A stretch of 64,000 bases of DNA from Beggiatoa leptomitoformis (GTDB lineage Bacteria; Pseudomonadota; Gammaproteobacteria; Beggiatoales; Beggiatoaceae). A model generated the notes under the pieces. The model was not told the DNA's origin and made no database searches. It was given only the letters and a program-made list of their open reading frames with translations. Where the stretch lies: the NCBI RefSeq assembly GCF_001305575.3, contig NZ_CP012373.2:3792261-3856260 (forward strand), given 5' to 3'. This document shows positions 1 to 64,000 of this stretch, piece by piece (position 1 is the first letter of the stretch; each line of letters begins with the position of its first letter). The position numbers and the translations under genes are program-made.

Positions 1-804
1 TGATAACCATTCAAGCAATTGTATTGCTAAGTCAGGATGTTTCGCATATTTCGTTACGCCTGCGCCAGAAATATTGATGTGTACACCATCATGCCAATGA
101 ATAGCAACGGGTAAATTTGGATTATCGTGTTGTAAACGCCCTAAATAATAAGTATTTGCAATGCCAACCTCACATTGTCCATTGGCAATAGATTCAATAA
201 CCTGTGTATCGCTAGAGAGTACGGGTAACGCAAGATTATTTACCCATCCCATTAATACAGCTCTAGTTTTTTCCACGCCATCACGCGCAATGAACATTGC
301 GACTAAAGACTGGTTATAAACTTTTTTTGCTGTCCGTAAACACAATTTACCTTGCCATTTTGGGTTAGCTAAATCTGCATAATCTTTTAATTCTTCTGGT
401 TTAATTTTTTCTGTGTTATACATAATCGGACGTGCGCGCACAGATAACCCAAACCAACGCTTTTCAGGGTCGCGCAAATGAGCAGGAATATTTTTTTCCA
501 ACGTAGCAGAATCTATTGGACGCAATACCTGCTTTTCCGTTGCCAGCCATAAATTGCCCACATCTACCGTTAATAATAAATCGGCTGGGGTGTTTTCTCC
601 TTCAATTACCAAACGTTCAAGCAGTTCTTCTTCTTTCGCGCTAATAAATTTGATGGAAACCCCTGTTTTTTTCGTATAAGCATCAAATAAAGGTTTAATC
701 AGATGCGCCATCCGTGCAGAATAGACAATAATTGCATCACTGGCGTGAATAGGCTGTATGCTCGATAACAAGCCCACTAAAATCGCTACTATTTGTATTT
801 TCAT
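1..804 (-). CDS. Iron(III) ABC transporter substrate-binding protein, partial (C-terminus off left edge)
   Basis: This is the periplasmic binding protein of an iron-type ABC importer (FbpA/FutA/AfuA class). It begins at an ATG at 804 with a signal peptide (MKIQIVAILVGLLSSIQPIHA, cleavage near residue 21), followed by the family-typical opening IIVYSARMAHLIKPLFDAY. Later segments ADLLLTVDVGNLW and KRWFGLSVRARPIMYNT also fit the family. The reading frame is open for 268 codons and runs off base 1, so perhaps 60-80 residues are missing. A near-consensus Fur box lies 34-52 bases upstream of the start, which supports iron as the substrate and Fur repression. The permease and ATPase genes, if linked, lie outside the window. 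Confidence 0.9.
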   Translation of the reverse strand, partial: MKIQIVAILVGLLSSIQPIHASDAIIVYSARMAHLIKPLFDAYTKKTGVSIKFISAKEEELLERLVIEGENTPADLLLTVDVGNLWLATEKQVLRPIDSATLEKNIPAHLRDPEKRWFGLSVRARPIMYNTEKIKPEELKDYADLANPKWQGKLCLRTAKKVYNQSLVAMFIARDGVEKTRAVLMGWVNNLALPVLSSDTQVIESIANGQCEVGIANTYYLGRLQHDNPNLPVAIHWHDGVHINISGAGVTKYAKHPDLAIQLLEWLS

Positions 805-837
805 GATATTTTCCAGACGATGATATTGCATTCTATA

Positions 838-856
838 GCAAATGATAATCATTATC
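838..856 (-). promoter_or_regulatory. Fur box
   Basis: The 19 bases match the palindromic Fur consensus GATAATGATAATCATTATC at 17 positions; only the second and third bases differ. The site sits 34-52 bases before the iron-binding protein start at 804, where bound Fur-Fe(II) would block the promoter. The diverging gene at 1039 is about 180 bases away and is a less likely target. Confidence 0.85.
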
Positions 857-1038
857 ATCTAACTTGTCAAAGAACAGCGTAAGCGTTGTTCACGATAGAA
901 TTTTCAGGACTAACAGAATTCTCAAGGTTTCCAGAGAGAAACAGCAATAATTTGCTTAGCCTCAATTATTCTGAAAATCTTGTTTTAAACCACCTTTAAT
1001 TAAAAAATTGTCCTTTAACAACCATTACACGAAAAACT

Positions 1039-4000
1039 ATGTCTGCACCTTATCCCTTTAACGGCTTCACATTTGCGGATTTATCCCGTTTAGAAACACT
1101 TTATCGTTTTGACCAGCAATTTCTCGACTTTTTAGCCGAACAATCGCCCGCATTAAAAACCGATTTATTAGCTTATCGTCATGCAAATTGTGAATTTACA
1201 CCCATTGAAATCAGTACATTATTAGTAGCCTGTGCGCCACTATTAGAGATTTTTATTGCGCAGTTGTTTGGACTAGAAACCGCGTTAAATAAGGCAAACC
1301 AGCAAACCTTAAACCATAACCCTATATTTGAATTTAAAAAATGGTTCGTACAACGGCGGGCGCGGCGGCGGTTAAACAAAGTAGAAACCTTAATACCGTT
1401 TGCTGATTTGCAAGATTGGCTTGTCACTGAATTTGAAAAATATCAAATAAACACAGCGGATTTGGAATTTGCAATAGCCCAATTAGGACAATATTATTTA
1501 AGTAATACAAGTGATTATAAGCAAGAGATAGAGCAATTAACGCAATGGTGCATTCACGCGCTACGTGAACCAGACGCACAACAGTTTGTACAAAACTGGG
1601 TCAGTTTTCACTTACCTAATCAACGCAATCATGATGACTTAATCCACACAATTCCCGTTAAACATCAAAGTATTGACTGTTTGATAACAGACGGACAGCA
1701 ACAGCGAGAAGGTTTTAATTTAACAGATTCGCGTATGTCAGCCCGTCAAGTGCAAAGTGAAGTTGATTATTGCGTGTATTGTCATGAGCATGATGGTGAT
1801 TTTTGCTCAAAAGGCTTTCCTGAGAAAAAAGGGGAACTAACTTTAAAAATTGACCCATTAGGCGTAACGCTAACAGGCTGTCCATTAGGAGAAAAAATTT
1901 CTGAAATGCACCTGCTCAAGCGACAAGCTCACACGATTGGTGCGCTTGCCATGCTCATGGTTGATAATCCTTTTTGTCCTGCAACAGGGCATCGGATTTG
2001 TAATGATTGTATGAAGAGCTGTATTTATCAAAAACAAGACCCTGTTGATATTCCTCAAGCAGAAACACGCATTTTAACGGATGTTTTAGCATTGCCTTAT
2101 GGTGTAGAAATTTATGATTTGCTCACACGTTGGAATCCCCTACGGCAAAAACAATATTTACCCTGTCCATATAATGGGCTAAAAGTCCTGATTGCAGGAC
2201 AAGGACCTGCAGGATTTACCCTTGCGCATCATTTGTTAATGGAAGGCTTCGCCGTCGTGGGCGTGGATGGGCTAAAAATAGAACCATTACCAATTGAATT
2301 CTTGACACAACCTATCCGTGATTATGCTCAACTACAAGAACCACTGGCCGAGCGCATTATGGCGGGGTTTGGTGGTGTGGCAGAATATGGGATTACGGTT
2401 CGTTGGGATAAAAATTTTTTAAAATTGATTTACTTATCGTTACTGCGTCGCACGCATTATCAAGTATTTGGTAGTGTGCGTTTTGGGGGAACATTGACGA
2501 TAGCAGATGTATGGGCGTTAGGCTTTGACCATCTTGCTATTGCGGTTGGTGCAGGATTACCACAAGCCTTAGCAATTCCGAATAGTTTGGCAATTGGAAT
2601 GCGTCAAGCCAATGATTTTTTAATGACTTTACAACTCACGGGTGCGGCAAAACTGAATAGTTTAGCGAATTTACAAATTCGCCTTCCTGCGGTTGTCATT
2701 GGCGGGGGATTAACAGGCGCAGATACCGCAACGGAAGTGCAAGCGTATTATTTATTACAAATTGAAAAAACGTTATTTCGTTATGAAATTTTAAGCGAAC
2801 AATGGGGGGAAAGTAGTTTACGTCAGGGATTAGATACAAAATCATTAGAAATTTTAGATGAGTTTTTAAGCCATGCCCGCGCTGTTCGTGCTGAAAAAAT
2901 CCGCGCCCAACAGGCAGGTACACCACCCGATTTGCGTCAATTACTCCATCGCTGGGGCGGTGTTACTATCGCTTATCGTCGCAGTTTACAAGCCTCACCT
3001 GCCTATATTCGCAATCATGAGGAATTAAATAAGGCATTGGCTGAAGGCATTTTTTACGTGGAAAACGCCGAGCCAGACCATGCCCACTTAGATGCAGAGG
3101 GACATTTAACCGCTATTCAGTTTAAACGCGATGGTGCAGTGATATGTTTATCTGCACGCTCGGTTTTTATTGCAACAGGGGCGCGTCCAAATGTCGCTTA
3201 TGCGTTTGAACATCAAGGTGAATTAGAAAGGGATGGTTTTCAATATCGTTTATATACCCGTCAACAAGATACTTTACAACAAACTGATGTTAAACCTGCT
3301 CATTGTAAAGTTTCTGATTTTGGTGCATTTACCTCGTATCAGCAGGATGGACGTTGTGTCTCCTTAGTGGGTGATACTCATCCTGTTTTTCATGGAAGCG
3401 TGGTTAAAGCCATTGCGTCCGCGCAAAAAATTTACCCGCAGATTGTGGCCAGTTTTGCCGAGCGAGTGCAACAAATTGGGGATGAGCGCGCCTATCAAAC
3501 CTTTCGTGCTTACCTTTATGACCAATTACAAGCCATTGTTGTTAAAGTGGAACACCGTTGTCAACAAACGCTTGCGTTAACCGTTCGCGCACCGCTTGCC
3601 GCTCGCCGTTATCAAGCAGGACAATTTTTCCGTGTGCAAAATTATGAAAGTCTTGCCCCTGTTATCGCAGGTACACGCTTACACATGGAAGCCCTCGCAT
3701 TGTTTGCCTCACAAGTTCAACCCGACAGTGGCGAAATTGAATTTTTAATTCAGAAAATAGGTACAAGCGCGCGTCTGGTCGCAACTTTTCAAGCAGGACA
3801 ACCGCTTGCAGTAATGGGGCCAACAGGGGTACGTACTCGCATTGGTGATGGAAATGAAACGGTTTTAATCATTGCCGAACAAGCGGGTATTGTAAACAGT
3901 TGCATGGTTGGGCGCGCTATGCGTCAGGCGGGTAATCGGGTAGTGTGTTTCGCCCATTTTTCTTCAGCAACAGATATTTATTGTCAAACTGAATTAGAAG

Positions 4001-4485
4001 CAGCGGCGGATGTGATTGTTTGGGTAACAGATAGTACAGCACCGCTTACTAACGGTCGTCCACAAGACCTGCATTTTGTCGACTCGATGCTTGATGCGTT
4101 AAGTCGCTACGCCCAAACCGTGCAACCTATTCCTTTATCTGTGGTTAATCGGGTGTTAGTGCTGGGCAGTCCTGCCTTATTGCGCGCGGTTCAAAACGCT
4201 CGCTGTGGCGCGTTCCGTGACTATTTTGTGGATAAAACAGATTTTACAGGCGCGGTTTACAGCACTATGCAGTGTATGCTCAAAGGTGTTTGCGCTCAGT
4301 GTTTACAATGGCAAATAGACCCTGTGACGGGAATGCGTACTAAAGCGGTTTTCGCCTGTTCGTGGCAAGAGCAACCACTTGAATGGATAGATATAGATAA
4401 TTTAAACGCGCGTTTGCAACAAAATACGTTACAAGAATATTTAAGCAATCGGTGGTTGGATTATTTGTTACAAACAGAGCGATGA
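1039..4485 (+). CDS. Fused GltD/NfnB-like and PyrK/NfnA-like flavin-iron-sulfur oxidoreductase
   Basis: A soluble 1148-residue redox enzyme. Residues 1-230 are an unrecognised, mostly helical region. Cysteine clusters follow: CVYC at 245 with more Cys to about 281, then a CPATGHRICNDC block at 313-329, resembling the two [4Fe-4S] sites of glutamate synthase small subunit. An FAD-binding Rossmann motif GQGPAG is at 387 and a second dinucleotide motif GGGLTGAD at 555. From about 845 a ferredoxin-reductase-like FAD/NAD domain follows, ending in a PyrK-type cluster (Cys 1079, 1085, 1088 and a later Cys). In known enzymes these two halves are separate subunits (NfnAB, SudAB), so this is a natural fusion. 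Direction of electron flow and partner are unknown. It stands alone, with no cotranscribed neighbour. No clear Shine-Dalgarno sequence precedes the ATG. Confidence 0.75.
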   Translation: MSAPYPFNGFTFADLSRLETLYRFDQQFLDFLAEQSPALKTDLLAYRHANCEFTPIEISTLLVACAPLLEIFIAQLFGLETALNKANQQTLNHNPIFEFKKWFVQRRARRRLNKVETLIPFADLQDWLVTEFEKYQINTADLEFAIAQLGQYYLSNTSDYKQEIEQLTQWCIHALREPDAQQFVQNWVSFHLPNQRNHDDLIHTIPVKHQSIDCLITDGQQQREGFNLTDSRMSARQVQSEVDYCVYCHEHDGDFCSKGFPEKKGELTLKIDPLGVTLTGCPLGEKISEMHLLKRQAHTIGALAMLMVDNPFCPATGHRICNDCMKSCIYQKQDPVDIPQAETRILTDVLALPYGVEIYDLLTRWNPLRQKQYLPCPYNGLKVLIAGQGPAGFTLAHHLLMEGFAVVGVDGLKIEPLPIEFLTQPIRDYAQLQEPLAERIMAGFGGVAEYGITVRWDKNFLKLIYLSLLRRTHYQVFGSVRFGGTLTIADVWALGFDHLAIAVGAGLPQALAIPNSLAIGMRQANDFLMTLQLTGAAKLNSLANLQIRLPAVVIGGGLTGADTATEVQAYYLLQIEKTLFRYEILSEQWGESSLRQGLDTKSLEILDEFLSHARAVRAEKIRAQQAGTPPDLRQLLHRWGGVTIAYRRSLQASPAYIRNHEELNKALAEGIFYVENAEPDHAHLDAEGHLTAIQFKRDGAVICLSARSVFIATGARPNVAYAFEHQGELERDGFQYRLYTRQQDTLQQTDVKPAHCKVSDFGAFTSYQQDGRCVSLVGDTHPVFHGSVVKAIASAQKIYPQIVASFAERVQQIGDERAYQTFRAYLYDQLQAIVVKVEHRCQQTLALTVRAPLAARRYQAGQFFRVQNYESLAPVIAGTRLHMEALALFASQVQPDSGEIEFLIQKIGTSARLVATFQAGQPLAVMGPTGVRTRIGDGNETVLIIAEQAGIVNSCMVGRAMRQAGNRVVCFAHFSSATDIYCQTELEAAADVIVWVTDSTAPLTNGRPQDLHFVDSMLDALSRYAQTVQPIPLSVVNRVLVLGSPALLRAVQNARCGAFRDYFVDKTDFTGAVYSTMQCMLKGVCAQCLQWQIDPVTGMRTKAVFACSWQEQPLEWIDIDNLNARLQQNTLQEYLSNRWLDYLLQTER

Positions 4486-4497
4486 TGTATAAAAATG

Positions 4498-4530
4498 ACG
4501 GATACTGCCGTTTATAGCGGTAATATCCGT
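4498..4530 (+). terminator. Imperfect hairpin after the oxidoreductase gene
   Basis: A 13-base stem (ACGGATACTGCCG against CGGTAATATCCGT) with one mismatch, one G-U pair and a 7-base loop begins 13 bases after the stop codon. No clear T run follows, so termination is uncertain. Confidence 0.4.
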
Positions 4531-4602
4531 TTAGAATCTGTCTGAATCAGAATTAATAAATAAAAAAACTTTTTCATTTATATAGGGTTTTTCATTTTTA
4601 TA

Positions 4603-5745
4603 TCAATTACCTAACAATTTACCATATTTCCGATGCGCGAGTTTATGCGTACCTGCAATTTTGCAAAAACTCTCCCCCGGACGCACTAATTTTTCTAATC
4701 GACGCGCGAAAATAACCCCATCTGTTTGACTAATTACAGGAATACGGGATTGTTCGGGAGAGCTTGCCGTGATATTGACAACATCAGCAACTACTTCGCC
4801 CGCGTGAACATATTCGCCAAGTGCTTTGTGATACGCCAGTATGCCTGCAAGCGGGGCTTTAAGAACATCTGCACCTTCTAAAGGCGTTGGTTTACAGAGT
4901 AAGGCGGGTAATGGTTCAGGTTTGCCTGCGATAATTCCGCGCCGTTGCAAATAGCGGAAAAGATTTAACGCGTCAGAACGGGCAAGCGTATCATCCACGT
5001 CGGCACGCCCACGTAATTCTATGGTTGTCGAAAAGCAGGCTAACGGAATAGGGAAGGTGTCTGGCAACCTGTCGCGCAATTTCCACCATATCCCAGCATT
5101 CGCTTCGTCAAATGAGTCACCACCTACATTGTCCTCGACTAAAATGGTTTTCGCGCCCAGTTGCGCGCCCAGTGTCATTCCTTGTTCAACATGATGTTTT
5201 GAAACATATAAATGTACTAAGGCTTCCCCGTCGCAGTGTAAGTCTAATACTTCATCCGCATCAATAGATAAGCGTAATAAGGCTTTTTTTAAGGCTTCTG
5301 GTTCAGTGTCATTACTTTGAATTTGTAGCTGTTGTTGCAACGCGCTACGAATACATTGCACATTTTGTGTTGCAGAATTAGTGAGTTGTGGTTCAACGAT
5401 GGCTAACACGGCCTCTGTTAAATCGGGATAATCTCGATTGAAATTTTTGCCTATTTCAAAATCAAAACGTCCAACTAAATGTCCATTTAAATATTGTCCT
5501 AAACCGATTGGATTTGCGACGGGTACAAGGACAATTTCCCCGATAATTTCGCCATTTTCTGCCGCATTATCCAATAATTGCTGTAGATGATGTAAAACTA
5601 ATAAACCGGGTAATTCATCTGCATGTAATCCCGCATGTAAATAGGCTTTAGGACGCGCCCCTACCATGCCGTAGCGGTGTACTAATAAACTGCGTTGGGT
5701 TAGGGGGGATGGAGAAACTAAGGTAAGCGTTGTTGTTGTTTTCAT
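4603..5745 (-). CDS. Succinylglutamate desuccinylase/aspartoacylase-family (M14-like) zinc deacylase
   Basis: A 380-residue member of the AstE/AspA family, carboxypeptidase-like zinc enzymes that hydrolyse N-acyl amino acids or related amides. The zinc ligands are visible: H41 and E44 in the HADE motif and H170 in DLHCDGE. NFNRDYP at about 101 matches the substrate-carboxylate Asn-Arg motif, and E242 in TTIELRGR is the likely catalytic glutamate. After residue 290 a lipoyl/biotinyl-like beta segment follows (GILAYHKALGEYVHAGEVVADVV), as in the larger predicted-deacylase subgroup. It is monocistronic between two genes on the other strand. There is no arginine-succinyltransferase pathway gene nearby, so the substrate cannot be named. 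Confidence 0.8.
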   Translation of the reverse strand: MKTTTTLTLVSPSPLTQRSLLVHRYGMVGARPKAYLHAGLHADELPGLLVLHHLQQLLDNAAENGEIIGEIVLVPVANPIGLGQYLNGHLVGRFDFEIGKNFNRDYPDLTEAVLAIVEPQLTNSATQNVQCIRSALQQQLQIQSNDTEPEALKKALLRLSIDADEVLDLHCDGEALVHLYVSKHHVEQGMTLGAQLGAKTILVEDNVGGDSFDEANAGIWWKLRDRLPDTFPIPLACFSTTIELRGRADVDDTLARSDALNLFRYLQRRGIIAGKPEPLPALLCKPTPLEGADVLKAPLAGILAYHKALGEYVHAGEVVADVVNITASSPEQSRIPVISQTDGVIFARRLEKLVRPGESFCKIAGTHKLAHRKYGKLLGN

Positions 5746-6016
5746 AAAAATAGTCCTGTGGATGTTTATTAGTAAAAGTTATTAGATTTATTCAATTTTG
5801 TCTAAATTAGACGATACAACCAATATAAATATCTAAAATAATTTTATGACTTGATGGATTAGTAGGGACAAATTAAGGGAAATAATGCTGATTTTTTAAT
5901 TAAAACCATTTAAGTCATTTTTAAACCATTGTTTTCTGAAAATTGCTACCTATAGTTCTTTAAAGGACAAATTTATTCACAAAATTATTTTATGGCATAG
6001 AGAGGCTTTTTTAATA

Positions 6017-8047
6017 ATGCATCATATTGATTTACTTCAAGACTTGGCTGTTATTATGGTGATTGCGGGGGCAGTGACAATACTCTTTCACCGTTTTAAG
6101 CAACCTGTTGTTTTAGGCTATATTGTCGCGGGATTAATCATCAGTCCTCATACCCCGCCGTTTATGTTGGTACAAGATGAGCAAACGATTAAAACATTAG
6201 CTGAATTAGGCGTGATTTTGTTGATGTTCAGCATTGGGCAACATTTTCAACTCAGTAAATTGTTAAAAGTGGGGGCAACTGCATTTATTGCCGCTTTTTT
6301 AGAAATTTTGGTGATGGTATGGGTTGGTTATCATTTAGGACAGTGGTTTGGCTGGAATGCAATGGACAGCCTTTTTTTAGGCGCAATTTTGTCTATTTCT
6401 TCAACAACCATTATTATCAAAGCATTACAAGATTTAAATTTAACTAAAGAACGTTTTGCAACGCTTATTTTTGGTGTATTGATTATTGAAGATATTTTAG
6501 CCATTGCTATGTTGGCATTGTTGTCTAGTGTCGCACTAACAGGGTCGTTGCAGATGAGCGAGCTGTTAGGCATGATTGGACGACTAACGGTTTTTTTAGC
6601 CCTCGTTATGATTATTGGTTTGTTGTCTGTGCCAAAAGCATTGCGCTACATTGCTCAATATCGTAACAATGAAATGTTGTTGATTGCGACACTTGGTATT
6701 TGTTTTGGTGTGTCTTTAATGGCTGCATGGTTAGGCTATAGCGTTGCGCTTGGCGCGTTTTTAGCGGGTGTATTGGTCGCGGAAAGTCGGGAAAATGCCA
6801 AAATTGGCATACTCATTGAGCCTGTGCGCGATATGTTCAGCGCGGTGTTTTTTGTCACAATAGGTATGTTAATTAATCCAATTTTATTAATTACTTATGC
6901 TTTACCTATTTTGGTTATTACCATTGCTGTGGTGGTTGGAAAAATTGTAACTTGCTCAATAGGCGCGTTTCTCGCGGGTAATGATACTCGTACATCCTTG
7001 CGGGTTGGAATGGGTTTATCTCAAATTGGGGAGTTTTCTTTTATTATCGCTCAGTTAGGTTTAACGCTTTCTGTGACTAGCGAGTTTTTATATCCAATAG
7101 CCGTTATGGTTTCTGTTATAACAACGCTCTTAACCCCTTATTTAATTAAAAATTCGGATGCTGTCGTGGTTTTTTTAGAAAAATGGGTTTCGCCGTCAAT
7201 ATTATCTTTTTTAAATCTTTATCATCAATGGGTTAGTAATTTGTCGCCAACACGTAATAGTGATGAGCAGCAGGTTATCAAACAAATTTTATTCAAAATG
7301 GCGTTTCCTATCGTTTTGAATATTCTTATTGTTGCAACGTTATTCATTGGTGCAAACACATTAAATAAATATCAGTGGGTAGTTTTTAGCGATAATTATT
7401 TAATACAACATACTATTTTGTGGACTGTCACTATGTTTTTAAGTCTGCCGATTATGATGCACACCCTTTTTAAGTTCCAAGCCTTAGCAATGGCGTTAGC
7501 AGAATTAAGTGCAGAACATTTGAGTAGTAACCAACATAAAACGCATATTCAAGCGGTATTTACCATGATTATTTTTATCACGGGTGTTGTACTGTTAAGT
7601 ATTTGGTTAATGGTGCTTAGTTTAACGATTTTACCGCCTTGGCAGGTACTTGTTGTGCTTTTCCTCTTTTTGGCGTGGAGTGTTCGCGCCATGTGGAAAC
7701 GGTTTAATATGTTGTATTCAAAGTTGCATTTAACTATTCGGGAAAGTTTGAGCGATCATCATAAGCAGAACATACCAGCCCCAAAAACATTGTTGCAAAC
7801 AGCGCAATTAACTTGTGTCACATTAACGCAAGCGTCGCCTGTTGTGAAACATTTAATCCGTGAGGTTGCGTTACGCAGTCGTACAGGAGCGAGTATTGTT
7901 GGTATCGGACGGGGTGAAAAACATTTGATTAATCCTGAGCCTGATGAGGAGTTGCAAGTAGGTGACACGGTGTTATTGTTAGGTACAACAGCACATTTAG
8001 CCGTTGCCAAACAAATTTTAGAGGGTGAACAAACACCTGCATCGTAA
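6017..8047 (+). CDS. CPA2-family monovalent cation:proton antiporter with TrkA-C domain
   Basis: A 676-residue inner-membrane antiporter of the Kef/YbaL type. Residues 1-385 hold about a dozen membrane helices with the family signatures HRFKQPVVLGYIVAGLIISP, ELGVILLMFSIGQHF and GMGLSQIGEFSFIIAQLGL. A second membrane block spans about 430-560. The C-terminus (about 600-672) is an RCK/TrkA-C ligand-binding domain with the typical LQVGDTVLLLGT signature. The NAD-binding RCK-N domain of KefB/KefC is absent, so gating would rely on TrkA-C alone. It would exchange K+ or Na+ for H+. The ATG at 6017 follows a weak AGAGAGGC ribosome site. Confidence 0.85.
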   Translation: MHHIDLLQDLAVIMVIAGAVTILFHRFKQPVVLGYIVAGLIISPHTPPFMLVQDEQTIKTLAELGVILLMFSIGQHFQLSKLLKVGATAFIAAFLEILVMVWVGYHLGQWFGWNAMDSLFLGAILSISSTTIIIKALQDLNLTKERFATLIFGVLIIEDILAIAMLALLSSVALTGSLQMSELLGMIGRLTVFLALVMIIGLLSVPKALRYIAQYRNNEMLLIATLGICFGVSLMAAWLGYSVALGAFLAGVLVAESRENAKIGILIEPVRDMFSAVFFVTIGMLINPILLITYALPILVITIAVVVGKIVTCSIGAFLAGNDTRTSLRVGMGLSQIGEFSFIIAQLGLTLSVTSEFLYPIAVMVSVITTLLTPYLIKNSDAVVVFLEKWVSPSILSFLNLYHQWVSNLSPTRNSDEQQVIKQILFKMAFPIVLNILIVATLFIGANTLNKYQWVVFSDNYLIQHTILWTVTMFLSLPIMMHTLFKFQALAMALAELSAEHLSSNQHKTHIQAVFTMIIFITGVVLLSIWLMVLSLTILPPWQVLVVLFLFLAWSVRAMWKRFNMLYSKLHLTIRESLSDHHKQNIPAPKTLLQTAQLTCVTLTQASPVVKHLIREVALRSRTGASIVGIGRGEKHLINPEPDEELQVGDTVLLLGTTAHLAVAKQILEGEQTPAS

Positions 8048-8278
8048 ATGGTTATTGTCATTTGTAAAAAACGTCATTTATAGGTAGTTAGCGCAACGAC
8101 TTGAATAACTGGTAAGTGTGGCGTGTGTTAAGGAAATGGATAACGCTGCTTGAAGTGGTGTTATCCGTGTTTGATAGTCAGAGTAGAAACGGGTTCATTT
8201 CTTGCCTTGTGGAATTGGGTTAATTATTTATGCTGTAAAGCAAAGCGATGAAATACCAACATTGATGAGGAGAAAACG

Positions 8279-8836
8279 ATGGAGCAAACGCTGAAAGATA
8301 TGACAACTCTAACAGGGTTGTCCCAGCAAGATTATGATATTCTGAGGAAATACGCGCCACAACTAGAGCAGTGGGCAGACGGGCTAGTAAAAGTCTTTTA
8401 TGACACGCTCTATGCTTATGAACCAACAGCCGCAGTGTTTAAGGATGATGAGCGTAAAACCCGTGAGGGGACATTGAAAGCGTGGTATTTAGCGGTTATC
8501 TGCGGTAATTATGATGTTCACTTTTGGCGACAGCAATGGGCGGTCGGTTTAATCCATATTGCTAAACGGGTTACAAATCCTTATATGTTTGGCATGACCA
8601 GCCGTTTACAACAGGTTTTTCTTGGTAAATGTTTACGAACATTCGAGTTAGATGAGGCGGAGCGAGTTTATAGTGCATTTAAACGAATGACGGATACCAT
8701 TGCAGGAATTATTGCTGAGGGTTATTTCACTAACTATATAGAAGCAATGGAAAATGTGGGCGGTTTTAAGTTGTCGTTGTTGCAACGTATGATGGAGTTA
8801 GAAATTAATAAAAAGTTGTCCACATTAAAATCTTAG
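8279..8836 (+). CDS. Single-domain protoglobin (globin-sensor fold heme protein)
   Basis: A 185-residue protein whose whole length corresponds to the protoglobin/globin-coupled-sensor heme domain. The proximal-histidine stretch VGLIHIAKRVTNPYM gives H93 as the likely heme ligand, and the preceding FWRQQWAVG and N-terminal LTGLSQQDYDILRKY segments are also family-typical. No kinase, cyclase or methyl-accepting output domain follows, so it would act as a stand-alone O2/NO/CO binder or a sensor with a separate partner. A good GAGGAG ribosome site precedes the ATG. It is transcribed alone, with a hairpin and T run about 125 bases downstream. Confidence 0.85.
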   Translation: MEQTLKDMTTLTGLSQQDYDILRKYAPQLEQWADGLVKVFYDTLYAYEPTAAVFKDDERKTREGTLKAWYLAVICGNYDVHFWRQQWAVGLIHIAKRVTNPYMFGMTSRLQQVFLGKCLRTFELDEAERVYSAFKRMTDTIAGIIAEGYFTNYIEAMENVGGFKLSLLQRMMELEINKKLSTLKS

Positions 8837-9104
8837 TTATTAATCTTGCAGTATTTTATTTAGATGTGTTTAAGTTCTTTCGTCGTTCATTTGGATTACT
8901 GCGCTTTTTTTAAGAAGTACTAATAGTGAAAATTGTGGTTGCTTGTAAAAAAATTTGTAGGGTGCGTTAGATGTGTCTTTTTGCACCATAACGCACTTTT
9001 TTAAAAGGGGTTGTGTCAGGTTGCCACTTTTGCAGGTAATTTAGTGAGATATAGGCTTGTGTATAAGTACAGGGAGATTTTTAGGAGAAAATAATCATTG
9101 ATTA
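8837..9104. other. Intergenic region between protoglobin and cupin genes
   Basis: Besides the hairpin at 8962-9002 it holds a TTAGGAGAAA ribosome-site-like sequence at 9081-9090, 14 bases before the TTG at 9105. If the cupin gene starts at the ATG at 9195 instead, the non-coding stretch extends to 9194. No gene is seen. Confidence 0.4.
8962..9002 (+). terminator. Hairpin with T run after the protoglobin gene
   Basis: GTGCGTTA pairs perfectly with TAACGCAC at 8989-8996 across a 19-base loop, and six T follow. It fits a rho-independent terminator, although its core (GGTGCGTTA...TAACGCAC) also resembles small dispersed palindromic repeats common in bacterial intergenic regions. Confidence 0.5.
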
Positions 9105-9893
9105 TTGACGAATCCCACAGAGTCAAATAGCCTTAACGGCGCACAATGGTTGTGCATTCTCATCACCCTTTCCACCATTAAAATAATATTACTCATGCAC
9201 ATTGTCCGCTTATTCTCCTTTCAAACTGCTTTATTGTATGACGAATCGACTCTCGCATTTCCGTCAAAATTACATGCTTTATCAGGTACTGCTTCATTTG
9301 TAGTGCCTGCTGGTAGCACTTGTTTTTTATATCAGCATGATGGTGAATCAATATTAACAGGGCATTTTAAGCTACCTGTTTATGCAGGTATGTATGCCTG
9401 TGTTACTGAAGGTGAAATTCGTTGTACAGGACAAGCCATTATTATTGAACGCTTAGACTATCGGGGAATATTTAGTTTGGGCGGGGCAGTAGAACCGCGC
9501 GGACGCTTATGTTATATCGATGGTTGTACAGATTCTTTATTGATTCCACCCGTTAAATATGGTGATGCGTGTTTAAACGCGCTATTTTTTCCGCCACAAA
9601 CCAATCAAACGCCACATACGCATCCTAGCGTTAGAATTGGTATGGTTATTCGTGGGCAAGGTGTTTGTGCAACACCTGACCATCAAGTTCCTTTAGTTGT
9701 TGGTGATATTTTTGTTATTCCAACAGATACGATACATTCTTTTCATACGGATGCGACGGATGAGTTGGTGGTTATTGCTTATCATCCTGATACTGATTTT
9801 GGTGCAAAAGATGAAGATCATCCTATGATTAATCGTTCTATTGTTAATGGTGTTTCGGCTAAATTTATTGATGAAATTAGAACAAAAGCCTAA
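9105..9893 (+). CDS. Cupin-domain protein of unknown function
   Basis: The C-terminal half (about residues 160-235) is a cupin barrel. HTHP near residue 167 and the later IHSFH supply metal-ligand histidines, and GDIFVIPTDTIHSF is the second cupin motif. The N-terminal half is a second beta-rich region with a weaker cupin look (FVVPAGSTCFLYQHDGE), so this may be a bicupin. The start is uncertain. TTG at 9105 gives 262 residues and lies downstream of an AGGAG sequence at long spacing. The ATG at 9195 gives 232 residues, begins MHIVRLFSFQT and avoids an odd hydrophobic leader. I cannot name a substrate. Confidence 0.65.
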   Translation: MTNPTESNSLNGAQWLCILITLSTIKIILLMHIVRLFSFQTALLYDESTLAFPSKLHALSGTASFVVPAGSTCFLYQHDGESILTGHFKLPVYAGMYACVTEGEIRCTGQAIIIERLDYRGIFSLGGAVEPRGRLCYIDGCTDSLLIPPVKYGDACLNALFFPPQTNQTPHTHPSVRIGMVIRGQGVCATPDHQVPLVVGDIFVIPTDTIHSFHTDATDELVVIAYHPDTDFGAKDEDHPMINRSIVNGVSAKFIDEIRTKA

Positions 9894-10254
9894 TACATAG
9901 AAAACACCTTTTTTTATCTGGTTTATGGCATCACCCTCATAACCGCTCTTCTTATCACTAATCCCTCTTATATCCAAAAAATTAACATGATTAATTGTTC
10001 TATAAAGATAAAATAGAGGGGTTGGTTTATCTTGATTACTGTTTATGCTGTTGCTTATTTTGTAACTGAATAAATATTAATTTCTTGTATTTATTTGGTG
10101 TTATATAAACCTAATTTTTATAGGCTTGTTTATTAGCTTGATTTTCTTATTTCTTTAAAAAAGTAGAATTTTGTTGGATAGTTGATTCTTTCAGCAGAAT
10201 GGTTCTTAATTGGAAAAGAGGAATAAAGTTGATTTTACAAGTAGGATAATAATC
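9894..10254. other. Intergenic region before cysE
   Basis: AT-rich, about 360 bases. Apart from the cysE ribosome site (TAGGAT at 10242-10247) I see no gene, strong hairpin or obvious promoter pair. Confidence 0.4.
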
Positions 10255-11070
10255 ATGTTAAACGATTTACGTGAAACGGTTGCTTGCATTTTTGCGCGCG
10301 ACCCCGCAGCTCGTAGCACTGTAGAGATTTTATTAAACTATCCCGGATTACATGCGATTTTGTGGCATCGATTAAGTCATCGTTTGTGGCAGGCGAATTG
10401 GAAATTATTGGCGCGTACTTTGTCCACATTTGCCCGTTGGTTGACAGGCATTGAAATTCATCCGGGGGCTGTGATTGGACGGCGGTTTTTTATTGATCAT
10501 GGTATGGGCGTGGTGATTGGGGAAACCGCTATTATTGGAGACGATTGTACTTTATATCATGGCGTTACCTTGGGCGGTACGTCTTGGCAAAAAGGTAAAC
10601 GTCATCCTAGTTTGGGGAATAATGTGGTAGTGGGGGCGGGGGCAAAAGTATTAGGACCTATTGAAGTACATGATGGCGCGCGGATTGGTTCTAATGCGGT
10701 GGTTGTTAAAGATGTTCCTGAGGGTGCAACGATGGTGGGTATTCCTGCAAAAATCGTTAATGTGGATATTCATTGGAAAGAACGCTATAAACAGGAGACA
10801 GAGAAAAAGATTTTTGATGCGTATGGTATGCCTTGTGATGGTGACATGTCGGAAATGGATTCTATGCAATATGCGATTAATAATATGTTAGATGATATTC
10901 ATTTATTGGACCAGCAGATGCAAAAAATGCACAGTTTGTTACATCAGCAGGGTAAATGTGAGTTGGCAACCTCAGAAGATGAACAGTGTTTTGGATTGCG
11001 TGCGCGTAAAAAAGCAGCTTCCGCTTGCAAGGTAACAATACCATCGGCTGATTTAAATACCATTGAATAA
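10255..11070 (+). CDS. cysE: Serine O-acetyltransferase
   Basis: It transfers acetyl from acetyl-CoA to L-serine, the first step of cysteine synthesis and so the entry of reduced sulfur into biomass. The protein has a short N-terminal helical part and a left-handed beta-helix of hexapeptide repeats. The CysE signature residues include [31 protein letters not shown] and [16 protein letters not shown]. The ATG at 10255 is preferred over an upstream in-frame TTG at 10210 because TAGGAT lies eight bases before it; this gives 271 residues. The tail after the catalytic domain is longer than usual for the short CysE form and carries a predicted coiled coil (about residues 190-225) and two Cys. Monocistronic. 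Confidence 0.92.
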
Positions 11071-11600
11071 TAATGTGTTATTCGCCAATCAGACAGTTAT
11101 GATAGTACTAAATAGAGAAGGATAAAGACACGCTTTATTTGAATGAGGAAAGTAAGGTTTATTTGGCACTGCTGAGATTTTTATGCAAAGAGTGACTTGA
11201 AGAAAATAATAAGCACATTATATTTAAACTAGGTTATAGTTTGTGAATATATATTGCATAGATATCTACCGAATCACCTGTCATTATTGTAGCTATTAGC
11301 AGGATTAATTGGTTTTCGCTGTATAAAGTTTGTACATTGATGTGAAAAAGAGTACGTCTTGACCAATTGTCTGAAAAATACCCCCTTTAGCCGTCGCAAA
11401 AGTCCTTTACCCCTTACTTGTCTGCCCATACTTATTTTAGAGAGTCAAGTTGTACCCCGTTATCGTTTAAAACGCTACGCTCAGAATAGCTTTATAATAT
11501 AAAGTATGGATTAAGGTTTTAAATTTGATGTACGCGGTATAAGTCTTGCATTTATTACCATCAACTCAGTACCCAACAACTATTTAACGAGGTGACTGTC
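11071..11600. other. Intergenic region between cysE and the small coiled-coil gene
   Basis: About 530 bases of non-coding sequence. A C-rich stretch occurs at 11380-11425 and an AT-rich, promoter-like stretch (TATAATATAAAG) at 11494-11505. No open reading frame with supporting features and no convincing structured RNA was recognised. Confidence 0.4.
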
Positions 11601-11849
11601 ATGATAGACGCAACTTTAGACGTAAGAAGTCGTACAGAAACGAGTGATGTTAATGCAAATGTATTAACCAGCTCTATACGCCAAACAGCTATGGCAGTAG
11701 ATAAAGCCAATCGTTTGGAAGCTATGTGCGCGACGCAACAACGAGAGTTAGACGCACTACGATATACACTAAATGAAATGTTTGACGAAGAAACGTTAGG
11801 AGAAATTTACTCGCGCTTTATGAGTCGGTTGTATAGTGAAGTAAATTAA
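11601..11849 (+). CDS. Small hypothetical coiled-coil protein
   Basis: An 82-residue soluble acidic protein that I do not recognise. The middle (TSSIRQTAMAVDKANRLEAM through ELDALRYTLNEMF) is predicted as one long helix or coiled coil, and there is no signal peptide. The ATG at 11601 has AACGAGG eight bases upstream; a GTG at 11592 overlaps that site and is rejected as the start. A clear hairpin terminator follows 45 bases after the stop, which supports it as a real transcription unit. Confidence 0.6.
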   Translation: MIDATLDVRSRTETSDVNANVLTSSIRQTAMAVDKANRLEAMCATQQRELDALRYTLNEMFDEETLGEIYSRFMSRLYSEVN

Positions 11850-11894
11850 TGAGGCATTAGCAAAGCGTGATAATTCGTATATTTTTCTTAGAAC

Positions 11895-11936
11895 AAATGG
11901 GCGTAGTGTATCTGTTACACACCGCCCATTTTTTTT
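11895..11936 (+). terminator. Rho-independent terminator
   Basis: AAATGGGCG pairs with CGCCCATTT (with an inner GTGTA/TACAC stem) and is followed by about seven T. It ends the small coiled-coil gene and lies between convergent genes, so it may also serve fbaB on the other strand. Confidence 0.8.
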
Positions 11937-11950
11937 AGCAAGAAACGGTT

Positions 11951-13003
11951 TTAAGCAATGGTGACTTCACTAGATAAATAAACATCTTGAATGGCATGAA
12001 GTAGTTTTACCCCCTCATCCATTGGTTTTTGGAAAGCCTTGCGACCCGAAATCAAACCCGTGCCACCCGCCCGTTTATTAATCACGGCTGTCCGCACAGC
12101 ATCTTTCAAATCATCTTTACCACCCGCCTCACCACCCGAATTAATTAAACCCGCCCGTCCCATAAAGCAATTAGCAACTTGATAACGGGTTAAATCAATG
12201 GGATGGTCTGTTGTCAGCTCACTGTAAACCTTAGGATGAGTCTTGCCGAATTTAATGGCGTTATAACCACCGTTATTCGTTGCTTGTTTTTGTTTTACAA
12301 TATCCGCATTGATTGTTGCCGCGATATGATTGGCTTGACCTGTTAAGTCTGCGGCGGTGTGATAGTCTGTATCCCCTTGTTTAAAAGCAGGATTACGTAA
12401 ATACGCCCATAATACTGTCGCCATTCCTAAATCATGTGCTAAAGCAAAGGCTTCACTGATTTCTTCAATTTGTCGACGCGATTCATGAGAACCAAAATAA
12501 ATCGTTGCGCCAATCGCAGCCGCTCCCATATCAAAGGCTTGTTCTACTTTTGCAAACAGGGTTTGATCATAAATATTGGGATAACTGAGAATTTCATTGT
12601 GGTTAATTTTGACGATGAAAGGAATCTTATGTACATATTTTCGTGCGATAGAACTTAACACGCCCAGCGTAGAAGCCACCGCGTTACAGTCGCCAGCAAT
12701 GGCTAGTTTTACAATATTTTCAGGGTCAAAATAAATGGGATTGGGGGCAAAAGAAGCACCGCCAGAATGTTCGATGCCTTGATCAACAGGCAGAATAGAA
12801 AGATAGCCCGTACCCGCTAAACGACCATGATTAAACATTCCACCCAAACTACGTAATACACTGGGTTTTCTATCCGTCAAGCTCATCACACGATCCATAA
12901 AATCAGGACCGGGTAAAGAAAGCATCTCTTTTGGAATTCCTTTGCTTTGGTGATTTAATAACGACTCCGCTTCTGTACCCAAAAGAGTAGCGATATTTGT
13001 CAT
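11951..13003 (-). CDS. fbaB: Class I fructose-bisphosphate aldolase (FbaB/DhnA type)
   Basis: Reversible cleavage of fructose 1,6-bisphosphate to glyceraldehyde 3-phosphate and dihydroxyacetone phosphate by a Schiff-base mechanism, without metal. At 350 residues it matches E. coli FbaB in length. K237 in NADIVKQKQ is at the Schiff-base position, and [10 protein letters not shown] and [17 protein letters not shown] are family signatures. A GGAGAAATATAAAC sequence precedes the ATG. It lies 119 bases downstream of glgC on the same strand, so the two may be cotranscribed, linking gluconeogenic or glycolytic flux to glycogen storage. Confidence 0.93.
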
Positions 13004-13122
13004 GTTTATATTTCTCCGTACAAAATTTATTAATTATAAATAACCAGTGAATCAACGCATTTTTTAAAAATGAGATTCAGCAGTCATGAAAAATCGTTTT
13101 TGATATAGCGATGTTAAACGGG

Positions 13123-14535
13123 TTATTTTACGAGATAACCAGAGTGAATGCGGGTTTTTTTGTGATTTTTTTTCGTTTTTTTAGCTTTTTTCTGTATAGC
13201 TGTGGTTGACAGTGTTGATTCTTGTGAACCGTGCAAAATAGCGGTATGTGAACGTGGATAAATAGGTGATTCGTGAATATATTGTTCCAACATTTCAGGT
13301 GTGACCAACACTACACCCTTTTCACTGATACGAAAACGTTTCTTATCTTCTTCATGATTTTCTCCAATCACTGTCCCTGCCTTAATGTAGCAACCTTTAT
13401 CGATAATCGCTTTCGTAAGACGACAATTTTGTGCTATACGCACGTCAGGCAAAATAACACAGTCTTTTAAAACAGAATAATCGTCCACAATCACATTGGA
13501 AAATAAAAGTGAATGGTCAATTAACGCGCCTGAAATAATACAACCGCCTGAAACCGTAGAATCAACAGCATATCCACGCCGTCCTTCATCATTAAATACG
13601 AATTTAGCAGGGGGTAGTTGCTCTTGATATGTCCAAATCGACCATTCATGATCATATAAATTGAGCGGCGGAGTAACCGCAATTAACTCCATATTAGCTT
13701 CCCAATACGCATCAATCGTCCCAACATCGCGCCAATAGCCCACTTGTCCTGTTTGTTGTATATCTCGAAAAGGGTAAGCAAAAACTTTATTTTCTTTAAT
13801 CACGCGGGGAATAATATCTTTACCAAAATCATGGTCAGAGGTTTCTTTTGCATCATAAACTAGCTGATCATACAAAAAATCTGTATTAAAAATATAAATC
13901 CCCATAGAAGCCAGTGCATAATTTGGATTATTGGGTGAAGGGAGCGGATTTTCAGGTTTTTCCGCAAATGTCTTAATTCGCCATCTTTTATCGACTTGCA
14001 TAACGCCAAAACTGCGCGCGCTTTCTAAGGGAACATCTAAACAAGCAACGGTTAAATCAGCTTTACGCTTTACATGCTCCGCTAACATATAGCTATAATC
14101 CATCTTATAAATATGGTCGCCTGCTAAAATCAAAACATAATCAGGTTTATGATTGCGAATAATGTCTAAATTTTGATAAACCGCGTTAGCAGTACCTGAG
14201 TACCAAGATTCTTGTAACCGTTGTTGCGCAGGTAAAAGTTCTACAAATTCCCCGAATTCTCCACGTAAAAATCCCCAGCCTTTTTGAATATGCCGTATAA
14301 GTGAATGCGATTTATATTGTGTAATAACACCAATCCGTCGAATTTTTGAATTCATACAATTAGAGAGTGGAAAATCAATAATCCGAAATTTTCCACCAAA
14401 TGGCACGGCAGGTTTTGCGCGCCAATCAGTCAACTCATGCAAGCGTGAACCACGTCCTCCCGCTAAGATTAAGGCAAGCGTTTTTTGTGTGAGTTTATTT
14501 AGAAAAAGTGCGGATTCATTCATTTTGTTTCTCAT
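13123..14535 (-). CDS. glgC: Glucose-1-phosphate adenylyltransferase (ADP-glucose pyrophosphorylase)
   Basis: Makes ADP-glucose from ATP and glucose 1-phosphate, the committed step of glycogen synthesis. The nucleotide-binding [17 protein letters not shown] near the N-terminus, the [20 protein letters not shown] block, the substrate motif [11 protein letters not shown] and the FAEKPENP lysine region are all present, followed by a C-terminal left-handed beta-helix. The tail after residue 445 is short, basic and lysine-rich ([12 protein letters not shown]), which is unusual. Two in-frame ATGs compete (14535 and 14523); neither has a strong ribosome site. fbaB follows on the same strand. Confidence 0.93.
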
Positions 14536-14900
14536 TTAACGTTTATTAGAATTCTTGCACAAATGTATAAGAAAGATGAATAACGGATAACATCAATTTA
14601 AGATGCTGGTCTCTTTATTGTTTTTTAAAATAATTATCGAATACCATTTTTATAAAGGGATTGGAAAATATTGTTTATGCAGGATATAGAACTTTTTATT
14701 AGCAATGCTAAACAAGCAAGGATAAGCAGTAAGCGTGCGTAACGTGTTAGTTCTCTTGTTTAGGCACACCATAACATAGTGGCGTTACTCGAATATTAAG
14801 TTGGTTAAATTATTATAAGCGTTTTTATAAGCAACAATATATCGTGAAAATATAGGGGGTTCATAGTATTCAGATAATTTATAAAAAATAAAAAATTTTC
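14536..14900. other. Intergenic region upstream of glgC up to IS1
   Basis: AT-rich, about 365 bases, and should hold the glgC promoter. A TAAACAAG...CTTGTTTA inverted repeat spans roughly 14708-14762. The last eight bases (14893-14900) are the left copy of the IS target duplication. No gene is seen. Confidence 0.45.
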
Positions 14901-14907
14901 GGTAGTG

Positions 14908-15321
14908 CTAAAGAAGCAGTGATTTGTTATAATCATTAATGAAAAAAATAGTAGCCCCGATGTGATTTTCTATCTTCTTGGAGAAAGATAAGGTTTTCCT
15001 CACTAAACGACTGACACGCTGTCTTAACGTATTATTAAATCGCTCTATATGATTGGTCAGCCCCGTCTCCTTCCCTACCGCTTTATGCCGTTTACTCGGT
15101 AGAACTTTCTGGTACGCTTCCCAGAAGTCGGTGTAACAGACTGCACATTGCCGATATACCGCTGGGAGTGAGTCCCAGAGTGCTTGCGCTCCCTCCGCAT
15201 CTCGCTTTCCAAAGGCAATCCCGACAACCTCTCGTGAGTCTCTATCTAACGCTAACCATACCCACACTTTCTGGCGACGCTGCCCAACAAATGACCACAT
15301 CTCATCGCATTCTAAGCGCAA
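14908..15321 (-). CDS. insB: IS1-family InsB (DDE catalytic part of transposase)
   Basis: A 137-residue frame holding the catalytic domain of IS1 transposase. Candidate acidic residues are the Asp in LECDEMWSFVG, the Asp in CYTDFWEAY and the Glu in TNHIERFNNTLRQR, the last being the IS1 signature. It lies in the -1 frame relative to insA with a stop codon just upstream in its own frame, so it is expected to be made only as an InsA-InsB fusion by frameshifting at the A8 run. The TTG at its left limit is an apparent start only. Confidence 0.9.
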   Translation of the reverse strand: MRLECDEMWSFVGQRRQKVWVWLALDRDSREVVGIAFGKRDAEGAQALWDSLPAVYRQCAVCYTDFWEAYQKVLPSKRHKAVGKETGLTNHIERFNNTLRQRVSRLVRKTLSFSKKIENHIGATIFFINDYNKSLLL

Positions 15322-15611
15322 CTGTCCTTTTTTTTAACCGCTTGTTCTAGTCTTTGTTGCGCATACAAACCATTGACATAATGTTGTAGCCATGTGCCTG
15401 AGATTCCCGTAACACGGGCTATTCCTCTTAACGAGAGTTTTTCTTTTAATAGCTTGTCCACCTGTGCCCACGTCTCTTGGCTTATGTATTTCTTGGTGGG
15501 TTGTTCTACAAATCTCCGTCCGCATTCGCGACATTTGTAGTTTTGTGTCCCTGTGCGGGTTTTTCCGTATTTCACGATGTGTGTCGCTTTACAGCTTGGG
15601 CAGGTTAGCAT
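15312..15611 (-). CDS. insA: IS1-family InsA (DNA-binding/regulatory part of transposase)
   Basis: A 99-residue protein with an N-terminal four-Cys zinc finger (CPSC at 4-7 and CREC near 33) and a helix-turn-helix (LSLRGIARVTGISGTWLQHYV), as in IS1 InsA. Its reading frame runs through a run of eight A at 15327-15334 and stops shortly after. A -1 shift on the A-AAA-AAG heptamer there would join it to insB to make the active transposase. Confidence 0.9.
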   Translation of the reverse strand: MLTCPSCKATHIVKYGKTRTGTQNYKCRECGRRFVEQPTKKYISQETWAQVDKLLKEKLSLRGIARVTGISGTWLQHYVNGLYAQQRLEQAVKKKDSCA

Positions 15612-15694
15612 TTTAGGGACTCTTCTCTTTCTTCTGTTTTCTTATTTTAATATCACTTTCTCTTTAGCACTACCAAATTTTCTATTTAAGCAGA

Positions 15695-18600
15695 CTAAAA
15701 ATTATCAGCTAAGCAAGGGATGACTAAAGAAAATTGTGTGCCTTGTTCTGTTGTGTGTAAATAACGAATTTGTCCTTTCAAATGATGAACAACAAGATTG
15801 TAAACAATATGTAATCCTAATCCACTTTTACCATGTTGACGGTCAGTTGTGACAAAAGGTTCAAATAAATGTGTTTGTACCACCATTGGAATGCCATTAC
15901 CATTATCTTTATAAAGAATAGTGAGATGTGTCGCGTCTAGTTGGGCAGTAATGTCGATAGTACCTTCCGTTATATCATGAAAACCATGCGTTAAAGAGTT
16001 TGTAATTAAATGCGTAAAAACTTGGGTCAGAATGCCAGAATAACTGACAATACGTAGCTTATCATCGCAATGAATATGTACCTGATGAGCGGTATGATGA
16101 AAATAAGGCTGCAAACTGGTTAAAATGTTATTCAAATGTGCTTTTAGATAAAATGTATGTTGTTGTTCGCTAGATTGTTCAACCGCAATTTGTTTAAACC
16201 GATTTACCAATTCCGCAGTACGATGAAGATTAACGAGTAATAGCTGGCTAATTTGTACTGTATTGTCTAAATAATTATTTAAATCCGCACGTTTTAATTT
16301 ATTTTGTTCGCATTGTTGTTGTAATTCTTCAGTATTTAATTCTAATTGTGATGCTGCTGTAATACTAATACCAACAGGGGTATTTATTTCATGGGCAACA
16401 CCTGCAACCAAATTCCCTAATGCTGCCATTTTTTCAGCTTCTATTAACTGGCATTGTGTCGCTTGTAAACGGGCGAGAGTGCTAGAAAGCTCCTCTTTTT
16501 GCGCTTGAATTTCTTTATTTAAGCGTAAGGCTGTGTTTTTTGCTTCGCGTTCTTGCACCAATAATAAACGTTCTTGTTCCATACGTTTGCGGTCGGTAAT
16601 ATCATAATAAGTGCTAAGTAATACTTGTTGTTGTTCAAATAAAATAGGTGCAACAAACAGGGATACCCAAATAAGTTGCCCATCACCCCGCTTCATACGT
16701 ACTTCATAATCCCGTACTGAACCCATTTGGCTAAATTGCGAGAGAATATGTGTTCTTTCGCTGGGATTGCTATATAACATTGTTGTATATGAATGGACAA
16801 AATCTTCATTAGGAATACCAAAAGTTAAACTGGCTTGTGGGTTGGCGTATAAAATAAAGCCATCCACAGGGCGCGTCAGTAAAAAAGCAATCGGTGTTGT
16901 TTCTGCAATTACTCGAAACCGTTCTTCACTTTCACGTAGTGATTGATACAGTCTGGCATTATCAATAGAAATAAGTAGTTGTGCAGTTAATAAACTTAAA
17001 ACTTGTGACCGTTCTAGTGTAAAAACGCCTGCGGTTAATTGATTTTCTAAATATAAAAGTCCACCTAATTTTCCTTTATTAATTAAGGGTAAGCACAAAA
17101 TAGATTTGGCTTTATGTGCGGTAACATAGGTATCGGTTGTAAATTGTCCTTCATACGCCGCATTTTGTAAATCCACGGTTTCCTGTGTGCGTAAGACATA
17201 ATGAATAATTGAAATAGGTAATTCCGTATTATGATTTAACACTAAAGGGGTTGACTGTAATACATTTATTTTCAAAGGATTTATTTTTCCCTCTGCTTCA
17301 ATAAACCATTGCCCTTGTTTGTCTAATATCAATACACCCCGTTGCGCCCCTGCATTTTCTAACACGATTTTCATTAAATGCGTGAGTAAATGGGGTAAAA
17401 CAATTTCCGTTGCCATCGCTTGCGAGGCTTTTAATACACTGAGCAAATCTAGTTTTTGCGAGTTGGTGTTGCTGACTTCACTGTTACTGGTGATGTTGGT
17501 AAATAAGATATTATTAGATGTATTATGTTGTTTAGCAGATAAAAACTGTGGGTAACGGTTTTCTAAATGTCGTACTTTGGCAAGCGCGCCCCACCGCATC
17601 CAGCCATAATGCGCACCGTGTAGATAAAAACGAGCAAGTTGAATATTCTCGCGGGCTAAATAAAATTTACCTGCTAACTCATGCGCTAAGGCTTCTTCAT
17701 GCCAATATTCATGTGTTTGTGCAAGGCTAATTGCTTGCTCATAAGCAGCTCGACACTCTTTATCATGCCCCAACACCCGCCAACGTTCTGCCTCAACTAA
17801 CCACCATTTATGTAAATAGTTCATCGGTGCATGTGTTGCCCAATGTTTAAGTTTTTTCTGATTTAACCTTATATTACGTAAAATAACTTGCTTATTAATG
17901 GGGGATGAATTAGCAAAATATTGTAATTGTGTTAATGAATCGTAGAAAATAAAAATAGGTACAATAAATAAAGCTTTTCCTGCTTCTAAGTACTGTGTCG
18001 TTAGCGTCGCACAGTGTAAGGCTTCTGTATAATTTTCAAACCAATAACACAACATGAGTTTGGTCGAATAAAAACGGAATAAGATAGTTTTATTGTTATT
18101 TAATTGATGTAATGGTAATGCGGTTGCCTCATCAAAGCTATCACCGCTTAATAGACAAGGGTCAGCCGTGCGACCTAATAAATTTAAAATTGCTTGATGA
18201 TAAATGGCATGGCGATGTAGTGTAATATCTTGTTTTAATTGTTGTATAATCTTTGCGTATTCAGCACTTTCTTTTTCTAAATGATTTAATTCCCGTCCAC
18301 CTGAACAATACGCATGGCAAACGTATAAAAAAACAGATAATGCGCCTGATTCTAAATCACCTAATTCTAGCCCCAGATGGTAGGTTTCTTGGAAAGGTAC
18401 TAATGTTTCTTTAATATGTTCTTTCCAGAAGCGAATGAAATTATTAAACATAAAAAGTGTTTTGGCTTTAAATTCATTCTGTGGAAACTGATCTAAGATT
18501 TTTAACGCTAACTTACCGAATTGATAGCCTAATTCAATTTCCCCCGTGACGTAGCATAAGACCAAGCCACAACTGGCATAAGCAATGGCAGAAGAAGCTG

Positions 18601-21424
18601 TATTACCATATTTTATAGAGAGTTGTACTAGTTTTAATGAAATAAGCACAAATAAATCAGGTTTTATGTAATAGCTTGCAAAACTGACACTAGACAAAAT
18701 TCGCATGATAGCGAGATGTCTTGGGTCAGTCATCTGAAAATGATGTGTAAACGTTTCTACTGCACGTCCACGTAATAGCCAACGGGTATGCCATAAGCTG
18801 GCTTTAATATGCCAAGCCTTTGGTTTTACAGGAAAATGTACATCTAGTAATTGCAAAATAGTCAGTGCAGTTTCTACTGCTTGATATGGTTGGTTTTTAG
18901 CGATATAGGCTTGAATCATCACATGATAAATTTTAACTTTATCTAGTAATGTGGTTACTTGTTTTAATACTTGTTCGGTAAGTATCTGTAGTTGAACAAA
19001 ATCAGTATTTAAATAAGCTGATTCAGCCGCTTGTTCGCTCAAGCGCAAGGTCAGGCTGTAGTGTGTTTGCCAACACTGTTCGCCTAATAGTGTGAGTCCT
19101 GTTTGAAAATAAGAAAGCGCGGGTAAATAAGCGGCAGAAGCTTTAGCTTTTTCGCCCGCTAAACAGTTCAACTCGGCTAATTGTATTTGTTCGGCAGGTT
19201 CGGTAATAAGGGTTTTTCCTGCATTCCATTGATTAACAATATCAAATAATTTATCGTCTTGTTCTTTGGGTGTCGTATTGGCAAAGAGTAAACGCCCTAT
19301 GCGTAAATGAATAGCCATACCGTCGGCTGAGGGAATGAGTGAATAGGCGGCTTGTTGAACTTTATCATGTTGAAATTTAAAGTGTGTATTGCTTGCAATA
19401 AGATTATTAGCCGTTACATCGCTAATGTCTTGCACTAATTTATAGTTTGTGTCTAATGGAATAATTAATCCTTCACAAATCGCAACCCATAATTGTTTTA
19501 AGGTTGAAAAAGCAGAAAGGTCATTTATTAGCGATAAGGTATATAAATCAAATTGATTGCCAATACATGCAGCGAGTTGTAAAACTAATTGAGTGAGTAG
19601 TGGAAATTTTGAAATTTTACTTGCCATTAAAATCAGGACATTATCAGTTAAATTTTTTGCCTGAATTTGTGATAAATTCCACTCCCAATAACGTTGTTTT
19701 GTATTAAAACTGATTAATTTCTCATCATGTAATGTTTTTAAAAAAGCCGTTGTAAAAAACGCATTACCTTGCGTTTTTTGATAAACCAGCTCGGTTAATG
19801 GATGCGTATCCTGCATATCGCATAATAGGGCATCTACAATAAAATCATTAATATCTACATAAGTTAAATTAGCTAAAGAAAGATGTGTAATTGTTGTTTG
19901 TTTAATATCCGTCAGCATCATTATGAATGGATGTGTTTTATTTACCTCATTTTCACGATAAGCCCCAATTATTAAAGAATAATAACGAGTGTTATCATTC
20001 ATCATAGTTTTTAATAATTGTAACGAGGCAGAATCTGCCCATTGTAAGTCATCAATGAATAACACTAGCGGATGATTTGCTTGACTAATAATGCGGAAAA
20101 ACTCTTGAAAAACCAGATTAAATCGATATTGTGCTTCTTGCGCCCCAACTGCCGAAACAGCAGGTTGCGACCCAATGACTAATTCTAAGCGGGGAATAAT
20201 TTCAATTAAAACTTGTCCATTATTTTTAACAGCGGTTAAAATTTGTTGTTTCCAATAGGCTAATTTTTCACTATTTTCTGTCAGTAAATAATTACAAAAT
20301 TCATTAAATGCCTGTGTTAGTGCAAAATAGGGAATATTACGCTGATATTGGTCATATTTTCCGCTAATGAAGTAACCTTGTTTTTCAGTCAGTGGTTTAT
20401 AAACTTCATTAATTAGAAACGACTTACCCACACCTGAGAAACCACTGACCAGCAATAACTCGGTTTTTCCCTCACAAACATGTGCAAAAGTGTTCTGTAG
20501 TTGCGTGATTTCTTTATTCCGACCGTATAACTTTTGTGGAATGTGAAATTTATCAGTTATATCTTGTTGTCCAATAATAAATTTTTTAATCGTTTTATTT
20601 TCTTGCCAGTCTTGCACACAGCGGGCTAAATCCTGTTGTAATCCCCATGCGTTTTGATAGCGATTCTCTGCCATTTTTTCCATTAGTTTTAGGATAATAT
20701 CGGATAATACTTCAGGAATATTGGTATTCAGTTGATGCGGTGGAATGGGTGTTTTAGCCAGATGACAATAGACCAATGCTAAGGGGTCTTCTTCGGTAAA
20801 TGGTAATTGTCTTGTGAATAGTTCGTATAGCGTCGCTCCAAAGGCGTAAAAATCTGTCCGATAATCAATAATACGATTCATACGTCCTGTTTGTTCAGGC
20901 GAGATATAGGCCAGTGTACCTTCTAATTGGTAAGGATTTTTTAGGATGGGGGTTTCACGGGGTAATTGGCTGGAAATCCCAAAATCGATGAGCTTTAGTT
21001 GCTGTGTCTGTGGATTAAAAACAATATTGCTGGGATTTATGTCTTTATGAATAACATTTGCGCTATGAATTTCTGCCAAAGTACCTGCTATACGAACTGC
21101 GATTTTAAGCAGTGTTTCTATGCTAAATGTTTGTTGTGTTAGAAGGATTTTTAGCGATTCTCCGCCAAAATCTTCTAATTCTATAACTAAAGAATGTTGA
21201 TACTTTGCTAGATGATAAGCTTTAATAACACCTTCGCTTTTTAAAAAATTAGTTATTTCATATTCTTGGCGATAGCGAGTTAGTTCATCGGGTGATGGAT
21301 ATTCTTCTTTTAAGACTTTTAGAATAATTGCCTGTTGGTCAACAAGACGCGTGCCACGATAAACTAAGGACGTTGCACTTTCATATAAAAGCGATAAGTT
21401 TTGATAAGTGGTCAACAAATTCAT
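15695..21424 (-). CDS. Giant Ser/Thr kinase - AAA ATPase - GAF - PAS - histidine kinase
   Basis: A 1909-residue cytoplasmic signalling protein of the trifunctional kind common in cyanobacteria and Beggiatoa. Residues 1-270 are a Hanks kinase (ATP Lys near K36, catalytic HKD at 126-128, DFG at 147-149). A STAND/AAA-type ATPase follows (Walker A GFSGVGKS at about 325-333, Walker B LVLFIDDLQWAD). Then come a long helical TPR-like region (about 740-1290), a GAF domain (about 1330-1490), PAS (about 1505-1630), a coiled-coil linker and a HisKA/HATPase pair with phospho-acceptor H1678 in GVAHEINTP and the ATP-lid DNGNGIP and GKSGLGLHIVYNL. No response regulator is adjacent. The input signal is unknown. 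The gene is monocistronic and follows a perfect terminator. Confidence 0.9.
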   Translation of the reverse strand: MNLLTTYQNLSLLYESATSLVYRGTRLVDQQAIILKVLKEEYPSPDELTRYRQEYEITNFLKSEGVIKAYHLAKYQHSLVIELEDFGGESLKILLTQQTFSIETLLKIAVRIAGTLAEIHSANVIHKDINPSNIVFNPQTQQLKLIDFGISSQLPRETPILKNPYQLEGTLAYISPEQTGRMNRIIDYRTDFYAFGATLYELFTRQLPFTEEDPLALVYCHLAKTPIPPHQLNTNIPEVLSDIILKLMEKMAENRYQNAWGLQQDLARCVQDWQENKTIKKFIIGQQDITDKFHIPQKLYGRNKEITQLQNTFAHVCEGKTELLLVSGFSGVGKSFLINEVYKPLTEKQGYFISGKYDQYQRNIPYFALTQAFNEFCNYLLTENSEKLAYWKQQILTAVKNNGQVLIEIIPRLELVIGSQPAVSAVGAQEAQYRFNLVFQEFFRIISQANHPLVLFIDDLQWADSASLQLLKTMMNDNTRYYSLIIGAYRENEVNKTHPFIMMLTDIKQTTITHLSLANLTYVDINDFIVDALLCDMQDTHPLTELVYQKTQGNAFFTTAFLKTLHDEKLISFNTKQRYWEWNLSQIQAKNLTDNVLILMASKISKFPLLTQLVLQLAACIGNQFDLYTLSLINDLSAFSTLKQLWVAICEGLIIPLDTNYKLVQDISDVTANNLIASNTHFKFQHDKVQQAAYSLIPSADGMAIHLRIGRLLFANTTPKEQDDKLFDIVNQWNAGKTLITEPAEQIQLAELNCLAGEKAKASAAYLPALSYFQTGLTLLGEQCWQTHYSLTLRLSEQAAESAYLNTDFVQLQILTEQVLKQVTTLLDKVKIYHVMIQAYIAKNQPYQAVETALTILQLLDVHFPVKPKAWHIKASLWHTRWLLRGRAVETFTHHFQMTDPRHLAIMRILSSVSFASYYIKPDLFVLISLKLVQLSIKYGNTASSAIAYASCGLVLCYVTGEIELGYQFGKLALKILDQFPQNEFKAKTLFMFNNFIRFWKEHIKETLVPFQETYHLGLELGDLESGALSVFLYVCHAYCSGGRELNHLEKESAEYAKIIQQLKQDITLHRHAIYHQAILNLLGRTADPCLLSGDSFDEATALPLHQLNNNKTILFRFYSTKLMLCYWFENYTEALHCATLTTQYLEAGKALFIVPIFIFYDSLTQLQYFANSSPINKQVILRNIRLNQKKLKHWATHAPMNYLHKWWLVEAERWRVLGHDKECRAAYEQAISLAQTHEYWHEEALAHELAGKFYLARENIQLARFYLHGAHYGWMRWGALAKVRHLENRYPQFLSAKQHNTSNNILFTNITSNSEVSNTNSQKLDLLSVLKASQAMATEIVLPHLLTHLMKIVLENAGAQRGVLILDKQGQWFIEAEGKINPLKINVLQSTPLVLNHNTELPISIIHYVLRTQETVDLQNAAYEGQFTTDTYVTAHKAKSILCLPLINKGKLGGLLYLENQLTAGVFTLERSQVLSLLTAQLLISIDNARLYQSLRESEERFRVIAETTPIAFLLTRPVDGFILYANPQASLTFGIPNEDFVHSYTTMLYSNPSERTHILSQFSQMGSVRDYEVRMKRGDGQLIWVSLFVAPILFEQQQVLLSTYYDITDRKRMEQERLLLVQEREAKNTALRLNKEIQAQKEELSSTLARLQATQCQLIEAEKMAALGNLVAGVAHEINTPVGISITAASQLELNTEELQQQCEQNKLKRADLNNYLDNTVQISQLLLVNLHRTAELVNRFKQIAVEQSSEQQHTFYLKAHLNNILTSLQPYFHHTAHQVHIHCDDKLRIVSYSGILTQVFTHLITNSLTHGFHDITEGTIDITAQLDATHLTILYKDNGNGIPMVVQTHLFEPFVTTDRQHGKSGLGLHIVYNLVVHHLKGQIRYLHTTEQGTQFSLVIPCLADNF

Positions 21425-21738
21425 GATAGCGGTGTCAACCTACAAGTAATACAACATTAAATTTCAGGACTTATGCCGTTATCAATTTACAAAGGTTATG
21501 CTAATAACAAGACATAATGAGTGTGTGCGTACATAAATAGGATTAAGCAGATGCGTGTTTGACTTTGCTATTTTACACACCATGCTAATGGGAATAAATT
21601 TTGTTGGTCTCTCTTATATCAAATACAGATTAAAGAGGATGGAGATATAATACTGATAATCAACAAAAAAGCCGTTATCTTTTTAAAGATAACGGCTCTT
21701 TTTTAAATTTTTATAAGGCTAATAACAAATGTTATTGC
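21425..21738. other. Intergenic region between the giant kinase gene and the csp array
   Basis: About 314 bases. It holds the csp-array terminator (21664-21706) and, between that and 21424, the presumed kinase promoter, which I could not define. No gene is seen. Confidence 0.4.
21664..21706 (-). terminator. Terminator of the cold-shock gene array
   Basis: AGCCGTTATCT (21670-21680) pairs perfectly with AGATAACGGCT (21687-21697) around a TTTTAA loop. A-rich sequence lies on the left and a T run on the right, so it could stop transcription in both directions. On the minus strand it separates the csp array from the giant kinase gene. Confidence 0.85.
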
Positions 21739-21942
21739 TTATAAAGGGATACAAACGGAGGTTTGCAAGCCTTTAGGGCCCATTTGGGCTTCAAATTGAA
21801 CGGCTTGACCTTCTTTTAAAGTCTTGAAACCGCTAGATTGAATGGTAGAGAAATGGACGAATACGTCCTTGCCACCATCATCTGCTGCTAAAAAACCAAA
21901 ACCTTTAGACTCATTAAACCACTTAACTGTACCTGTTTGCAT
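21739..21942 (-). CDS. Cold-shock protein (array copy 1, distal end)
   Basis: A 67-residue single cold-shock domain that binds single-stranded RNA/DNA and acts as an RNA chaperone. RNP1 is KGFGFL and RNP2 is VFVHF. It is the last of the array and the most diverged of the five 228-bp units: AADDGG replaces APDDGG and the last codons differ silently. The ribosome site is the shared CTGAGGATTTTTTC element before the ATG. The bidirectional terminator follows about 30 bases downstream. Confidence 0.93.
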
Positions 21943-21966
21943 GAAAAAATCCTCAGTGCTGAATAA

Positions 21967-22170
21967 TTAAAGAGGAATGCAAACAGATGTTTGCAAGCCT
22001 TTAGGACCCATTTGGGCTTCGAATTGAACGGCTTGACCTTCTTTTAAAGTCTTGAAACCACCAGATTGGATTGTAGAAAAATGTACGAATACATCTTTAC
22101 CACCGTCATCAGGCGCGAGAAAACCAAAACCTTTAGACTCATTAAACCACTTAACTGTACCTGTTTGCAT
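21967..22170 (-). CDS. Cold-shock protein (array copy 2)
   Basis: A 67-residue cold-shock domain protein with a sequence identical to copies 3 and 4 at protein level (APDDGG, KGFGFL, VFVHF). It ends 24 bases upstream of copy 1, with the spacer reading TTATTCAGCACTGAGGA then T-rich to the ATG. Such a short spacer without a terminator indicates cotranscription. Confidence 0.93.
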
Positions 22171-22194
22171 GAAAAAATCCTCAGTGCTGAATAA

Positions 22195-22398
22195 TTAAAG
22201 AGGAATGCAAACAGATGTTTGCAAGCCTTTAGGGCCCATTTGGGCTTCGAATTGAACGGCTTGACCTTCTTTTAAAGTCTTGAAACCGCCAGATTGGATT
22301 GTAGAAAAATGTACGAATACATCTTTACCACCGTCATCAGGCGCGAGAAAACCAAAACCTTTAGACTCATTAAACCACTTAACTGTACCTGTTTGCAT
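22195..22398 (-). CDS. Cold-shock protein (array copy 3)
   Basis: A 67-residue cold-shock domain protein identical in sequence to copies 2 and 4. Its DNA differs from copy 2 at only two positions that I can find, both silent. It has the same 24-base spacer with GAGG ribosome site. It sits in the centre of the array and is the most homogeneous unit. Confidence 0.93.
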
Positions 22399-22422
22399 GA
22401 AAAAATCCTCAGTGCTGAATAA

Positions 22423-22626
22423 TTAAAGAGGAATGCAAACAGATGTTTGCAAGCCTTTAGGACCCATTTGGGCTTCAAATTGAACGGCTTGACCTTCTTT
22501 TAAAGTCTTGAAACCGCCAGATTGGATTGTAGAAAAATGGACGAATACATCTTTACCACCGTCATCAGGCGCGAGAAAACCAAAACCTTTAGACTCGTTA
22601 AACCACTTAACTGTACCTGTTTGCAT
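22423..22626 (-). CDS. Cold-shock protein (array copy 4)
   Basis: A 67-residue cold-shock domain protein, identical in protein sequence to copies 2 and 3, with four silent base differences from copy 3. RNP1 and RNP2 are intact. Same spacer and ribosome site. Confidence 0.93.
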
Positions 22627-22650
22627 GAAAAAATCCTCAGTGCTGAATAA

Positions 22651-22854
22651 TTAAAGAGGAATGCAAACAGATGTTTGCAAGCCTTTAGGGCCCATTTGGG
22701 CTTCAAATTGAACGGCTTGACCTTCTTTTAAAGTCTTAAAACCGCCGGATTGGATTGTAGAGAAATGGACAAACACATCTTTGCTGCCGTCATCAGGCGC
22801 AAGGAAACCAAAACCCTTTGATTCGTTAAACCACTTTACAGTGCCTGTTTGCAT
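22651..22854 (-). CDS. Cold-shock protein (array copy 5)
   Basis: A 67-residue cold-shock domain protein differing from copies 2-4 by one residue (DDGS instead of DDGG). Its 5' part carries more silent changes, marking the upstream edge of the homogenised array. The spacer before its start (TTAAGTGACTGAGAAGCGAGGC then TATTCC) differs from the spacers inside the array. Confidence 0.93.
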
Positions 22855-22880
22855 GGAATATAGCCTCGCTTCTCAGTCAC

Positions 22881-23084
22881 TTAAAGTGGAATGCAAACGG
22901 ATGTCTGCAAGCCTTTAGGACCCGCTTTGGTTTCAAATTGAACATCTTGCCCTTCACGTAGGGTTTTGAAACCATCTTTTTGAATAGTAGAGAAGTGGAT
23001 AAACACATCCTTACCGCCATCATTCGGGGCAAGGAAACCAAAACCCTTAGATTCGTTAAACCACTTTACAGTGCCTGTTTGCAT
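22881..23084 (-). CDS. Cold-shock protein (copy 6, diverged)
   Basis: A 67-residue cold-shock domain protein with about ten substitutions relative to copies 2-4 (for example [32 protein letters not shown]). It heads the six-gene run, and its start is preceded by a TTTGAGG ribosome site and 239 bases without a gene. That stretch probably holds the array promoter and, as in other csp genes, may act as a structured leader. Confidence 0.92.
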
Positions 23085-23323
23085 GAAAAAAAAACCTCAA
23101 ATTTACTTGTTTAATACTTACTACCACTATTTTGGATAATGGTATTACTTCAGTTGAGACAGCACTGATTAGAAACAGCGTTATTGTATGTTTTATTAAT
23201 CGTCTCTTCTCAACTTTAATGAATGATGTGACACAAAAAATTAGCCACATCTGTTAATAATCACTTGTATAGCGTTTGTTCTAAACAAGTTATTTTCTGT
23301 TGTTATTATGAAAACTGTTATGT

Positions 23324-23530
23324 TTACGAGTATGGCACACAAACAGTAGCTTGCGGTCCTTTTGGACCTAGTTGTGACTCAAACTCAACTTTTTGCCCTT
23401 CATTGAGGGATTGAAAGCCTTCTTCTCTAATAGACGAGTAGTGTATAAGCACATCCCGACTGCCATCCTCTGGTGCTATAAAGCCATATCCTCTGGTCTT
23501 GTCAAACCATTTAATGGTTCCCGTCTGCAT
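23324..23530 (-). CDS. Cold-shock protein (copy 7, most diverged)
   Basis: A 68-residue cold-shock domain protein with changed RNA-binding motifs: RGYGFI for RNP1 and VLIHY for RNP2, both still aromatic. An ACAGGAGTTAGGT ribosome site precedes the ATG. It is separated from copy 6 by 239 bases, so it probably has its own promoter and a different expression pattern. A GC-rich hairpin (CCGCA/TGCGG) lies in its upstream region around 23630-23647. Confidence 0.9.
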
Positions 23531-24636
23531 ACCTAACTCCTGTCATTGTACTGTATAAAAACGCCAGGTTTATCACGGTAACGCTCACGACTTACTCCAA
23601 GCAACTGCTCGGGTCTCGTACATCAACACCCGCATAACCTGCGGTATCTCTATTGAGATTGTTTTTCGTTTGATATACACAGATTGACTGTTCAGACTAC
23701 ATCAGATTATTTCTAATACTACACTAATTAATTTGATACTGTTGCGCATTATCTCATTTTTTCTGAAAGAAAAAACATCTTAATTATTTTTATTTTGCGC
23801 CACATTAAGAAAAATCAAATTTATTAGTTAAAAACCACTTTATTCAATTTTGGTTAAAAATGCCAGCTATCGAACAAAAAACAAACTCAATCAGTATGAT
23901 ATATAATTTTATTAAACATCACGGCTAGTAAGATAATATATTTTGTTGATATCAGCAAGCCCTTATTTATACTGCAATGCAACAGCTATTTTTTTAAAAT
24001 TGATTATATATGTAAAAACTTAAAGTTTACCCACTATGAACAATATCTTCTCTATACTGATGATAGTACAAAATTGGATATTTTTCGAGGCATTCACGAG
24101 AATATATGGGATTTCTGCTATTAGAATTTTGTATAGATTTTTTGTATTTGACGAGGGTATAGTTGAAAATTTTATGATAAACGCGGAGCGATAAGGAACA
24201 CAAATGATAAACCTGAGATAACAAGAAGTTGTAATCAGCAAAAGAGATAGATATACGGTTTGTTTGGAATTGAATCAAACTAAGGTGGCTTTTTTTCGTG
24301 GGTAAAAAAAACTGCGGGAGATACTGACGAAAAGGGAGAGTATTACGACTAAACAAATAAATTTTCTCAAATAAAAGAATAAAACAACGTGAAACAATAT
24401 CCTGTTGCTCATAAGTCTTTGGTGTGACCCTGCAACAAATAACAGATGGAGAGGATACAACTGTATGTAACAACACTGCTGACAGCTACACTTAAACGAA
24501 TGAACAATATGCTTAAGAATGGTAAACCAAATCTACAAGAATGTATAGCATTATTCTGGATTTTTTGTAAGGATATAACAAGCACTCTCCACCTACGCGA
24601 GAATGCTTGTTATAAATCTAGTGCTGATATATTGAT
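23531..24636. other. 1.1-kb gene-poor region between csp copy 7 and pntB
   Basis: The first 150 bases are the leader/promoter region of csp copy 7, with a CCGCA/TGCGG hairpin near 23630-23647. The rest is AT-rich. Open frames on either strand here (longest 149 codons, minus strand, 24027-24476) have no domain, ribosome site or sensible composition, so I do not call them. An imperfect 15-bp inverted repeat lies at the pntB side (24575-24613). Confidence 0.5.
24575..24613 (-). terminator. Possible hairpin terminator downstream of pntB
   Basis: ATAACAAGCACTCTC pairs with GAGAATGCTTGTTAT with one mismatch and a 9-base loop. On the minus strand it starts about 24 bases after the pntB stop. There is no T run after it in that direction, so it may be an mRNA-stabilising structure rather than an intrinsic terminator. 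Confidence 0.45.
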
Positions 24637-26139
24637 TTAAATGGCTTTAATACCTTGAATTAGTCCAGATGCCATTGCTTGACCATCGCCGTAAAGCATC
24701 CGTGTGTTATCCGCATAAAACAGGTGGTTTTCTACACCAGAGAATCCCGTTCCCTGTCCACGCTTGATAACAATCACATTTCTGGCTTTGTCTGCATTTA
24801 GAATGGGCATTCCATAGATGGGGCTTTCAGGATTTGTTCGTGCAGTTGGATTAACAACATCATTTGCACCAATCACTAATGCTACATCGGTCCGCTCAAA
24901 CTCTTCATTAATTTCTTCTAAATCAAAAATCATATCGTATGGTACGCCCGCTTCGGCAAGTAGCACATTCATGTGTCCGGGCATTCGTCCTGCAACGGGG
25001 TGAATTGCAAATTTAACCCGCACACCACGCTCATCTAAGAGTTTTGCTAACTCCCAAATTTTATGTTGCGCTTGGGCAACGGCTAGTCCATAACCAGGAA
25101 TAATAACCACTTGCTCTGCATACGCCATCATGACGGCGGCATCGCTTGCTTCTATCGGTTTTAAACTCCCTGTTACTGATTCTTCAGCTCCGCTTGTAGT
25201 ACCCGTATCACCAAAAGATTTAAATAACACATTGGTTAAAGAACGATTCATGGCTTTTGCCATTAACTGTGTGAGTAATGTACCTGACGCGCCCACGACA
25301 GTACCAGCGATAATCATCGCGGCGTTCCCAATTACAAAACCTTCAAAACCAACGGCTAAACCTGTTAATGCGTTAAATAATGAAATCACAACGGGCATAT
25401 CTGCGCCACCAATGGGTAAGGTCATTAATACACCGAACACAATGGCTAACACAAAGAAAATAATGACTAAATAAGGATTAGGAATCACTAAATTAACCAA
25501 TCCTAATAACACCAAAACAACAAACAACACCAGATTAATCAATTGCTGATTTGGATAGCGCAAGGTTTTCTTCATCCAACCCTGCAACTTGGCAAACGCA
25601 ATAAACGAACCAGAGAAAGCCACGCTTCCAATTAATGCACCCACAATGGCCAAAATTTGTACGATTAAATCTACCGAAATCGTTCCCTGACTAATTTTAC
25701 TCAGCTCGACTGCTGCAATCGCCGCCGCTGCACCGCCACCCATGCCATTATATAACGCAATCATTTGTGGCATATCTGTCATTGCAACCCGTTTTGCAGT
25801 AACCCACGCAAGGGTTGAACCAATGGCAATAGCCAAAATAATCAACACAAAATTATGCATATTGGGAGTTAAGAAAGTGACTAATGTCGCAATCACCATC
25901 CCAACACCAGCCCAGACAATCCCCCCACGGGCTGTAACGGGGGAACTCATTTTACGCAAGCCCAAAATAAACAATAATGCAGCGGCAAAATAAACCGCTT
26001 CAATAACAGGCATTGCCCAACCACTTTGTGGCGCAGACACGCCTGTCGTGTTGCCTTGTCCGATTAACTGCTCTAAATGTGCTAAACCCTCTTTTTGTTC
26101 TTGTAGGGTTTTTTGAATATCGGTTAGTTGTGCAGTCAC
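24637..26139 (-). CDS. pntB: NAD(P) transhydrogenase subunit beta
   Basis: Domain II/III subunit of the proton-translocating transhydrogenase, which uses the proton gradient to make NADPH from NADH. Residues about 45-270 are membrane helices. The C-terminal NADP-binding domain contains VIIPGYGLAVAQAQHKIWEL, the HPVAGRMPGHMNVLLAEA loop and KRGQGTGFSGVENHLFY. At 500 residues it is about 38 longer than E. coli PntB. The extra part is a predicted amphipathic N-terminal helix (MTAQLTDIQKTLQEQKEGL). The start overlaps the pntAB stop as ATGA, implying translational coupling. Confidence 0.95.
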   Translation of the reverse strand: MTAQLTDIQKTLQEQKEGLAHLEQLIGQGNTTGVSAPQSGWAMPVIEAVYFAAALLFILGLRKMSSPVTARGGIVWAGVGMVIATLVTFLTPNMHNFVLIILAIAIGSTLAWVTAKRVAMTDMPQMIALYNGMGGGAAAAIAAVELSKISQGTISVDLIVQILAIVGALIGSVAFSGSFIAFAKLQGWMKKTLRYPNQQLINLVLFVVLVLLGLVNLVIPNPYLVIIFFVLAIVFGVLMTLPIGGADMPVVISLFNALTGLAVGFEGFVIGNAAMIIAGTVVGASGTLLTQLMAKAMNRSLTNVLFKSFGDTGTTSGAEESVTGSLKPIEASDAAVMMAYAEQVVIIPGYGLAVAQAQHKIWELAKLLDERGVRVKFAIHPVAGRMPGHMNVLLAEAGVPYDMIFDLEEINEEFERTDVALVIGANDVVNPTARTNPESPIYGMPILNADKARNVIVIKRGQGTGFSGVENHLFYADNTRMLYGDGQAMASGLIQGIKAI

Positions 26140-26429
26140 TTCGCACCTCCCTTGCTACTCTTGAACATATCCAACATCCGTTCAGTAACCACATACCCGC
26201 CCACAGCATTACCCGCAGCAAGAATGACCCCAACAAATCCAACAAGTTGTTCCACTGTGCTTTCAGCATGACCCAATGCAATCATCGCCCCAACCAACAC
26301 AATACCATGCACAAAGTTAGAACCAGACATCAATGGCGTATGCAAAATCACAGGAACACGAGAAATGACCTCATACCCCGTAAACGCGGCCAACATAAAA
26401 ATATATAAAGCGGTGAATCCCTCAATCAT
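26136..26429 (-). CDS. pntAB: NAD(P) transhydrogenase subunit alpha part 2 (membrane part)
   Basis: A 97-residue membrane protein with three or so helices, equivalent to the C-terminal membrane domain of E. coli PntA but encoded separately, as in Rhodospirillum rubrum. SGSNFVHGIVLVGAMIALGHA and the following helix are family-typical. It overlaps both neighbours by ATGA junctions, so the three genes form one tightly coupled operon. Confidence 0.93.
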   Translation of the reverse strand: MIEGFTALYIFMLAAFTGYEVISRVPVILHTPLMSGSNFVHGIVLVGAMIALGHAESTVEQLVGFVGVILAAGNAVGGYVVTERMLDMFKSSKGGAK

Positions 26430-27559
26430 GACTTTACTCCCTCAACTAAAGCCCGTGTCGGCGCGTGTTTAATTTCTCCCGCATGTGTCAGTGTACAGCC
26501 AGCAATAACTTCATCTTGCCAATTAATCTCTAACTGACCATTCTTTACAAATAGCGATAACAAATTAAACAAATTCTTTGCATACATCTCGCTTGCATGA
26601 GTCGGCATTTGACTGGGGACATTTAACGGTGCGTGAATCGTAACCCCGTTATGTACAATCGTTTTTCCCGGTTGGCATAACTCACAATTTCCGCCTCCTT
26701 CAGCGGCTAAATCCACAACAACCGCGCCCGCTGCCATTCCTTCCACCATCGCTGTTGTAATGATTTTGGGTGAAGGACGACCGGGAATAGCGGCTGTTGT
26801 AATCACCACATTCGCAGCAGCAATATGCTTTGCTAACACATCTTGTTGTTGCTGTTTTTCCTCAGTAGTCAACTCACGGGCATAACCACCAGTTCCCTCA
26901 GCTTTTAACCCCGTATCAACAAACTTTGCGCCCAATGACTGCACCTGCTCTTTTGTTGCAGAACGCACATCATACCCCTCGACAATCGCGCCTAATCGCC
27001 GAGCTGTCGCAATGGCCTGTAAACCCGCAACACCTGCACCAATCACCAACACTTTTGCAGGACGAATTGTACCTGCCGCTGTTGTCAACATAGGAAAGAA
27101 TACATTGGATAAATCAGCCGCTTGCAATACAGCTTTATACCCAGCAACCGCCGCTTGTGAAGACAACGCATCCATAGACTGCGCCCGAGAAATACGCGGG
27201 ACTAACTCCATCGCTAAACTGGTGATTTGCTTATCACGCATTTTTGTGACACGTTCAGGATAACGATGTGGTGACATAAAACCGATGACAATAGTTCCTG
27301 CTTTCATCTGCTCGATTTCAGCTTCTGTGGGCGGACTCACTTTTAAAACAACATCTGCTTGCGCGTACAACTGGATGGCAGTATCAACAATCTGCACATC
27401 TTTATATGCTGCATCAGCAAAATATGCCCGCTGACCCATCTCTTTTTCAATTAAAACAGTCGCCCCTAATTTAATTAAGCGTCCTGCTACGTCTGGCACA
27501 AGTGCTACACGCCGTTCTTCTGGCGCAAGTTCTGTTGGTACTGCCACATTAATGGGCAT
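26426..27559 (-). CDS. pntAA: NAD(P) transhydrogenase subunit alpha part 1 (NAD-binding)
   Basis: A 377-residue soluble domain I of transhydrogenase, related to alanine dehydrogenase. The opening VAVPTELAPEERRVALVPD, the NAD-binding VLVIGAGVAGLQAIATARRLGA and the mobile-loop region around GTGGYARELTTEEK are visible. First gene of pntAA-pntAB-pntB; its ATG follows a GGAGGCGAGTAAAC ribosome site. Confidence 0.95.
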   Translation of the reverse strand: MPINVAVPTELAPEERRVALVPDVAGRLIKLGATVLIEKEMGQRAYFADAAYKDVQIVDTAIQLYAQADVVLKVSPPTEAEIEQMKAGTIVIGFMSPHRYPERVTKMRDKQITSLAMELVPRISRAQSMDALSSQAAVAGYKAVLQAADLSNVFFPMLTTAAGTIRPAKVLVIGAGVAGLQAIATARRLGAIVEGYDVRSATKEQVQSLGAKFVDTGLKAEGTGGYARELTTEEKQQQQDVLAKHIAAANVVITTAAIPGRPSPKIITTAMVEGMAAGAVVVDLAAEGGGNCELCQPGKTIVHNGVTIHAPLNVPSQMPTHASEMYAKNLFNLLSLFVKNGQLEINWQDEVIAGCTLTHAGEIKHAPTRALVEGVKS

Positions 27560-27993
27560 GTTTACTCGCCTCCAATAACACGTTGAGGTTTAATAATTTG
27601 TTCTTTCAATCAAAAAATTAAACAACCTTTCCTATTCACCAATAGGGGGGGTACGTATCATATAGGGTGAATATATGCGGTTGCAACAATTTTTCGGAAA
27701 AATAATATGAATATAAGTTATAGGCAACTATAAAAATGATTTATATAGCATAATTTTTTGTATTTATGTGCTAATAAATGCACAAAAAAGAAAAAATACT
27801 GTAATTTTTTTAACACTATTGAGAGTATTTTTTGCTGAATATAAAAAACTAACGATAAATAAAATTTATTGAAATAATTAATTTTACAAAAACTCTCCGC
27901 CAAATAGCCGACACTTTAGCGTGTAAATCATCTATATATTTAATAAAAATCATTTATCATAGCAATGTCATTTTGACACAACTGAGCAAAATC
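27560..27993. other. Divergent intergenic region pntAA / secreted coiled-coil gene
   Basis: About 430 AT-rich bases that should contain two divergent promoters. CCTATT-CACC-AATAGG forms a small hairpin near 27630-27645, followed by a run of seven G. No gene is seen. Confidence 0.4.
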
Positions 27994-29406
27994 ATGCACA
28001 AATTACTCTACTGTAGTTTTATTGCTTATAGCCTGTTATGCACTGCATCGGCTATGGCAGTAGTAAATCCTTGTCAAGTTTCTGATAAAGAAAAAATTAT
28101 TCGTTTATTAAATGTGGCGGGGGAAACTGAAAGCGCGACCTTATGCGCGTTTTGGTTAGCGATGGAACAAGCGCAACAAACGAATAATTACGAGAAATGG
28201 AAGGCGGTTGCTGTCAAAAATCCTGAATTAGACCAACAGTATGGATTTGTTGCTTATTTAAAAACATGGCAACAAGCCCAGCAACAACAACAGGTTGATA
28301 CGTATAAAAACTTTATGCAGATTAAACCTAACTCACGGTTTAATCTAAATGCCATTCATGCCATTTATTTGCTTGCAAAACAGCAGGATAAAATCTCTGC
28401 TTATCGCACATTTATGACAGATTTTCCTGATACACCGCAAGCAGTTGATGCGCTATTACGTATTCACGAATTAGCCTATGCAAAAGCGCGAGAGAAAGAT
28501 ACACCAGAATATTATGATGCGTTTATTTTAACCTTTCCTGATGCGGTGCAAGTGCCAGAGGCAATTAATCTAGCCTTTGAGGCGGAGAAAAAACAGATTT
28601 TAGGCAAGTTAGCGGATAAAAAATGTACTTTGGAGGAATTTGACCCACTGTGCGACCGTTTGGCAAATGGCTTATTTAATAAAATGTTGAAAGATGAATT
28701 GGCAACGCATATTCGAAATCGTGAATATCTTTTATTAAAAGAGGATTTATTTCAATACACAACTACCAGCAGTAATGCACAAGCCCATAAAATTGTTACA
28801 AAACTGTTAGAAGATATAAAAAACCAACTTGATGAAAACAACCAAAAAGTTGATGAAATGAAACAGTCAGTTATTGCACTCATTATTGCAGAACACAAGC
28901 AATTAACAGGTTTGATTCAACAACAAGGGCAAGAACTAAAAACAACCATTCAAACGGGAAACCAGCAATTAACGAATACTATTCAACAACAAGGGCAAGA
29001 ATTAAAAGCAGTCATTAAAGTTCATCACGATTTTATGGCACAACAATTTGTACAGGTTAATCATCAGTTAGAACAGATTGACCAACATTTAACACGGGTT
29101 GATGAAAATGTACAGGAAACAAATCAACAACTGGAAAAAATCGATAAAAATGTTCAAGCGGTTGACCAACATTTAACGCAGGTTAATGAAAATGTAAATA
29201 AAGTTAGTCAGGAAATAAATTCACTCCAACAAGAACAATTTGTAGATAGTGTCTTAGGTGCTGTCCCTTTTGGCAAGATTGCAAAACCCATTGCAAAATT
29301 AACAGGTGCTTCACTGACTACCATGAAAAGGGCTGTAGAAGGCAGTATCAGAGCCATTGCACCTGATGTTACTGCTACTGTTGTTGATTATCTATTTAAC
29401 TCATAA
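27994..29406 (+). CDS. Secreted coiled-coil protein of unknown function
   Basis: A 470-residue exported protein that I do not recognise. The N-terminus is a signal peptide (MHKLLYCSFIAYSLLCTASAMA). Residues 30-230 are helical and TPR-like (repeated PNSRFNLNAIHAIYLLAK and FPDTPQAVDALLRIHE patterns). Residues 270-410 form a long heptad coiled coil with internal repeats (QQGQELKTTIQTG/QQGQELKAVIKVH and QIDQHLTRVDENVQET/AVDQHLTQVNENVNKV). The C-terminus is a hydrophobic, glycine/alanine-containing segment. The ATG at 27994 is chosen over a TTG at 27973 because it begins the signal peptide cleanly. It is 12 bases upstream of the PEGA-FGE gene and surely cotranscribed with it. Confidence 0.7.
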   Translation: MHKLLYCSFIAYSLLCTASAMAVVNPCQVSDKEKIIRLLNVAGETESATLCAFWLAMEQAQQTNNYEKWKAVAVKNPELDQQYGFVAYLKTWQQAQQQQQVDTYKNFMQIKPNSRFNLNAIHAIYLLAKQQDKISAYRTFMTDFPDTPQAVDALLRIHELAYAKAREKDTPEYYDAFILTFPDAVQVPEAINLAFEAEKKQILGKLADKKCTLEEFDPLCDRLANGLFNKMLKDELATHIRNREYLLLKEDLFQYTTTSSNAQAHKIVTKLLEDIKNQLDENNQKVDEMKQSVIALIIAEHKQLTGLIQQQGQELKTTIQTGNQQLTNTIQQQGQELKAVIKVHHDFMAQQFVQVNHQLEQIDQHLTRVDENVQETNQQLEKIDKNVQAVDQHLTQVNENVNKVSQEINSLQQEQFVDSVLGAVPFGKIAKPIAKLTGASLTTMKRAVEGSIRAIAPDVTATVVDYLFNS

Positions 29407-29418
29407 GGAAAGTATCCC

Positions 29419-30429
29419 ATGAAATGGCTTTCTATCAGTTTGCTTTTATTACCGTTACTGGTTTTTGCCGAACAAACAGCCGTGTTAGTGATTAAAACCG
29501 ACCCCGCAAAAGCCGATATTTTTGTAAATGGTGAATTCAAAGCGGATACTTCACCCCTTATTATTGAAGTTCCCGCAGGAACGTATGAAGTCAAAGCAAA
29601 ACAAGGTGATAAAACAGCAAAAACCAGTATTAAATTGACAGCAGGCGCGACTGTAATAGGAGAATTAAAACTGGTAGCTCCTTCTGTTACAGATTTATCT
29701 GATGGAAAAGTTTTCCGCGACACCTTAGCCGATGGTAGCCCTTGCGATTTCTGCCCACAAATGGTGTGGATACCAACAGGCAGTTTTATGATGGGTAGCG
29801 ATACAGGCACTTCGGATGAACAACCAGTACATAAGGTTAAACTAACCAACCGTTTTGCGATGGGTATCTATGAAATCACCTTTGAAGAATATGATTATTT
29901 TGCAAAAACAACAGGACGACCATTGCCCAGTGATGGGAATTGGGGACGTGGTAACAGACCTGTGATTAATGTCAGTTGGAGTGATGCCACCGCTTATGCA
30001 ACATGGTTGAGCAGTAAAACAGGGCATACATACCGCTTACCCACTGAAGCAGAATGGGAATATGCTGCACGAGCAGGCACAACAACCAACTATTGGTGGG
30101 GAGATGCTATGCAAACAAAAGGTGCAAAAGGCGCAAACTGTGATAGTGACAATAATAAAACAGTATCTGTTGGTTCATTTAAAGCCAATGCTTTTGGGTT
30201 ATATGACACGGTGGGTAACGTTTGGGAATGGACTTGCTCAGATTATGATGCAAAGGCTTATGAAACCTCAAGCACACATTTGCAATGCAGTCAACAACCC
30301 AACCGTCGCAAAGTATCACGCGGTGGCTCATGGTATAGCGGTGCTGATTATTGTCGGGTTACATATCGACAAACTCAATTTAGTGCTTCTAATAATGCGT
30401 ATGGCTTTCGTGTCATTCTCATGCCTTAA
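29419..30429 (+). CDS. Exported PEGA and formylglycine-generating-enzyme-like (SUMF1) protein
   Basis: A 336-residue exported protein. Signal peptide (MKWLSISLLLLPLLVFA), a PEGA beta-sandwich at about 18-90 (VLVIKTDPAKADIFVNGEF), then an FGE-sulfatase/SUMF1 fold from about 115 to the end. The fold shows MVWIPTGSFMMGS, EVTF-like EITFEEY, YRLPTEAEWEYAARAG, GNVWEWTCSDYD and the terminal VSRGGSWY...YGFRV. True formylglycine-generating enzymes use a Cys pair in the C-terminal part. Cys are present here (for example in DYCRVTYRQ) but the pairing is not obvious, so it may be a non-enzymatic relative. AAGGAAAG ribosome site, directly downstream of the coiled-coil gene. The pair may form a cell-envelope module. 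Confidence 0.85.
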   Translation: MKWLSISLLLLPLLVFAEQTAVLVIKTDPAKADIFVNGEFKADTSPLIIEVPAGTYEVKAKQGDKTAKTSIKLTAGATVIGELKLVAPSVTDLSDGKVFRDTLADGSPCDFCPQMVWIPTGSFMMGSDTGTSDEQPVHKVKLTNRFAMGIYEITFEEYDYFAKTTGRPLPSDGNWGRGNRPVINVSWSDATAYATWLSSKTGHTYRLPTEAEWEYAARAGTTTNYWWGDAMQTKGAKGANCDSDNNKTVSVGSFKANAFGLYDTVGNVWEWTCSDYDAKAYETSSTHLQCSQQPNRRKVSRGGSWYSGADYCRVTYRQTQFSASNNAYGFRVILMP

Positions 30430-30464
30430 AAATATTGGTTCAGTGCCTTTTGAAATATAGAACA

Positions 30465-30510
30465 CTTGCAAAGGTAGTACAGATAACAGCGTTTTATCTA
30501 CTTTTGCAAG
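30465..30510 (+). terminator. Long hairpin after the PEGA-FGE gene
   Basis: CTTGCAAAGGTAG pairs with CTACTTTTGCAAG with a single G-U pair, and the loop can form an extra AGATAA/TTATCT stem. It starts 36 bases after the stop. A T run does not follow, so it may be a rho-independent terminator variant or an RNA processing site. Confidence 0.55.
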
Positions 30511-30580
30511 AAACCTACTTAAAAAAGCGGTGCTGAAAAATATTTAAATAAATTCATTTAGATAGTGAGATAATAAAACA

Positions 30581-32371
30581 ATGTTACAACGACTGATGAT
30601 TTTACAACAACATGCGGTTTTATCAGAAATAGATGTGCATTTCGGTCGTTTTATTGCGCGGTTAGCCCAAACAACGGATGAAAACATCATGTTAAGTGCC
30701 GCATTAACCAGTTATATGGTTGCGCAAGGACATGTTTGTTTAGATTTAAACCTATATGCAAATAGCCTTTTTCCTAACACAACGGAAACAGAGTTATCTG
30801 ATGACAATTATTTACAATTGCCAACCTTAGAACAATGGAAAACCAGTTTGCAACAAAGCCATGTTGTTGGTCATCTTGGTGAATATAAACCATTAATTTT
30901 AGAAAATAATCGGCTCTATTTATATCGTTATTGGGATTATGAACAACTATTAGCACAACAAATTCATCAACGTTTATACCGTGCAAGCCCCGCCATAGAT
31001 AAACAACAATTAAGCATTGATATAAATAACTTATTTGAAAATAAAACCACCGAAACAGATTGGCAAAAAACCGCCGCGTTACAAGCAGTTTTAAATCATT
31101 TTTGCATTATTTCTGGTGGACCCGGTACAGGTAAAACAACGACCGTGGTTAAAATTCTTGCGTTGCTACTCGCACAACAGCCCGAATTGCGCATTGCATT
31201 AGTCGCACCTACGGGCAAAGCCGCTGCGCGTTTACAAGAGGCGATTACACAGAATAAACATCGTTTAGCATGTCCTACAGATATTAAAAGTAAAATTCCG
31301 CAAGAAACATCCACAATTCATCGCCTATTAGGGAGCATTCCTAACTCGCCCTATTTTCGTAGTAATGCAAAAAATTCATTGCCTTATGATGTCGTTGTAG
31401 TTGATGAAGCGTCTATGGTGGATTTAGCATTGATGGCAAAATTAGCACAAGCTATTCAAGCCGATGCGAGATGGATTTTATTAGGTGATAAAGACCAACT
31501 CACTTCCGTAGAAGCGGGAACAGTATTAGGTGATTTATGTACGGTGTTAGAAGATGTCACGATAGAAAATACACTAAGCAAACTCAGTGAAAATATAGTC
31601 TTACTGCGTAAAAGCTATCGTTTTGATGATAATAGCGGAATTGGTAAAGTTGCACACGCGGTTAAGGCGGGTGATGGTAAAGGTGCACTAACAGCTTTAA
31701 AAACAGCAGGTTCTAATGTACGTTGGCATGATTTACCTGTGCATAGTAGTTTACAAAATGCGTTACATGACAGTGTGGTTGAAGGATTTTCGCGTTATTT
31801 ATCAGTAGTCAATAAAGACCCTCAAGCGGTATTACAAGCATTTGATGAATTTCGGATTCTTTGTGCTTTACGGAGAGGGCTATATGGTGTGGAATCGGTC
31901 AACCGTGTGGTGGAACAAATTTTAAAAACAGCAGGTTTAATAAAGTCTTATTATCCTTGGTATGTCGGTCGTCCGATTTTGATTACACGCAATGATTACA
32001 CAACCCATTTATATAATGGTGATATTGGCGTTGTTTTGTGGAGTCGGGAAGTGCGCAATGAATTACAAGCCTATTTTCCTGCAACGGACGGGGGCGAACC
32101 GCGTGCTTTTTGGCTGAATCGTTTGCCTGAGCATGAAACGGTATATGCGATGACGATACATAAAAGTCAGGGGTCTGAATTTGATAAAATTTTGATGTTA
32201 TTGCCTGAGCAAGAATCACCCATTTTAACCCGTGAATTGTTATACACGGGGATTACACGGGCTAAAAAAGCGGTGAGTATTTGGGGAAATGAAGCCGTTT
32301 TTTCGCAAGCAGTACAAACGCGAATTCAGCGAAATTCTGGTATGCGCGAGGCGTTACGTGCATTAGGCTAG
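30581..32371 (+). CDS. recD: Exodeoxyribonuclease V subunit alpha
   Basis: The 5'-3' helicase subunit of RecBCD, which processes double-strand ends for recombination and degrades linear DNA. 596 residues, close to the usual length. Walker A ISGGPGTGKTTT is at 178-188, Walker B VVVDEASMVD near 277, and the C-terminal helicase motif YAMTIHKSQGSEFDKILMLLP and ITRAKKAV are present. The N-terminal RecD domain is also recognisable. In most gammaproteobacteria recD follows recB; here recB and recC are not next to it, and it forms its own unit, convergent with the hydrogenase small-subunit gene. Confidence 0.93.
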   Translation: MLQRLMILQQHAVLSEIDVHFGRFIARLAQTTDENIMLSAALTSYMVAQGHVCLDLNLYANSLFPNTTETELSDDNYLQLPTLEQWKTSLQQSHVVGHLGEYKPLILENNRLYLYRYWDYEQLLAQQIHQRLYRASPAIDKQQLSIDINNLFENKTTETDWQKTAALQAVLNHFCIISGGPGTGKTTTVVKILALLLAQQPELRIALVAPTGKAAARLQEAITQNKHRLACPTDIKSKIPQETSTIHRLLGSIPNSPYFRSNAKNSLPYDVVVVDEASMVDLALMAKLAQAIQADARWILLGDKDQLTSVEAGTVLGDLCTVLEDVTIENTLSKLSENIVLLRKSYRFDDNSGIGKVAHAVKAGDGKGALTALKTAGSNVRWHDLPVHSSLQNALHDSVVEGFSRYLSVVNKDPQAVLQAFDEFRILCALRRGLYGVESVNRVVEQILKTAGLIKSYYPWYVGRPILITRNDYTTHLYNGDIGVVLWSREVRNELQAYFPATDGGEPRAFWLNRLPEHETVYAMTIHKSQGSEFDKILMLLPEQESPILTRELLYTGITRAKKAVSIWGNEAVFSQAVQTRIQRNSGMREALRALG

Positions 32372-32431
32372 ATTGTTTGCAAAAACGATAAGGTTTTTTT
32401 CTAATTAACATAGCCTACGGCACTTTGATTT

Positions 32432-33412
32432 TTAACGACAAACAGGGTTTTTAGTAAAGGTGAGGCGATGGTAAAAAGAGCCTTTATCCCAAAAACCTTC
32501 TTCTGAACAGCCTAAACAACCATGTCCTGAATTGATAGGGTAAGAAGTGCCACCATTCCAGCCTGTTGTTGCACAGGCGTTGTAAGTTGTTGGCCCTTTA
32601 CAACCCATTTTATAGAGACAATATCCCTGTTTCGCCCCTTCATCATCCCAACTTTCTACAAAACGCCCTGCGTCAAAATGGGCGCGTCTATAGCATTTAT
32701 CATGAATTCGTTTACTGTAAAACAGGGTTGGGCGTAGTTGTGTATCTAGTTCGGGTAATTCTTTAAATGTTAATAAGTAAACCAAAATACCAACCATAAC
32801 TTCAGCAATGGGTGGACAACCCGGTACTTTTATAATGGGTATATCAGCGGTAACTAGTTTGTGTACAGGGGTTGCTTGGGTTGGATTAGGGTAAGCGGCT
32901 TGTACACAACCGTTAGAGGCGCAACTCCCCCATGCAATAATCAATTTTGCATCTGGAATTGCACGGTTAAGTTGTTCAGAAAAGGGTTTTCCGCCAACAA
33001 TACAGGACATCCCTTCTTGTGCGATAGGCGCGTTACCTTCTACGGCTAATATATAATTACCCTTATATGTTTCCATGATTTGCGCTAGACAATCTTCTGC
33101 TTGCTTGCCTGCAGCCGCCATTAAAGTCGGGTCATAGTCTAGGGAAATCATTGATAAAATAACGTCTTTTGCTAATGGCTGGGCAGCCCGAATAAAAGAT
33201 TCTGAACAGCAAGTACATTCCAAGCCGTGCAACCATAAGACGGGTTGACGTACTTCAGTTTCCATTGCATAAACAACTTTGCTGATGTAGTCAGGTGATA
33301 AGCCTAATGAGGTTGTCATCAATGCGCAGAATTTTAAAAAACTACGGCGCGTAATGCCTTGACGTTTCATCACGTCATAGTAACTTTCTAGTGCTATCTT
33401 GGCGGGTTTCAT
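32432..33412 (-). CDS. [NiFe] hydrogenase small subunit, exported by Tat
   Basis: The iron-sulfur electron-transfer subunit of a periplasmic-side uptake hydrogenase (HyaA/HoxK/HupS type). A Tat signal RRSFLKF lies at about 20-26. [10 protein letters not shown] and [16 protein letters not shown] supply proximal-cluster cysteines with IKVPGCPP. The [25 protein letters not shown] and [14 protein letters not shown] blocks supply the medial and distal clusters. The ATG at 33412 (326 residues) follows GTAGGAG, which overlaps the stop of the upstream cytochrome gene. The C-terminus ends at KNPVCR, without the membrane anchor helix of HyaA. No large subunit, maturation protease or hyp gene lies nearby, which is unusual. 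Third gene of a cytochrome-cytochrome-hydrogenase operon. Confidence 0.9.
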
Positions 33413-33426
33413 TGTGCTTAATTCTC

Positions 33427-34182
33427 CTACGGAATGCTGACTTGACGACAAGATTGACTGGTTGCGTTGCTGATATAGCTTGCGATTTGTGCAAGGTCAT
33501 CATCCGTTAAGCGACTCACAATGCTTTTTTTAGCAGGCACAAAGTTGACAGAGTTTTTAACTAATTCAGGAAATTGTGCGGCTAAAAATCCATCCTCATG
33601 ACAAGCACTACAATATTGTTGATACAGGGTTGCACCCTTGCTTTGAAATGTCGCAAGGCTGGTTTCACTCAAGATTTGTTTTTCACAATCAACAGCATCA
33701 TCCGCAATACCGTTGGCATTACAGTCGCTATCCGCGATACCGTCCCGATTTTCATCATGACTAATATGCGGTGGCAAGCCGACGCTAAATTGTAGGCTTT
33801 GTACGGGCATTAGCCATGCGTTGCTGTCAAAGGGGGATTGGTTACTGGCGGTAATAACTTGATAAAGTGGATAAATCCCTGTTGTTATAAAACTGATGGG
33901 GATATTTAATAAAATTTGTTGATTTGTATAGGTTTGATTTTGTGCATAGGGAATAGGGGTTGTTTGCAAGCCTAGTTCAGGGGTAAAAAAGTAGAGTTGT
34001 TGGTCGGATAAAATAGTGGCTAGATACAAGTCGCCTTGCAAGGGTGCAGGTAGCACTAAAACAGCTTGTAAGGGTTGTTCTGCTTGAAATAATACAACCG
34101 CAGGACTTTCTAATGTAGCCTCTGTTGCAACTATTGGAAAACTCAGTACTAATGAAACAAAACCAAGAAGTGCGCGAAACAT
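33427..34182 (-). CDS. Exported c-type cytochrome with beta-sandwich N-terminal domain
   Basis: A 251-residue periplasmic protein. It has a signal peptide ([19 protein letters not shown]) and an N-terminal domain of about 120 residues that is also found in the next upstream gene ([33 protein letters not shown]). [21 protein letters not shown] calcium-binding-like repeat follows, then one C-terminal cytochrome c domain with CSACH heme attachment and a distal Met in the last part. The start at 34182 has AGGAAATTT before it; upstream Met codons would only lengthen the signal peptide. It lies between the other cytochrome and the hydrogenase subunit, so it probably takes electrons from, or passes them to, that enzyme. 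Confidence 0.8.
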
Positions 34183-34302
34183 AAATTTCCTGTCACTCAT
34201 TGAGTAGAAAAGAGAGTCCAACAGAAAAGTCGGGGAATTATTGGACTCTATAAAATAAAATTAAGGTAGGTATCTGAAGCAGTTGTTTTTATGGAGGTAA
34301 AA

Positions 34303-34968
34303 CTAGCGGCTACCTGAAATAACACTGGTCATGTAGTTGGCAATGGACGTTAATTCTGCATCGGTTAGAAAACTGAGGTATTTCATGCCACCATCATTTG
34401 CATTAATGGCGCGACGGGTTTTTGACGCAGAGCTGGCATCGGAATATCGCGTGCCATGACAGCTTTGACAGTTATCTACATACAGTGTTTTACCAGCGGC
34501 TATATCGTCTGTGGTCGTGGTTGTTGTACTACTGCTAGTTGATAAAACAACAACCGTTGTTACATGTAATCCATCAATCCCTTCTAACCAATTATTTACA
34601 TCATAAGGTGATGTCCCTGTTTTAACAGTTAATTCGTATAAGGGATAGTTTCCCGCTGTTAAACCCAAAACAGGTATAGAGAGTAGAGAGTAATTACCTG
34701 AAAATAAAGTATTTGTCCGATAAGGAATGGCTTCTGTGGTTATTCCAACAGATTCGGTAATAAACAGTAGGCTAGTGGTATTGGGCAATAGCGTTGCTAA
34801 ATACAAATCGCCTTGTACGGGTGTATCAAAAACAGCACTGAGAACGAGGGTATCATTTTGTGCAAGAGAGGCATTGGCAACGGTTAAACCATTAGAGTAA
34901 GCAATATTTGCATATAATACAGTGCTTATACTGAGGGCAATTAATAGCTTACGAAAAGAAACAGACAT
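34303..34968 (-). CDS. Exported c-type cytochrome, paralogue of its downstream neighbour
   Basis: A 221-residue periplasmic protein. Signal peptide MSVSFRKLLIALSISTVLYANIAYS, the same N-terminal domain as the downstream gene ([34 protein letters not shown]), a Ser/Thr-rich linker (STSSSTTTTTTDD) and a single cytochrome c domain with CQSCH heme attachment and candidate Met ligands near GGMKYLSF. The start at 34968 has CCAAGGAAATTATC before it. First gene of the cytochrome-cytochrome-hydrogenase operon. The shared N-terminal domain shows the two arose by duplication. Confidence 0.8.
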   Translation of the reverse strand: MSVSFRKLLIALSISTVLYANIAYSNGLTVANASLAQNDTLVLSAVFDTPVQGDLYLATLLPNTTSLLFITESVGITTEAIPYRTNTLFSGNYSLLSIPVLGLTAGNYPLYELTVKTGTSPYDVNNWLEGIDGLHVTTVVVLSTSSSTTTTTTDDIAAGKTLYVDNCQSCHGTRYSDASSASKTRRAINANDGGMKYLSFLTDAELTSIANYMTSVISGSR

Positions 34969-35323
34969 GATAATTTCCTTGGGGTATCTGGTTATTGGTA
35001 GTTCGTTTGATACCACTGTATTCACCTAAAATTAAGAAAGCATTAATACACTTATTTTTATAGGTGTTTGTTTTAAAAATGTTTGAATGCAGTTTAAGAC
35101 TTAATTGTAAGGATTTTTTGAGGAAACTATGAATAAATTGTGAAGATGGCTTTATGCTTACTGGGAGATGTACTTTTTTGTCTGAACCAGAATTTGTAGG
35201 ATTAACAGAATTAAAAAATATCAGTTTCTCAATTTTTCGCTTAAATTAATGATGAAAATGCTGTAAATCCTGATTCAGGCAGTTTAAATATAAGTTGTTC
35301 GGACAAACCCAAAGGAGATTTTT
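34969..35323. other. Divergent intergenic region cytochrome operon / SoxYZ operon
   Basis: About 355 bases holding two divergent promoters that I could not define, and an inverted-repeat element at 35179-35282 listed separately. No gene is seen. Confidence 0.4.
35179..35282. repeat. Palindromic repeat element with TCTGAACCAGAATT-type arms
   Basis: The left arm GTCTGAACCAGAATTTG and the right arm (complement of CTGTAAATCCTGATTCAGGC) are inverted and match at about 14 of 17 bases around a 60-base AT-rich centre. Relatives of the arm occur at 4538-4556 (CTGTCTGAATCAGAATTAA) and, partially, at 901-922 (TTTTCAGGACTAACAGAATT). This looks like a small dispersed intergenic repeat family. Confidence 0.55.
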
Positions 35324-36166
35324 ATGCGGATTTTTAACGTTTGGCAGTGGGGCGTATGGTGTTTTATCTGTGGTTTGCAACCATTGGTTACGGCACAAGA
35401 GGCAATCGCGCCAGAGACAACAGATTCATTAGAAACAGTAGCATGGAGTCATGCGCGTACTGTATTATTCGGAAGTCGTCCTATTGAAACAACGCAAGAT
35501 TTAATTAAGTTGGACGCGCCGTATCGTGCGGAAGACGCGGCCATTGTGCCAATTACAATTAAATCGGGTATTCCACAAAATTCAGCACATTATATTCAAC
35601 AAATTTATTTATTTATTGATAATAATCCTGTGCCATTAGCGGCAAAATTTATCTTAACGCCCGACAGTGGTTTAGCAGATATTTCAACCCGTGTGCGGGT
35701 TGATAGTTATACACCTATGCGTGTGATTGCTGAGTTAAATGATGGGCAATTATTTATGGATAGTCGTTATGTAAAAGCCAGCGGCGGTTGTTCTGCACCT
35801 GTGGAGAAAGACCAAGCAGCAGCACAGGCTAGATTAGGCAAAATGCGCTTAAAGATTGTCGATGAGGCATCAGCAAAGCAACCACTACTTGCACAATTAA
35901 TGATTAGTCATCCTAATAATTCAGGATTGCAAATGGATCAAGTCAGTCGTTTATATGTGCCTGCGCATTTCGTTAAGGAAATTAAGGTACGTTTTAATGA
36001 CACGTTAATAATGTCCGCAGAAACGGATATTTCCATCAGTACAGACCCCAGTTTTCGGTTTTATGTACGTCCGACGGGCGCGACCAGTGGTACATTAACC
36101 GCAGAAGTACTAGATTCAACAGGCGCACGATTTACGACGAGTCAACAGCTTAAATATAATCCATAA
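35324..36166 (+). CDS. SoxYZ-like fused sulfur-carrier protein
   Basis: A 280-residue exported protein joining a SoxY-like (about 40-160) and a SoxZ-like (about 165-278) immunoglobulin-type domain. In the Sox system SoxYZ carries thiosulfate-derived sulfur on the Cys of a C-terminal GGCGG arm. Here the equivalent is C156 in KASGGCSAPV, followed by a linker to SoxZ rather than a free end. This arrangement matches the SoxYZ-like carriers usually found with quinoprotein dehydrogenases. A signal peptide ends near AQEA. An AAAGGAGA ribosome site precedes the ATG. No other sox gene is adjacent. Confidence 0.85.
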   Translation: MRIFNVWQWGVWCFICGLQPLVTAQEAIAPETTDSLETVAWSHARTVLFGSRPIETTQDLIKLDAPYRAEDAAIVPITIKSGIPQNSAHYIQQIYLFIDNNPVPLAAKFILTPDSGLADISTRVRVDSYTPMRVIAELNDGQLFMDSRYVKASGGCSAPVEKDQAAAQARLGKMRLKIVDEASAKQPLLAQLMISHPNNSGLQMDQVSRLYVPAHFVKEIKVRFNDTLIMSAETDISISTDPSFRFYVRPTGATSGTLTAEVLDSTGARFTTSQQLKYNP

Positions 36167-36213
36167 CGGTATTGATTAGGGCGACATAGTTCGCCCTTAT
36201 TTTTGGAGGCCAT

Positions 36214-37371
36214 GTGAAAAAACTGTCAAACGAATGGATTTGGTCAATTATAGTGATTGTCAGTTTAGTTGTGTGGGGCGCGTGGTTTCTAACAAACTAC
36301 CAGTTGGTTTTAAAACAACGTGAGATAGGATTTCAAGGAGAGGCAAGATATAACGACTTACTTGCAGCACAACGATTTATTGAAAAAATGGGTACAGCAG
36401 CCGAGACAGTTACCGCATTTTCTCAGTTAAAACAGCCATTAAGTGTAAAAGATACGGTCATTTTAGCAACACATTGGTCGTATATTGATAGATATCAGGT
36501 TGATTTTTTACTGGAATGGGTGAATAACGGGGGTTCTTTAATCGTAACGCATCGCCTGCCAAGCAATAATTCATCACAGAAAAATAAATATAATTCGCAC
36601 GAACATTTTCTAGAAATTACACAAACAAAAGTAATTGAAAAAAAGAAATCAAATGACGACCCGTACAAGAAAACAACGTTAGTTACTTTAAATAATTTGC
36701 CCTTAACATTAATGATAGATACTGATTTGACGTTAGAAACGGCACAAAAACCCAGTATAGAATTGACAACGGAACAAGGTACTTATCTGTTATCCCATCA
36801 ATATGGAAAGGGATATATTACCGTCGTGACTGATTTATTTTGTATTGAAAATGAAGAAATTAATCATTATGACCACGCCGCATTTTTATGGAAATTAGTT
36901 CATTTATCCCACACAGCTACTAAGGTATGGTTGTGGCAACCGATTGGAGAAGGATTTTCTTTGTTCGCCTTGCTGAAAACCTACGGGTGGATGGTATTTG
37001 TTAGTGCAACTGTTTTTTTAATCCTCTGGCTATGGGCAATCAGTCGACGTTTTGGGAGTGTTTTACCTGAACCCAGTTTAGCGCGTCGACGGTTGTTAGA
37101 ACATATTGAAGCCAGCGCTTATTACTTATGGCAACATAAACAAAGTGATATACTGTTAGAACGAACACGCCAAGCGGTACTGCAACGCTTAGAAAGCGTA
37201 CATCCTGACTGGTTACATTTAAAACCACCTCAACTGTATGATAATATTTCACAAATTTCTGCTGTAACGGTTAAGGATGTCCAACAGGCATTACACGCGC
37301 CGTTAGCTAAAACGCCTGCCACATTTACAACTGCTATTCAAACACTTAGCAAAATAAGGAAAGCCTTATGA
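36214..37371 (+). CDS. DUF4350 membrane protein
   Basis: A 385-residue protein with a membrane helix near each end of a large extracytoplasmic part (helices at about 10-29 and 255-275). Residues about 45-120 form the DUF4350 GATase-like domain (EARYNDLLAAQRFIEKMG, LATHWSYID, WVNNGGSLIVTHRLP). Such genes normally sit beside MoxR ATPases, and here it overlaps moxR by ATGA. The start is a GTG at 36214 preceded by TTTGGAGG; the overlapping ATG at 36212 is out of frame. Confidence 0.85.
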   Translation: MKKLSNEWIWSIIVIVSLVVWGAWFLTNYQLVLKQREIGFQGEARYNDLLAAQRFIEKMGTAAETVTAFSQLKQPLSVKDTVILATHWSYIDRYQVDFLLEWVNNGGSLIVTHRLPSNNSSQKNKYNSHEHFLEITQTKVIEKKKSNDDPYKKTTLVTLNNLPLTLMIDTDLTLETAQKPSIELTTEQGTYLLSHQYGKGYITVVTDLFCIENEEINHYDHAAFLWKLVHLSHTATKVWLWQPIGEGFSLFALLKTYGWMVFVSATVFLILWLWAISRRFGSVLPEPSLARRRLLEHIEASAYYLWQHKQSDILLERTRQAVLQRLESVHPDWLHLKPPQLYDNISQISAVTVKDVQQALHAPLAKTPATFTTAIQTLSKIRKAL

Positions 37372-38378
37372 ATGACATGCTCCCCCCCGTTGACGCTGGT
37401 GTTGCTCCGTCTGTTAAAAATGGGATGGCGCGTGCTATAGAGATTGTGCAAGCTATTCGCCAAGAAATTAGCCATGCGGTTGTTGGGCAAACGGAGGTGA
37501 TTGACCAAGTGATGGTTGCCTTGCTTGCGGCGGGACATGTGTTATTAGAAGGTGTTCCCGGTTTGGGAAAAACTTTATTGGTTCAAGCATTAGCAAAAAC
37601 ATTTGAGGGTAAATTTGCACGTATTCAGTTTACCCCTGATTTAATGCCCAGCGATGTCACGGGACATGCGTTATATGATTTAAAAAGTGAAGAATTTAAA
37701 ATCCGTAAAGGCGCGATTTTTACCCATTTATTGTTGGCGGATGAAATTAATCGCGCCCCTGCAAAAACCCAAGCGGCTTTGTTGGAAGTGATGCAGGAGT
37801 TGCAAGTGACGATTGAGGGAAAATCTTTTCCTGTCCCTTTACCTTTTATGACCTTAGCAACGCAAAATCCGATTGAACAAGAGGGAACATATCCTTTACC
37901 TGAAGCGCAGTTAGACCGTTTTTTACTTAAAATTCGGTTAAATTATCCCAGTGAACAAGAAGAAATTCAGCTTTTAAAACAAGTTACTGCTGCTAAAGTA
38001 GGCGAGCGTTTAGATGTCAGTACGGTTGCGAAAGTGGTTAAAGCAGAAACGATTATTACCTTACAAAAATTAACCGCAACCGTAAAAGTAGATGAACGAA
38101 TTTATACTTATGTTAATCAAATCATTCGTGCAACCCGAACCTATACGGGTATCAGTGTTGGTGCGGGTCCTCGTGGTGGGATTTCGTTGATACGGGCGGC
38201 ACGGGCGATGGCCTTATTAGCTGAACGTAATTTTGTTATTCCTGATGATGTCAAAAATATTGCCTTAGCCGTATTACGCCATCGGATTACCCTTGCGCCA
38301 GAGTTAGAAATTGAGGGCTTAGACGCGGACAATGTCTTATTAGGCTTGTTAGAAAAAATTGATGCGCCGCGTTTATAG
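37368..38378 (+). CDS. MoxR-family AAA+ ATPase
   Basis: A 336-residue ATPase of the kind that assists assembly or metal insertion of protein complexes. Walker A EGVPGLGKTLL is at 61-71, Walker B LLADEINRAPAKTQAALLEVM near 125-145, and sensor 1 TLATQNPIEQEGTYPLPEAQLDRF is typical of the family. Its start overlaps the DUF4350 stop. The usual DUF58 partner with a von Willebrand-like fold is missing; the next gene instead encodes a beta-barrel protein, overlapping by 17 bases. Confidence 0.93.
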   Translation: MNDMLPPVDAGVAPSVKNGMARAIEIVQAIRQEISHAVVGQTEVIDQVMVALLAAGHVLLEGVPGLGKTLLVQALAKTFEGKFARIQFTPDLMPSDVTGHALYDLKSEEFKIRKGAIFTHLLLADEINRAPAKTQAALLEVMQELQVTIEGKSFPVPLPFMTLATQNPIEQEGTYPLPEAQLDRFLLKIRLNYPSEQEEIQLLKQVTAAKVGERLDVSTVAKVVKAETIITLQKLTATVKVDERIYTYVNQIIRATRTYTGISVGAGPRGGISLIRAARAMALLAERNFVIPDDVKNIALAVLRHRITLAPELEIEGLDADNVLLGLLEKIDAPRL

Positions 38379-39327
38379 GGGGATTGGAAGACATTGTTTA
38401 CTTGCACTTGCCAAACATTATTGGTGGTTTGTGATGTTGTTTGCTTGCCCTGTTTGGGCAGAAGAATCGCCCGAAAAAGGGGAAAAAGATGCCGTTGTGG
38501 ACGGTATTTTAAGTTCTTTTTCTTTACCATTTGAGGATTTATTTAAGAAAAAACATGAATCCGAATGGTTGAATTTATGGGATGAGTTTTCGGGGAATAT
38601 TGGCATTGATATTCCTTTAAGAAAGACAAAGCCGTATAACGGGTTAAACTCGCAAGGTCAACAAGGGCGTTATAGCGTCACTTTTCCGATTTCCCTTCGT
38701 TATAATCCATTGAGCTATTGGTTTGCTAATGTGAATGCCTTGCTCTATTTGGATAAAAAATTGCAAGCTCCTTGGGATTCTGACTTCACCTATCGTTTTG
38801 GCTATGACGATTGGCATCCTTACACATTGAGTTTGGTCTATGCTAATTACGATGGTAATCGTTTTCATCCAAACCGTGCGTTAGGGGAGCGACACACGCG
38901 GTTTTTAGAAGGAACTTATCGTTTAGGTTGGAAATTTCCGTTAACACAGATGCTTGCAGAGCCTTTACTCATAGACCCAAATAAAACCATAAACTGTCAG
39001 ATGGGTTTTAATCTAACTCCCCGTTATGTAGATTTTGTAACAGAAAGCCGTTTACCGCATAAGCAAACGGTAACAATGGGTTGTCACTATCCGATTATTG
39101 AAGACTGGTTATTTAATTTTACTTTATTTTGGTATCCACAAGCGGACCAACAACAACCTTGGGATCCTGATTACACCTATAACCTAACGTTTTCTAGTTC
39201 ACTACCTGGCAATTTAGCTTTACAGTACAGCAATTATTCAGGAAATCGTTATCCATGGCGTGACCAGCGTGATGCTGCGGATGTAAAAGATGGAAGCATT
39301 GGATTATCGTGGTCTTTAGCATGGTAA
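38362..39327 (+). CDS. Predicted outer-membrane beta-barrel protein
   Basis: A 321-residue exported protein not recognised by name. An N-terminal basic stretch and hydrophobic segment (LLALAKHYWWFVMLFACPVWA) form a signal peptide. The rest alternates aromatic and polar residues like beta strands, with two similar halves: WDSDFTYRFGYDDWHPYTLS with VYANYDGNRFHPN, and WDPDYTYNLTFSSSLPGNLA with QYSNYSGNRYPWR. The chain ends in an aromatic residue (SWSLAW), as expected for BAM-assembled barrels. It overlaps moxR, so it is the last gene of SoxYZ-DUF4350-MoxR-barrel. ATG at 38362; an adjacent TTG at 38359 is possible. Confidence 0.75.
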   Translation: MRRVYRGIGRHCLLALAKHYWWFVMLFACPVWAEESPEKGEKDAVVDGILSSFSLPFEDLFKKKHESEWLNLWDEFSGNIGIDIPLRKTKPYNGLNSQGQQGRYSVTFPISLRYNPLSYWFANVNALLYLDKKLQAPWDSDFTYRFGYDDWHPYTLSLVYANYDGNRFHPNRALGERHTRFLEGTYRLGWKFPLTQMLAEPLLIDPNKTINCQMGFNLTPRYVDFVTESRLPHKQTVTMGCHYPIIEDWLFNFTLFWYPQADQQQPWDPDYTYNLTFSSSLPGNLALQYSNYSGNRYPWRDQRDAADVKDGSIGLSWSLAW

Positions 39328-39541
39328 CTTATTGAGTGAAAAACGATGACGTACACAAAAACTAAATTGCTACTGGTCGAGGACTGTAGCTCTATGCGTT
39401 TAGTGTTGCAACATTGGTTGAAAAACTATTGTGATGAAATATTGATAGCAACCGATGGACAAGAAGCTTTAGGGCGTGTCATCAAATAGTAAAAAATGTT
39501 ATATTATAATCATATACCCAGATATCGCCAAGGATAAAACA

Positions 39542-39961
39542 ATGAGTCGTCGCTATGCCTTAACCGATGAACAATGGTCAAAACTAGAACCGCTACTCCC
39601 TGGGCGTAAAGGACATGTCGGGATGACGGCTAAAGATAACCGCTTGTTTATTGATGCTGTTCTATTCCGTTATCGCAGTGGCATTCCTTGGCGCGACCTC
39701 CCCGAACGCTTTGGTGATTTCCGTGTCGTCCATACCCGCTTCAGTCGTTGGTCTAAGAAAGGTGTCTGGGAACGTGTTTTCAAGATACTAAGTGCCGATG
39801 CCGATAATGAATATGCCATGATAGACAGCACAATAGTTAGAGCGCATCAACATAGTAGTGGTGGTGGCGCAGATGAAGCCATTGGACGTAGCGCAGGGGG
39901 TTTAAGTACCAAGATTAACTCCGTTGTTGACGCACTGGGCAATCCGACCCTTTTTTTTTGA
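39542..39961 (+). CDS. IS5-family transposase, first frame
   Basis: The 139-codon first frame begins at ATG 39542 (MSRRYALTDEQWSKLEPLLP). It holds the N-terminal DUF4096-type region and the first catalytic Asp (YAMIDSTIVRAHQHSSG), and ends at a TGA inside GNPTLFF just after nine T. In relatives the sequence continues into LTAGQASDLEGA in the -1 frame. Confidence 0.92.
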   Translation: MSRRYALTDEQWSKLEPLLPGRKGHVGMTAKDNRLFIDAVLFRYRSGIPWRDLPERFGDFRVVHTRFSRWSKKGVWERVFKILSADADNEYAMIDSTIVRAHQHSSGGGADEAIGRSAGGLSTKINSVVDALGNPTLFF

Positions 39962-40290
39962 CTGCGGGACAGGCAAGCGACCTTGAAGGGGCTGATGCTC
40001 TTATTCCTCAGATAAAGGCAAACGCTTTATTGGCTGATAAGGCTTATGATGCAGATGAACGGGTTAGAGATGTTTTAAAACAGCAAGGCATAGAACCTGT
40101 GATTCCGTTCAGGAAAAATCGTTTAAATCCACCTGATTATGATAAAGCTCTTTATAAGGCACGTTATTTAATCGAGCATTTCTTTGGTAAATTAAAGCAA
40201 TATCGTGCAATAGCTACACGATATGATAAACGCGCTAGGAATTTCTTAAGTGGGGTTTATTTGGCTTCTACCTTGATTCTTTTAGCTTGA
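39958..40290 (+). CDS. IS5-family transposase, second frame
   Basis: 110 codons with the rest of the DDE domain: Asp in LLADKAYDADE and Glu in YLIEHFFGKLKQYRAIATRYDK. The apparent TTG start lies within the overlap; the product is expected only as a fusion made by -1 frameshifting on the T9 run at 39951-39959. Confidence 0.92.
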   Translation: MTAGQASDLEGADALIPQIKANALLADKAYDADERVRDVLKQQGIEPVIPFRKNRLNPPDYDKALYKARYLIEHFFGKLKQYRAIATRYDKRARNFLSGVYLASTLILLA

Positions 40291-41464
40291 ACCTTTAACC
40301 CTTCTTATTTGATGACAGGCTCTAAGCATTTTTCGAGAAAATCCTGATATTAATTTGGTGTTGACAGATTGGATTATGCCCAATATTGACGGGTTGCAAT
40401 TGTGCCAACTGATACGCCAAGCAGAATTACCTCATTATGTTTATGTGATTGTTTTAACAGGAAAAGATGAGCGTGAAAGTTCTTTAGTACAAGGGCTTAA
40501 TGCGGGAGCGGATGATTTTCTTTTTAAGCCGATAGACCCAAATAAACTACGAATTCGCTTACAAATGGCGTTTCGGATTTTGGGTTTAGAACAAACCTTA
40601 GCAGAACGTAATCGAAAGTTGTATCACACCTATGAGCAAATACGGCAGGATTTACTCCTTGCTTCTGTGATGCAGAAAAACCTTCTTCCTGCTAAAGGTC
40701 ATGTAGATAATATTGTATTTGATTGGCTTTTTTATCCTAGCCATTTTATTGCAGGTGATATATTTAATTATTTTGAACTCACGGATGAATATCTAGCCTT
40801 TTATCATCTGGATGTATCTGGGCATGGGGTACGCTCTGCATTATTATCATTCACCTTACATCATTACATCAATAATAAAGGTGGACAATCTAGTGTGTTG
40901 CGTTACAAAGACGCTGAGGGTGTTTATCAGCCTGTGCCACCAGAACAAGTTGTTTCCGCGCTTAATCAACGCTTTACTGACTCAGGCGATTTATATTTTA
41001 CGATGGTTTATGGGTATTTACATAAAGCAACGGGCGTTGTGCAATTTACACAAGCAGGGCATCCTTGCCCTATCCATTTAACAACAACACAACATCAAGC
41101 CAATTTTTGTGGGGGAAGTGGCTTTCCTGTTGCTCTGTTTCCTAACTCTGACTACGAAAGACTTAGCTTGCAAATGGTAGAAGGCGATAGATTATTTATT
41201 TATTCGGATGGAATTACAGAGTGTTTGAATGCCGTACAACAAAGCTATTCTGAACAACGTTTATTGAGTTTATTACAAAATACGGCAGACCAAACACTAG
41301 AACAAACACTACAATCGTTATGTGATGAACTCTTTGATTGGCAAGGAAATGGGCAGTTTGAAGATGACATGACATTATTAGCAATTGAATATCATGCGCC
41401 ACTATCGTTTAAATAACGTTATAAAAAAACTTTAACACGACCAATTAGACTAACGGAATTTTTT

Positions 41465-41797
41465 ATGCTAAAAACCGAACAAAAAGATAAATTTCTCATT
41501 GTCCACGTCTTAGAAAAACGTTTAGATGCGTCTATCGCACCTGATTTTAAAGATGAAATGAAAGCCTTAATTGCCAATGGACAACAATATATTATTTTAG
41601 ACTTGAGCCAAACAGATTTTTTAGATAGTAGTGGTTTAGGCGCGATTGTATCGACCTTAAAGTTACTTAAGGGTGAAGGTGACCTTATCCTTTGTGGTGT
41701 ACAAGGAGCTGTTATTTCTTTATTTAAATTGACACGTATGGATAACATATTTTCTATTTACCCAACAGTGACAGACGCTATTGCTAACGCTGCGTGA
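41465..41797 (+). CDS. STAS-domain anti-sigma factor antagonist
   Basis: A 110-residue SpoIIAA/RsbV-like protein. The phosphorylatable serine lies in FLDSSGLGAIVSTLK (S55/S56). In partner switching the unphosphorylated form binds the anti-sigma kinase and releases its target. It follows the broken phosphatase gene, which should activate it by dephosphorylation, and precedes the kinase gene. Confidence 0.9.
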   Translation: MLKTEQKDKFLIVHVLEKRLDASIAPDFKDEMKALIANGQQYIILDLSQTDFLDSSGLGAIVSTLKLLKGEGDLILCGVQGAVISLFKLTRMDNIFSIYPTVTDAIANAA

Positions 41798-41805
41798 TAT
41801 TTTTC

Positions 41806-42267
41806 ATGCCACAACTGTGTTTACAAATTCAAAGCCAATTAGAGAATGTTGCATTAATTGGAACTTCTATCAAGGGAATTTGTAGCTTGACTCCCTTGTC
41901 GACAGAAGTTGTTGATGCACTACAGATTGCTATTGTCGAATGGGTTAATAATGTTATTGAACATAGCTATATATATTCTACGGTTCAATTAATTATTGTA
42001 GAAATTACCCTAAGTAAAAACAGTTTATTGATTTCTGTAACGGATAATGGTTGTGGTATGCAATCTTATTTACTCAATACCGCAGAAATGCCCATGATTA
42101 ACCCAGACGACATTGCTAATTTGCCCGAAGGTGGTTTTGGTCTGGCAATTATTAAACAAACTATGGATGAAGTTGTTTACTATTCCACAGGGTATAAACA
42201 CACGCTATGGATGAAAAAACACTTTCAAACTGATAATGGCAATAGTTCAAGAGAAGTCGTGTTATGA
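41806..42267 (+). CDS. RsbW/SpoIIAB-like ATP-binding anti-sigma kinase
   Basis: A 153-residue HATPase_c protein. N box IAIVEWVNNVIEHSY, G1 box ISVTDNGCGM and G2 box EGGFGLAIIKQTMDEV are present. It should phosphorylate the STAS protein encoded just before it. The start could also be the GTG at 41794 that overlaps the STAS stop; the ATG at 41806 (MPQLCLQIQSQL) begins the conserved part. No sigma factor gene is nearby, so the output may be the glycosyltransferase or a distant target. Confidence 0.85.
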   Translation: MPQLCLQIQSQLENVALIGTSIKGICSLTPLSTEVVDALQIAIVEWVNNVIEHSYIYSTVQLIIVEITLSKNSLLISVTDNGCGMQSYLLNTAEMPMINPDDIANLPEGGFGLAIIKQTMDEVVYYSTGYKHTLWMKKHFQTDNGNSSREVVL

Positions 42268-42358
42268 AGGCTAGACACAATCAATTTCACTATTCTTTTC
42301 TTGCTATTCAATCTCAAATTAAAATAACAGGGCTAAACGCCACAATACCCGGCTCATT

Positions 42359-44236
42359 ATGGATACCTATTTTAAAAAATTTGAAGATCGAATCCCCCCT
42401 TCTCCTCTACCTTTCTCGCCATACCGTGAATTACTCTGGCAATTCTTAGCCGTTATTACTATTGTTATTGGTGTGTGGTACTTACACTGGCGATGGACGA
42501 ATTCTTTAAACTATGATGCACTTTGGTTCTCTCTTCCCCTTGTCATCGCAGAAACGATGGCATACATTGGGCTGATTTTATACACGATTAATCTATGGCA
42601 AGTACGTGATACACCACAAAAATCGCCACCACATTCCATCCGTGATTGTATAGACCTCACACAAGACCCCCACTGTCCAAATCGCCCCATTCAAGTTGAT
42701 GTTTTTATTGCAACTTACAATGAAGATACTGAACTAGTCCGCTTAAGTATCAGAGATGCAAAAAAAATAACCTACCCACATACCATCATCCTCAAAGTAC
42801 ATGTTTTAGATGACGGCAAGCGACCCGCTATGCAACAAGTTGCCAAAGAGGAAGCCGTAAATTACATCACACGAAATAATAATATAGGTTTTAAAGCAGG
42901 CAATCTTGCCAATGCCATGGATGTCACAAGCGGAGATTTTTTTATTATCTGCGATGCCGATACACGACCTTTTCCGACTTTTTTAGAACACACGCTAGGT
43001 TATTTTACGGACCCACAAGTTGCTTGGGTACAAACCCCACAATGGTTTTTTGATATTCCCGAAGGACAATCTTTGCCCCTTTATTTACAAACCTATATTG
43101 GTAAAGCGGGCAAATGGCTAGGCGAACAAATCGAAAAAATCTACGGTACTGTTGCGATTGGTTACGACCCTTTTGTGAATGACCCTAAAATTTTTTATGA
43201 CATCATTTTACGGCGGCGAAATTGGGCAAATGCCTCTTTTTGCTGTGGTGCAGGTTCTATTTATCGTCGCGAAGCCGTGCGCGAAGCCCAACTCATTGGT
43301 TATGCAGATAGTGTTAGTCAATCATTAGAAACCCATTTAACCGCTATTCAAAAACTAACGGGTGAAAAAAACAGTTTAGACCCTTTGATTGTTAAACAAT
43401 TACGTTATCAACTAATTCATGAAACCCATTTTGATGATAAACTTTTTAAATTTCATGTCTCTGAAGATATTTTTACCTCAATTGTTTTACACTCCGTCCG
43501 CCGCACTGCACCCGACGGTAGCGAACAACGGGCAAAATGGAAATCCGTTTTACACCCAATAGTTGAATCAAAAATGCTATCGCCTCAAGATTTGCAAAGT
43601 TGGGTTGTACAACGCTTTAAATATGCAGGGGGAACGCTAGATATTGCGAAAGATATTCTCTTTAAAAATAAATTATTTACAAAGCGCAACGGCTTAAGTT
43701 GGGCACAACGACTGATGTATGGGCAAACCATTTGGTCTTATTTAGGTGGAATTTGGAATTTAATTTTCTTACTCGCACCCATTATTTATTTTTTAACCGC
43801 AATCAAACCCATGCAAGCCTTTTCGGATTCTTTTGTATTGCATTTTCTACCCTTTATTATCAGTATGGAACTTGCCTTTATGGTAGGCACATGGGGAACA
43901 AATAATTGGCAGAGTAAAACATCTTATTTGGCTTTTTACTCATTTAATATCAAAGCACTCTGGACAGTATTACGCGGTAAAAAAATCGCTTTTCCTGTGA
44001 CCCCCAAAGACCGTCAAACAGGTAATTTTTTACATCTTGTTTGGTCACAATGCTTATTAATTGGCTTAACATTAGGCAGCTTAGCGTATGCATGGTTTAG
44101 CCACTTTGCGCCGCACACCGCATACTCTAGTGGTGCATTGATATTAAATAGTTTTTGGGGAATTTTAAATATCATCGCCCTGAGTAGTTTGGTTCGCGCT
44201 GCTTTTTGGACACCGCCTGAAGAAGCAACTATATGA
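42359..44236 (+). CDS. Cellulose-synthase-like family 2 glycosyltransferase
   Basis: A 625-residue inner-membrane processive glycosyltransferase. Two N-terminal helices, the GT2 domain with VDVFIATYNED, the DDG site LDDGKRP, the DAD metal site ICDADTRPFP, the FHVSEDIFTSI catalytic-base region and QSWVVQRFKYAGG (variant of QxxRW, with Phe-Lys in place of Arg-Trp), then at least five C-terminal helices. The PilZ domain of bacterial BcsA is absent, which argues against direct c-di-GMP control. No bcsB/bcsC follows, so the polymer is unknown. It lies 91 bases after the anti-sigma kinase and is coupled by ATGA to the VanZ gene. Confidence 0.85.
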   Translation: MDTYFKKFEDRIPPSPLPFSPYRELLWQFLAVITIVIGVWYLHWRWTNSLNYDALWFSLPLVIAETMAYIGLILYTINLWQVRDTPQKSPPHSIRDCIDLTQDPHCPNRPIQVDVFIATYNEDTELVRLSIRDAKKITYPHTIILKVHVLDDGKRPAMQQVAKEEAVNYITRNNNIGFKAGNLANAMDVTSGDFFIICDADTRPFPTFLEHTLGYFTDPQVAWVQTPQWFFDIPEGQSLPLYLQTYIGKAGKWLGEQIEKIYGTVAIGYDPFVNDPKIFYDIILRRRNWANASFCCGAGSIYRREAVREAQLIGYADSVSQSLETHLTAIQKLTGEKNSLDPLIVKQLRYQLIHETHFDDKLFKFHVSEDIFTSIVLHSVRRTAPDGSEQRAKWKSVLHPIVESKMLSPQDLQSWVVQRFKYAGGTLDIAKDILFKNKLFTKRNGLSWAQRLMYGQTIWSYLGGIWNLIFLLAPIIYFLTAIKPMQAFSDSFVLHFLPFIISMELAFMVGTWGTNNWQSKTSYLAFYSFNIKALWTVLRGKKIAFPVTPKDRQTGNFLHLVWSQCLLIGLTLGSLAYAWFSHFAPHTAYSSGALILNSFWGILNIIALSSLVRAAFWTPPEEATI

Positions 44237-44622
44237 AACGTATTGCTATTTTGTACAGCCTGTTTATTATTTGTCTGATAATTGTTGCTGACCAAGGTCA
44301 TTATAATTACGTATTAAAACAAGTTCATGCGATTCCTTATGGCGACAAAGTGGGACATTTTATTCTGATGGGCTTGCTTGCTTTCGTTATCAATATGGGC
44401 TTAAATTGTGCGCAATTTAGCTGGAAAAATATAAAGTTACTAAAAGGGAGTGTCTTTGTTGTTACCTTTGTAACACTAGAAGAGATATCACAATATTTTT
44501 TTCCCAACCGCCATTTTGATATGGGCGATTTATTTTCAGATTACTTAGGGATTTTTCTCTTTGGGCAATTAGCGTTATGGTTATCGTATCGACAAAAACA
44601 TAACGAAAAAATTACTCCATGA
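44233..44622 (+). CDS. VanZ-like family membrane protein
   Basis: A 129-residue membrane protein with about four helices and the VanZ-family blocks YGDKVGHFILMGLLAFVI and LEEISQYFFPNRHFDMGDLFSDYLGIFLFG. Family members are implicated in envelope or polysaccharide processes without a known reaction. Its start overlaps the glycosyltransferase stop by ATGA, tying it to polymer synthesis or export. Last gene of the partner-switch/polysaccharide operon. Confidence 0.85.
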   Translation: MKRIAILYSLFIICLIIVADQGHYNYVLKQVHAIPYGDKVGHFILMGLLAFVINMGLNCAQFSWKNIKLLKGSVFVVTFVTLEEISQYFFPNRHFDMGDLFSDYLGIFLFGQLALWLSYRQKHNEKITP

Positions 44623-44788
44623 CTTCTAAAGTTACCCTACCTGTTTTGACACGGTATTAATGCGAACTTATATCGTTTCCCCCTTGCGAATCACCTAAAC
44701 AAAAAATAAAATCCCTACTCCCCTGTGTCTTTTGATAAAATAAAACGCTTAATGGATTCTATAAAAAAAGTTAATCCATAAACAACCC

Positions 44789-44811
44789 ACCCTGTCCGTC
44801 ATTGGCAGGGT
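44789..44811 (+). other. Hairpin in the sucC leader
   Basis: ACCCTG pairs with CAGGGT around an 11-base loop, 54 bases before the sucC start. No T run follows. It may end the upstream operon weakly or shape the sucC leader. Confidence 0.35.
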
Positions 44812-44864
44812 ACTCATGCTCATCTGTACTCTCACAAGAACGATAGAGACTTAAGGATAACTCA

Positions 44865-46031
44865 ATGAATATACACGAGTATCAATCAAAAAAACTGTTC
44901 ACCGACTATGGTGTGCCAGTGCCTAATGGGTATCCCGCTTTTAGTCCCGAAGAAGCCAAACAACGCGCTCAAGCCCTAGGGGGTTCTAGTTGGATGGTTA
45001 AAGCCCAAGTTCATGCTGGCGGACGGGGTAAAGCGGGTGGTGTGAAAAAAGCCAATAGTTTGGAAGAAGTTGCACAAATCACCGAAAGTTTATTAGGTAA
45101 ACGCTTAGTAACACATCAAACAGGGGCTGAAGGTCAGCCTGTTGGTTGCGTGTTAATAGAAACCCCCAGTGCGATTAATAGCGAGTTATACCTCAGCTTA
45201 TTAGTCGACCGTGGTAGCAAGCGCATTGCTATTATTGCTTCTGCGGCTGGTGGGATGGATATTGAAGAAGTTGCTGCCCATACCCCTGAAAAAATTACCA
45301 CATTGATGGTTGACCCTGTTGTCGGTATTCAAGCCTATCAATGTAATGAAGTCGCGTTTGCCCTAGGTTTAGATGCAACCCAACGTAAACAATTACTTTA
45401 TATTCTTCCCAGCTTATACCGTTTATTCAAAGATAAAGATTTAAGCCTGTTAGAAATCAATCCATTAATCACGACTGATAAAGGCGATTTATTAGCGTTA
45501 GATGGTAAGATTAATCTGGATGACAACGCGCTATACCGTCATACCGATTTAGCTGCATTTTATGATGCTTCTCAAGAAGATGAGAAAGAACATCGCGCCC
45601 GCCAATTTGATTTAAACTACGTAGCATTAGATGGCGATATCGCTTGTATGGTGAACGGTGCGGGTTTAGCAATGGCAACCATGGACGTAATTAAATTACA
45701 TGGTGGCAACCCTGCAAACTTCTTAGACGTAGGCGGTGGTACTAACACAGCCAAAGTGACTGAAGCATTCAAAATCATTCTCTCTGACACCAAAGTTAAA
45801 GCCATTCTGGTTAATATCTTCGGCGGTATTGTCCGTTGCGATATGATTGCAGAAGGCGTTATCCATGCGATGAAAGAAACGGGAACAAAACTACCTGTTA
45901 TCGTCCGTTTAGAAGGGACAAACGTCGAAGCAGGTAAAACGTTATTAAGAGAAAGCGGTTTATCCGTCACTGCCGCTGATGATTTAACTGATGCCGCGAA
46001 AAAAGCGGTTAGCTTAGTCAAGGGAGCGTAA
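44865..46031 (+). CDS. sucC: Succinyl-CoA synthetase subunit beta
   Basis: ADP/GDP-forming succinate-CoA ligase of the TCA cycle, nucleotide-binding subunit. 388 residues, as usual. It opens with [20 protein letters not shown] and has the ATP-grasp region with [44 protein letters not shown] and [28 protein letters not shown] is the ribosome site. Five bases separate it from sucD. No sdh or sucAB genes adjoin. Confidence 0.97.
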
Positions 46032-46036
46032 GCAGA

Positions 46037-46912
46037 ATGAGTATTCTAGTTGATGCCAACACAAGAGTGATTTGCCAAGGTTTTACTGGCAAACAAGGTA
46101 CATTCCATTCTGAACAAGCCCTTGCTTATGGTACTAAATTAGTTGGTGGTGTTACCCCCGGTCGTGGTGGTGATAAACATTTAGGCTTACCTGTCTTTGA
46201 TACGGTTAGTTCTGCCGTAAAAAGTACAGGGGCTGATGCCACAATGATTTATGTTCCAGCGGCTTTTGCGGCTGATGCAATTTTAGAAGCGGCTGATGCA
46301 GGGATTAGAGTTATTGCTTGTATTACCGAGGGCATTCCTGTTCTCGATATGTTAAAAGTAAAAGCCACTTTAATCGCTAATTATCCGCATGTGCGTTTAA
46401 TTGGCCCTAACTGCCCCGGTTTAATCACCCCCGGTGCGTGCAAAATTGGGATTATGCCGGGCTATATTCACAAACCCGGTCGTATTGGGATTGTTTCCCG
46501 TTCTGGTACATTGACGTATGAATCTGTCAATCAAACCACATTAAACGGTTTAGGACAAAGCACCTGCGTCGGTATTGGTGGTGACCCCATCAATGGAATG
46601 AGCTTTATTGATTGTTTAGCCCTGTTCGAAAAAGACCCACAAACCGAAGGTATTATCATGGTGGGTGAAATTGGTGGAACAGCCGAAGAAGAAGCCGCTG
46701 ACTTCATCAAGAAAAACGTTACCAAACCTGTTGTGTCTTATATCGCAGGTGTCACTGCTCCCCCCGGAAAACGGATGGGTCACGCAGGTGCAATCATTGC
46801 GGGTGGTAAAGGGACTGCACAAGCGAAGTTTGCGGCATTAGAAGCCGCTGGCGCAAGCGTGGTGAAATCCCCAACCGAATTAGGCGCGGAAATGTTAAAG
46901 CGTCTAAAATAA
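46037..46912 (+). CDS. sucD: Succinyl-CoA synthetase subunit alpha
   Basis: CoA-binding and phosphohistidine subunit of succinyl-CoA synthetase, 291 residues. Visible are [20 protein letters not shown], the GGVTPGRGG CoA-binding loop, [22 protein letters not shown] and the phospho-His in [17 protein letters not shown]. Cotranscribed with sucC and followed by a strong terminator. Confidence 0.97.
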
Positions 46913-46957
46913 CAATACGATAATTATCTTATTGTTAGCTATCCATTAAAAGATAGT

Positions 46958-47017
46958 ATTGAGCCTTTCTGTTGTTTATCATCAGTTGTGATAAACTGCA
47001 TAAAGGCTCAATTTTTT
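46958..47017 (+). terminator. Rho-independent terminator of sucCD
   Basis: ATTGAGCCTTT pairs with AAAGGCTCAAT, with an inner TTTATCA/TGATAAA stem, and is followed by six T. It lies 45 bases after sucD. Confidence 0.88.
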
Positions 47018-47019
47018 GA

Positions 47020-47406
<387 letters not shown>

Positions 47407-47424
47407 CGCGTAAAGCTTATCATT

Positions 47425-47467
47425 AACGTAGGATGAGTAGAAAATCTGTTTCATCACATCCTGCGTT
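47425..47467. terminator. Hairpin between convergent PII and anmK genes
   Basis: AACGTAGGATG pairs with CATCCTGCGTT with one G-U pair, in the short gap between convergent genes. A CATTTTT follows on the plus side, so it could stop PII transcription. Confidence 0.6.
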
Positions 47468-47488
47468 TCTCATTTTTAATCTTAAATT

Positions 47489-48592
47489 TTAATAATATAC
47501 CCCGCCCAAAATACAAGCGGTACGCGCACCCGTTACGCTAGGCACATTGCCCGTTTGTAACGCTAAACGTCGTTTCGCTAGCCATGCAAAACACATCGCT
47601 TCTACCCAATCAGGTTCTACACCATAAACAACCGTTGATTCCACAGGGCAGGTTAATTGTTCGCGTAACCCATTTATAATAAAATCATTATGAACACCAC
47701 CGCCGCAGATTAATAAACGGTCAGGGTGATAAGGTTGCACGGCATTAACAAGGCTTATAATCGTTAAATAACTAAGTGTCGCTTGAACATCAACGGCAGA
47801 AAATTGATGTGCTTCAAGGTAATGGGCTAACCATGTTAGATTGAAATAATCGCGCCCCGTACTTTTAGGCGGATTTTTAGCAAAATAAGGGTCGGCTAAC
47901 AATTGTTGCAACAATATAGGTTGTACCGTCCCTTGTTGCGCCCATGCACCATTTTGATCAAAGGGAATTTGTCGATGGTGGTTTGACCATGCGTCTGAAA
48001 GTGCATTCCCTGTTCCTGTATCAAAACCCAAAATAGGAGCTGTCGAATCAGAGGGTAAAACCGTAATATTGGCGATACCGCCAATGTTTACCACAATGCG
48101 GCATTCGTGTGCTCGTTGAAAAACAGCTTGATGAAAGGCAGGAACAAGTGGTGCGCCTTGCCCGCCCGCAGCAACATCCCGACGGCGAAAATCGGCAACA
48201 ACGGGGATTTTTGTTTTTTCGGCAATTATATTGGGGTCACCTAGCTGACAAGTATAAGGTGGATTAGTCTGCAATTGATGATAAATCGTTTGTCCATGAC
48301 TACCAATGGCGATAATGTCTGTCGTATTGACGCTATTATTGGTCAGTAACGTCAGGATTGCATCGGCAAAAGTGTGCGCGATTGTTACATCTAGTTGAAT
48401 AATCTCTGCTAATGAAGTTTGTTCTCTACTTTCCTGACTTACTTGTAAAATGTGTTGTCGTAACCCTGTTTCCCATGGATGACTATGTACTGCACATAAA
48501 CGGGGGAATGGCGTGGAAAAATCGACTAATGCAACATCGATTGCATCTGCACTTGTACCCGAGATAATGCCAATAAATAATTGTTTTTGCAT
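47489..48592 (-). CDS. anmK: Anhydro-N-acetylmuramic acid kinase
   Basis: Cytoplasmic enzyme that cleaves and phosphorylates 1,6-anhydro-MurNAc to MurNAc-6-phosphate in peptidoglycan recycling. 367 residues, typical. GIISGTSADAIDVALVDF, GSHGQTIYHQ, GDPNIIAEKTKIPVVADFRRRDVAAGGQGAPLVP and NIGGIANITVLP are family signatures. TGAGG lies before the ATG. It comes directly after the pil operon terminator on the same strand. Confidence 0.95.
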   Translation of the reverse strand: MQKQLFIGIISGTSADAIDVALVDFSTPFPRLCAVHSHPWETGLRQHILQVSQESREQTSLAEIIQLDVTIAHTFADAILTLLTNNSVNTTDIIAIGSHGQTIYHQLQTNPPYTCQLGDPNIIAEKTKIPVVADFRRRDVAAGGQGAPLVPAFHQAVFQRAHECRIVVNIGGIANITVLPSDSTAPILGFDTGTGNALSDAWSNHHRQIPFDQNGAWAQQGTVQPILLQQLLADPYFAKNPPKSTGRDYFNLTWLAHYLEAHQFSAVDVQATLSYLTIISLVNAVQPYHPDRLLICGGGVHNDFIINGLREQLTCPVESTVVYGVEPDWVEAMCFAWLAKRRLALQTGNVPSVTGARTACILGGVYY

Positions 48593-48605
48593 TAAAAACC
48601 CTCAG

Positions 48606-48646
48606 CAAAAAAATGGACACTGTCGTATTAACGAAGCAGTGTCCAT
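48606..48646 (-). terminator. Terminator of the type IV pilus operon
   Basis: ATGGACACTG (48613-48622) pairs perfectly with CAGTGTCCAT (48637-48646). In the minus direction it is followed by seven T. It separates pilE from anmK. Confidence 0.9.
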
Positions 48647-48670
48647 ATAAAATAAAATCAATTTGTTATG

Positions 48671-49168
48671 TTACCAGCATTCCGTCCCTAATGTTCCTGT
48701 CGCGCCTTTTGTGCCTGTTGCATTAAGGGTAAACGAGGTACATTTAGTATCTTTCGCTTGTGCGCCAGTGGTTGGCGGTTTAGCTTCTAATACATAGTTG
48801 GTTGCTGTTCCTGTTGTTAGGCGGATTTCATAATAACCTTCTTTAGAACAAGCAGTTGTTGATGTTACTGTACAAGGTACTTTGGTTTTAGAACCAAACC
48901 CTTTTCCTGTTTTAGTATCAACATCAGTATCAGCAATCTTAATGGTCGGAAAAAGCTCTGCCATTGTTTTTGCGTAGCGGTTGTTATCCGAGTAGTAGGA
49001 TTCTTGTAGCTGTGATAATTCCACTAAAGAAACCTTGGCATCAGAACGACGAGTCTTTTCCGCGTAAGACAAATAAGAAGGGATTGCAATCGCTGATAAA
49101 ATCGCAATGACCGCAACAACGGACATCAATTCAACAAGGGTAAAACCATTGACGGTCTTATATTTCAT
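48671..49168 (-). CDS. pilE: Type IV pilin-like protein (PilE-type)
   Basis: A 165-residue prepilin with the PilD cleavage site G|FTLVELM after a short basic leader (MKYKTVNG) and the hydrophobic assembly helix SVVAVIAILSAIAIPSYLSYAEKTRRSD. Residues 100-165 include two Cys pairs (TVPCTVTSTTACS, DTKCTSF...TECW) of the pilin D-region. The start at 49168 has TTGGAGAAAACG before it. Its position at the end of fimT-pilVWXY1 matches Pseudomonas pilE, a minor pilin. It could also be abundant, because a hairpin separates it from pilY1. Confidence 0.9.
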   Translation of the reverse strand: MKYKTVNGFTLVELMSVVAVIAILSAIAIPSYLSYAEKTRRSDAKVSLVELSQLQESYYSDNNRYAKTMAELFPTIKIADTDVDTKTGKGFGSKTKVPCTVTSTTACSKEGYYEIRLTTGTATNYVLEAKPPTTGAQAKDTKCTSFTLNATGTKGATGTLGTECW

Positions 49169-49202
49169 CGTTTTCTCCAAAAAGCATTTTTACTGTTTGA
49201 GG

Positions 49203-49232
49203 CTACTCCCTCTTATATAAACAAGGGAGTAG
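49203..49232 (-). other. Intercistronic hairpin pilY1-pilE
   Basis: CTACTCCCT pairs perfectly with AGGGAGTAG around a 12-base loop in the gap between pilY1 and pilE. There is no T run after it in the transcribed direction. It may stabilise or process the mRNA so that pilE and pilY1 levels differ. Confidence 0.55.
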
Positions 49233-49252
49233 GTCAACCTCAGTACAAGCAG

Positions 49253-52200
49253 TTATTCCTGCATCCAGAATGTGGGGGTCAAGGTTATTTGATCAATTGA
49301 CCCCGCATTGACTGGCTGAACAGCTAATGGAGTCCCTAGCGCATCATTGGCCGCGCCGTTTTGGCTCAACCCCGAGCTTGCTGTATCAGGGTCATTAGAG
49401 ACAATACGGATATCACCATTGGATAAGAACATCGCGGAAACATCAGAGGTAATCCCTTCTTTAATATCGCGTGAACGTTCATCACCATAGGCAGACACAG
49501 CGGTATAGAGACTGACTGCGTAAAGTTTACTGCTACCATCACCGCTCGATTGGCATATTGAGTTTGAACAAGGTCCTTTTGTATCCCCATGTGCCTCATG
49601 AGCCGACCATGCAGACTCACTAATCGTGATGGTATTCATATTAGTTGGATTACCTGGGGGGTAATGACAAATAACCATTTTACCAGCACCGGGGTCGCTG
49701 TTGGGGTCAAATGGTGGCAGGTAAGTTGTAAAGAATACCTTGTTTTCTAAAATAATAGGCGAAGCCAAGTTCTTTTCACCATCGCTATAGCTAAAGTCTA
49801 TGTACCAGCCTCTACTGTTTTGTAAATATTTCAGTTGAGACTCCACAGCGTTGTTATTACCTGAGTCATTATTAGTTCCAATAACATCCGTTGTTGCATC
49901 ATACATATTGGTTTGTGAAATGGTGCAGAACTTCTTATCAGTGGCACTTGCAGTTGTTGGTGTACCTGCACAATTCTTGAATGAACCATCAGATTCCCGT
50001 GCAGCCTTCATATCATCGTATGTAACAGCCTTATCTTGGAAAACGAAGAATTCATCTTGAATCACACGCCCTAATGGGTTGGGACGATTGCCAGAGCCAA
50101 TGGCAACTGCATCATAAGCGGCATCAGCAAAGCGTATATCGGGTGTTGGAACTCGTGCAATTTCAGGGGCGTAAAAGAACTTACGTCCATTCAGTTCACT
50201 CGAACTATCTCCAACATTTGCTAACAAGCCTACAATTGGATTGCCAACGGTAGAATCACTAAACCCGCTCAAATCAATCCGCCAGACTTGTCCACCGATA
50301 TCACCAACATATAGACGGTCGGTGGTGTTGTCACCCGTGCTGTCCATAAAGGCAATTTCTGAAGGAACACCATAAGTCATCTTACTGATTTTCAAACTAC
50401 TCTTCGTTTTGTAGTTAGTGTAGGCTGTGGTTGTTATGTCAGAACCGCCTTTCCAGATTAATGCACCTGTTTTCGCGTTAACGATAAAGAGAGCATTACC
50501 ACCAGAATTGCTTTGTCCTTCAACATCACCGGGGAAGCCACCTCCAAAAATCAGCGTTACGAGAATTTGATCACCAAAGTTGACTGCAGTGACCTTAGGG
50601 GCAGACCATGTGTAGGCCAATTCAGCAAAATCGCCTGTCCCCCCCTTAATCGTCCAAATCAGTTTGGGAGTTACCGCGCCGTTACTGCCGTAGGTTAAAT
50701 CAAATGCGTAGATATTTTTACCACCACGACGCATCCCTATGTACATTCTAACAAAATCACCGCTGGCTGTTTCAATCACGCCATTTTGATTTTTGTCGTT
50801 TATCCAGAATTGCGCTGTCCCATCAACACCGTAAATACGGCTCAAACTTTCTTTGTTGATCATCAACGAATTTTGAATACCGAATAATTCCTTCGGTAAG
50901 AATGCCCATTCTTCTGTACCAGTTTCCGCATTAATCATGCGAATCAGACCGTCATTTGTACCCACGAATAATTTGGTGTAAGACTTGGTTGCTGTTCCAA
51001 AAGTAACGGAAGTCGGACTGCTATGTAAGGGGTCGGCAAATGCCCAACGATTTTCATCGACAATCGTGTCTTTGTCTTCATCACGCACATCTTTGCCACG
51101 AATCCAATCAGCTAGCAGATCAATGGTTGTAGTATCAGTTAATTCATTGTCTGTTGCCAATTTCGCTTTTACATCAGCATCAGAAAAGGATTTAAAGCTA
51201 GCACAACTGTCAGATAAGCAGGTCACGATATTGCGTGTTGTGTAGCTAGGAATCATGACTCCTGAACCACCCTTAGTAACGACATTACCATCACCTTTTG
51301 TGCAATCGCCCAATGTGCAAGATTCTTTACCCCAGAAACTGCTTGCCGTACTTTTTACATTACCCGGTGCAAACTCTTCATAGCGAATGCAATTTGGATC
51401 TGCTTTGTCATCTGCTTCATGCGCACTACTACATGCGGCCCGTTGGTTTGTCGCATCTAGTAATTCACCGGGAGTACATCCATTGCTCGAGCTTTCGCAA
51501 ATCAGATATTTTTTCACATTCCCCGCCCAGCGGTATGTCCGCTCAGGTTTAAAGGATGCAAAGTAGATTTCATTACGATGATACAAACGGTTAAATGCAC
51601 TTACAGAAATACTGGGTGCAGCAAAGGTTGCGCTTTCAGTAACAGCCCCTGCAACAATGGTACGGAAAGCATTGAGTAGAGACTCCACGCTGTCAGTAAA
51701 GTAAAAACCACCGCCGCCTTTTTGCGCCAACTCGGAGAGATACGCTAACGCCATTGTGCTAAGACCTGATTCGCGGATATCTTGATACAGGGCATAGTGA
51801 ATTTTTACGTCTGTACTTTGAAACGTATAAGAGCCATTAGATTGTTTTACCCAACGGTTTCCTGTTGTACGATAGAAGTTTTCCGTTACCTGAACGCCAC
51901 TGACCGTATTTTTGAAAGTCATCTCTTTGATAACTTTTACTTCAGTATTTGTATCCCACTGTTTTTTACGGGCTGTTTCAAATGCTTGGTCACGAGAAGA
52001 CATCCCCGTCCATTCTTGGTAGTAGTAAGAAATAGCACTCGTTCCGTTACTACCACAATAGTAAGAGGACATGCTACTACAATTTGAGTTTTGATAATCA
52101 GCACTTCGACTGTATCCACCAATACTGACATAGCCAAACCCATTTGACATCATCCCAAAAGCACCATTATTGCCGTCGGATTTATTATAGAACGGGTCTT

Positions 52201-55200
52201 TCAAGCGCAAACCAATCGTATGTAAGGTCAGGTTTGAGCCATCAATGTTGGGATCGACATCATTCGTGTTCATATATTCAGCCATGTCAGCACCGCATAA
52301 TTCTGAACCTGTAAACTTAGTGTTATAGGCTTTCAGCGTAGAAAGTGTGATGTCTGTACGCGCGTTGAATGGTGTAAACGTGGCTTGACAAGCACTCTTT
52401 TTCGTTAGGCTCTTAACCAATGATTGTGCTGAATTACCATTAGCCGCACCGTCAGTCAGTAATACAACATGGTTTTCTGAACAAACGTTTGATGTAGGGG
52501 CAACATAGTAATTCTTACCACCTTTTACCGTTGTAGCGGCTACATGACTGGTTGACACACCACTAGAATTTTGCCCATTAATAACAGCCCCTCCTACATA
52601 ATACAAATAGGCTTCATATAGCGTATCAACAATGGGTGTACCGCCAGTGGGTGTATGCTGTTTAATTAAATCGGCAAGCCGTTCTTTTACAAGCGGTGAA
52701 AAGTCAGTTCCTGTTTGGTCAACTTCAATTTTCAAGCGGGGTGCAACTAAGGTCGCATCTGTTCGTTCGCCATCCACAGAACCCACTTGACGTAAACCTG
52801 TCCCAGAAACAAAAAATGTCATGTAACTTCCTGACTTCCAATTTGTATCACTGATTATTTCTGTCACAACATTGGTTATATCAGGGCTGGTATATGCCTG
52901 ACCTTTTGACCAAGTATCTGTAATATTCCATGTTGCTTTTGCATTTGTTTTCGTTCGATTGCTCAAATCGCTAACGACATCGGATTTAAAAGCTGCTGAA
53001 ACACCTTTTTCCCCAGAAATTGACAGTTTTGCATTTGAGGCATCTGGTGTACTGCCATCAGGCGAAGAGGTAAAAATTAACGTCGCTTTTCTGATAGATG
53101 CCCCTTTTTCTAAAGCAACAGCGGGGAAACGTAAACCAACCAAACGACTGGTCGTATCTGAACCCGTCCCTGTGGTTGTCATTTCTAACACAGGACTGGT
53201 TAAGAAGACGGAATGATCTGTTAATTGTTCTTCCGCATCATCACCACTGTTGGTAATACGGCTAGAAACCGTTTGTTGTACGCATTTATTTGCGCCAGAA
53301 TTATAATTAAACGCATCAAATGTGATTTCTAATTGTGGTGCATAGCTGGGTGAATCGTCATAAGACAAAGCACGACGCAGGGGGTTATATCCTGTAGGCG
53401 CGCTAAGGACAAATGTCATCGCGTTACCACCGCACCAGCCTGAGCGACTGACAACTTGTTGTACGAGGTTGGTAATGCTGCCCGTGTCATAAGAAGAAAC
53501 TAGTGGCAGGTCTGGATTATCTGGGTCAACGGTGGGAAGTGTCCACGCGCTTAATGTCCAGAGAACCTGTGTTGACCATAAACTACGGCTAGAAATATTG
53601 TTTTTAGCGGTCGTAAATTCGGCTGAGTTATCTACATCTTCAACCTTAACACTGACTTGACTGTTTGGCGTGAAAGAGTTTTCATCTGTTGTAAAGATGA
53701 TTTTTGCACTCTTAATAATTGCGCCTTGGGGAACACGCACGTTTTGAAAACGAACACCAATTTTTTGGTCATACCCAACAGCAGCAGTTGTCGTTGTCGT
53801 GGTTGTCGTTGTTGTTGCAGGAACAGGCAGTTTTAAGCCAGAACCACTATTATAAACGGACGCAACTTTGGAAGGTGTCCAGTTAATGGGGCTAAACACA
53901 ATTTCATCCATTAACCCGTTAAAAGGACGGTTTAAGTTAGTTGTATCTGCTAATTCGTCATATTTTGCTCCAATATTCCAACCCGCTTGATTATCAGTAA
54001 AACTGGTGGACGATGTGCTGGTTCCGCGTAACACACCATTAATATAAAAACGTAACCCTTGAGTCGCCGCACTAGCAGATATAGCACTAGCACTTGTACC
54101 AATAGTGGGTGCAGATGTTGTTGTCCCTGTCTTATTCCATGTAACAACAACGTGATACCAATTACCTGCGGTGATTGTAATACCTGATGTTGTGACATTG
54201 TTACCGCCCACTTTGGCATATAAGTTAGTTCCAGTGATATTAATGGAAACTACCTCGTCACTGACATCTTTTTTATCACCTTTGTGGATAAGCCCTGCAC
54301 CACTTGTTACGACAGTAGGCTTAAACCAAAAAGCAATAGACCCTTGGTTTAACATGGGCGTATCTAATACGGGGGCTTCAGTCACAGGTAAAAGGCTATA
54401 AGCATCATTAATTCTGACATGCGCGCCTAAGCCATCAAAAGACAAGGCTTGTGTGTTTACCTTACCCGTTCCATAAACAGGGTCGGTCGCAACACCTGAT
54501 GTACCAACATAAGTAATACCAGATACATTATCTGTTTTTGTGGTATCACCTGAAATACCTGTTGCAGTCCCTGTGGTACTATTGTTGTACTTAATATTGT
54601 GTGGACTAACTACAACGGGTCTCAAATCCCAAATGGCATTGGCAGCACTCGCACCACATTGTTGGGTAGAATCGCCACTACATGTGACAGAGGAGCTTGT
54701 GCATGTAGCACTGGTTAATAACGAACCATAAGTATCACCGCACGAGCAGTATTTACCATTTTCCAAGCCCATAAAACGATAGCCTTGGTTTTGGCAGCTT
54801 AATGAACAAGAATCTAAGGTTAATGTACTGGCATCCGTGATTAATGTGCTGGCAGATAAATCACGATTTGTTACAGTAATATTGGCTTGCTCAACAAAAC
54901 ACCCAACGTATGTTCTTGGGGGAACATCAGTAGATGAACCGTTTGCAAAACGGGTAATGTCTAAGATTCCATCGTTTAATGAGACTGCTCCTGCATTTGT
55001 ATCGCTTGCAGTTCCTAAGCGTTCCTCAGCATCATCGTTTGCACTGGTAACATAAGTCAGTGCCGTTGCGACACCTGAATTTTCTCCGGGTATTTCGCTA
55101 ATTGGTTGATTAACATCAGCGATAGGGAAAACCACGGGAATTGCACCGCTGCCAGAAGTAAAGGACATTAATCCAATATTAACGTTGGTGACTTCATCCA

Positions 55201-55474
55201 ATAATTGATAAAGTGCCTCTTTTAACATGTCGATACGTTTAATCGCAACGCCCGAACCAACAGGGTTATCTACCAGTGAACCATCTGCATTATAGTCGTA
55301 GTAGTTCATACTACCCGACTTATCCAACACCAGTAGGATATTGGGGAAAGTTGAAGATGACCCAGTAGATACCTGTTTTAAGTAGAGTTCCGTATCATCC
55401 GCATAGCTGGAGCTAACAAACCCAGCACACAGACTGATAAGAACCGCCGTTATAACAGACTTAAAGCATTTCAT
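49253..55474 (-). CDS. pilY1: PilY1-type pilus tip adhesin, very large, with WSC-like and LamG-like inserts
   Basis: A 2073-residue exported protein; the start at 55474 follows TATAGGAAGACAGAT, with a signal peptide ending near SSYADD. The N-terminal von Willebrand A domain has a MIDAS (LLVLDKSGSMNYYDYN) and continues much further along at HVVLLTDGAANGNS. Inserted near 190-285 is a Cys-rich region matching a WSC carbohydrate-binding domain (TYVGCFVEQ...GYRFMGLENGKYCSCGDTYG), then a LamG/concanavalin-like domain (about 340-550) and a Thr-rich linker (ATTTTTTTTTAAVG). The C-terminal third is the PilY1/PilC beta-propeller with Ca-binding DKNQNGVIETASGD. Near the end is CHYPPGNPTNMNTITI, a motif seen in other surface proteins. 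About twice the size of Pseudomonas PilY1. Confidence 0.9.
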   Translation of the reverse strand: MKCFKSVITAVLISLCAGFVSSSYADDTELYLKQVSTGSSSTFPNILLVLDKSGSMNYYDYNADGSLVDNPVGSGVAIKRIDMLKEALYQLLDEVTNVNIGLMSFTSGSGAIPVVFPIADVNQPISEIPGENSGVATALTYVTSANDDAEERLGTASDTNAGAVSLNDGILDITRFANGSSTDVPPRTYVGCFVEQANITVTNRDLSASTLITDASTLTLDSCSLSCQNQGYRFMGLENGKYCSCGDTYGSLLTSATCTSSSVTCSGDSTQQCGASAANAIWDLRPVVVSPHNIKYNNSTTGTATGISGDTTKTDNVSGITYVGTSGVATDPVYGTGKVNTQALSFDGLGAHVRINDAYSLLPVTEAPVLDTPMLNQGSIAFWFKPTVVTSGAGLIHKGDKKDVSDEVVSINITGTNLYAKVGGNNVTTSGITITAGNWYHVVVTWNKTGTTTSAPTIGTSASAISASAATQGLRFYINGVLRGTSTSSTSFTDNQAGWNIGAKYDELADTTNLNRPFNGLMDEIVFSPINWTPSKVASVYNSGSGLKLPVPATTTTTTTTTTAAVGYDQKIGVRFQNVRVPQGAIIKSAKIIFTTDENSFTPNSQVSVKVEDVDNSAEFTTAKNNISSRSLWSTQVLWTLSAWTLPTVDPDNPDLPLVSSYDTGSITNLVQQVVSRSGWCGGNAMTFVLSAPTGYNPLRRALSYDDSPSYAPQLEITFDAFNYNSGANKCVQQTVSSRITNSGDDAEEQLTDHSVFLTSPVLEMTTTGTGSDTTSRLVGLRFPAVALEKGASIRKATLIFTSSPDGSTPDASNAKLSISGEKGVSAAFKSDVVSDLSNRTKTNAKATWNITDTWSKGQAYTSPDITNVVTEIISDTNWKSGSYMTFFVSGTGLRQVGSVDGERTDATLVAPRLKIEVDQTGTDFSPLVKERLADLIKQHTPTGGTPIVDTLYEAYLYYVGGAVINGQNSSGVSTSHVAATTVKGGKNYYVAPTSNVCSENHVVLLTDGAANGNSAQSLVKSLTKKSACQATFTPFNARTDITLSTLKAYNTKFTGSELCGADMAEYMNTNDVDPNIDGSNLTLHTIGLRLKDPFYNKSDGNNGAFGMMSNGFGYVSIGGYSRSADYQNSNCSSMSSYYCGSNGTSAISYYYQEWTGMSSRDQAFETARKKQWDTNTEVKVIKEMTFKNTVSGVQVTENFYRTTGNRWVKQSNGSYTFQSTDVKIHYALYQDIRESGLSTMALAYLSELAQKGGGGFYFTDSVESLLNAFRTIVAGAVTESATFAAPSISVSAFNRLYHRNEIYFASFKPERTYRWAGNVKKYLICESSSNGCTPGELLDATNQRAACSSAHEADDKADPNCIRYEEFAPGNVKSTASSFWGKESCTLGDCTKGDGNVVTKGGSGVMIPSYTTRNIVTCLSDSCASFKSFSDADVKAKLATDNELTDTTTIDLLADWIRGKDVRDEDKDTIVDENRWAFADPLHSSPTSVTFGTATKSYTKLFVGTNDGLIRMINAETGTEEWAFLPKELFGIQNSLMINKESLSRIYGVDGTAQFWINDKNQNGVIETASGDFVRMYIGMRRGGKNIYAFDLTYGSNGAVTPKLIWTIKGGTGDFAELAYTWSAPKVTAVNFGDQILVTLIFGGGFPGDVEGQSNSGGNALFIVNAKTGALIWKGGSDITTTAYTNYKTKSSLKISKMTYGVPSEIAFMDSTGDNTTDRLYVGDIGGQVWRIDLSGFSDSTVGNPIVGLLANVGDSSSELNGRKFFYAPEIARVPTPDIRFADAAYDAVAIGSGNRPNPLGRVIQDEFFVFQDKAVTYDDMKAARESDGSFKNCAGTPTTASATDKKFCTISQTNMYDATTDVIGTNNDSGNNNAVESQLKYLQNSRGWYIDFSYSDGEKNLASPIILENKVFFTTYLPPFDPNSDPGAGKMVICHYPPGNPTNMNTITISESAWSAHEAHGDTKGPCSNSICQSSGDGSSKLYAVSLYTAVSAYGDERSRDIKEGITSDVSAMFLSNGDIRIVSNDPDTASSGLSQNGAANDALGTPLAVQPVNAGSIDQITLTPTFWMQE

Positions 55475-55587
55475 ATCTGTCTTCCTATAGATAAACAAAA
55501 ATTTTTCCCATCTTACTTAAAATAGGTCTTTAATTTTTTATTAAAGACGCATTGTTTACACAACATTAAAGCGTGACATTATTTTCC

Positions 55588-56232
55588 TTAGCTTGGATTA
55601 TCACCAAAGGGTAAAGAACCTTTACTAGCAGGGACTAGTCGTGTCATTCCTCCTTTTAAATTCACACGTGGTGCGGTTATGTCTGGTTTAGTCGAGCCTG
55701 TCTGACTCTTGCTCGCGCCTCTACTCACATTAAGAAAATAAGCCACTCTAAAATTGTCTGTACCACTTCCGCCCTTTAGGTTAGGAAAGGTACTGGGTGC
55801 GCGAACCGTAACAAACTCTAAAGAATACTTGTCAGTGGTATTGCGTTGTAAATCATCCCTTGCTCTCCAGCAAGGACCGGGTTTTTTATCACTACAAACA
55901 CTGTCAGGAAAGTCAGTTACTTCTGCGGCGGCATCAAACGGTGCAGAAATACGATCCATGATTGCTAAACCTGCCGCATTGGTCACATCACCATATTCTC
56001 TAGCAGGTAAGGAAAGACCTAATTCTGAAATTTGAAAAGCCCGATTAAATTCTGCTGTGTTTGCGGCCATACGGGTTTGTAGTTTGGTTGCGTCTAATGC
56101 ACTAATCCCTAGCATGGTTAAAACAACTAATAATAAAAGTGCAACAATCAAAACAGCACCTTGTTCTTGTTTCTTTGACACTTTACAACGCAAAAATAAC
56201 GCAGGTTGTCTGTGTAAAGTTGCGGTTTTCAT
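55588..56232 (-). CDS. pilX: Minor pilin assembly protein PilX
   Basis: A 214-residue inner-membrane protein with the PilX N-terminal signature KKQEQGAVLIVALLLLVVLTMLGISALDATKLQTRMAANTAEFNRAFQISE. It is part of the minor-pilin complex that primes pilus assembly with PilY1. It lies 13 bases after pilW and 114 bases before pilY1. Confidence 0.88.
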   Translation of the reverse strand: MKTATLHRQPALFLRCKVSKKQEQGAVLIVALLLLVVLTMLGISALDATKLQTRMAANTAEFNRAFQISELGLSLPAREYGDVTNAAGLAIMDRISAPFDAAAEVTDFPDSVCSDKKPGPCWRARDDLQRNTTDKYSLEFVTVRAPSTFPNLKGGSGTDNFRVAYFLNVSRGASKSQTGSTKPDITAPRVNLKGGMTRLVPASKGSLPFGDNPS

Positions 56233-56244
56233 GATGACTCATCC

Positions 56245-57393
56245 TTAGTTATTTCTGATGCGGATAACAGTTGTAAACAGACGATGACGATAACCCACTT
56301 CGTAGTCAAAGTTTGCTATCTTACTAGGGTTGTACGTTGTTACCGCTGGGTCTAATGCGAACTCCGTTGCCGTAGCATCAATTAAGTCATTACGCTTATT
56401 GTTTGTCCGCATGAGTAAGGTAATTTTTATGGCAACAATGACACTGTTAGCAGTAGCGGGCAGTTCAAGATATTGATTAGGCGCGCCATCACTATCTGTA
56501 TCTACGCCTAGACGTATTTGCATGTTTTCTACGCCTTCAATAAAAGGGATCATGTTACAGTTAGTTGTCGCTGTGCAGTTTGGGTCAGTTTTATAGAGTG
56601 CGTAACCGTCTATGGCACTATTAAAAACACCATCATTATTGGTATCAATGCCCTTTACTTCATATTTTGTTTCCGTAACATTTGCAAACACTTCTACAGG
56701 CCACGCATAAGTTCTACCAAACTTAGCTATAACACCAGTGCTACCAGCAATAATCCTTGCTACAGAAATGTCATTGCCATCTACTTTCGTTACCTTATAA
56801 GCAACACTTCCACCGCAATCGCTGATGGTAATATTGCTATTGACTGCGGGCTTAATACTGTTTACATCTAACGGAAACACATTGTCGTTTGGGTCATCAA
56901 ATACGGCATTAATGGCCAATTGTTCGGCTAATAAATCTGCTCTGAGTGTCGTCAGTTCAGCTACACTCTCTGCCTGTAATAAGTCGGTTGGTGCTGGGTT
57001 TAAAATCAAACGATTAGCATAATAACGAATGGTTAAAATATCCGATTTAGCAACGCTACTCGTGCTATTTTTACCTAAAACACCATCATTGGCATTTTTA
57101 ATCAACACATTGTTTTGCACTTCGATACGTGGCTTATCTAAATTGATTGCAGCCGCATTTGCAGGGAGTGCCGTAGAACAACCATAATATCCCGCCATAC
57201 GTAATCCATAAGTCATATCATCCATGACGAAACGGGCATTATCTTGTAGCGTTGCAAGCTCGGCTTGTAAGGAATAGGTTCTTTTGCTGCTAACAAAAAT
57301 GGTTAATACACCTGCCATCAACACCAGACTGATAACTAAGGCAACCATAATTTCTATTAAGCTGAAGCCTTTTTGTTTGCGTTTCATGTTCAT
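56245..57393 (-). CDS. pilW: Minor pilin PilW
   Basis: A 382-residue prepilin-like protein with the cleavage/assembly helix QKGFSLIEIMVALVISLVLMAGVLTIFVSSKRTYSLQ and the PilW-typical length. The start at 57393 (MNMKRKQKG) overlaps the pilV stop as ATGA, so I prefer it to the upstream Met at 57408. Confidence 0.9.
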   Translation of the reverse strand: MNMKRKQKGFSLIEIMVALVISLVLMAGVLTIFVSSKRTYSLQAELATLQDNARFVMDDMTYGLRMAGYYGCSTALPANAAAINLDKPRIEVQNNVLIKNANDGVLGKNSTSSVAKSDILTIRYYANRLILNPAPTDLLQAESVAELTTLRADLLAEQLAINAVFDDPNDNVFPLDVNSIKPAVNSNITISDCGGSVAYKVTKVDGNDISVARIIAGSTGVIAKFGRTYAWPVEVFANVTETKYEVKGIDTNNDGVFNSAIDGYALYKTDPNCTATTNCNMIPFIEGVENMQIRLGVDTDSDGAPNQYLELPATANSVIVAIKITLLMRTNNKRNDLIDATATEFALDPAVTTYNPSKIANFDYEVGYRHRLFTTVIRIRNN

Positions 57394-57872
57394 AGTACCA
57401 TTATCCATTGTTGTTCGACTTTTGTGGTGCTATTACGCTCTTCTTGCCAACGTAATGTAACGGTATAGGTGCTAGTTGCCGCGTCGTACGCAATGTTGGC
57501 TTCTGGTGAGGGTAAAATCGATAATTGTCCTGTCACTGTTATCACCCCTACAGATTTTCCCCACTCAGAAATATCGTAGTTTTTTAACTGAGTCGTTGTA
57601 CACGCATTTTTCGCACAATCGGTAGTTGATTCCACAATATTAGAACCAACACCATAATTACCCTGAGAGGCCTCAAGCGGATTAGTCCGAATCCTATCCA
57701 TTAAGTCGTATGCTAAAAAAGTAGCTTGGGTTCGAATATAGGCACGATAGTTAAACTGTTGCCCTGTGGTTTGCAGTGCGGCGACCCCTAATAAACCAAT
57801 GGAAAGCACAAGGAGTGCAATCATCATTTCTATTAAAGTAAAACCCGCTGATTTATGTTGTTGCATGTTCAT
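57390..57872 (-). CDS. pilV: Minor pilin PilV
   Basis: A 160-residue type IV pilus modification protein. The leader and helix SAGFTLIEMMIALLVLSIGLLGVAALQTTGQQ are the PilV signature; the rest is beta-rich with a CAKNACTTTQ disulfide candidate. The start at 57872 (MNMQQHKSAG) follows the stop of the upstream gene by four bases; longer upstream frames overlap it. Confidence 0.9.
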   Translation of the reverse strand: MNMQQHKSAGFTLIEMMIALLVLSIGLLGVAALQTTGQQFNYRAYIRTQATFLAYDLMDRIRTNPLEASQGNYGVGSNIVESTTDCAKNACTTTQLKNYDISEWGKSVGVITVTGQLSILPSPEANIAYDAATSTYTVTLRWQEERNSTTKVEQQWIMVL

Positions 57873-57876
57873 AGTC

Positions 57877-58425
57877 TTAACTACCATTGCCGTTTGTGAC
57901 ACATTTCAACTCTCGATTAATTAGGGTCAAACGACCAAACGCATCGAGTCTTAACTGACGACCGGGAGGGTCATTGGTTTTATGATTTTTAATGCAAACA
58001 TTAAAGGTTACAGGTGCATCATTAACCACACCACGCCCACTAAATGTGATTAAATTTAGTGTCTTACTTGGGGTAATAATAATAGAGCCATCGGTGTAAC
58101 TAACGGTACGGACAATATCACCTGATGCCTCATTTTCTGTTTTGTCTGCATTTGTATCCGTCCAAATTTTCCAACCTTGTGTCCAGTCATTGTTCAACGC
58201 CTGTATTTGCACACAAACGCCACTTGTTGCAGTACAAGTTGCACCATAGGCAACATAAGAATTGCGTGCATAAGAAACCGTATTAACAAACTCATTCGTT
58301 TTTGTTGTTACACGATTATTCATGATGGTATAACGCATTTCAGGCACAGCGACAACAATCAGCACGCCCAAAACCGTAACGGCGACCATCAACTCAATCA
58401 GTGTAAAACCAGTTTGTGTTTTCAT
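57877..58425 (-). CDS. fimT: GspH/FimT-family pseudopilin (FimT/FimU)
   Basis: A 182-residue prepilin with MKTQTGFTLIELMVAVTVLGVLIVVAVPEMRYTIMNNRV and the GspH fold signature later (GWKIWTDTNADKTENEASGDIVR, ITFSGRGVV). First gene of the minor-pilin operon. The ATG at 58425 follows AAAGG. It may correspond to FimU; the two names are not separable from sequence alone. Confidence 0.88.
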   Translation of the reverse strand: MKTQTGFTLIELMVAVTVLGVLIVVAVPEMRYTIMNNRVTTKTNEFVNTVSYARNSYVAYGATCTATSGVCVQIQALNNDWTQGWKIWTDTNADKTENEASGDIVRTVSYTDGSIIITPSKTLNLITFSGRGVVNDAPVTFNVCIKNHKTNDPPGRQLRLDAFGRLTLINRELKCVTNGNGS

Positions 58426-58856
58426 AATGTATAAACCTTTAACATACATAAAAGTGAATGGGAGATGACGCTATGATGAAGGGCGAAGTTTCCCTGATTA
58501 ATGGCTGCGCTGCTAATTATCATCTTCTACAACCAACTTTCCCAATTCTTTTTAAAGTCTTCAATGATATATGTAATAAAAATCAAGCTCGCTGTCACCT
58601 ATTCAATAGATAAATGGCGAAAACATCCTGATTAGTGGTGGAATTCTGCTTATCCATTTTAGCAAGTCAAAAAACCAAACAAGATGATATATATTTGCCG
58701 TTTAAATACCTATTCTACAGAAGCGTATAAAACAAAAAGACCTTAATATTTTTGAAAATTAAAGTCTTTTTGACAGCATAATACAGTATTAATTATAAAT
58801 AATTTGTTATTACAGTAGCACTAAACAAGTAAAGACTGGAATTGAGGTATATACGT
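58426..58856. other. Divergent intergenic region pil operon / small secreted protein
   Basis: About 430 bases that should carry the pil operon promoter. A hairpin-like AAAAAGAC...GTCTTTTT with inner TTAAT/ATTAA lies at 58735-58771. No gene is seen. Confidence 0.4.
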
Positions 58857-59231
58857 ATGAAAAAACTTATTTTCGTGGGACTAATACTTATTGTTTTATT
58901 ACCTACAGCACAAGCAGAAAAATTAGTAGCGGCAGAAGCGTTTTATCAAACGACTGTTTACGCGAAGACAGTAACTTGTTCAGTTAGCGTTAAGTTTGCT
59001 TATCTAATGAAGGATAAAGGGGGCAATCATCAAAACGCAAGTGCGCAACAAGCCATAAACCGAGATACATCTGAAGCCGTATTAAAGGCGATAAATCGGA
59101 CGGTTGACTTGAATAATTCTTGCGGTGAATATGTTGAGGGGAAAATTAAAACCATCGTGGCGACAGCTTTTTCTGCTAGTAAAGACGTGGTTAGGATAGA
59201 AGAGACAGATGTGCAAATAAAACGATTATAA
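58857..59231 (+). CDS. Small secreted protein of unknown function
   Basis: A 124-residue exported protein with signal peptide MKKLIFVGLILIVLLPTAQA and two Cys in the mature part (TVTCSVSV, NNSCGEY) that could form a disulfide. I do not recognise a domain. The ATG at 58857 follows AATTGAGG. A terminator follows, so it is a single-gene unit. Confidence 0.65.
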   Translation: MKKLIFVGLILIVLLPTAQAEKLVAAEAFYQTTVYAKTVTCSVSVKFAYLMKDKGGNHQNASAQQAINRDTSEAVLKAINRTVDLNNSCGEYVEGKIKTIVATAFSASKDVVRIEETDVQIKRL

Positions 59232-59256
59232 AGAATAGTTTATTTTGTTTTTTAAT

Positions 59257-59285
59257 AACCCGCATTATGCGGGGTTTTTATTTTG
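59257..59285 (+). terminator. Rho-independent terminator
   Basis: AACCCGCAT and ATGCGGGGTT pair (one G-U) with a tiny loop and are followed by TTTATTTT. Ends the small secreted protein gene. Confidence 0.85.
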
Positions 59286-59313
59286 AGTGAAATGTACGCA
59301 AGTAGCGCGCAGT

Positions 59314-59709
59314 TCAAGTTTCAATCGCCTGCATTGGCGCGTAAGGCTGCAACCCCGACAGTCTACAAGCACCATCTTTATCTTGCTGTTCAAAAGTAGG
59401 CGAAAATAAAAACACAGGTCGCGCAAAATCACGACGATGTACCATAGAGTAAGGTTTGTATAAACAATGAACTAAACACGGCTCAGGCTGTTGACAAACA
59501 GGCTCACCTTTTGCGTTTATTTCACAAGCAGACTCACCTAACGCACACAATTGCCATACTGCCCGCCCAAAACCGCCTGCCAAAGTTGTGCTAGGCGTAC
59601 TTCCCTCCTGATGTACCCATCGCAAAGGTTGTTGAGCAACACATTGAATTTTCAGTGTTTGAACGGGTAATTCTAAAGGTGATGTGATAGGATTATAAGT
59701 TTGATTCAT
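59314..59709 (-). CDS. Cys-rich protein of unknown function
   Basis: A 131-residue soluble protein I do not recognise. It contains seven Cys, including CEINAKGEPVCQQPEPCLVHC, which could bind metal or an iron-sulfur cluster. No signal peptide or membrane helix. It lies divergently upstream of nifB, so it may belong to the nitrogen-fixation region, but nothing in its sequence proves that. No clear ribosome site. Confidence 0.55.
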   Translation of the reverse strand: MNQTYNPITSPLELPVQTLKIQCVAQQPLRWVHQEGSTPSTTLAGGFGRAVWQLCALGESACEINAKGEPVCQQPEPCLVHCLYKPYSMVHRRDFARPVFLFSPTFEQQDKDGACRLSGLQPYAPMQAIET

Positions 59710-59892
59710 GATTCAAGGTGTTAAATGAAGAGTTGAAAATATAGTGTGTAATCTTAGCTGACATTAGCAAATTACTTAAATCACTAGGTGATTAAAAGTA
59801 AATTAAAACTTATGTATATAAGCACGTAGTGAAACAAATGAATGCTGGACAATATCCTACTATTCCCACAAAATAACTAATGTTTTTCACCA

Positions 59893-59908
59893 TGTAGCCT
59901 TAATCACA
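59893..59908 (+). promoter_or_regulatory. NifA-type upstream activating sequence
   Basis: TGT-N10-ACA matches the NifA-binding consensus exactly and lies about 100 bases upstream of the -24/-12 promoter, within the usual distance for an enhancer acting by DNA looping. Confidence 0.75.
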
Positions 59909-59993
59909 AACCATACTGTAATGGCTGTCGCATTTACTACAAATAGCCATTTAGCGCAAGTTTATAGTTAATAAAATCATTATGATAGATTTT

Positions 59994-60009
59994 AGGCATG
60001 GTGTTTGCC
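59994..60009 (+). promoter_or_regulatory. Sigma-54 (-24/-12) promoter of nifB
   Basis: AGGCATGGTGTTTGCC matches the sigma-54 consensus TGGCACG-N4-TTGCW with the invariant GG and GC ten bases apart. Transcription would start near 60020, about 47 bases before the nifB ATG at 60067, and the ribosome site AGAGGAT lies inside that leader. Confidence 0.8.
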
Positions 60010-60066
60010 TTAACCCAGTTTACGAAACCAGACACAATGCCTAAAACTGTTAAAGAGGATAGTGCG

Positions 60067-61578
60067 ATGATGGAATTAACCGTGTTAGGGCAGGAGCCTG
60101 TGGCAAAAGGCGGATGTTCTTCAAGCTCCTGTGGGAGTACCGATGACCAATTAGGTCATCTGCCAGAAAATATCCGCGAAAAAGTTCACAATCACCCCTG
60201 CTATTCAGAAGAAGCGCATCACTACTACGCACGTATGCACGTTGCCGTCGCGCCTGCCTGTAATATTCAATGCCATTACTGCAATCGTAAATATGATTGC
60301 GCTAACGAATCTCGTCCTGGCGTTGTTTCCGAATTACTAACGCCAGACCAAGCGATTAAAAAGACACTAGCCGTTGCGGCAACCATTCCTCAAATGACCG
60401 TATTAGGCATTGCAGGACCCGGTGACCCATTGGCAAATCCTGAAAAGACCTTTGCAACTTTCCGCGCTTTATCAGAGCAAGCCCCTGATATTAAGCTGTG
60501 TGTGTCCACCAACGGTTTAGCTTTACCCGAATCAGTTGATGAGTTGGCAAAACACAATATTGACCATGTCACAATCACCATTAACTGTGTTGACCCTGAA
60601 ATTGGGGCGAAAATTTATCCTTGGATTTTCTGGAAAAATCGCCGTATTAAAGGTATCAAAGGCGCGGAAATTCTGATTGAACAACAACAGAAAGGCTTAG
60701 AAATGCTCACCGCACGGGGCATTTTGGTCAAAGTTAATTCTGTGATGATTCCCGGTGTTAATGACAAACATTTAGCCGAAGTTAGCAAGGTAGTGAAAGC
60801 CAAAGGCGCGTTTTTACATAATGTGATGCCCCTCATTGCCGAAGCTGAACACGGCACATTCTACGGTGTGATGGGACAACGTGGCCCTGAACCTTCAGAA
60901 TTAAAAGAATTACAAGACCAATGCGAAGGCGACATGAACATGATGCGCCATTGCCGTCAATGTCGTGCAGATGCTGTAGGCTTATTGGGTGAAGACAGAG
61001 GCTCTGAGTTTTCTGTTGATAAAATTGAAGAAATGGAAATCAATTATCCCGAAGCAATGATTATGCGTGCTGAGGTTCATGCCAAAATTGAAGCTGAGTT
61101 AGCCGAGAAAAAAGCCAAGCAAAACAAACCACAATTGATTCAATTAGAAGGTTTAGGTGGCAAACCCCGCAAAACTTATCGTCCTGTCCTTATGGCTGTT
61201 GCAACACAAGGCGGTGGTTTGATTAACCAACACTTTGGACACGCTAAGGAATTTTTACGCTATGAAGTAACCGAAAGTGGCGCAAAAATGGTAGGACACG
61301 CCAAAACCGATTTATATTGCAGTGGCGATGATACTTGTGGCGAAGCCGAAACCACGTTACAAAAAACGATTCGTGCCTTAGATGGTTGTGAAGTCGTACT
61401 ATGTTCAAAAATTGGTTATGAACCTTGGTCTATGTTAGAAACGGCGGGGATTCAACCCAATGGCGAACATGCGATGGAAGCCATTGAAGAAGCCTTGATG
61501 GCGGTTTATCAAGAAATGATTGAAAACGGCAAATTAGACGACGTTGCAGAAACGGTAAATCGTCAAGCGATTGCCTAG
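60067..61578 (+). CDS. nifB: Nitrogenase cofactor biosynthesis protein NifB
   Basis: Radical-SAM enzyme that builds NifB-co, the 8Fe-9S-C core of the nitrogenase FeMo-cofactor. About 503 residues. The SAM cluster motif CNIQCHYC is followed by NRKYDC, and other radical-SAM blocks are IAGPGDPLANP and KVNSVMIPGVND. The C-terminal third is a NifX/NafY-like carrier domain (RPVLMAVATQGGGLINQHFGHAKEFLRYEV). A longer frame starts at ATG 59998, but that ATG sits inside the -24/-12 promoter, so the start at 60067 with AAAGAGGAT is preferred. First gene of nifB-nafY-fdx-nifO. Confidence 0.96.
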   Translation: MMELTVLGQEPVAKGGCSSSSCGSTDDQLGHLPENIREKVHNHPCYSEEAHHYYARMHVAVAPACNIQCHYCNRKYDCANESRPGVVSELLTPDQAIKKTLAVAATIPQMTVLGIAGPGDPLANPEKTFATFRALSEQAPDIKLCVSTNGLALPESVDELAKHNIDHVTITINCVDPEIGAKIYPWIFWKNRRIKGIKGAEILIEQQQKGLEMLTARGILVKVNSVMIPGVNDKHLAEVSKVVKAKGAFLHNVMPLIAEAEHGTFYGVMGQRGPEPSELKELQDQCEGDMNMMRHCRQCRADAVGLLGEDRGSEFSVDKIEEMEINYPEAMIMRAEVHAKIEAELAEKKAKQNKPQLIQLEGLGGKPRKTYRPVLMAVATQGGGLINQHFGHAKEFLRYEVTESGAKMVGHAKTDLYCSGDDTCGEAETTLQKTIRALDGCEVVLCSKIGYEPWSMLETAGIQPNGEHAMEAIEEALMAVYQEMIENGKLDDVAETVNRQAIA

Positions 61579-61637
61579 ATATGGGTTTAGGGGCTGTGCT
61601 GACAGTCCCTTACAATAGAGATAATGGAGTTACGCTG

Positions 61638-62141
61638 ATGAACATGCCAAAAGTTAAAAGTTGTGACCGTTCATTTGCAACTGAAACTTGTAAACCTTGC
61701 TATCAAACATTAAGCGAGGCGAAACGAGAACAGTTTATTCCCCTTTATTGTTTGCGGAATAAACAGCCCTATCGTTCTGTTTTAATGGCGGTTGCAAGCC
61801 ATGGCGAGCTGATTAATCAGCAATTTGAACAAAGCCAAGCCTTTTTAATTTATGAAACAACTTGTCATGAAGTCAAATTCGTTGGGCGGTGTTGTGTCAA
61901 GTCCTGCGAAAATTGTACAAATGAAGAACAAGCGGTTGACGAAGTTATCAATGCACTAGAGGGATGCGAAGTTGTTTTATGTACTGCTATTGGTCATAAA
62001 GCCCGCGTTGCATTAGAAAGTGCAAAAATTCAAGCAAATAACAAACATCCATTAGAGCGCGTTGAAGACGCTTTACGGTCGGTTTATCAAACTATGTTAA
62101 TGACAGGTAAGTTAGGACAAGAATCCTCACTCGCCTATTAA
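61638..62141 (+). CDS. NifX/NafY-like iron-molybdenum cofactor-binding protein
   Basis: A 167-residue protein whose core (YRSVLMAVASHGELINQQFEQSQAFLIYE) repeats the C-terminal domain of NifB, so it is a NifX/NafY/VnfX-type cofactor or NifB-co carrier. The N-terminal 45 residues contain three Cys (SCDRSFATETCKPC), and the middle is Cys-rich (CCVKSCENC). The ATG at 61638 with TGGAG upstream is preferred to an earlier start at 61581. It shares about half its residues with the NifB tail, which suggests duplication of that domain. Confidence 0.88.
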   Translation: MNMPKVKSCDRSFATETCKPCYQTLSEAKREQFIPLYCLRNKQPYRSVLMAVASHGELINQQFEQSQAFLIYETTCHEVKFVGRCCVKSCENCTNEEQAVDEVINALEGCEVVLCTAIGHKARVALESAKIQANNKHPLERVEDALRSVYQTMLMTGKLGQESSLAY

Positions 62142-62197
62142 AGACGTTGATAAACCCGCTATTGACTAAGATACATTATTGATAAGGAACGCTAATC

Positions 62198-62476
62198 ATG
62201 GCACTTAAAATCATTGATTCATGCGTAAACTGCTGGGCGTGTGAACCTGTCTGTCCTAGCAAAGCTATTTTTGAAGCAAAGCCCCATTTTTTAATCGACA
62301 CGAAAAAATGCACCGAATGCGATGGCGATTTTAGCGACCCGCAATGTGCCAGTATCTGTCCTATCGAAGGTGCAATTCTAACCAGTGCAGGCATTCCCTG
62401 TAATCCCCCCGGTTCATTGACAGGTATTCCGCCTGAAAAAATGCAAGCGGCAATGGCTGAGTTACGGGCGCACTAA
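62198..62476 (+). CDS. 2[4Fe-4S] ferredoxin, nif-associated (FdxN type)
   Basis: A 92-residue bacterial-type ferredoxin with two cluster motifs: CVNCWACEPVCPSKAI and CTECDGDFSDPQCASICP, the second with the long insert typical of nif-linked ferredoxins. It probably donates electrons for NifB-co synthesis or nitrogenase. Lies four bases before nifO, with GATAAGGA as ribosome site. Confidence 0.93.
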   Translation: MALKIIDSCVNCWACEPVCPSKAIFEAKPHFLIDTKKCTECDGDFSDPQCASICPIEGAILTSAGIPCNPPGSLTGIPPEKMQAAMAELRAH

Positions 62477-62480
62477 GATT

Positions 62481-62903
62481 ATGGCGGAAATCGTTTTTTA
62501 CGAAAAACCGGGGTGTGGCAATAACACCAAGCAAAAGAATTTGTTGGCTGAGGCAGGGCATCATGTGCTTGCGAAAAACCTACTCACTGAAACATGGACA
62601 ATTGAAAAACTGCTTGCTTTTTTAAAGCCTTATCCTGTTACAGACTGGTTTAATCGCGCTGCTCCTCGTGTTAAATCTGGTGAAGTCAACCCTGAGGCAG
62701 TCACGGCAGAAGAGGCTTTACAACTAATTCTTGCTGAACCGTTGTTATTGCGTCGTCCTTTAATGCAAGTAGGCGATGACCGCCGTATAGGCTTTGACCC
62801 CGAAATGGTAGCCCAATGGATTGGATTAACGCCTGTGGAAACTGGAACAGACCTAGAATCCTGTCCACGCCAACACACGCATAATCCCTGTGCAGAACCT
62901 TAA
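62481..62903 (+). CDS. nifO: Nitrogenase-associated ArsC-like protein NifO
   Basis: A 140-residue thioredoxin-fold protein of the ArsC/Spx type: KPGCGNNTKQKNLLAEAGH near the N-terminus carries a single Cys in place of a CxxC pair, and RRPLMQVGDDRRIGF is the family C-terminal part. Such proteins (NifO) are found between fdxN and nifQ in Azotobacter, as here after the ferredoxin. The role in nitrogen fixation is not well defined. Confidence 0.88.
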   Translation: MAEIVFYEKPGCGNNTKQKNLLAEAGHHVLAKNLLTETWTIEKLLAFLKPYPVTDWFNRAAPRVKSGEVNPEAVTAEEALQLILAEPLLLRRPLMQVGDDRRIGFDPEMVAQWIGLTPVETGTDLESCPRQHTHNPCAEP

Positions 62904-62961
62904 ATCAGGTGGGTAAACGCTTATCCACCTATTAATAAGTCTGTTAAATTGCCTACTTTCT

Positions 62962-62984
62962 TGGGTGCGACAGTGTCGCACCCA
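62962..62984. repeat. Perfect 11-bp inverted repeat (possible terminator of the nif operon)
   Basis: TGGGTGCGACA pairs perfectly with TGTCGCACCCA around one central G, so it forms a very stable hairpin in RNA or a palindrome in DNA. No T run follows. A second small palindrome (CTCGACACGAG) lies at 62991-63001 just before the flavodiiron start. Confidence 0.6.
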
Positions 62985-63009
62985 GTCGCGCTCGACACGA
63001 GTTTAGATT

Positions 63010-64000
63010 ATGAATGTGTTAGCAACTACTTTGCCAAATAGTAGCGTCAATGTCGCGCAAACCCGTACAGCTTATCCACTATCGGAGCGTGTTTTTTGGA
63101 TAGGGGCATTAGACCCTACCTTAAGAACGTTTGATATTATTTTAAAAACTGCAAATGGTACGACCTATAACGCCTATTTAGTCCGAGGGAGCGAAGGGGT
63201 CGCGGTTATCGATACAGTTAAAGAAAATTATGCTGATGAGTTTTTTGCGCGTTTAGAATCGGTTGCCCGTTATGATGAAATTACCGTTATTGTTTTAAAT
63301 CACTTAGAGCCAGACCACAGTGGTGCATTGCCTGAGTTACTCAAACGTGCCCCTCAAGCCCGTTTGTACATCTCTTATAAAGCACAAACCATGTTGAAGG
63401 CCGTATTAAAAGGGGATGGGGAACTGTGTTTCACGCCTGTTAATACGAATCACACCGTTAGTTTAGGCGATTTAACCCTCCGTTTTTTGCATACTCCTTA
63501 TTTACATTGGCCAGATACACAATGCACTTACCTAGAAGAAGAACAAATTCTTTTTTCAGGCGATGCATTTGGTTGCCATTTCTGTGACCCAAGATTATTT
63601 AATGATTTAGTTGGAGATTTCCGCTTTTCATTTGAGTATTACTATGCGCATATCATGCGTCCGTTTAAAACGCATGTTCTCAACGCGCTAGCCCTGATAG
63701 AACCCCTACCGCTTAAAATTCTTGCCCCCACACATGGCCCCGTTTTGCGGGATAACCCCCAAAATTATGTTAAACGGTTTCGTGAATTAGCTAACCCGCG
63801 CTTACAAAAAGATACAAAAGACAAAACCCTGCTGGTTTTTTATATCAGTTCTTATGGTAATACCGCTAAAATGGCAGAGGCTGTGTATAGCGGGGCAAGC
63901 GCGGTTGAAGGAGTGCGTGTTTCCATTTTTGATTTAGAAGGGGGAGAAGTTGAGCCATTCGTTGATTTAATTGAAGAAGCTGATGGTGTTATTCTCGGCT
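63010..64000 (+). CDS. A-type flavodiiron protein, partial (C-terminus off right edge)
   Basis: Flavodiiron proteins reduce O2 to water or NO to N2O using a diiron site and FMN. The metallo-beta-lactamase-like domain shows HLEPDHSGALPEL (H-x-E-x-D-H diiron ligands), HTPYLHWPDTQCTYLEEE, GDAFGCHFCD and APTHGPV. The flavodoxin domain starts at about 275 with LLVFYISSYGNTAKMAEA. It is open for 330 codons to base 64000. It begins 107 bases after nifO, and in diazotrophs such proteins are thought to protect nitrogenase from oxygen. The palindrome in between leaves cotranscription uncertain. Confidence 0.93.
   Translation, partial: MNVLATTLPNSSVNVAQTRTAYPLSERVFWIGALDPTLRTFDIILKTANGTTYNAYLVRGSEGVAVIDTVKENYADEFFARLESVARYDEITVIVLNHLEPDHSGALPELLKRAPQARLYISYKAQTMLKAVLKGDGELCFTPVNTNHTVSLGDLTLRFLHTPYLHWPDTQCTYLEEEQILFSGDAFGCHFCDPRLFNDLVGDFRFSFEYYYAHIMRPFKTHVLNALALIEPLPLKILAPTHGPVLRDNPQNYVKRFRELANPRLQKDTKDKTLLVFYISSYGNTAKMAEAVYSGASAVEGVRVSIFDLEGGEVEPFVDLIEEADGVILG

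Follow-up and report, generated by a model that had tools for sequence, protein, structure and literature searches.

Each small subunit of a [NiFe]-hydrogenase is generally regarded as having one fixed large-subunit partner. In Beggiatoa leptomitoformis, a gene for a small subunit is located behind two genes for c-type cytochromes and no large subunit is encoded beside it. The analysed stretch of DNA, called the window, is 64,000 nucleotides long (contig NZ_CP012373.2, positions 3,792,261 to 3,856,260), and the positions given below are those of the window unless another contig or locus label precedes them.

Organization of the Locus

The three genes lie on the minus strand in the order cytA (34968-34303), cytB (34182-33427) and small subunit (33412-32432). 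On the plus strand, recD (30581-32371) is convergent with the small-subunit gene. These coordinates agree with the preliminary description of the locus, which placed the small subunit third after two exported cytochromes, with recD next on the other strand. No match to the large-subunit family PF00374 is present anywhere in the window.

The cytB and small-subunit genes appear, by eye, tightly coupled: the stop codon of cytB overlaps an RBS-like TAGGAG before the ATG of the small subunit (33415-33429, minus strand; by-eye interpretation of the sequence readout). A single transcript of all three genes is uncertain, because a hairpin with a T-rich tail (34213-34249, minus strand; judged by fold z-scores) parts cytA from cytB. 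Of the proposed single operon, the coupling of the last two genes is thus retained and the three-gene transcript is left in doubt. A hairpin with a T-rich tail is found at this place in all three copies of the unit (in the window, in a second copy in the same genome and in a related genome, G046), and the hairpin sequences are unrelated. Their fold z-scores are -2.87, -3.86 and -2.44, for stretches picked after the hairpins had been noticed. The hairpin is possibly a partial terminator or a processing site. A terminator scan of the locus found three candidates versus 2.8 expected by chance, the shorter stem of this hairpin among them, and a promoter scan of the locus gave matches no more than chance. 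A sigma-54-like GG-N10-GC motif upstream of cytA is absent from two of the three upstream stretches and occurs twice in the third.

Divergent from cytA is a gene for a fused SoxYZ-like carrier (TIGR04557, 35324-36166). A transposase-like pair of reading frames, named by eye, is located at 39476-40290 and is found nearly identical elsewhere in the same genome (L009:15717-16531).

The Small Subunit

The third gene (32432-33412, minus strand) encodes an orphan [NiFe]-hydrogenase small subunit of the HupS/HyaA type, Tat-exported and anchor-less, as judged by TIGR00391, the cluster ligands, the tree and the tail. The likely start is the ATG at 33412; the mechanical reading frame extends to a TTG at 33451. 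The NCBIfam model TIGR00391 matches residues 22-329 with 485 bits (cut-off 179.5), over positions 4-310 of the 365 of the model, and the unmatched end of the model presumably corresponds to the anchor. The Pfam families NiFe_hyd_SSU_C and Oxidored_q6 also match. The classification by profile models that had been suggested for this protein identifies it as a [NiFe]-hydrogenase small subunit.

The Tat signal and the complete set of cluster cysteines that had been noted are both confirmed: the motif reads ITRRSFLKF, and none of the 13 cluster ligands is missing (six-Cys proximal set, four distal and three medial), at the alignment positions that we take to be ligands. Positions 19 and 120 are Cys in the three orphans and in all 30 HupS-type sequences, and Gly or Ala in all 20 Isp-type ones. 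The six proximal Cys, together with a Glu taken as a neighbor of the cluster, are present in every orphan. Beyond the folded core, the tail counts 12 residues; that of the host's own HupS counts 70 and includes a hydrophobic stretch. Such a tail is too short for a membrane helix and, hence, the protein is without a membrane anchor, as had been described. The nearest solved chain is 3ayx (502 bits); a single-chain structure model based on 11 sequences had a low pLDDT of 56.

Among known systems, the orphan shares its family, the six-Cys proximal ligands, the Tat motif and its place in the tree with the small subunit of the oxygen-tolerant membrane-bound enzymes (HupS/HoxK/HyaA), which we take to be group 1d; the labels 1b and 1e used below are assumed in the same way. 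Unlike these, it has no C-terminal membrane helix and no neighboring hupL or hupC, and cytochrome c genes are found in their place. By sequence, the protein is, thus, a HupS-type small subunit in which two features of that enzyme class are missing: the anchor and the neighboring large subunit. The soluble hydrogenases found in the periplasm of sulfate reducers (group 1b) have an anchor-less small subunit and a cytochrome c acceptor, with adjacent genes for the small and large subunits. With regard to these first two features, they provide a model of how the orphan might work. Chains taken as group 1b give ~220-270 bits against the window protein, and the best 1d chain gives 502 bits.

In the Isp-type hydrogenases (group 1e), electron-transfer genes part the small from the large gene, and the family studied here also has this type, with hynL apart in some genomes. 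Isp-type small subunits are without the two extra proximal Cys and mostly have a longer tail, and the Isp1 and Isp2 proteins of the family have no CxxCH motif. The window orphan does not have a four-Cys proximal site, nor does it fall in the Isp branch. The order hynS-isp1-isp2-hynL is that of the Thiocapsa operon, according to PMC3325256.

Hydrogenases of the Host Genome

The host genome (G000) is a single contig of 4,265,317 bases, estimated to be 100% complete. It encodes four group-1 small subunits versus two full-length large subunits. A whole-genome search with PF00374 gave three matches, none of which lies in the window, so the reported lack of a large subunit at the locus stands. Two matches are full-length (C1:268520-270103 and C1:1133713-1135269) and the third is weak (37 bits). 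A complete hupSLC operon is located at C1:267-271 kb, and its HupS is 69% identical to the window protein; hynS-isp1-isp2-hynL is located at C1:1130-1135 kb, with a HynS of 51% identity. A second orphan small subunit (C1:3000798-3001757), 83% identical to the window copy, likewise follows immediately after a pair of cytochrome c genes whose products carry the N-terminal domain of cytA and cytB; leucine-rich repeats are additionally present in the first of these cytochromes. The unlinked large subunit and the hyp genes for which a search had been proposed are, thus, represented by hupSLC and by one HypD gene, HypD being the only hyp gene searched for.

The third PF00374 match (C1:3516252) was considered as HupK-like and rejected, as it is a NuoCD/HycE-like ORF. 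This protein (L011:6593-8209, C1 ~3515.6-3517.2 kb) combines Complex1_30kDa and Complex1_49kDa, and no other hydrogenase-4 or complex I gene was seen by eye in the surrounding 14 kb. Weak PF00374 matches similar to it occur in G001, G046, G003, G056 and other genomes.

Distribution of the Three-Gene Unit

The cytA-cytB-small subunit unit is found in two of 42 genomes of the family (a sample identical to the one for the order): the host, with two copies, and the Thiotrichaceae MAG STC_44 (G046). The gene order in the latter, which also carries hupSLC and a HypD gene, is identical, so that the arrangement, which the preliminary description suggested looking for in other genomes, recurs in G046 as well as in the second copy of the host. 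No linked large subunit is present at any of the three copies. The other species of the genus examined (G001) is without the unit and has hupSLC and Isp-type subunits.

When contigs beyond the family were scanned with three cytB sequences, 45 pattern matches and a single relative turned up, the latter on the G046 contig, in a collection that may omit the genome of the window. In a class sample of 369 genomes, 78 have a small-subunit match, and no further member of the orphan clade was found among them: the three orphans score 725-736 bits, and the next best is the HupS of G046, at 620 bits. No description of an orphan group-1 small subunit was recognized in the open-access literature searched (including PMC4853749, PMC7784907, PMC9886862, PMC10583674, PMC6981441, PMC10811913, PMC5421297 and PMC3325256). 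The hupSL of Thiomargarita was rejected as a parallel, since it is incomplete and likely belongs to group 2c, as stated in PMC4853749.

A weak PF00374 match in G046 (L094) was rejected as a partner of the orphan: it adjoins its own small subunit and an ORF that is protease-like by eye. The G046 unit is followed downstream, on its own strand, by genes for a cytochrome b561 (L074:7129-7635) and for a 452-residue CxxCH protein (L074:5749-7107); no Pfam family was found for the latter at E 0.01.

The Cytochromes CytA and CytB

Both cytochromes are exported monoheme c-type proteins, with one CxxCH motif each and an N-terminal domain common to the two. CytA (34303-34968, minus strand) carries a GGM motif; in cytB (33427-34182, minus strand), the N-terminal beta-sandwich domain is accompanied by an Asp-rich D.N.DG..D motif. 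The GGM of relatives is taken as the axial-Met motif. At its site, cytB has VPxK in all three copies, and in the cytA of copy 2, a Lys replaces the Met, whereas the window and G046 cytA retain GGM. Our guess from these residues is that the heme ligand may have changed in cytB and in the copy-2 cytA.

The N-terminal domain of cytB is predicted as a beta-sandwich, with a block-mean pLDDT of 74-94 over residues 51-150, in a model whose heme domain is of low confidence. A Foldseek search with the domain model gave no match at E <= 0.001. The best structural Z, 8.3 (Wzt carbohydrate-binding domain, dextranase), is tied with antibody-like folds and, hence, the domain is given no function. A search of the host genome with the N-terminal domain finds four places, which are the four cytochromes of the two units. 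Elsewhere in the family, it occurs on single-heme cytochromes and on proteins of ~700 residues, of which L078 is a multiheme cytochrome by Pfam and L079 and L080 by eye. The domain, which had been presented as novel, is indeed common to cytA and cytB but is not confined to the operon, and its spread over other cytochromes, including multiheme ones, makes it look like a general periplasmic cytochrome domain of the family. In two relatives of cytB (L076:463-1446, L077:8159-9487), long Asp-rich repeats of the D.N.DG..D type separate the N-terminal and heme domains.

Conservation and Divergence of the Orphans

The three orphans form one clade (100/100) inside the HupS branch (100/100), within which the position of the clade is not fixed by the tree; the two host copies are sisters (99/94), with a branch length of 0.24 for the window copy versus 0.076 for copy 2. 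Between orphans, dN/dS is 0.08-0.10, versus 0.04-0.085 for HupS pairs; in the wider pairs, synonymous sites approach saturation. Higher values are obtained for the cytochromes, 0.147 for cytB (the single computable pair) and 0.214 for cytA; both are ~50% identical between copies, with saturated synonymous sites.

Seventy-two positions are invariant across 30 HupS-type and 20 Isp-type sequences (counted without rows L038, L039, L018 and L122). All 72 are kept in both host orphans and 70 in that of G046. At the 167 positions conserved to at least 95% in HupS (same rows left out), the orphans deviate at 19, 14 and 18, compared to a leave-one-out maximum of 11 among the 30 anchored HupS. Fourteen positions conserved to at least 90% in HupS are changed in all three orphans, at ten of them to the same residue. 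Two of these changes, Q263R and K275Q, are near distal-cluster ligands in the sequence, as would be expected if the electron acceptor had changed. P141A is three residues from the conserved Glu138, and some of the changes, such as this one, may lie on the large-subunit side, for which contact loops are given in PMC9886862. The orphans, hence, make up a constrained yet distinct subfamily.

Anchor-Less Small Subunits in Related Genomes

Nine anchor-less small subunits are found in eight genomes of the family: G000 (two), G046, G016, G052, G050, G008, G003 and G056. None of the nine has lost a Tat arginine or any of the 11 common cluster ligands. In a tree of 40 small subunits (tails unmeasured for HynS_G052, HupS_G006, HupS_G014 and HynS_x029), four changes explain the anchor-less state, at least three of which are forced by well-supported branches. 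Most of these lineages are Isp-type, and their proteins break 2-8 of the 72 invariant positions, where the leave-one-out maximum is 2 (row L019 also left out).

The six outside G000 and G046 are all of the Isp type, and their surroundings vary. The Isp-type anchor-less subunit of G016 is followed by a protein with eight CxxCH motifs; that of G052 lies behind an eight-CxxCH cytochrome and is convergent with a six-CxxCH one; that of G050 is beside a six-CxxCH protein, with hynL ~2.3 kb away and truncated where the contig stops. The anchor-less subunit of G008 has a hydrophilic, Gly/His/Met-rich tail of 57 residues and is followed by a diheme cytochrome (Pfam DHC). In G003 and G056, it comes directly after hynS-isp1-isp2, in the place expected for hynL, which is located elsewhere; there is no cytochrome neighbor. 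The assumption that small and large subunits are nearly always neighbors, made in the preliminary description, hence fails in this family. A hynL without any small subunit in the surrounding 7 to 14 kb is found in G003, G056 and G052, and in the single contig of G003, the distance to the anchor-less subunit is ~1.0 Mb. With hynL apart from any small subunit in these three genomes, their hydrogenases must already be assembled from subunits encoded at different loci.

A CxxCH protein is the immediate neighbor of seven of the nine anchor-less small subunits versus none of 13 others in the family (12 ordinary arrangements and an extended one in G008). Seven of nine stands for fewer independent events, because the nine proteins stem from about four lineages. 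One of 119 ORFs has a CxxCH motif in 13 loci that do not contain an anchor-less small subunit; the comparison and baseline loci were hand-picked. The extended small subunit of G008 is encoded next to hynL (L177:5675-7105 and 3708-5444), and a C-terminal stretch of ~160 residues replaces its anchor. This stretch is similar to the C-terminal region of two of the family's eight-heme cytochromes (blastp 3.5e-10 and 9e-6 within a set of seven sequences), with which it perhaps shares a docking domain.

A large subunit of at least 300 bits is present in 25 of the 42 genomes. This hand tally uses cut-offs of ~250 bits for small and 300 bits for large subunits, which are not sorted by hydrogenase group; G047 (a 252-bit fragment), G017 and G054 (fragments) are counted as without one, and the large subunits of G015 and G050 are partial. 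Small subunits outnumber large ones in eight genomes: four to two in G000, three to two in G046, three to one in G008 and two to one in G003, G056, G016, G052 and G050. For G008, either all three small subunits must share the one HynL or some of them must act without it. The surplus occurs in eight of the 25 genomes with a large subunit versus none of the 17 others (Fisher p 0.009), in rows that are not independent, as G003 and G056 are congeneric and several of the 17 are incomplete MAGs. The test is also partly built in, because all eight genomes hold other small subunits and the large subunit is, thus, already partnered. In G005 and G021, a large subunit is present and no small subunit was found, possibly because of incomplete assembly.

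A Putative Soluble Module for an Existing Hydrogenase

We propose, with a probability of roughly one half, that the locus provides a resident [NiFe]-hydrogenase with an alternative electron-transfer module, which would be soluble, borrow HupL and feed the cytochromes instead of HupC and the quinone. The orphan would acquire its fold and its Fe-S clusters in the cytoplasm and would bind mature HupL from the distant hupSLC operon, after which it would carry this partner out through the Tat pathway. In the periplasm, the HupL:orphan pair would split H2, and the electrons would pass from cluster to cluster (proximal, medial, distal) and on to cytB and cytA, and from there to the cytochrome c pool, bypassing HupC and the quinone. 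The pairing with HupL, the flow to cytA and cytB, the solubility in the periplasm and any regulation by the hairpin are what we infer from the genes and their arrangement.

Several observations support the sharing of HupL: the proximal site is retained; the protein matches the resident HupL in type; surplus small subunits are restricted to genomes with a large subunit; hynL is separate in relatives; and cytochrome genes are neighbors of most anchor-less small subunits. It is weakened by the fact that the orphans deviate more than any anchored HupS and that cytA and cytB diverge fast. The preliminary description left the choice between a large subunit encoded elsewhere, with the cytochromes in place of the anchor or of cytochrome b, and a stand-alone protein; the matching hupSLC operon and the relatives favor the former, the pairing itself being deduced.

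The second of these options is the main rival, although the less probable one: a periplasmic Fe-S protein that would act without a large subunit, as a three-cluster wire from another donor to the two cytochromes. The lack of a linked large subunit at all three copies speaks for it, as does the divergence of the orphans, faster than that of HupS and away from its consensus at the same 14 positions. Against it speak the retention of the unusual six-Cys proximal site and the presence, in both host copies, of every position invariant in 50 group-1 small subunits; all eight genomes with an anchor-less small subunit also have a large subunit of at least 300 bits.

It is quite unlikely that the unit is a dispensable hupS duplicate heading for loss. 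Its absence from G001 and the longer branch of the window copy would fit such a fate, but the reading frames are intact and the gene order is the same in two species and in two copies. Moreover, with dN/dS of about 0.1, all 72 invariant positions in place and the ligands intact, the unit is not decaying. Hence, of the possibility raised earlier, a hupSL operon elsewhere and a decayed duplicate here, the operon exists and the decay is not seen.

A decoy, chaperone or regulator, in which the small subunit would control the pool or export of HupL and carry no electrons, fits the excess of small over large subunits in eight of 42 genomes; it is very unlikely, as it gives no reason for the full set of cluster ligands or for the cytochrome genes beside seven of the nine anchor-less subunits. 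Least likely of all is the Isp-type HynL as partner instead of HupL, for although most anchor-less lineages are Isp-type and HynL may often be the partner of such subunits in the family, the window protein sits in the HupS branch and is much closer to HupS than to HynS.

Implications for the Family

The sharing of HupL may be part of a wider pattern. Tentatively, and at somewhat less confidence than for the locus itself, the [NiFe]-hydrogenase of this family, which comprises large sulfur bacteria, can be pictured as modular: one large subunit would be common to interchangeable small subunits, either anchored and quinone-linked or soluble and associated with specific c-type cytochromes (mono-, di-, hexa- or octaheme). 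Small subunits without an anchor arose about four times, and the electron acceptor for H2 would be set by the choice of the small subunit. With four small and two large subunits in one bacterium and three small and one large in a relative, such an exchange of wires is directly testable. If true, genome surveys based solely on large-subunit counts overlook a share of the hydrogenase repertoire, and the orphan unit would offer a natural template for connecting an oxygen-tolerant hydrogenase to soluble acceptors, electrodes included. Such sharing would also explain how a single active site could supply electrons to the quinone pool as well as to periplasmic cytochromes.
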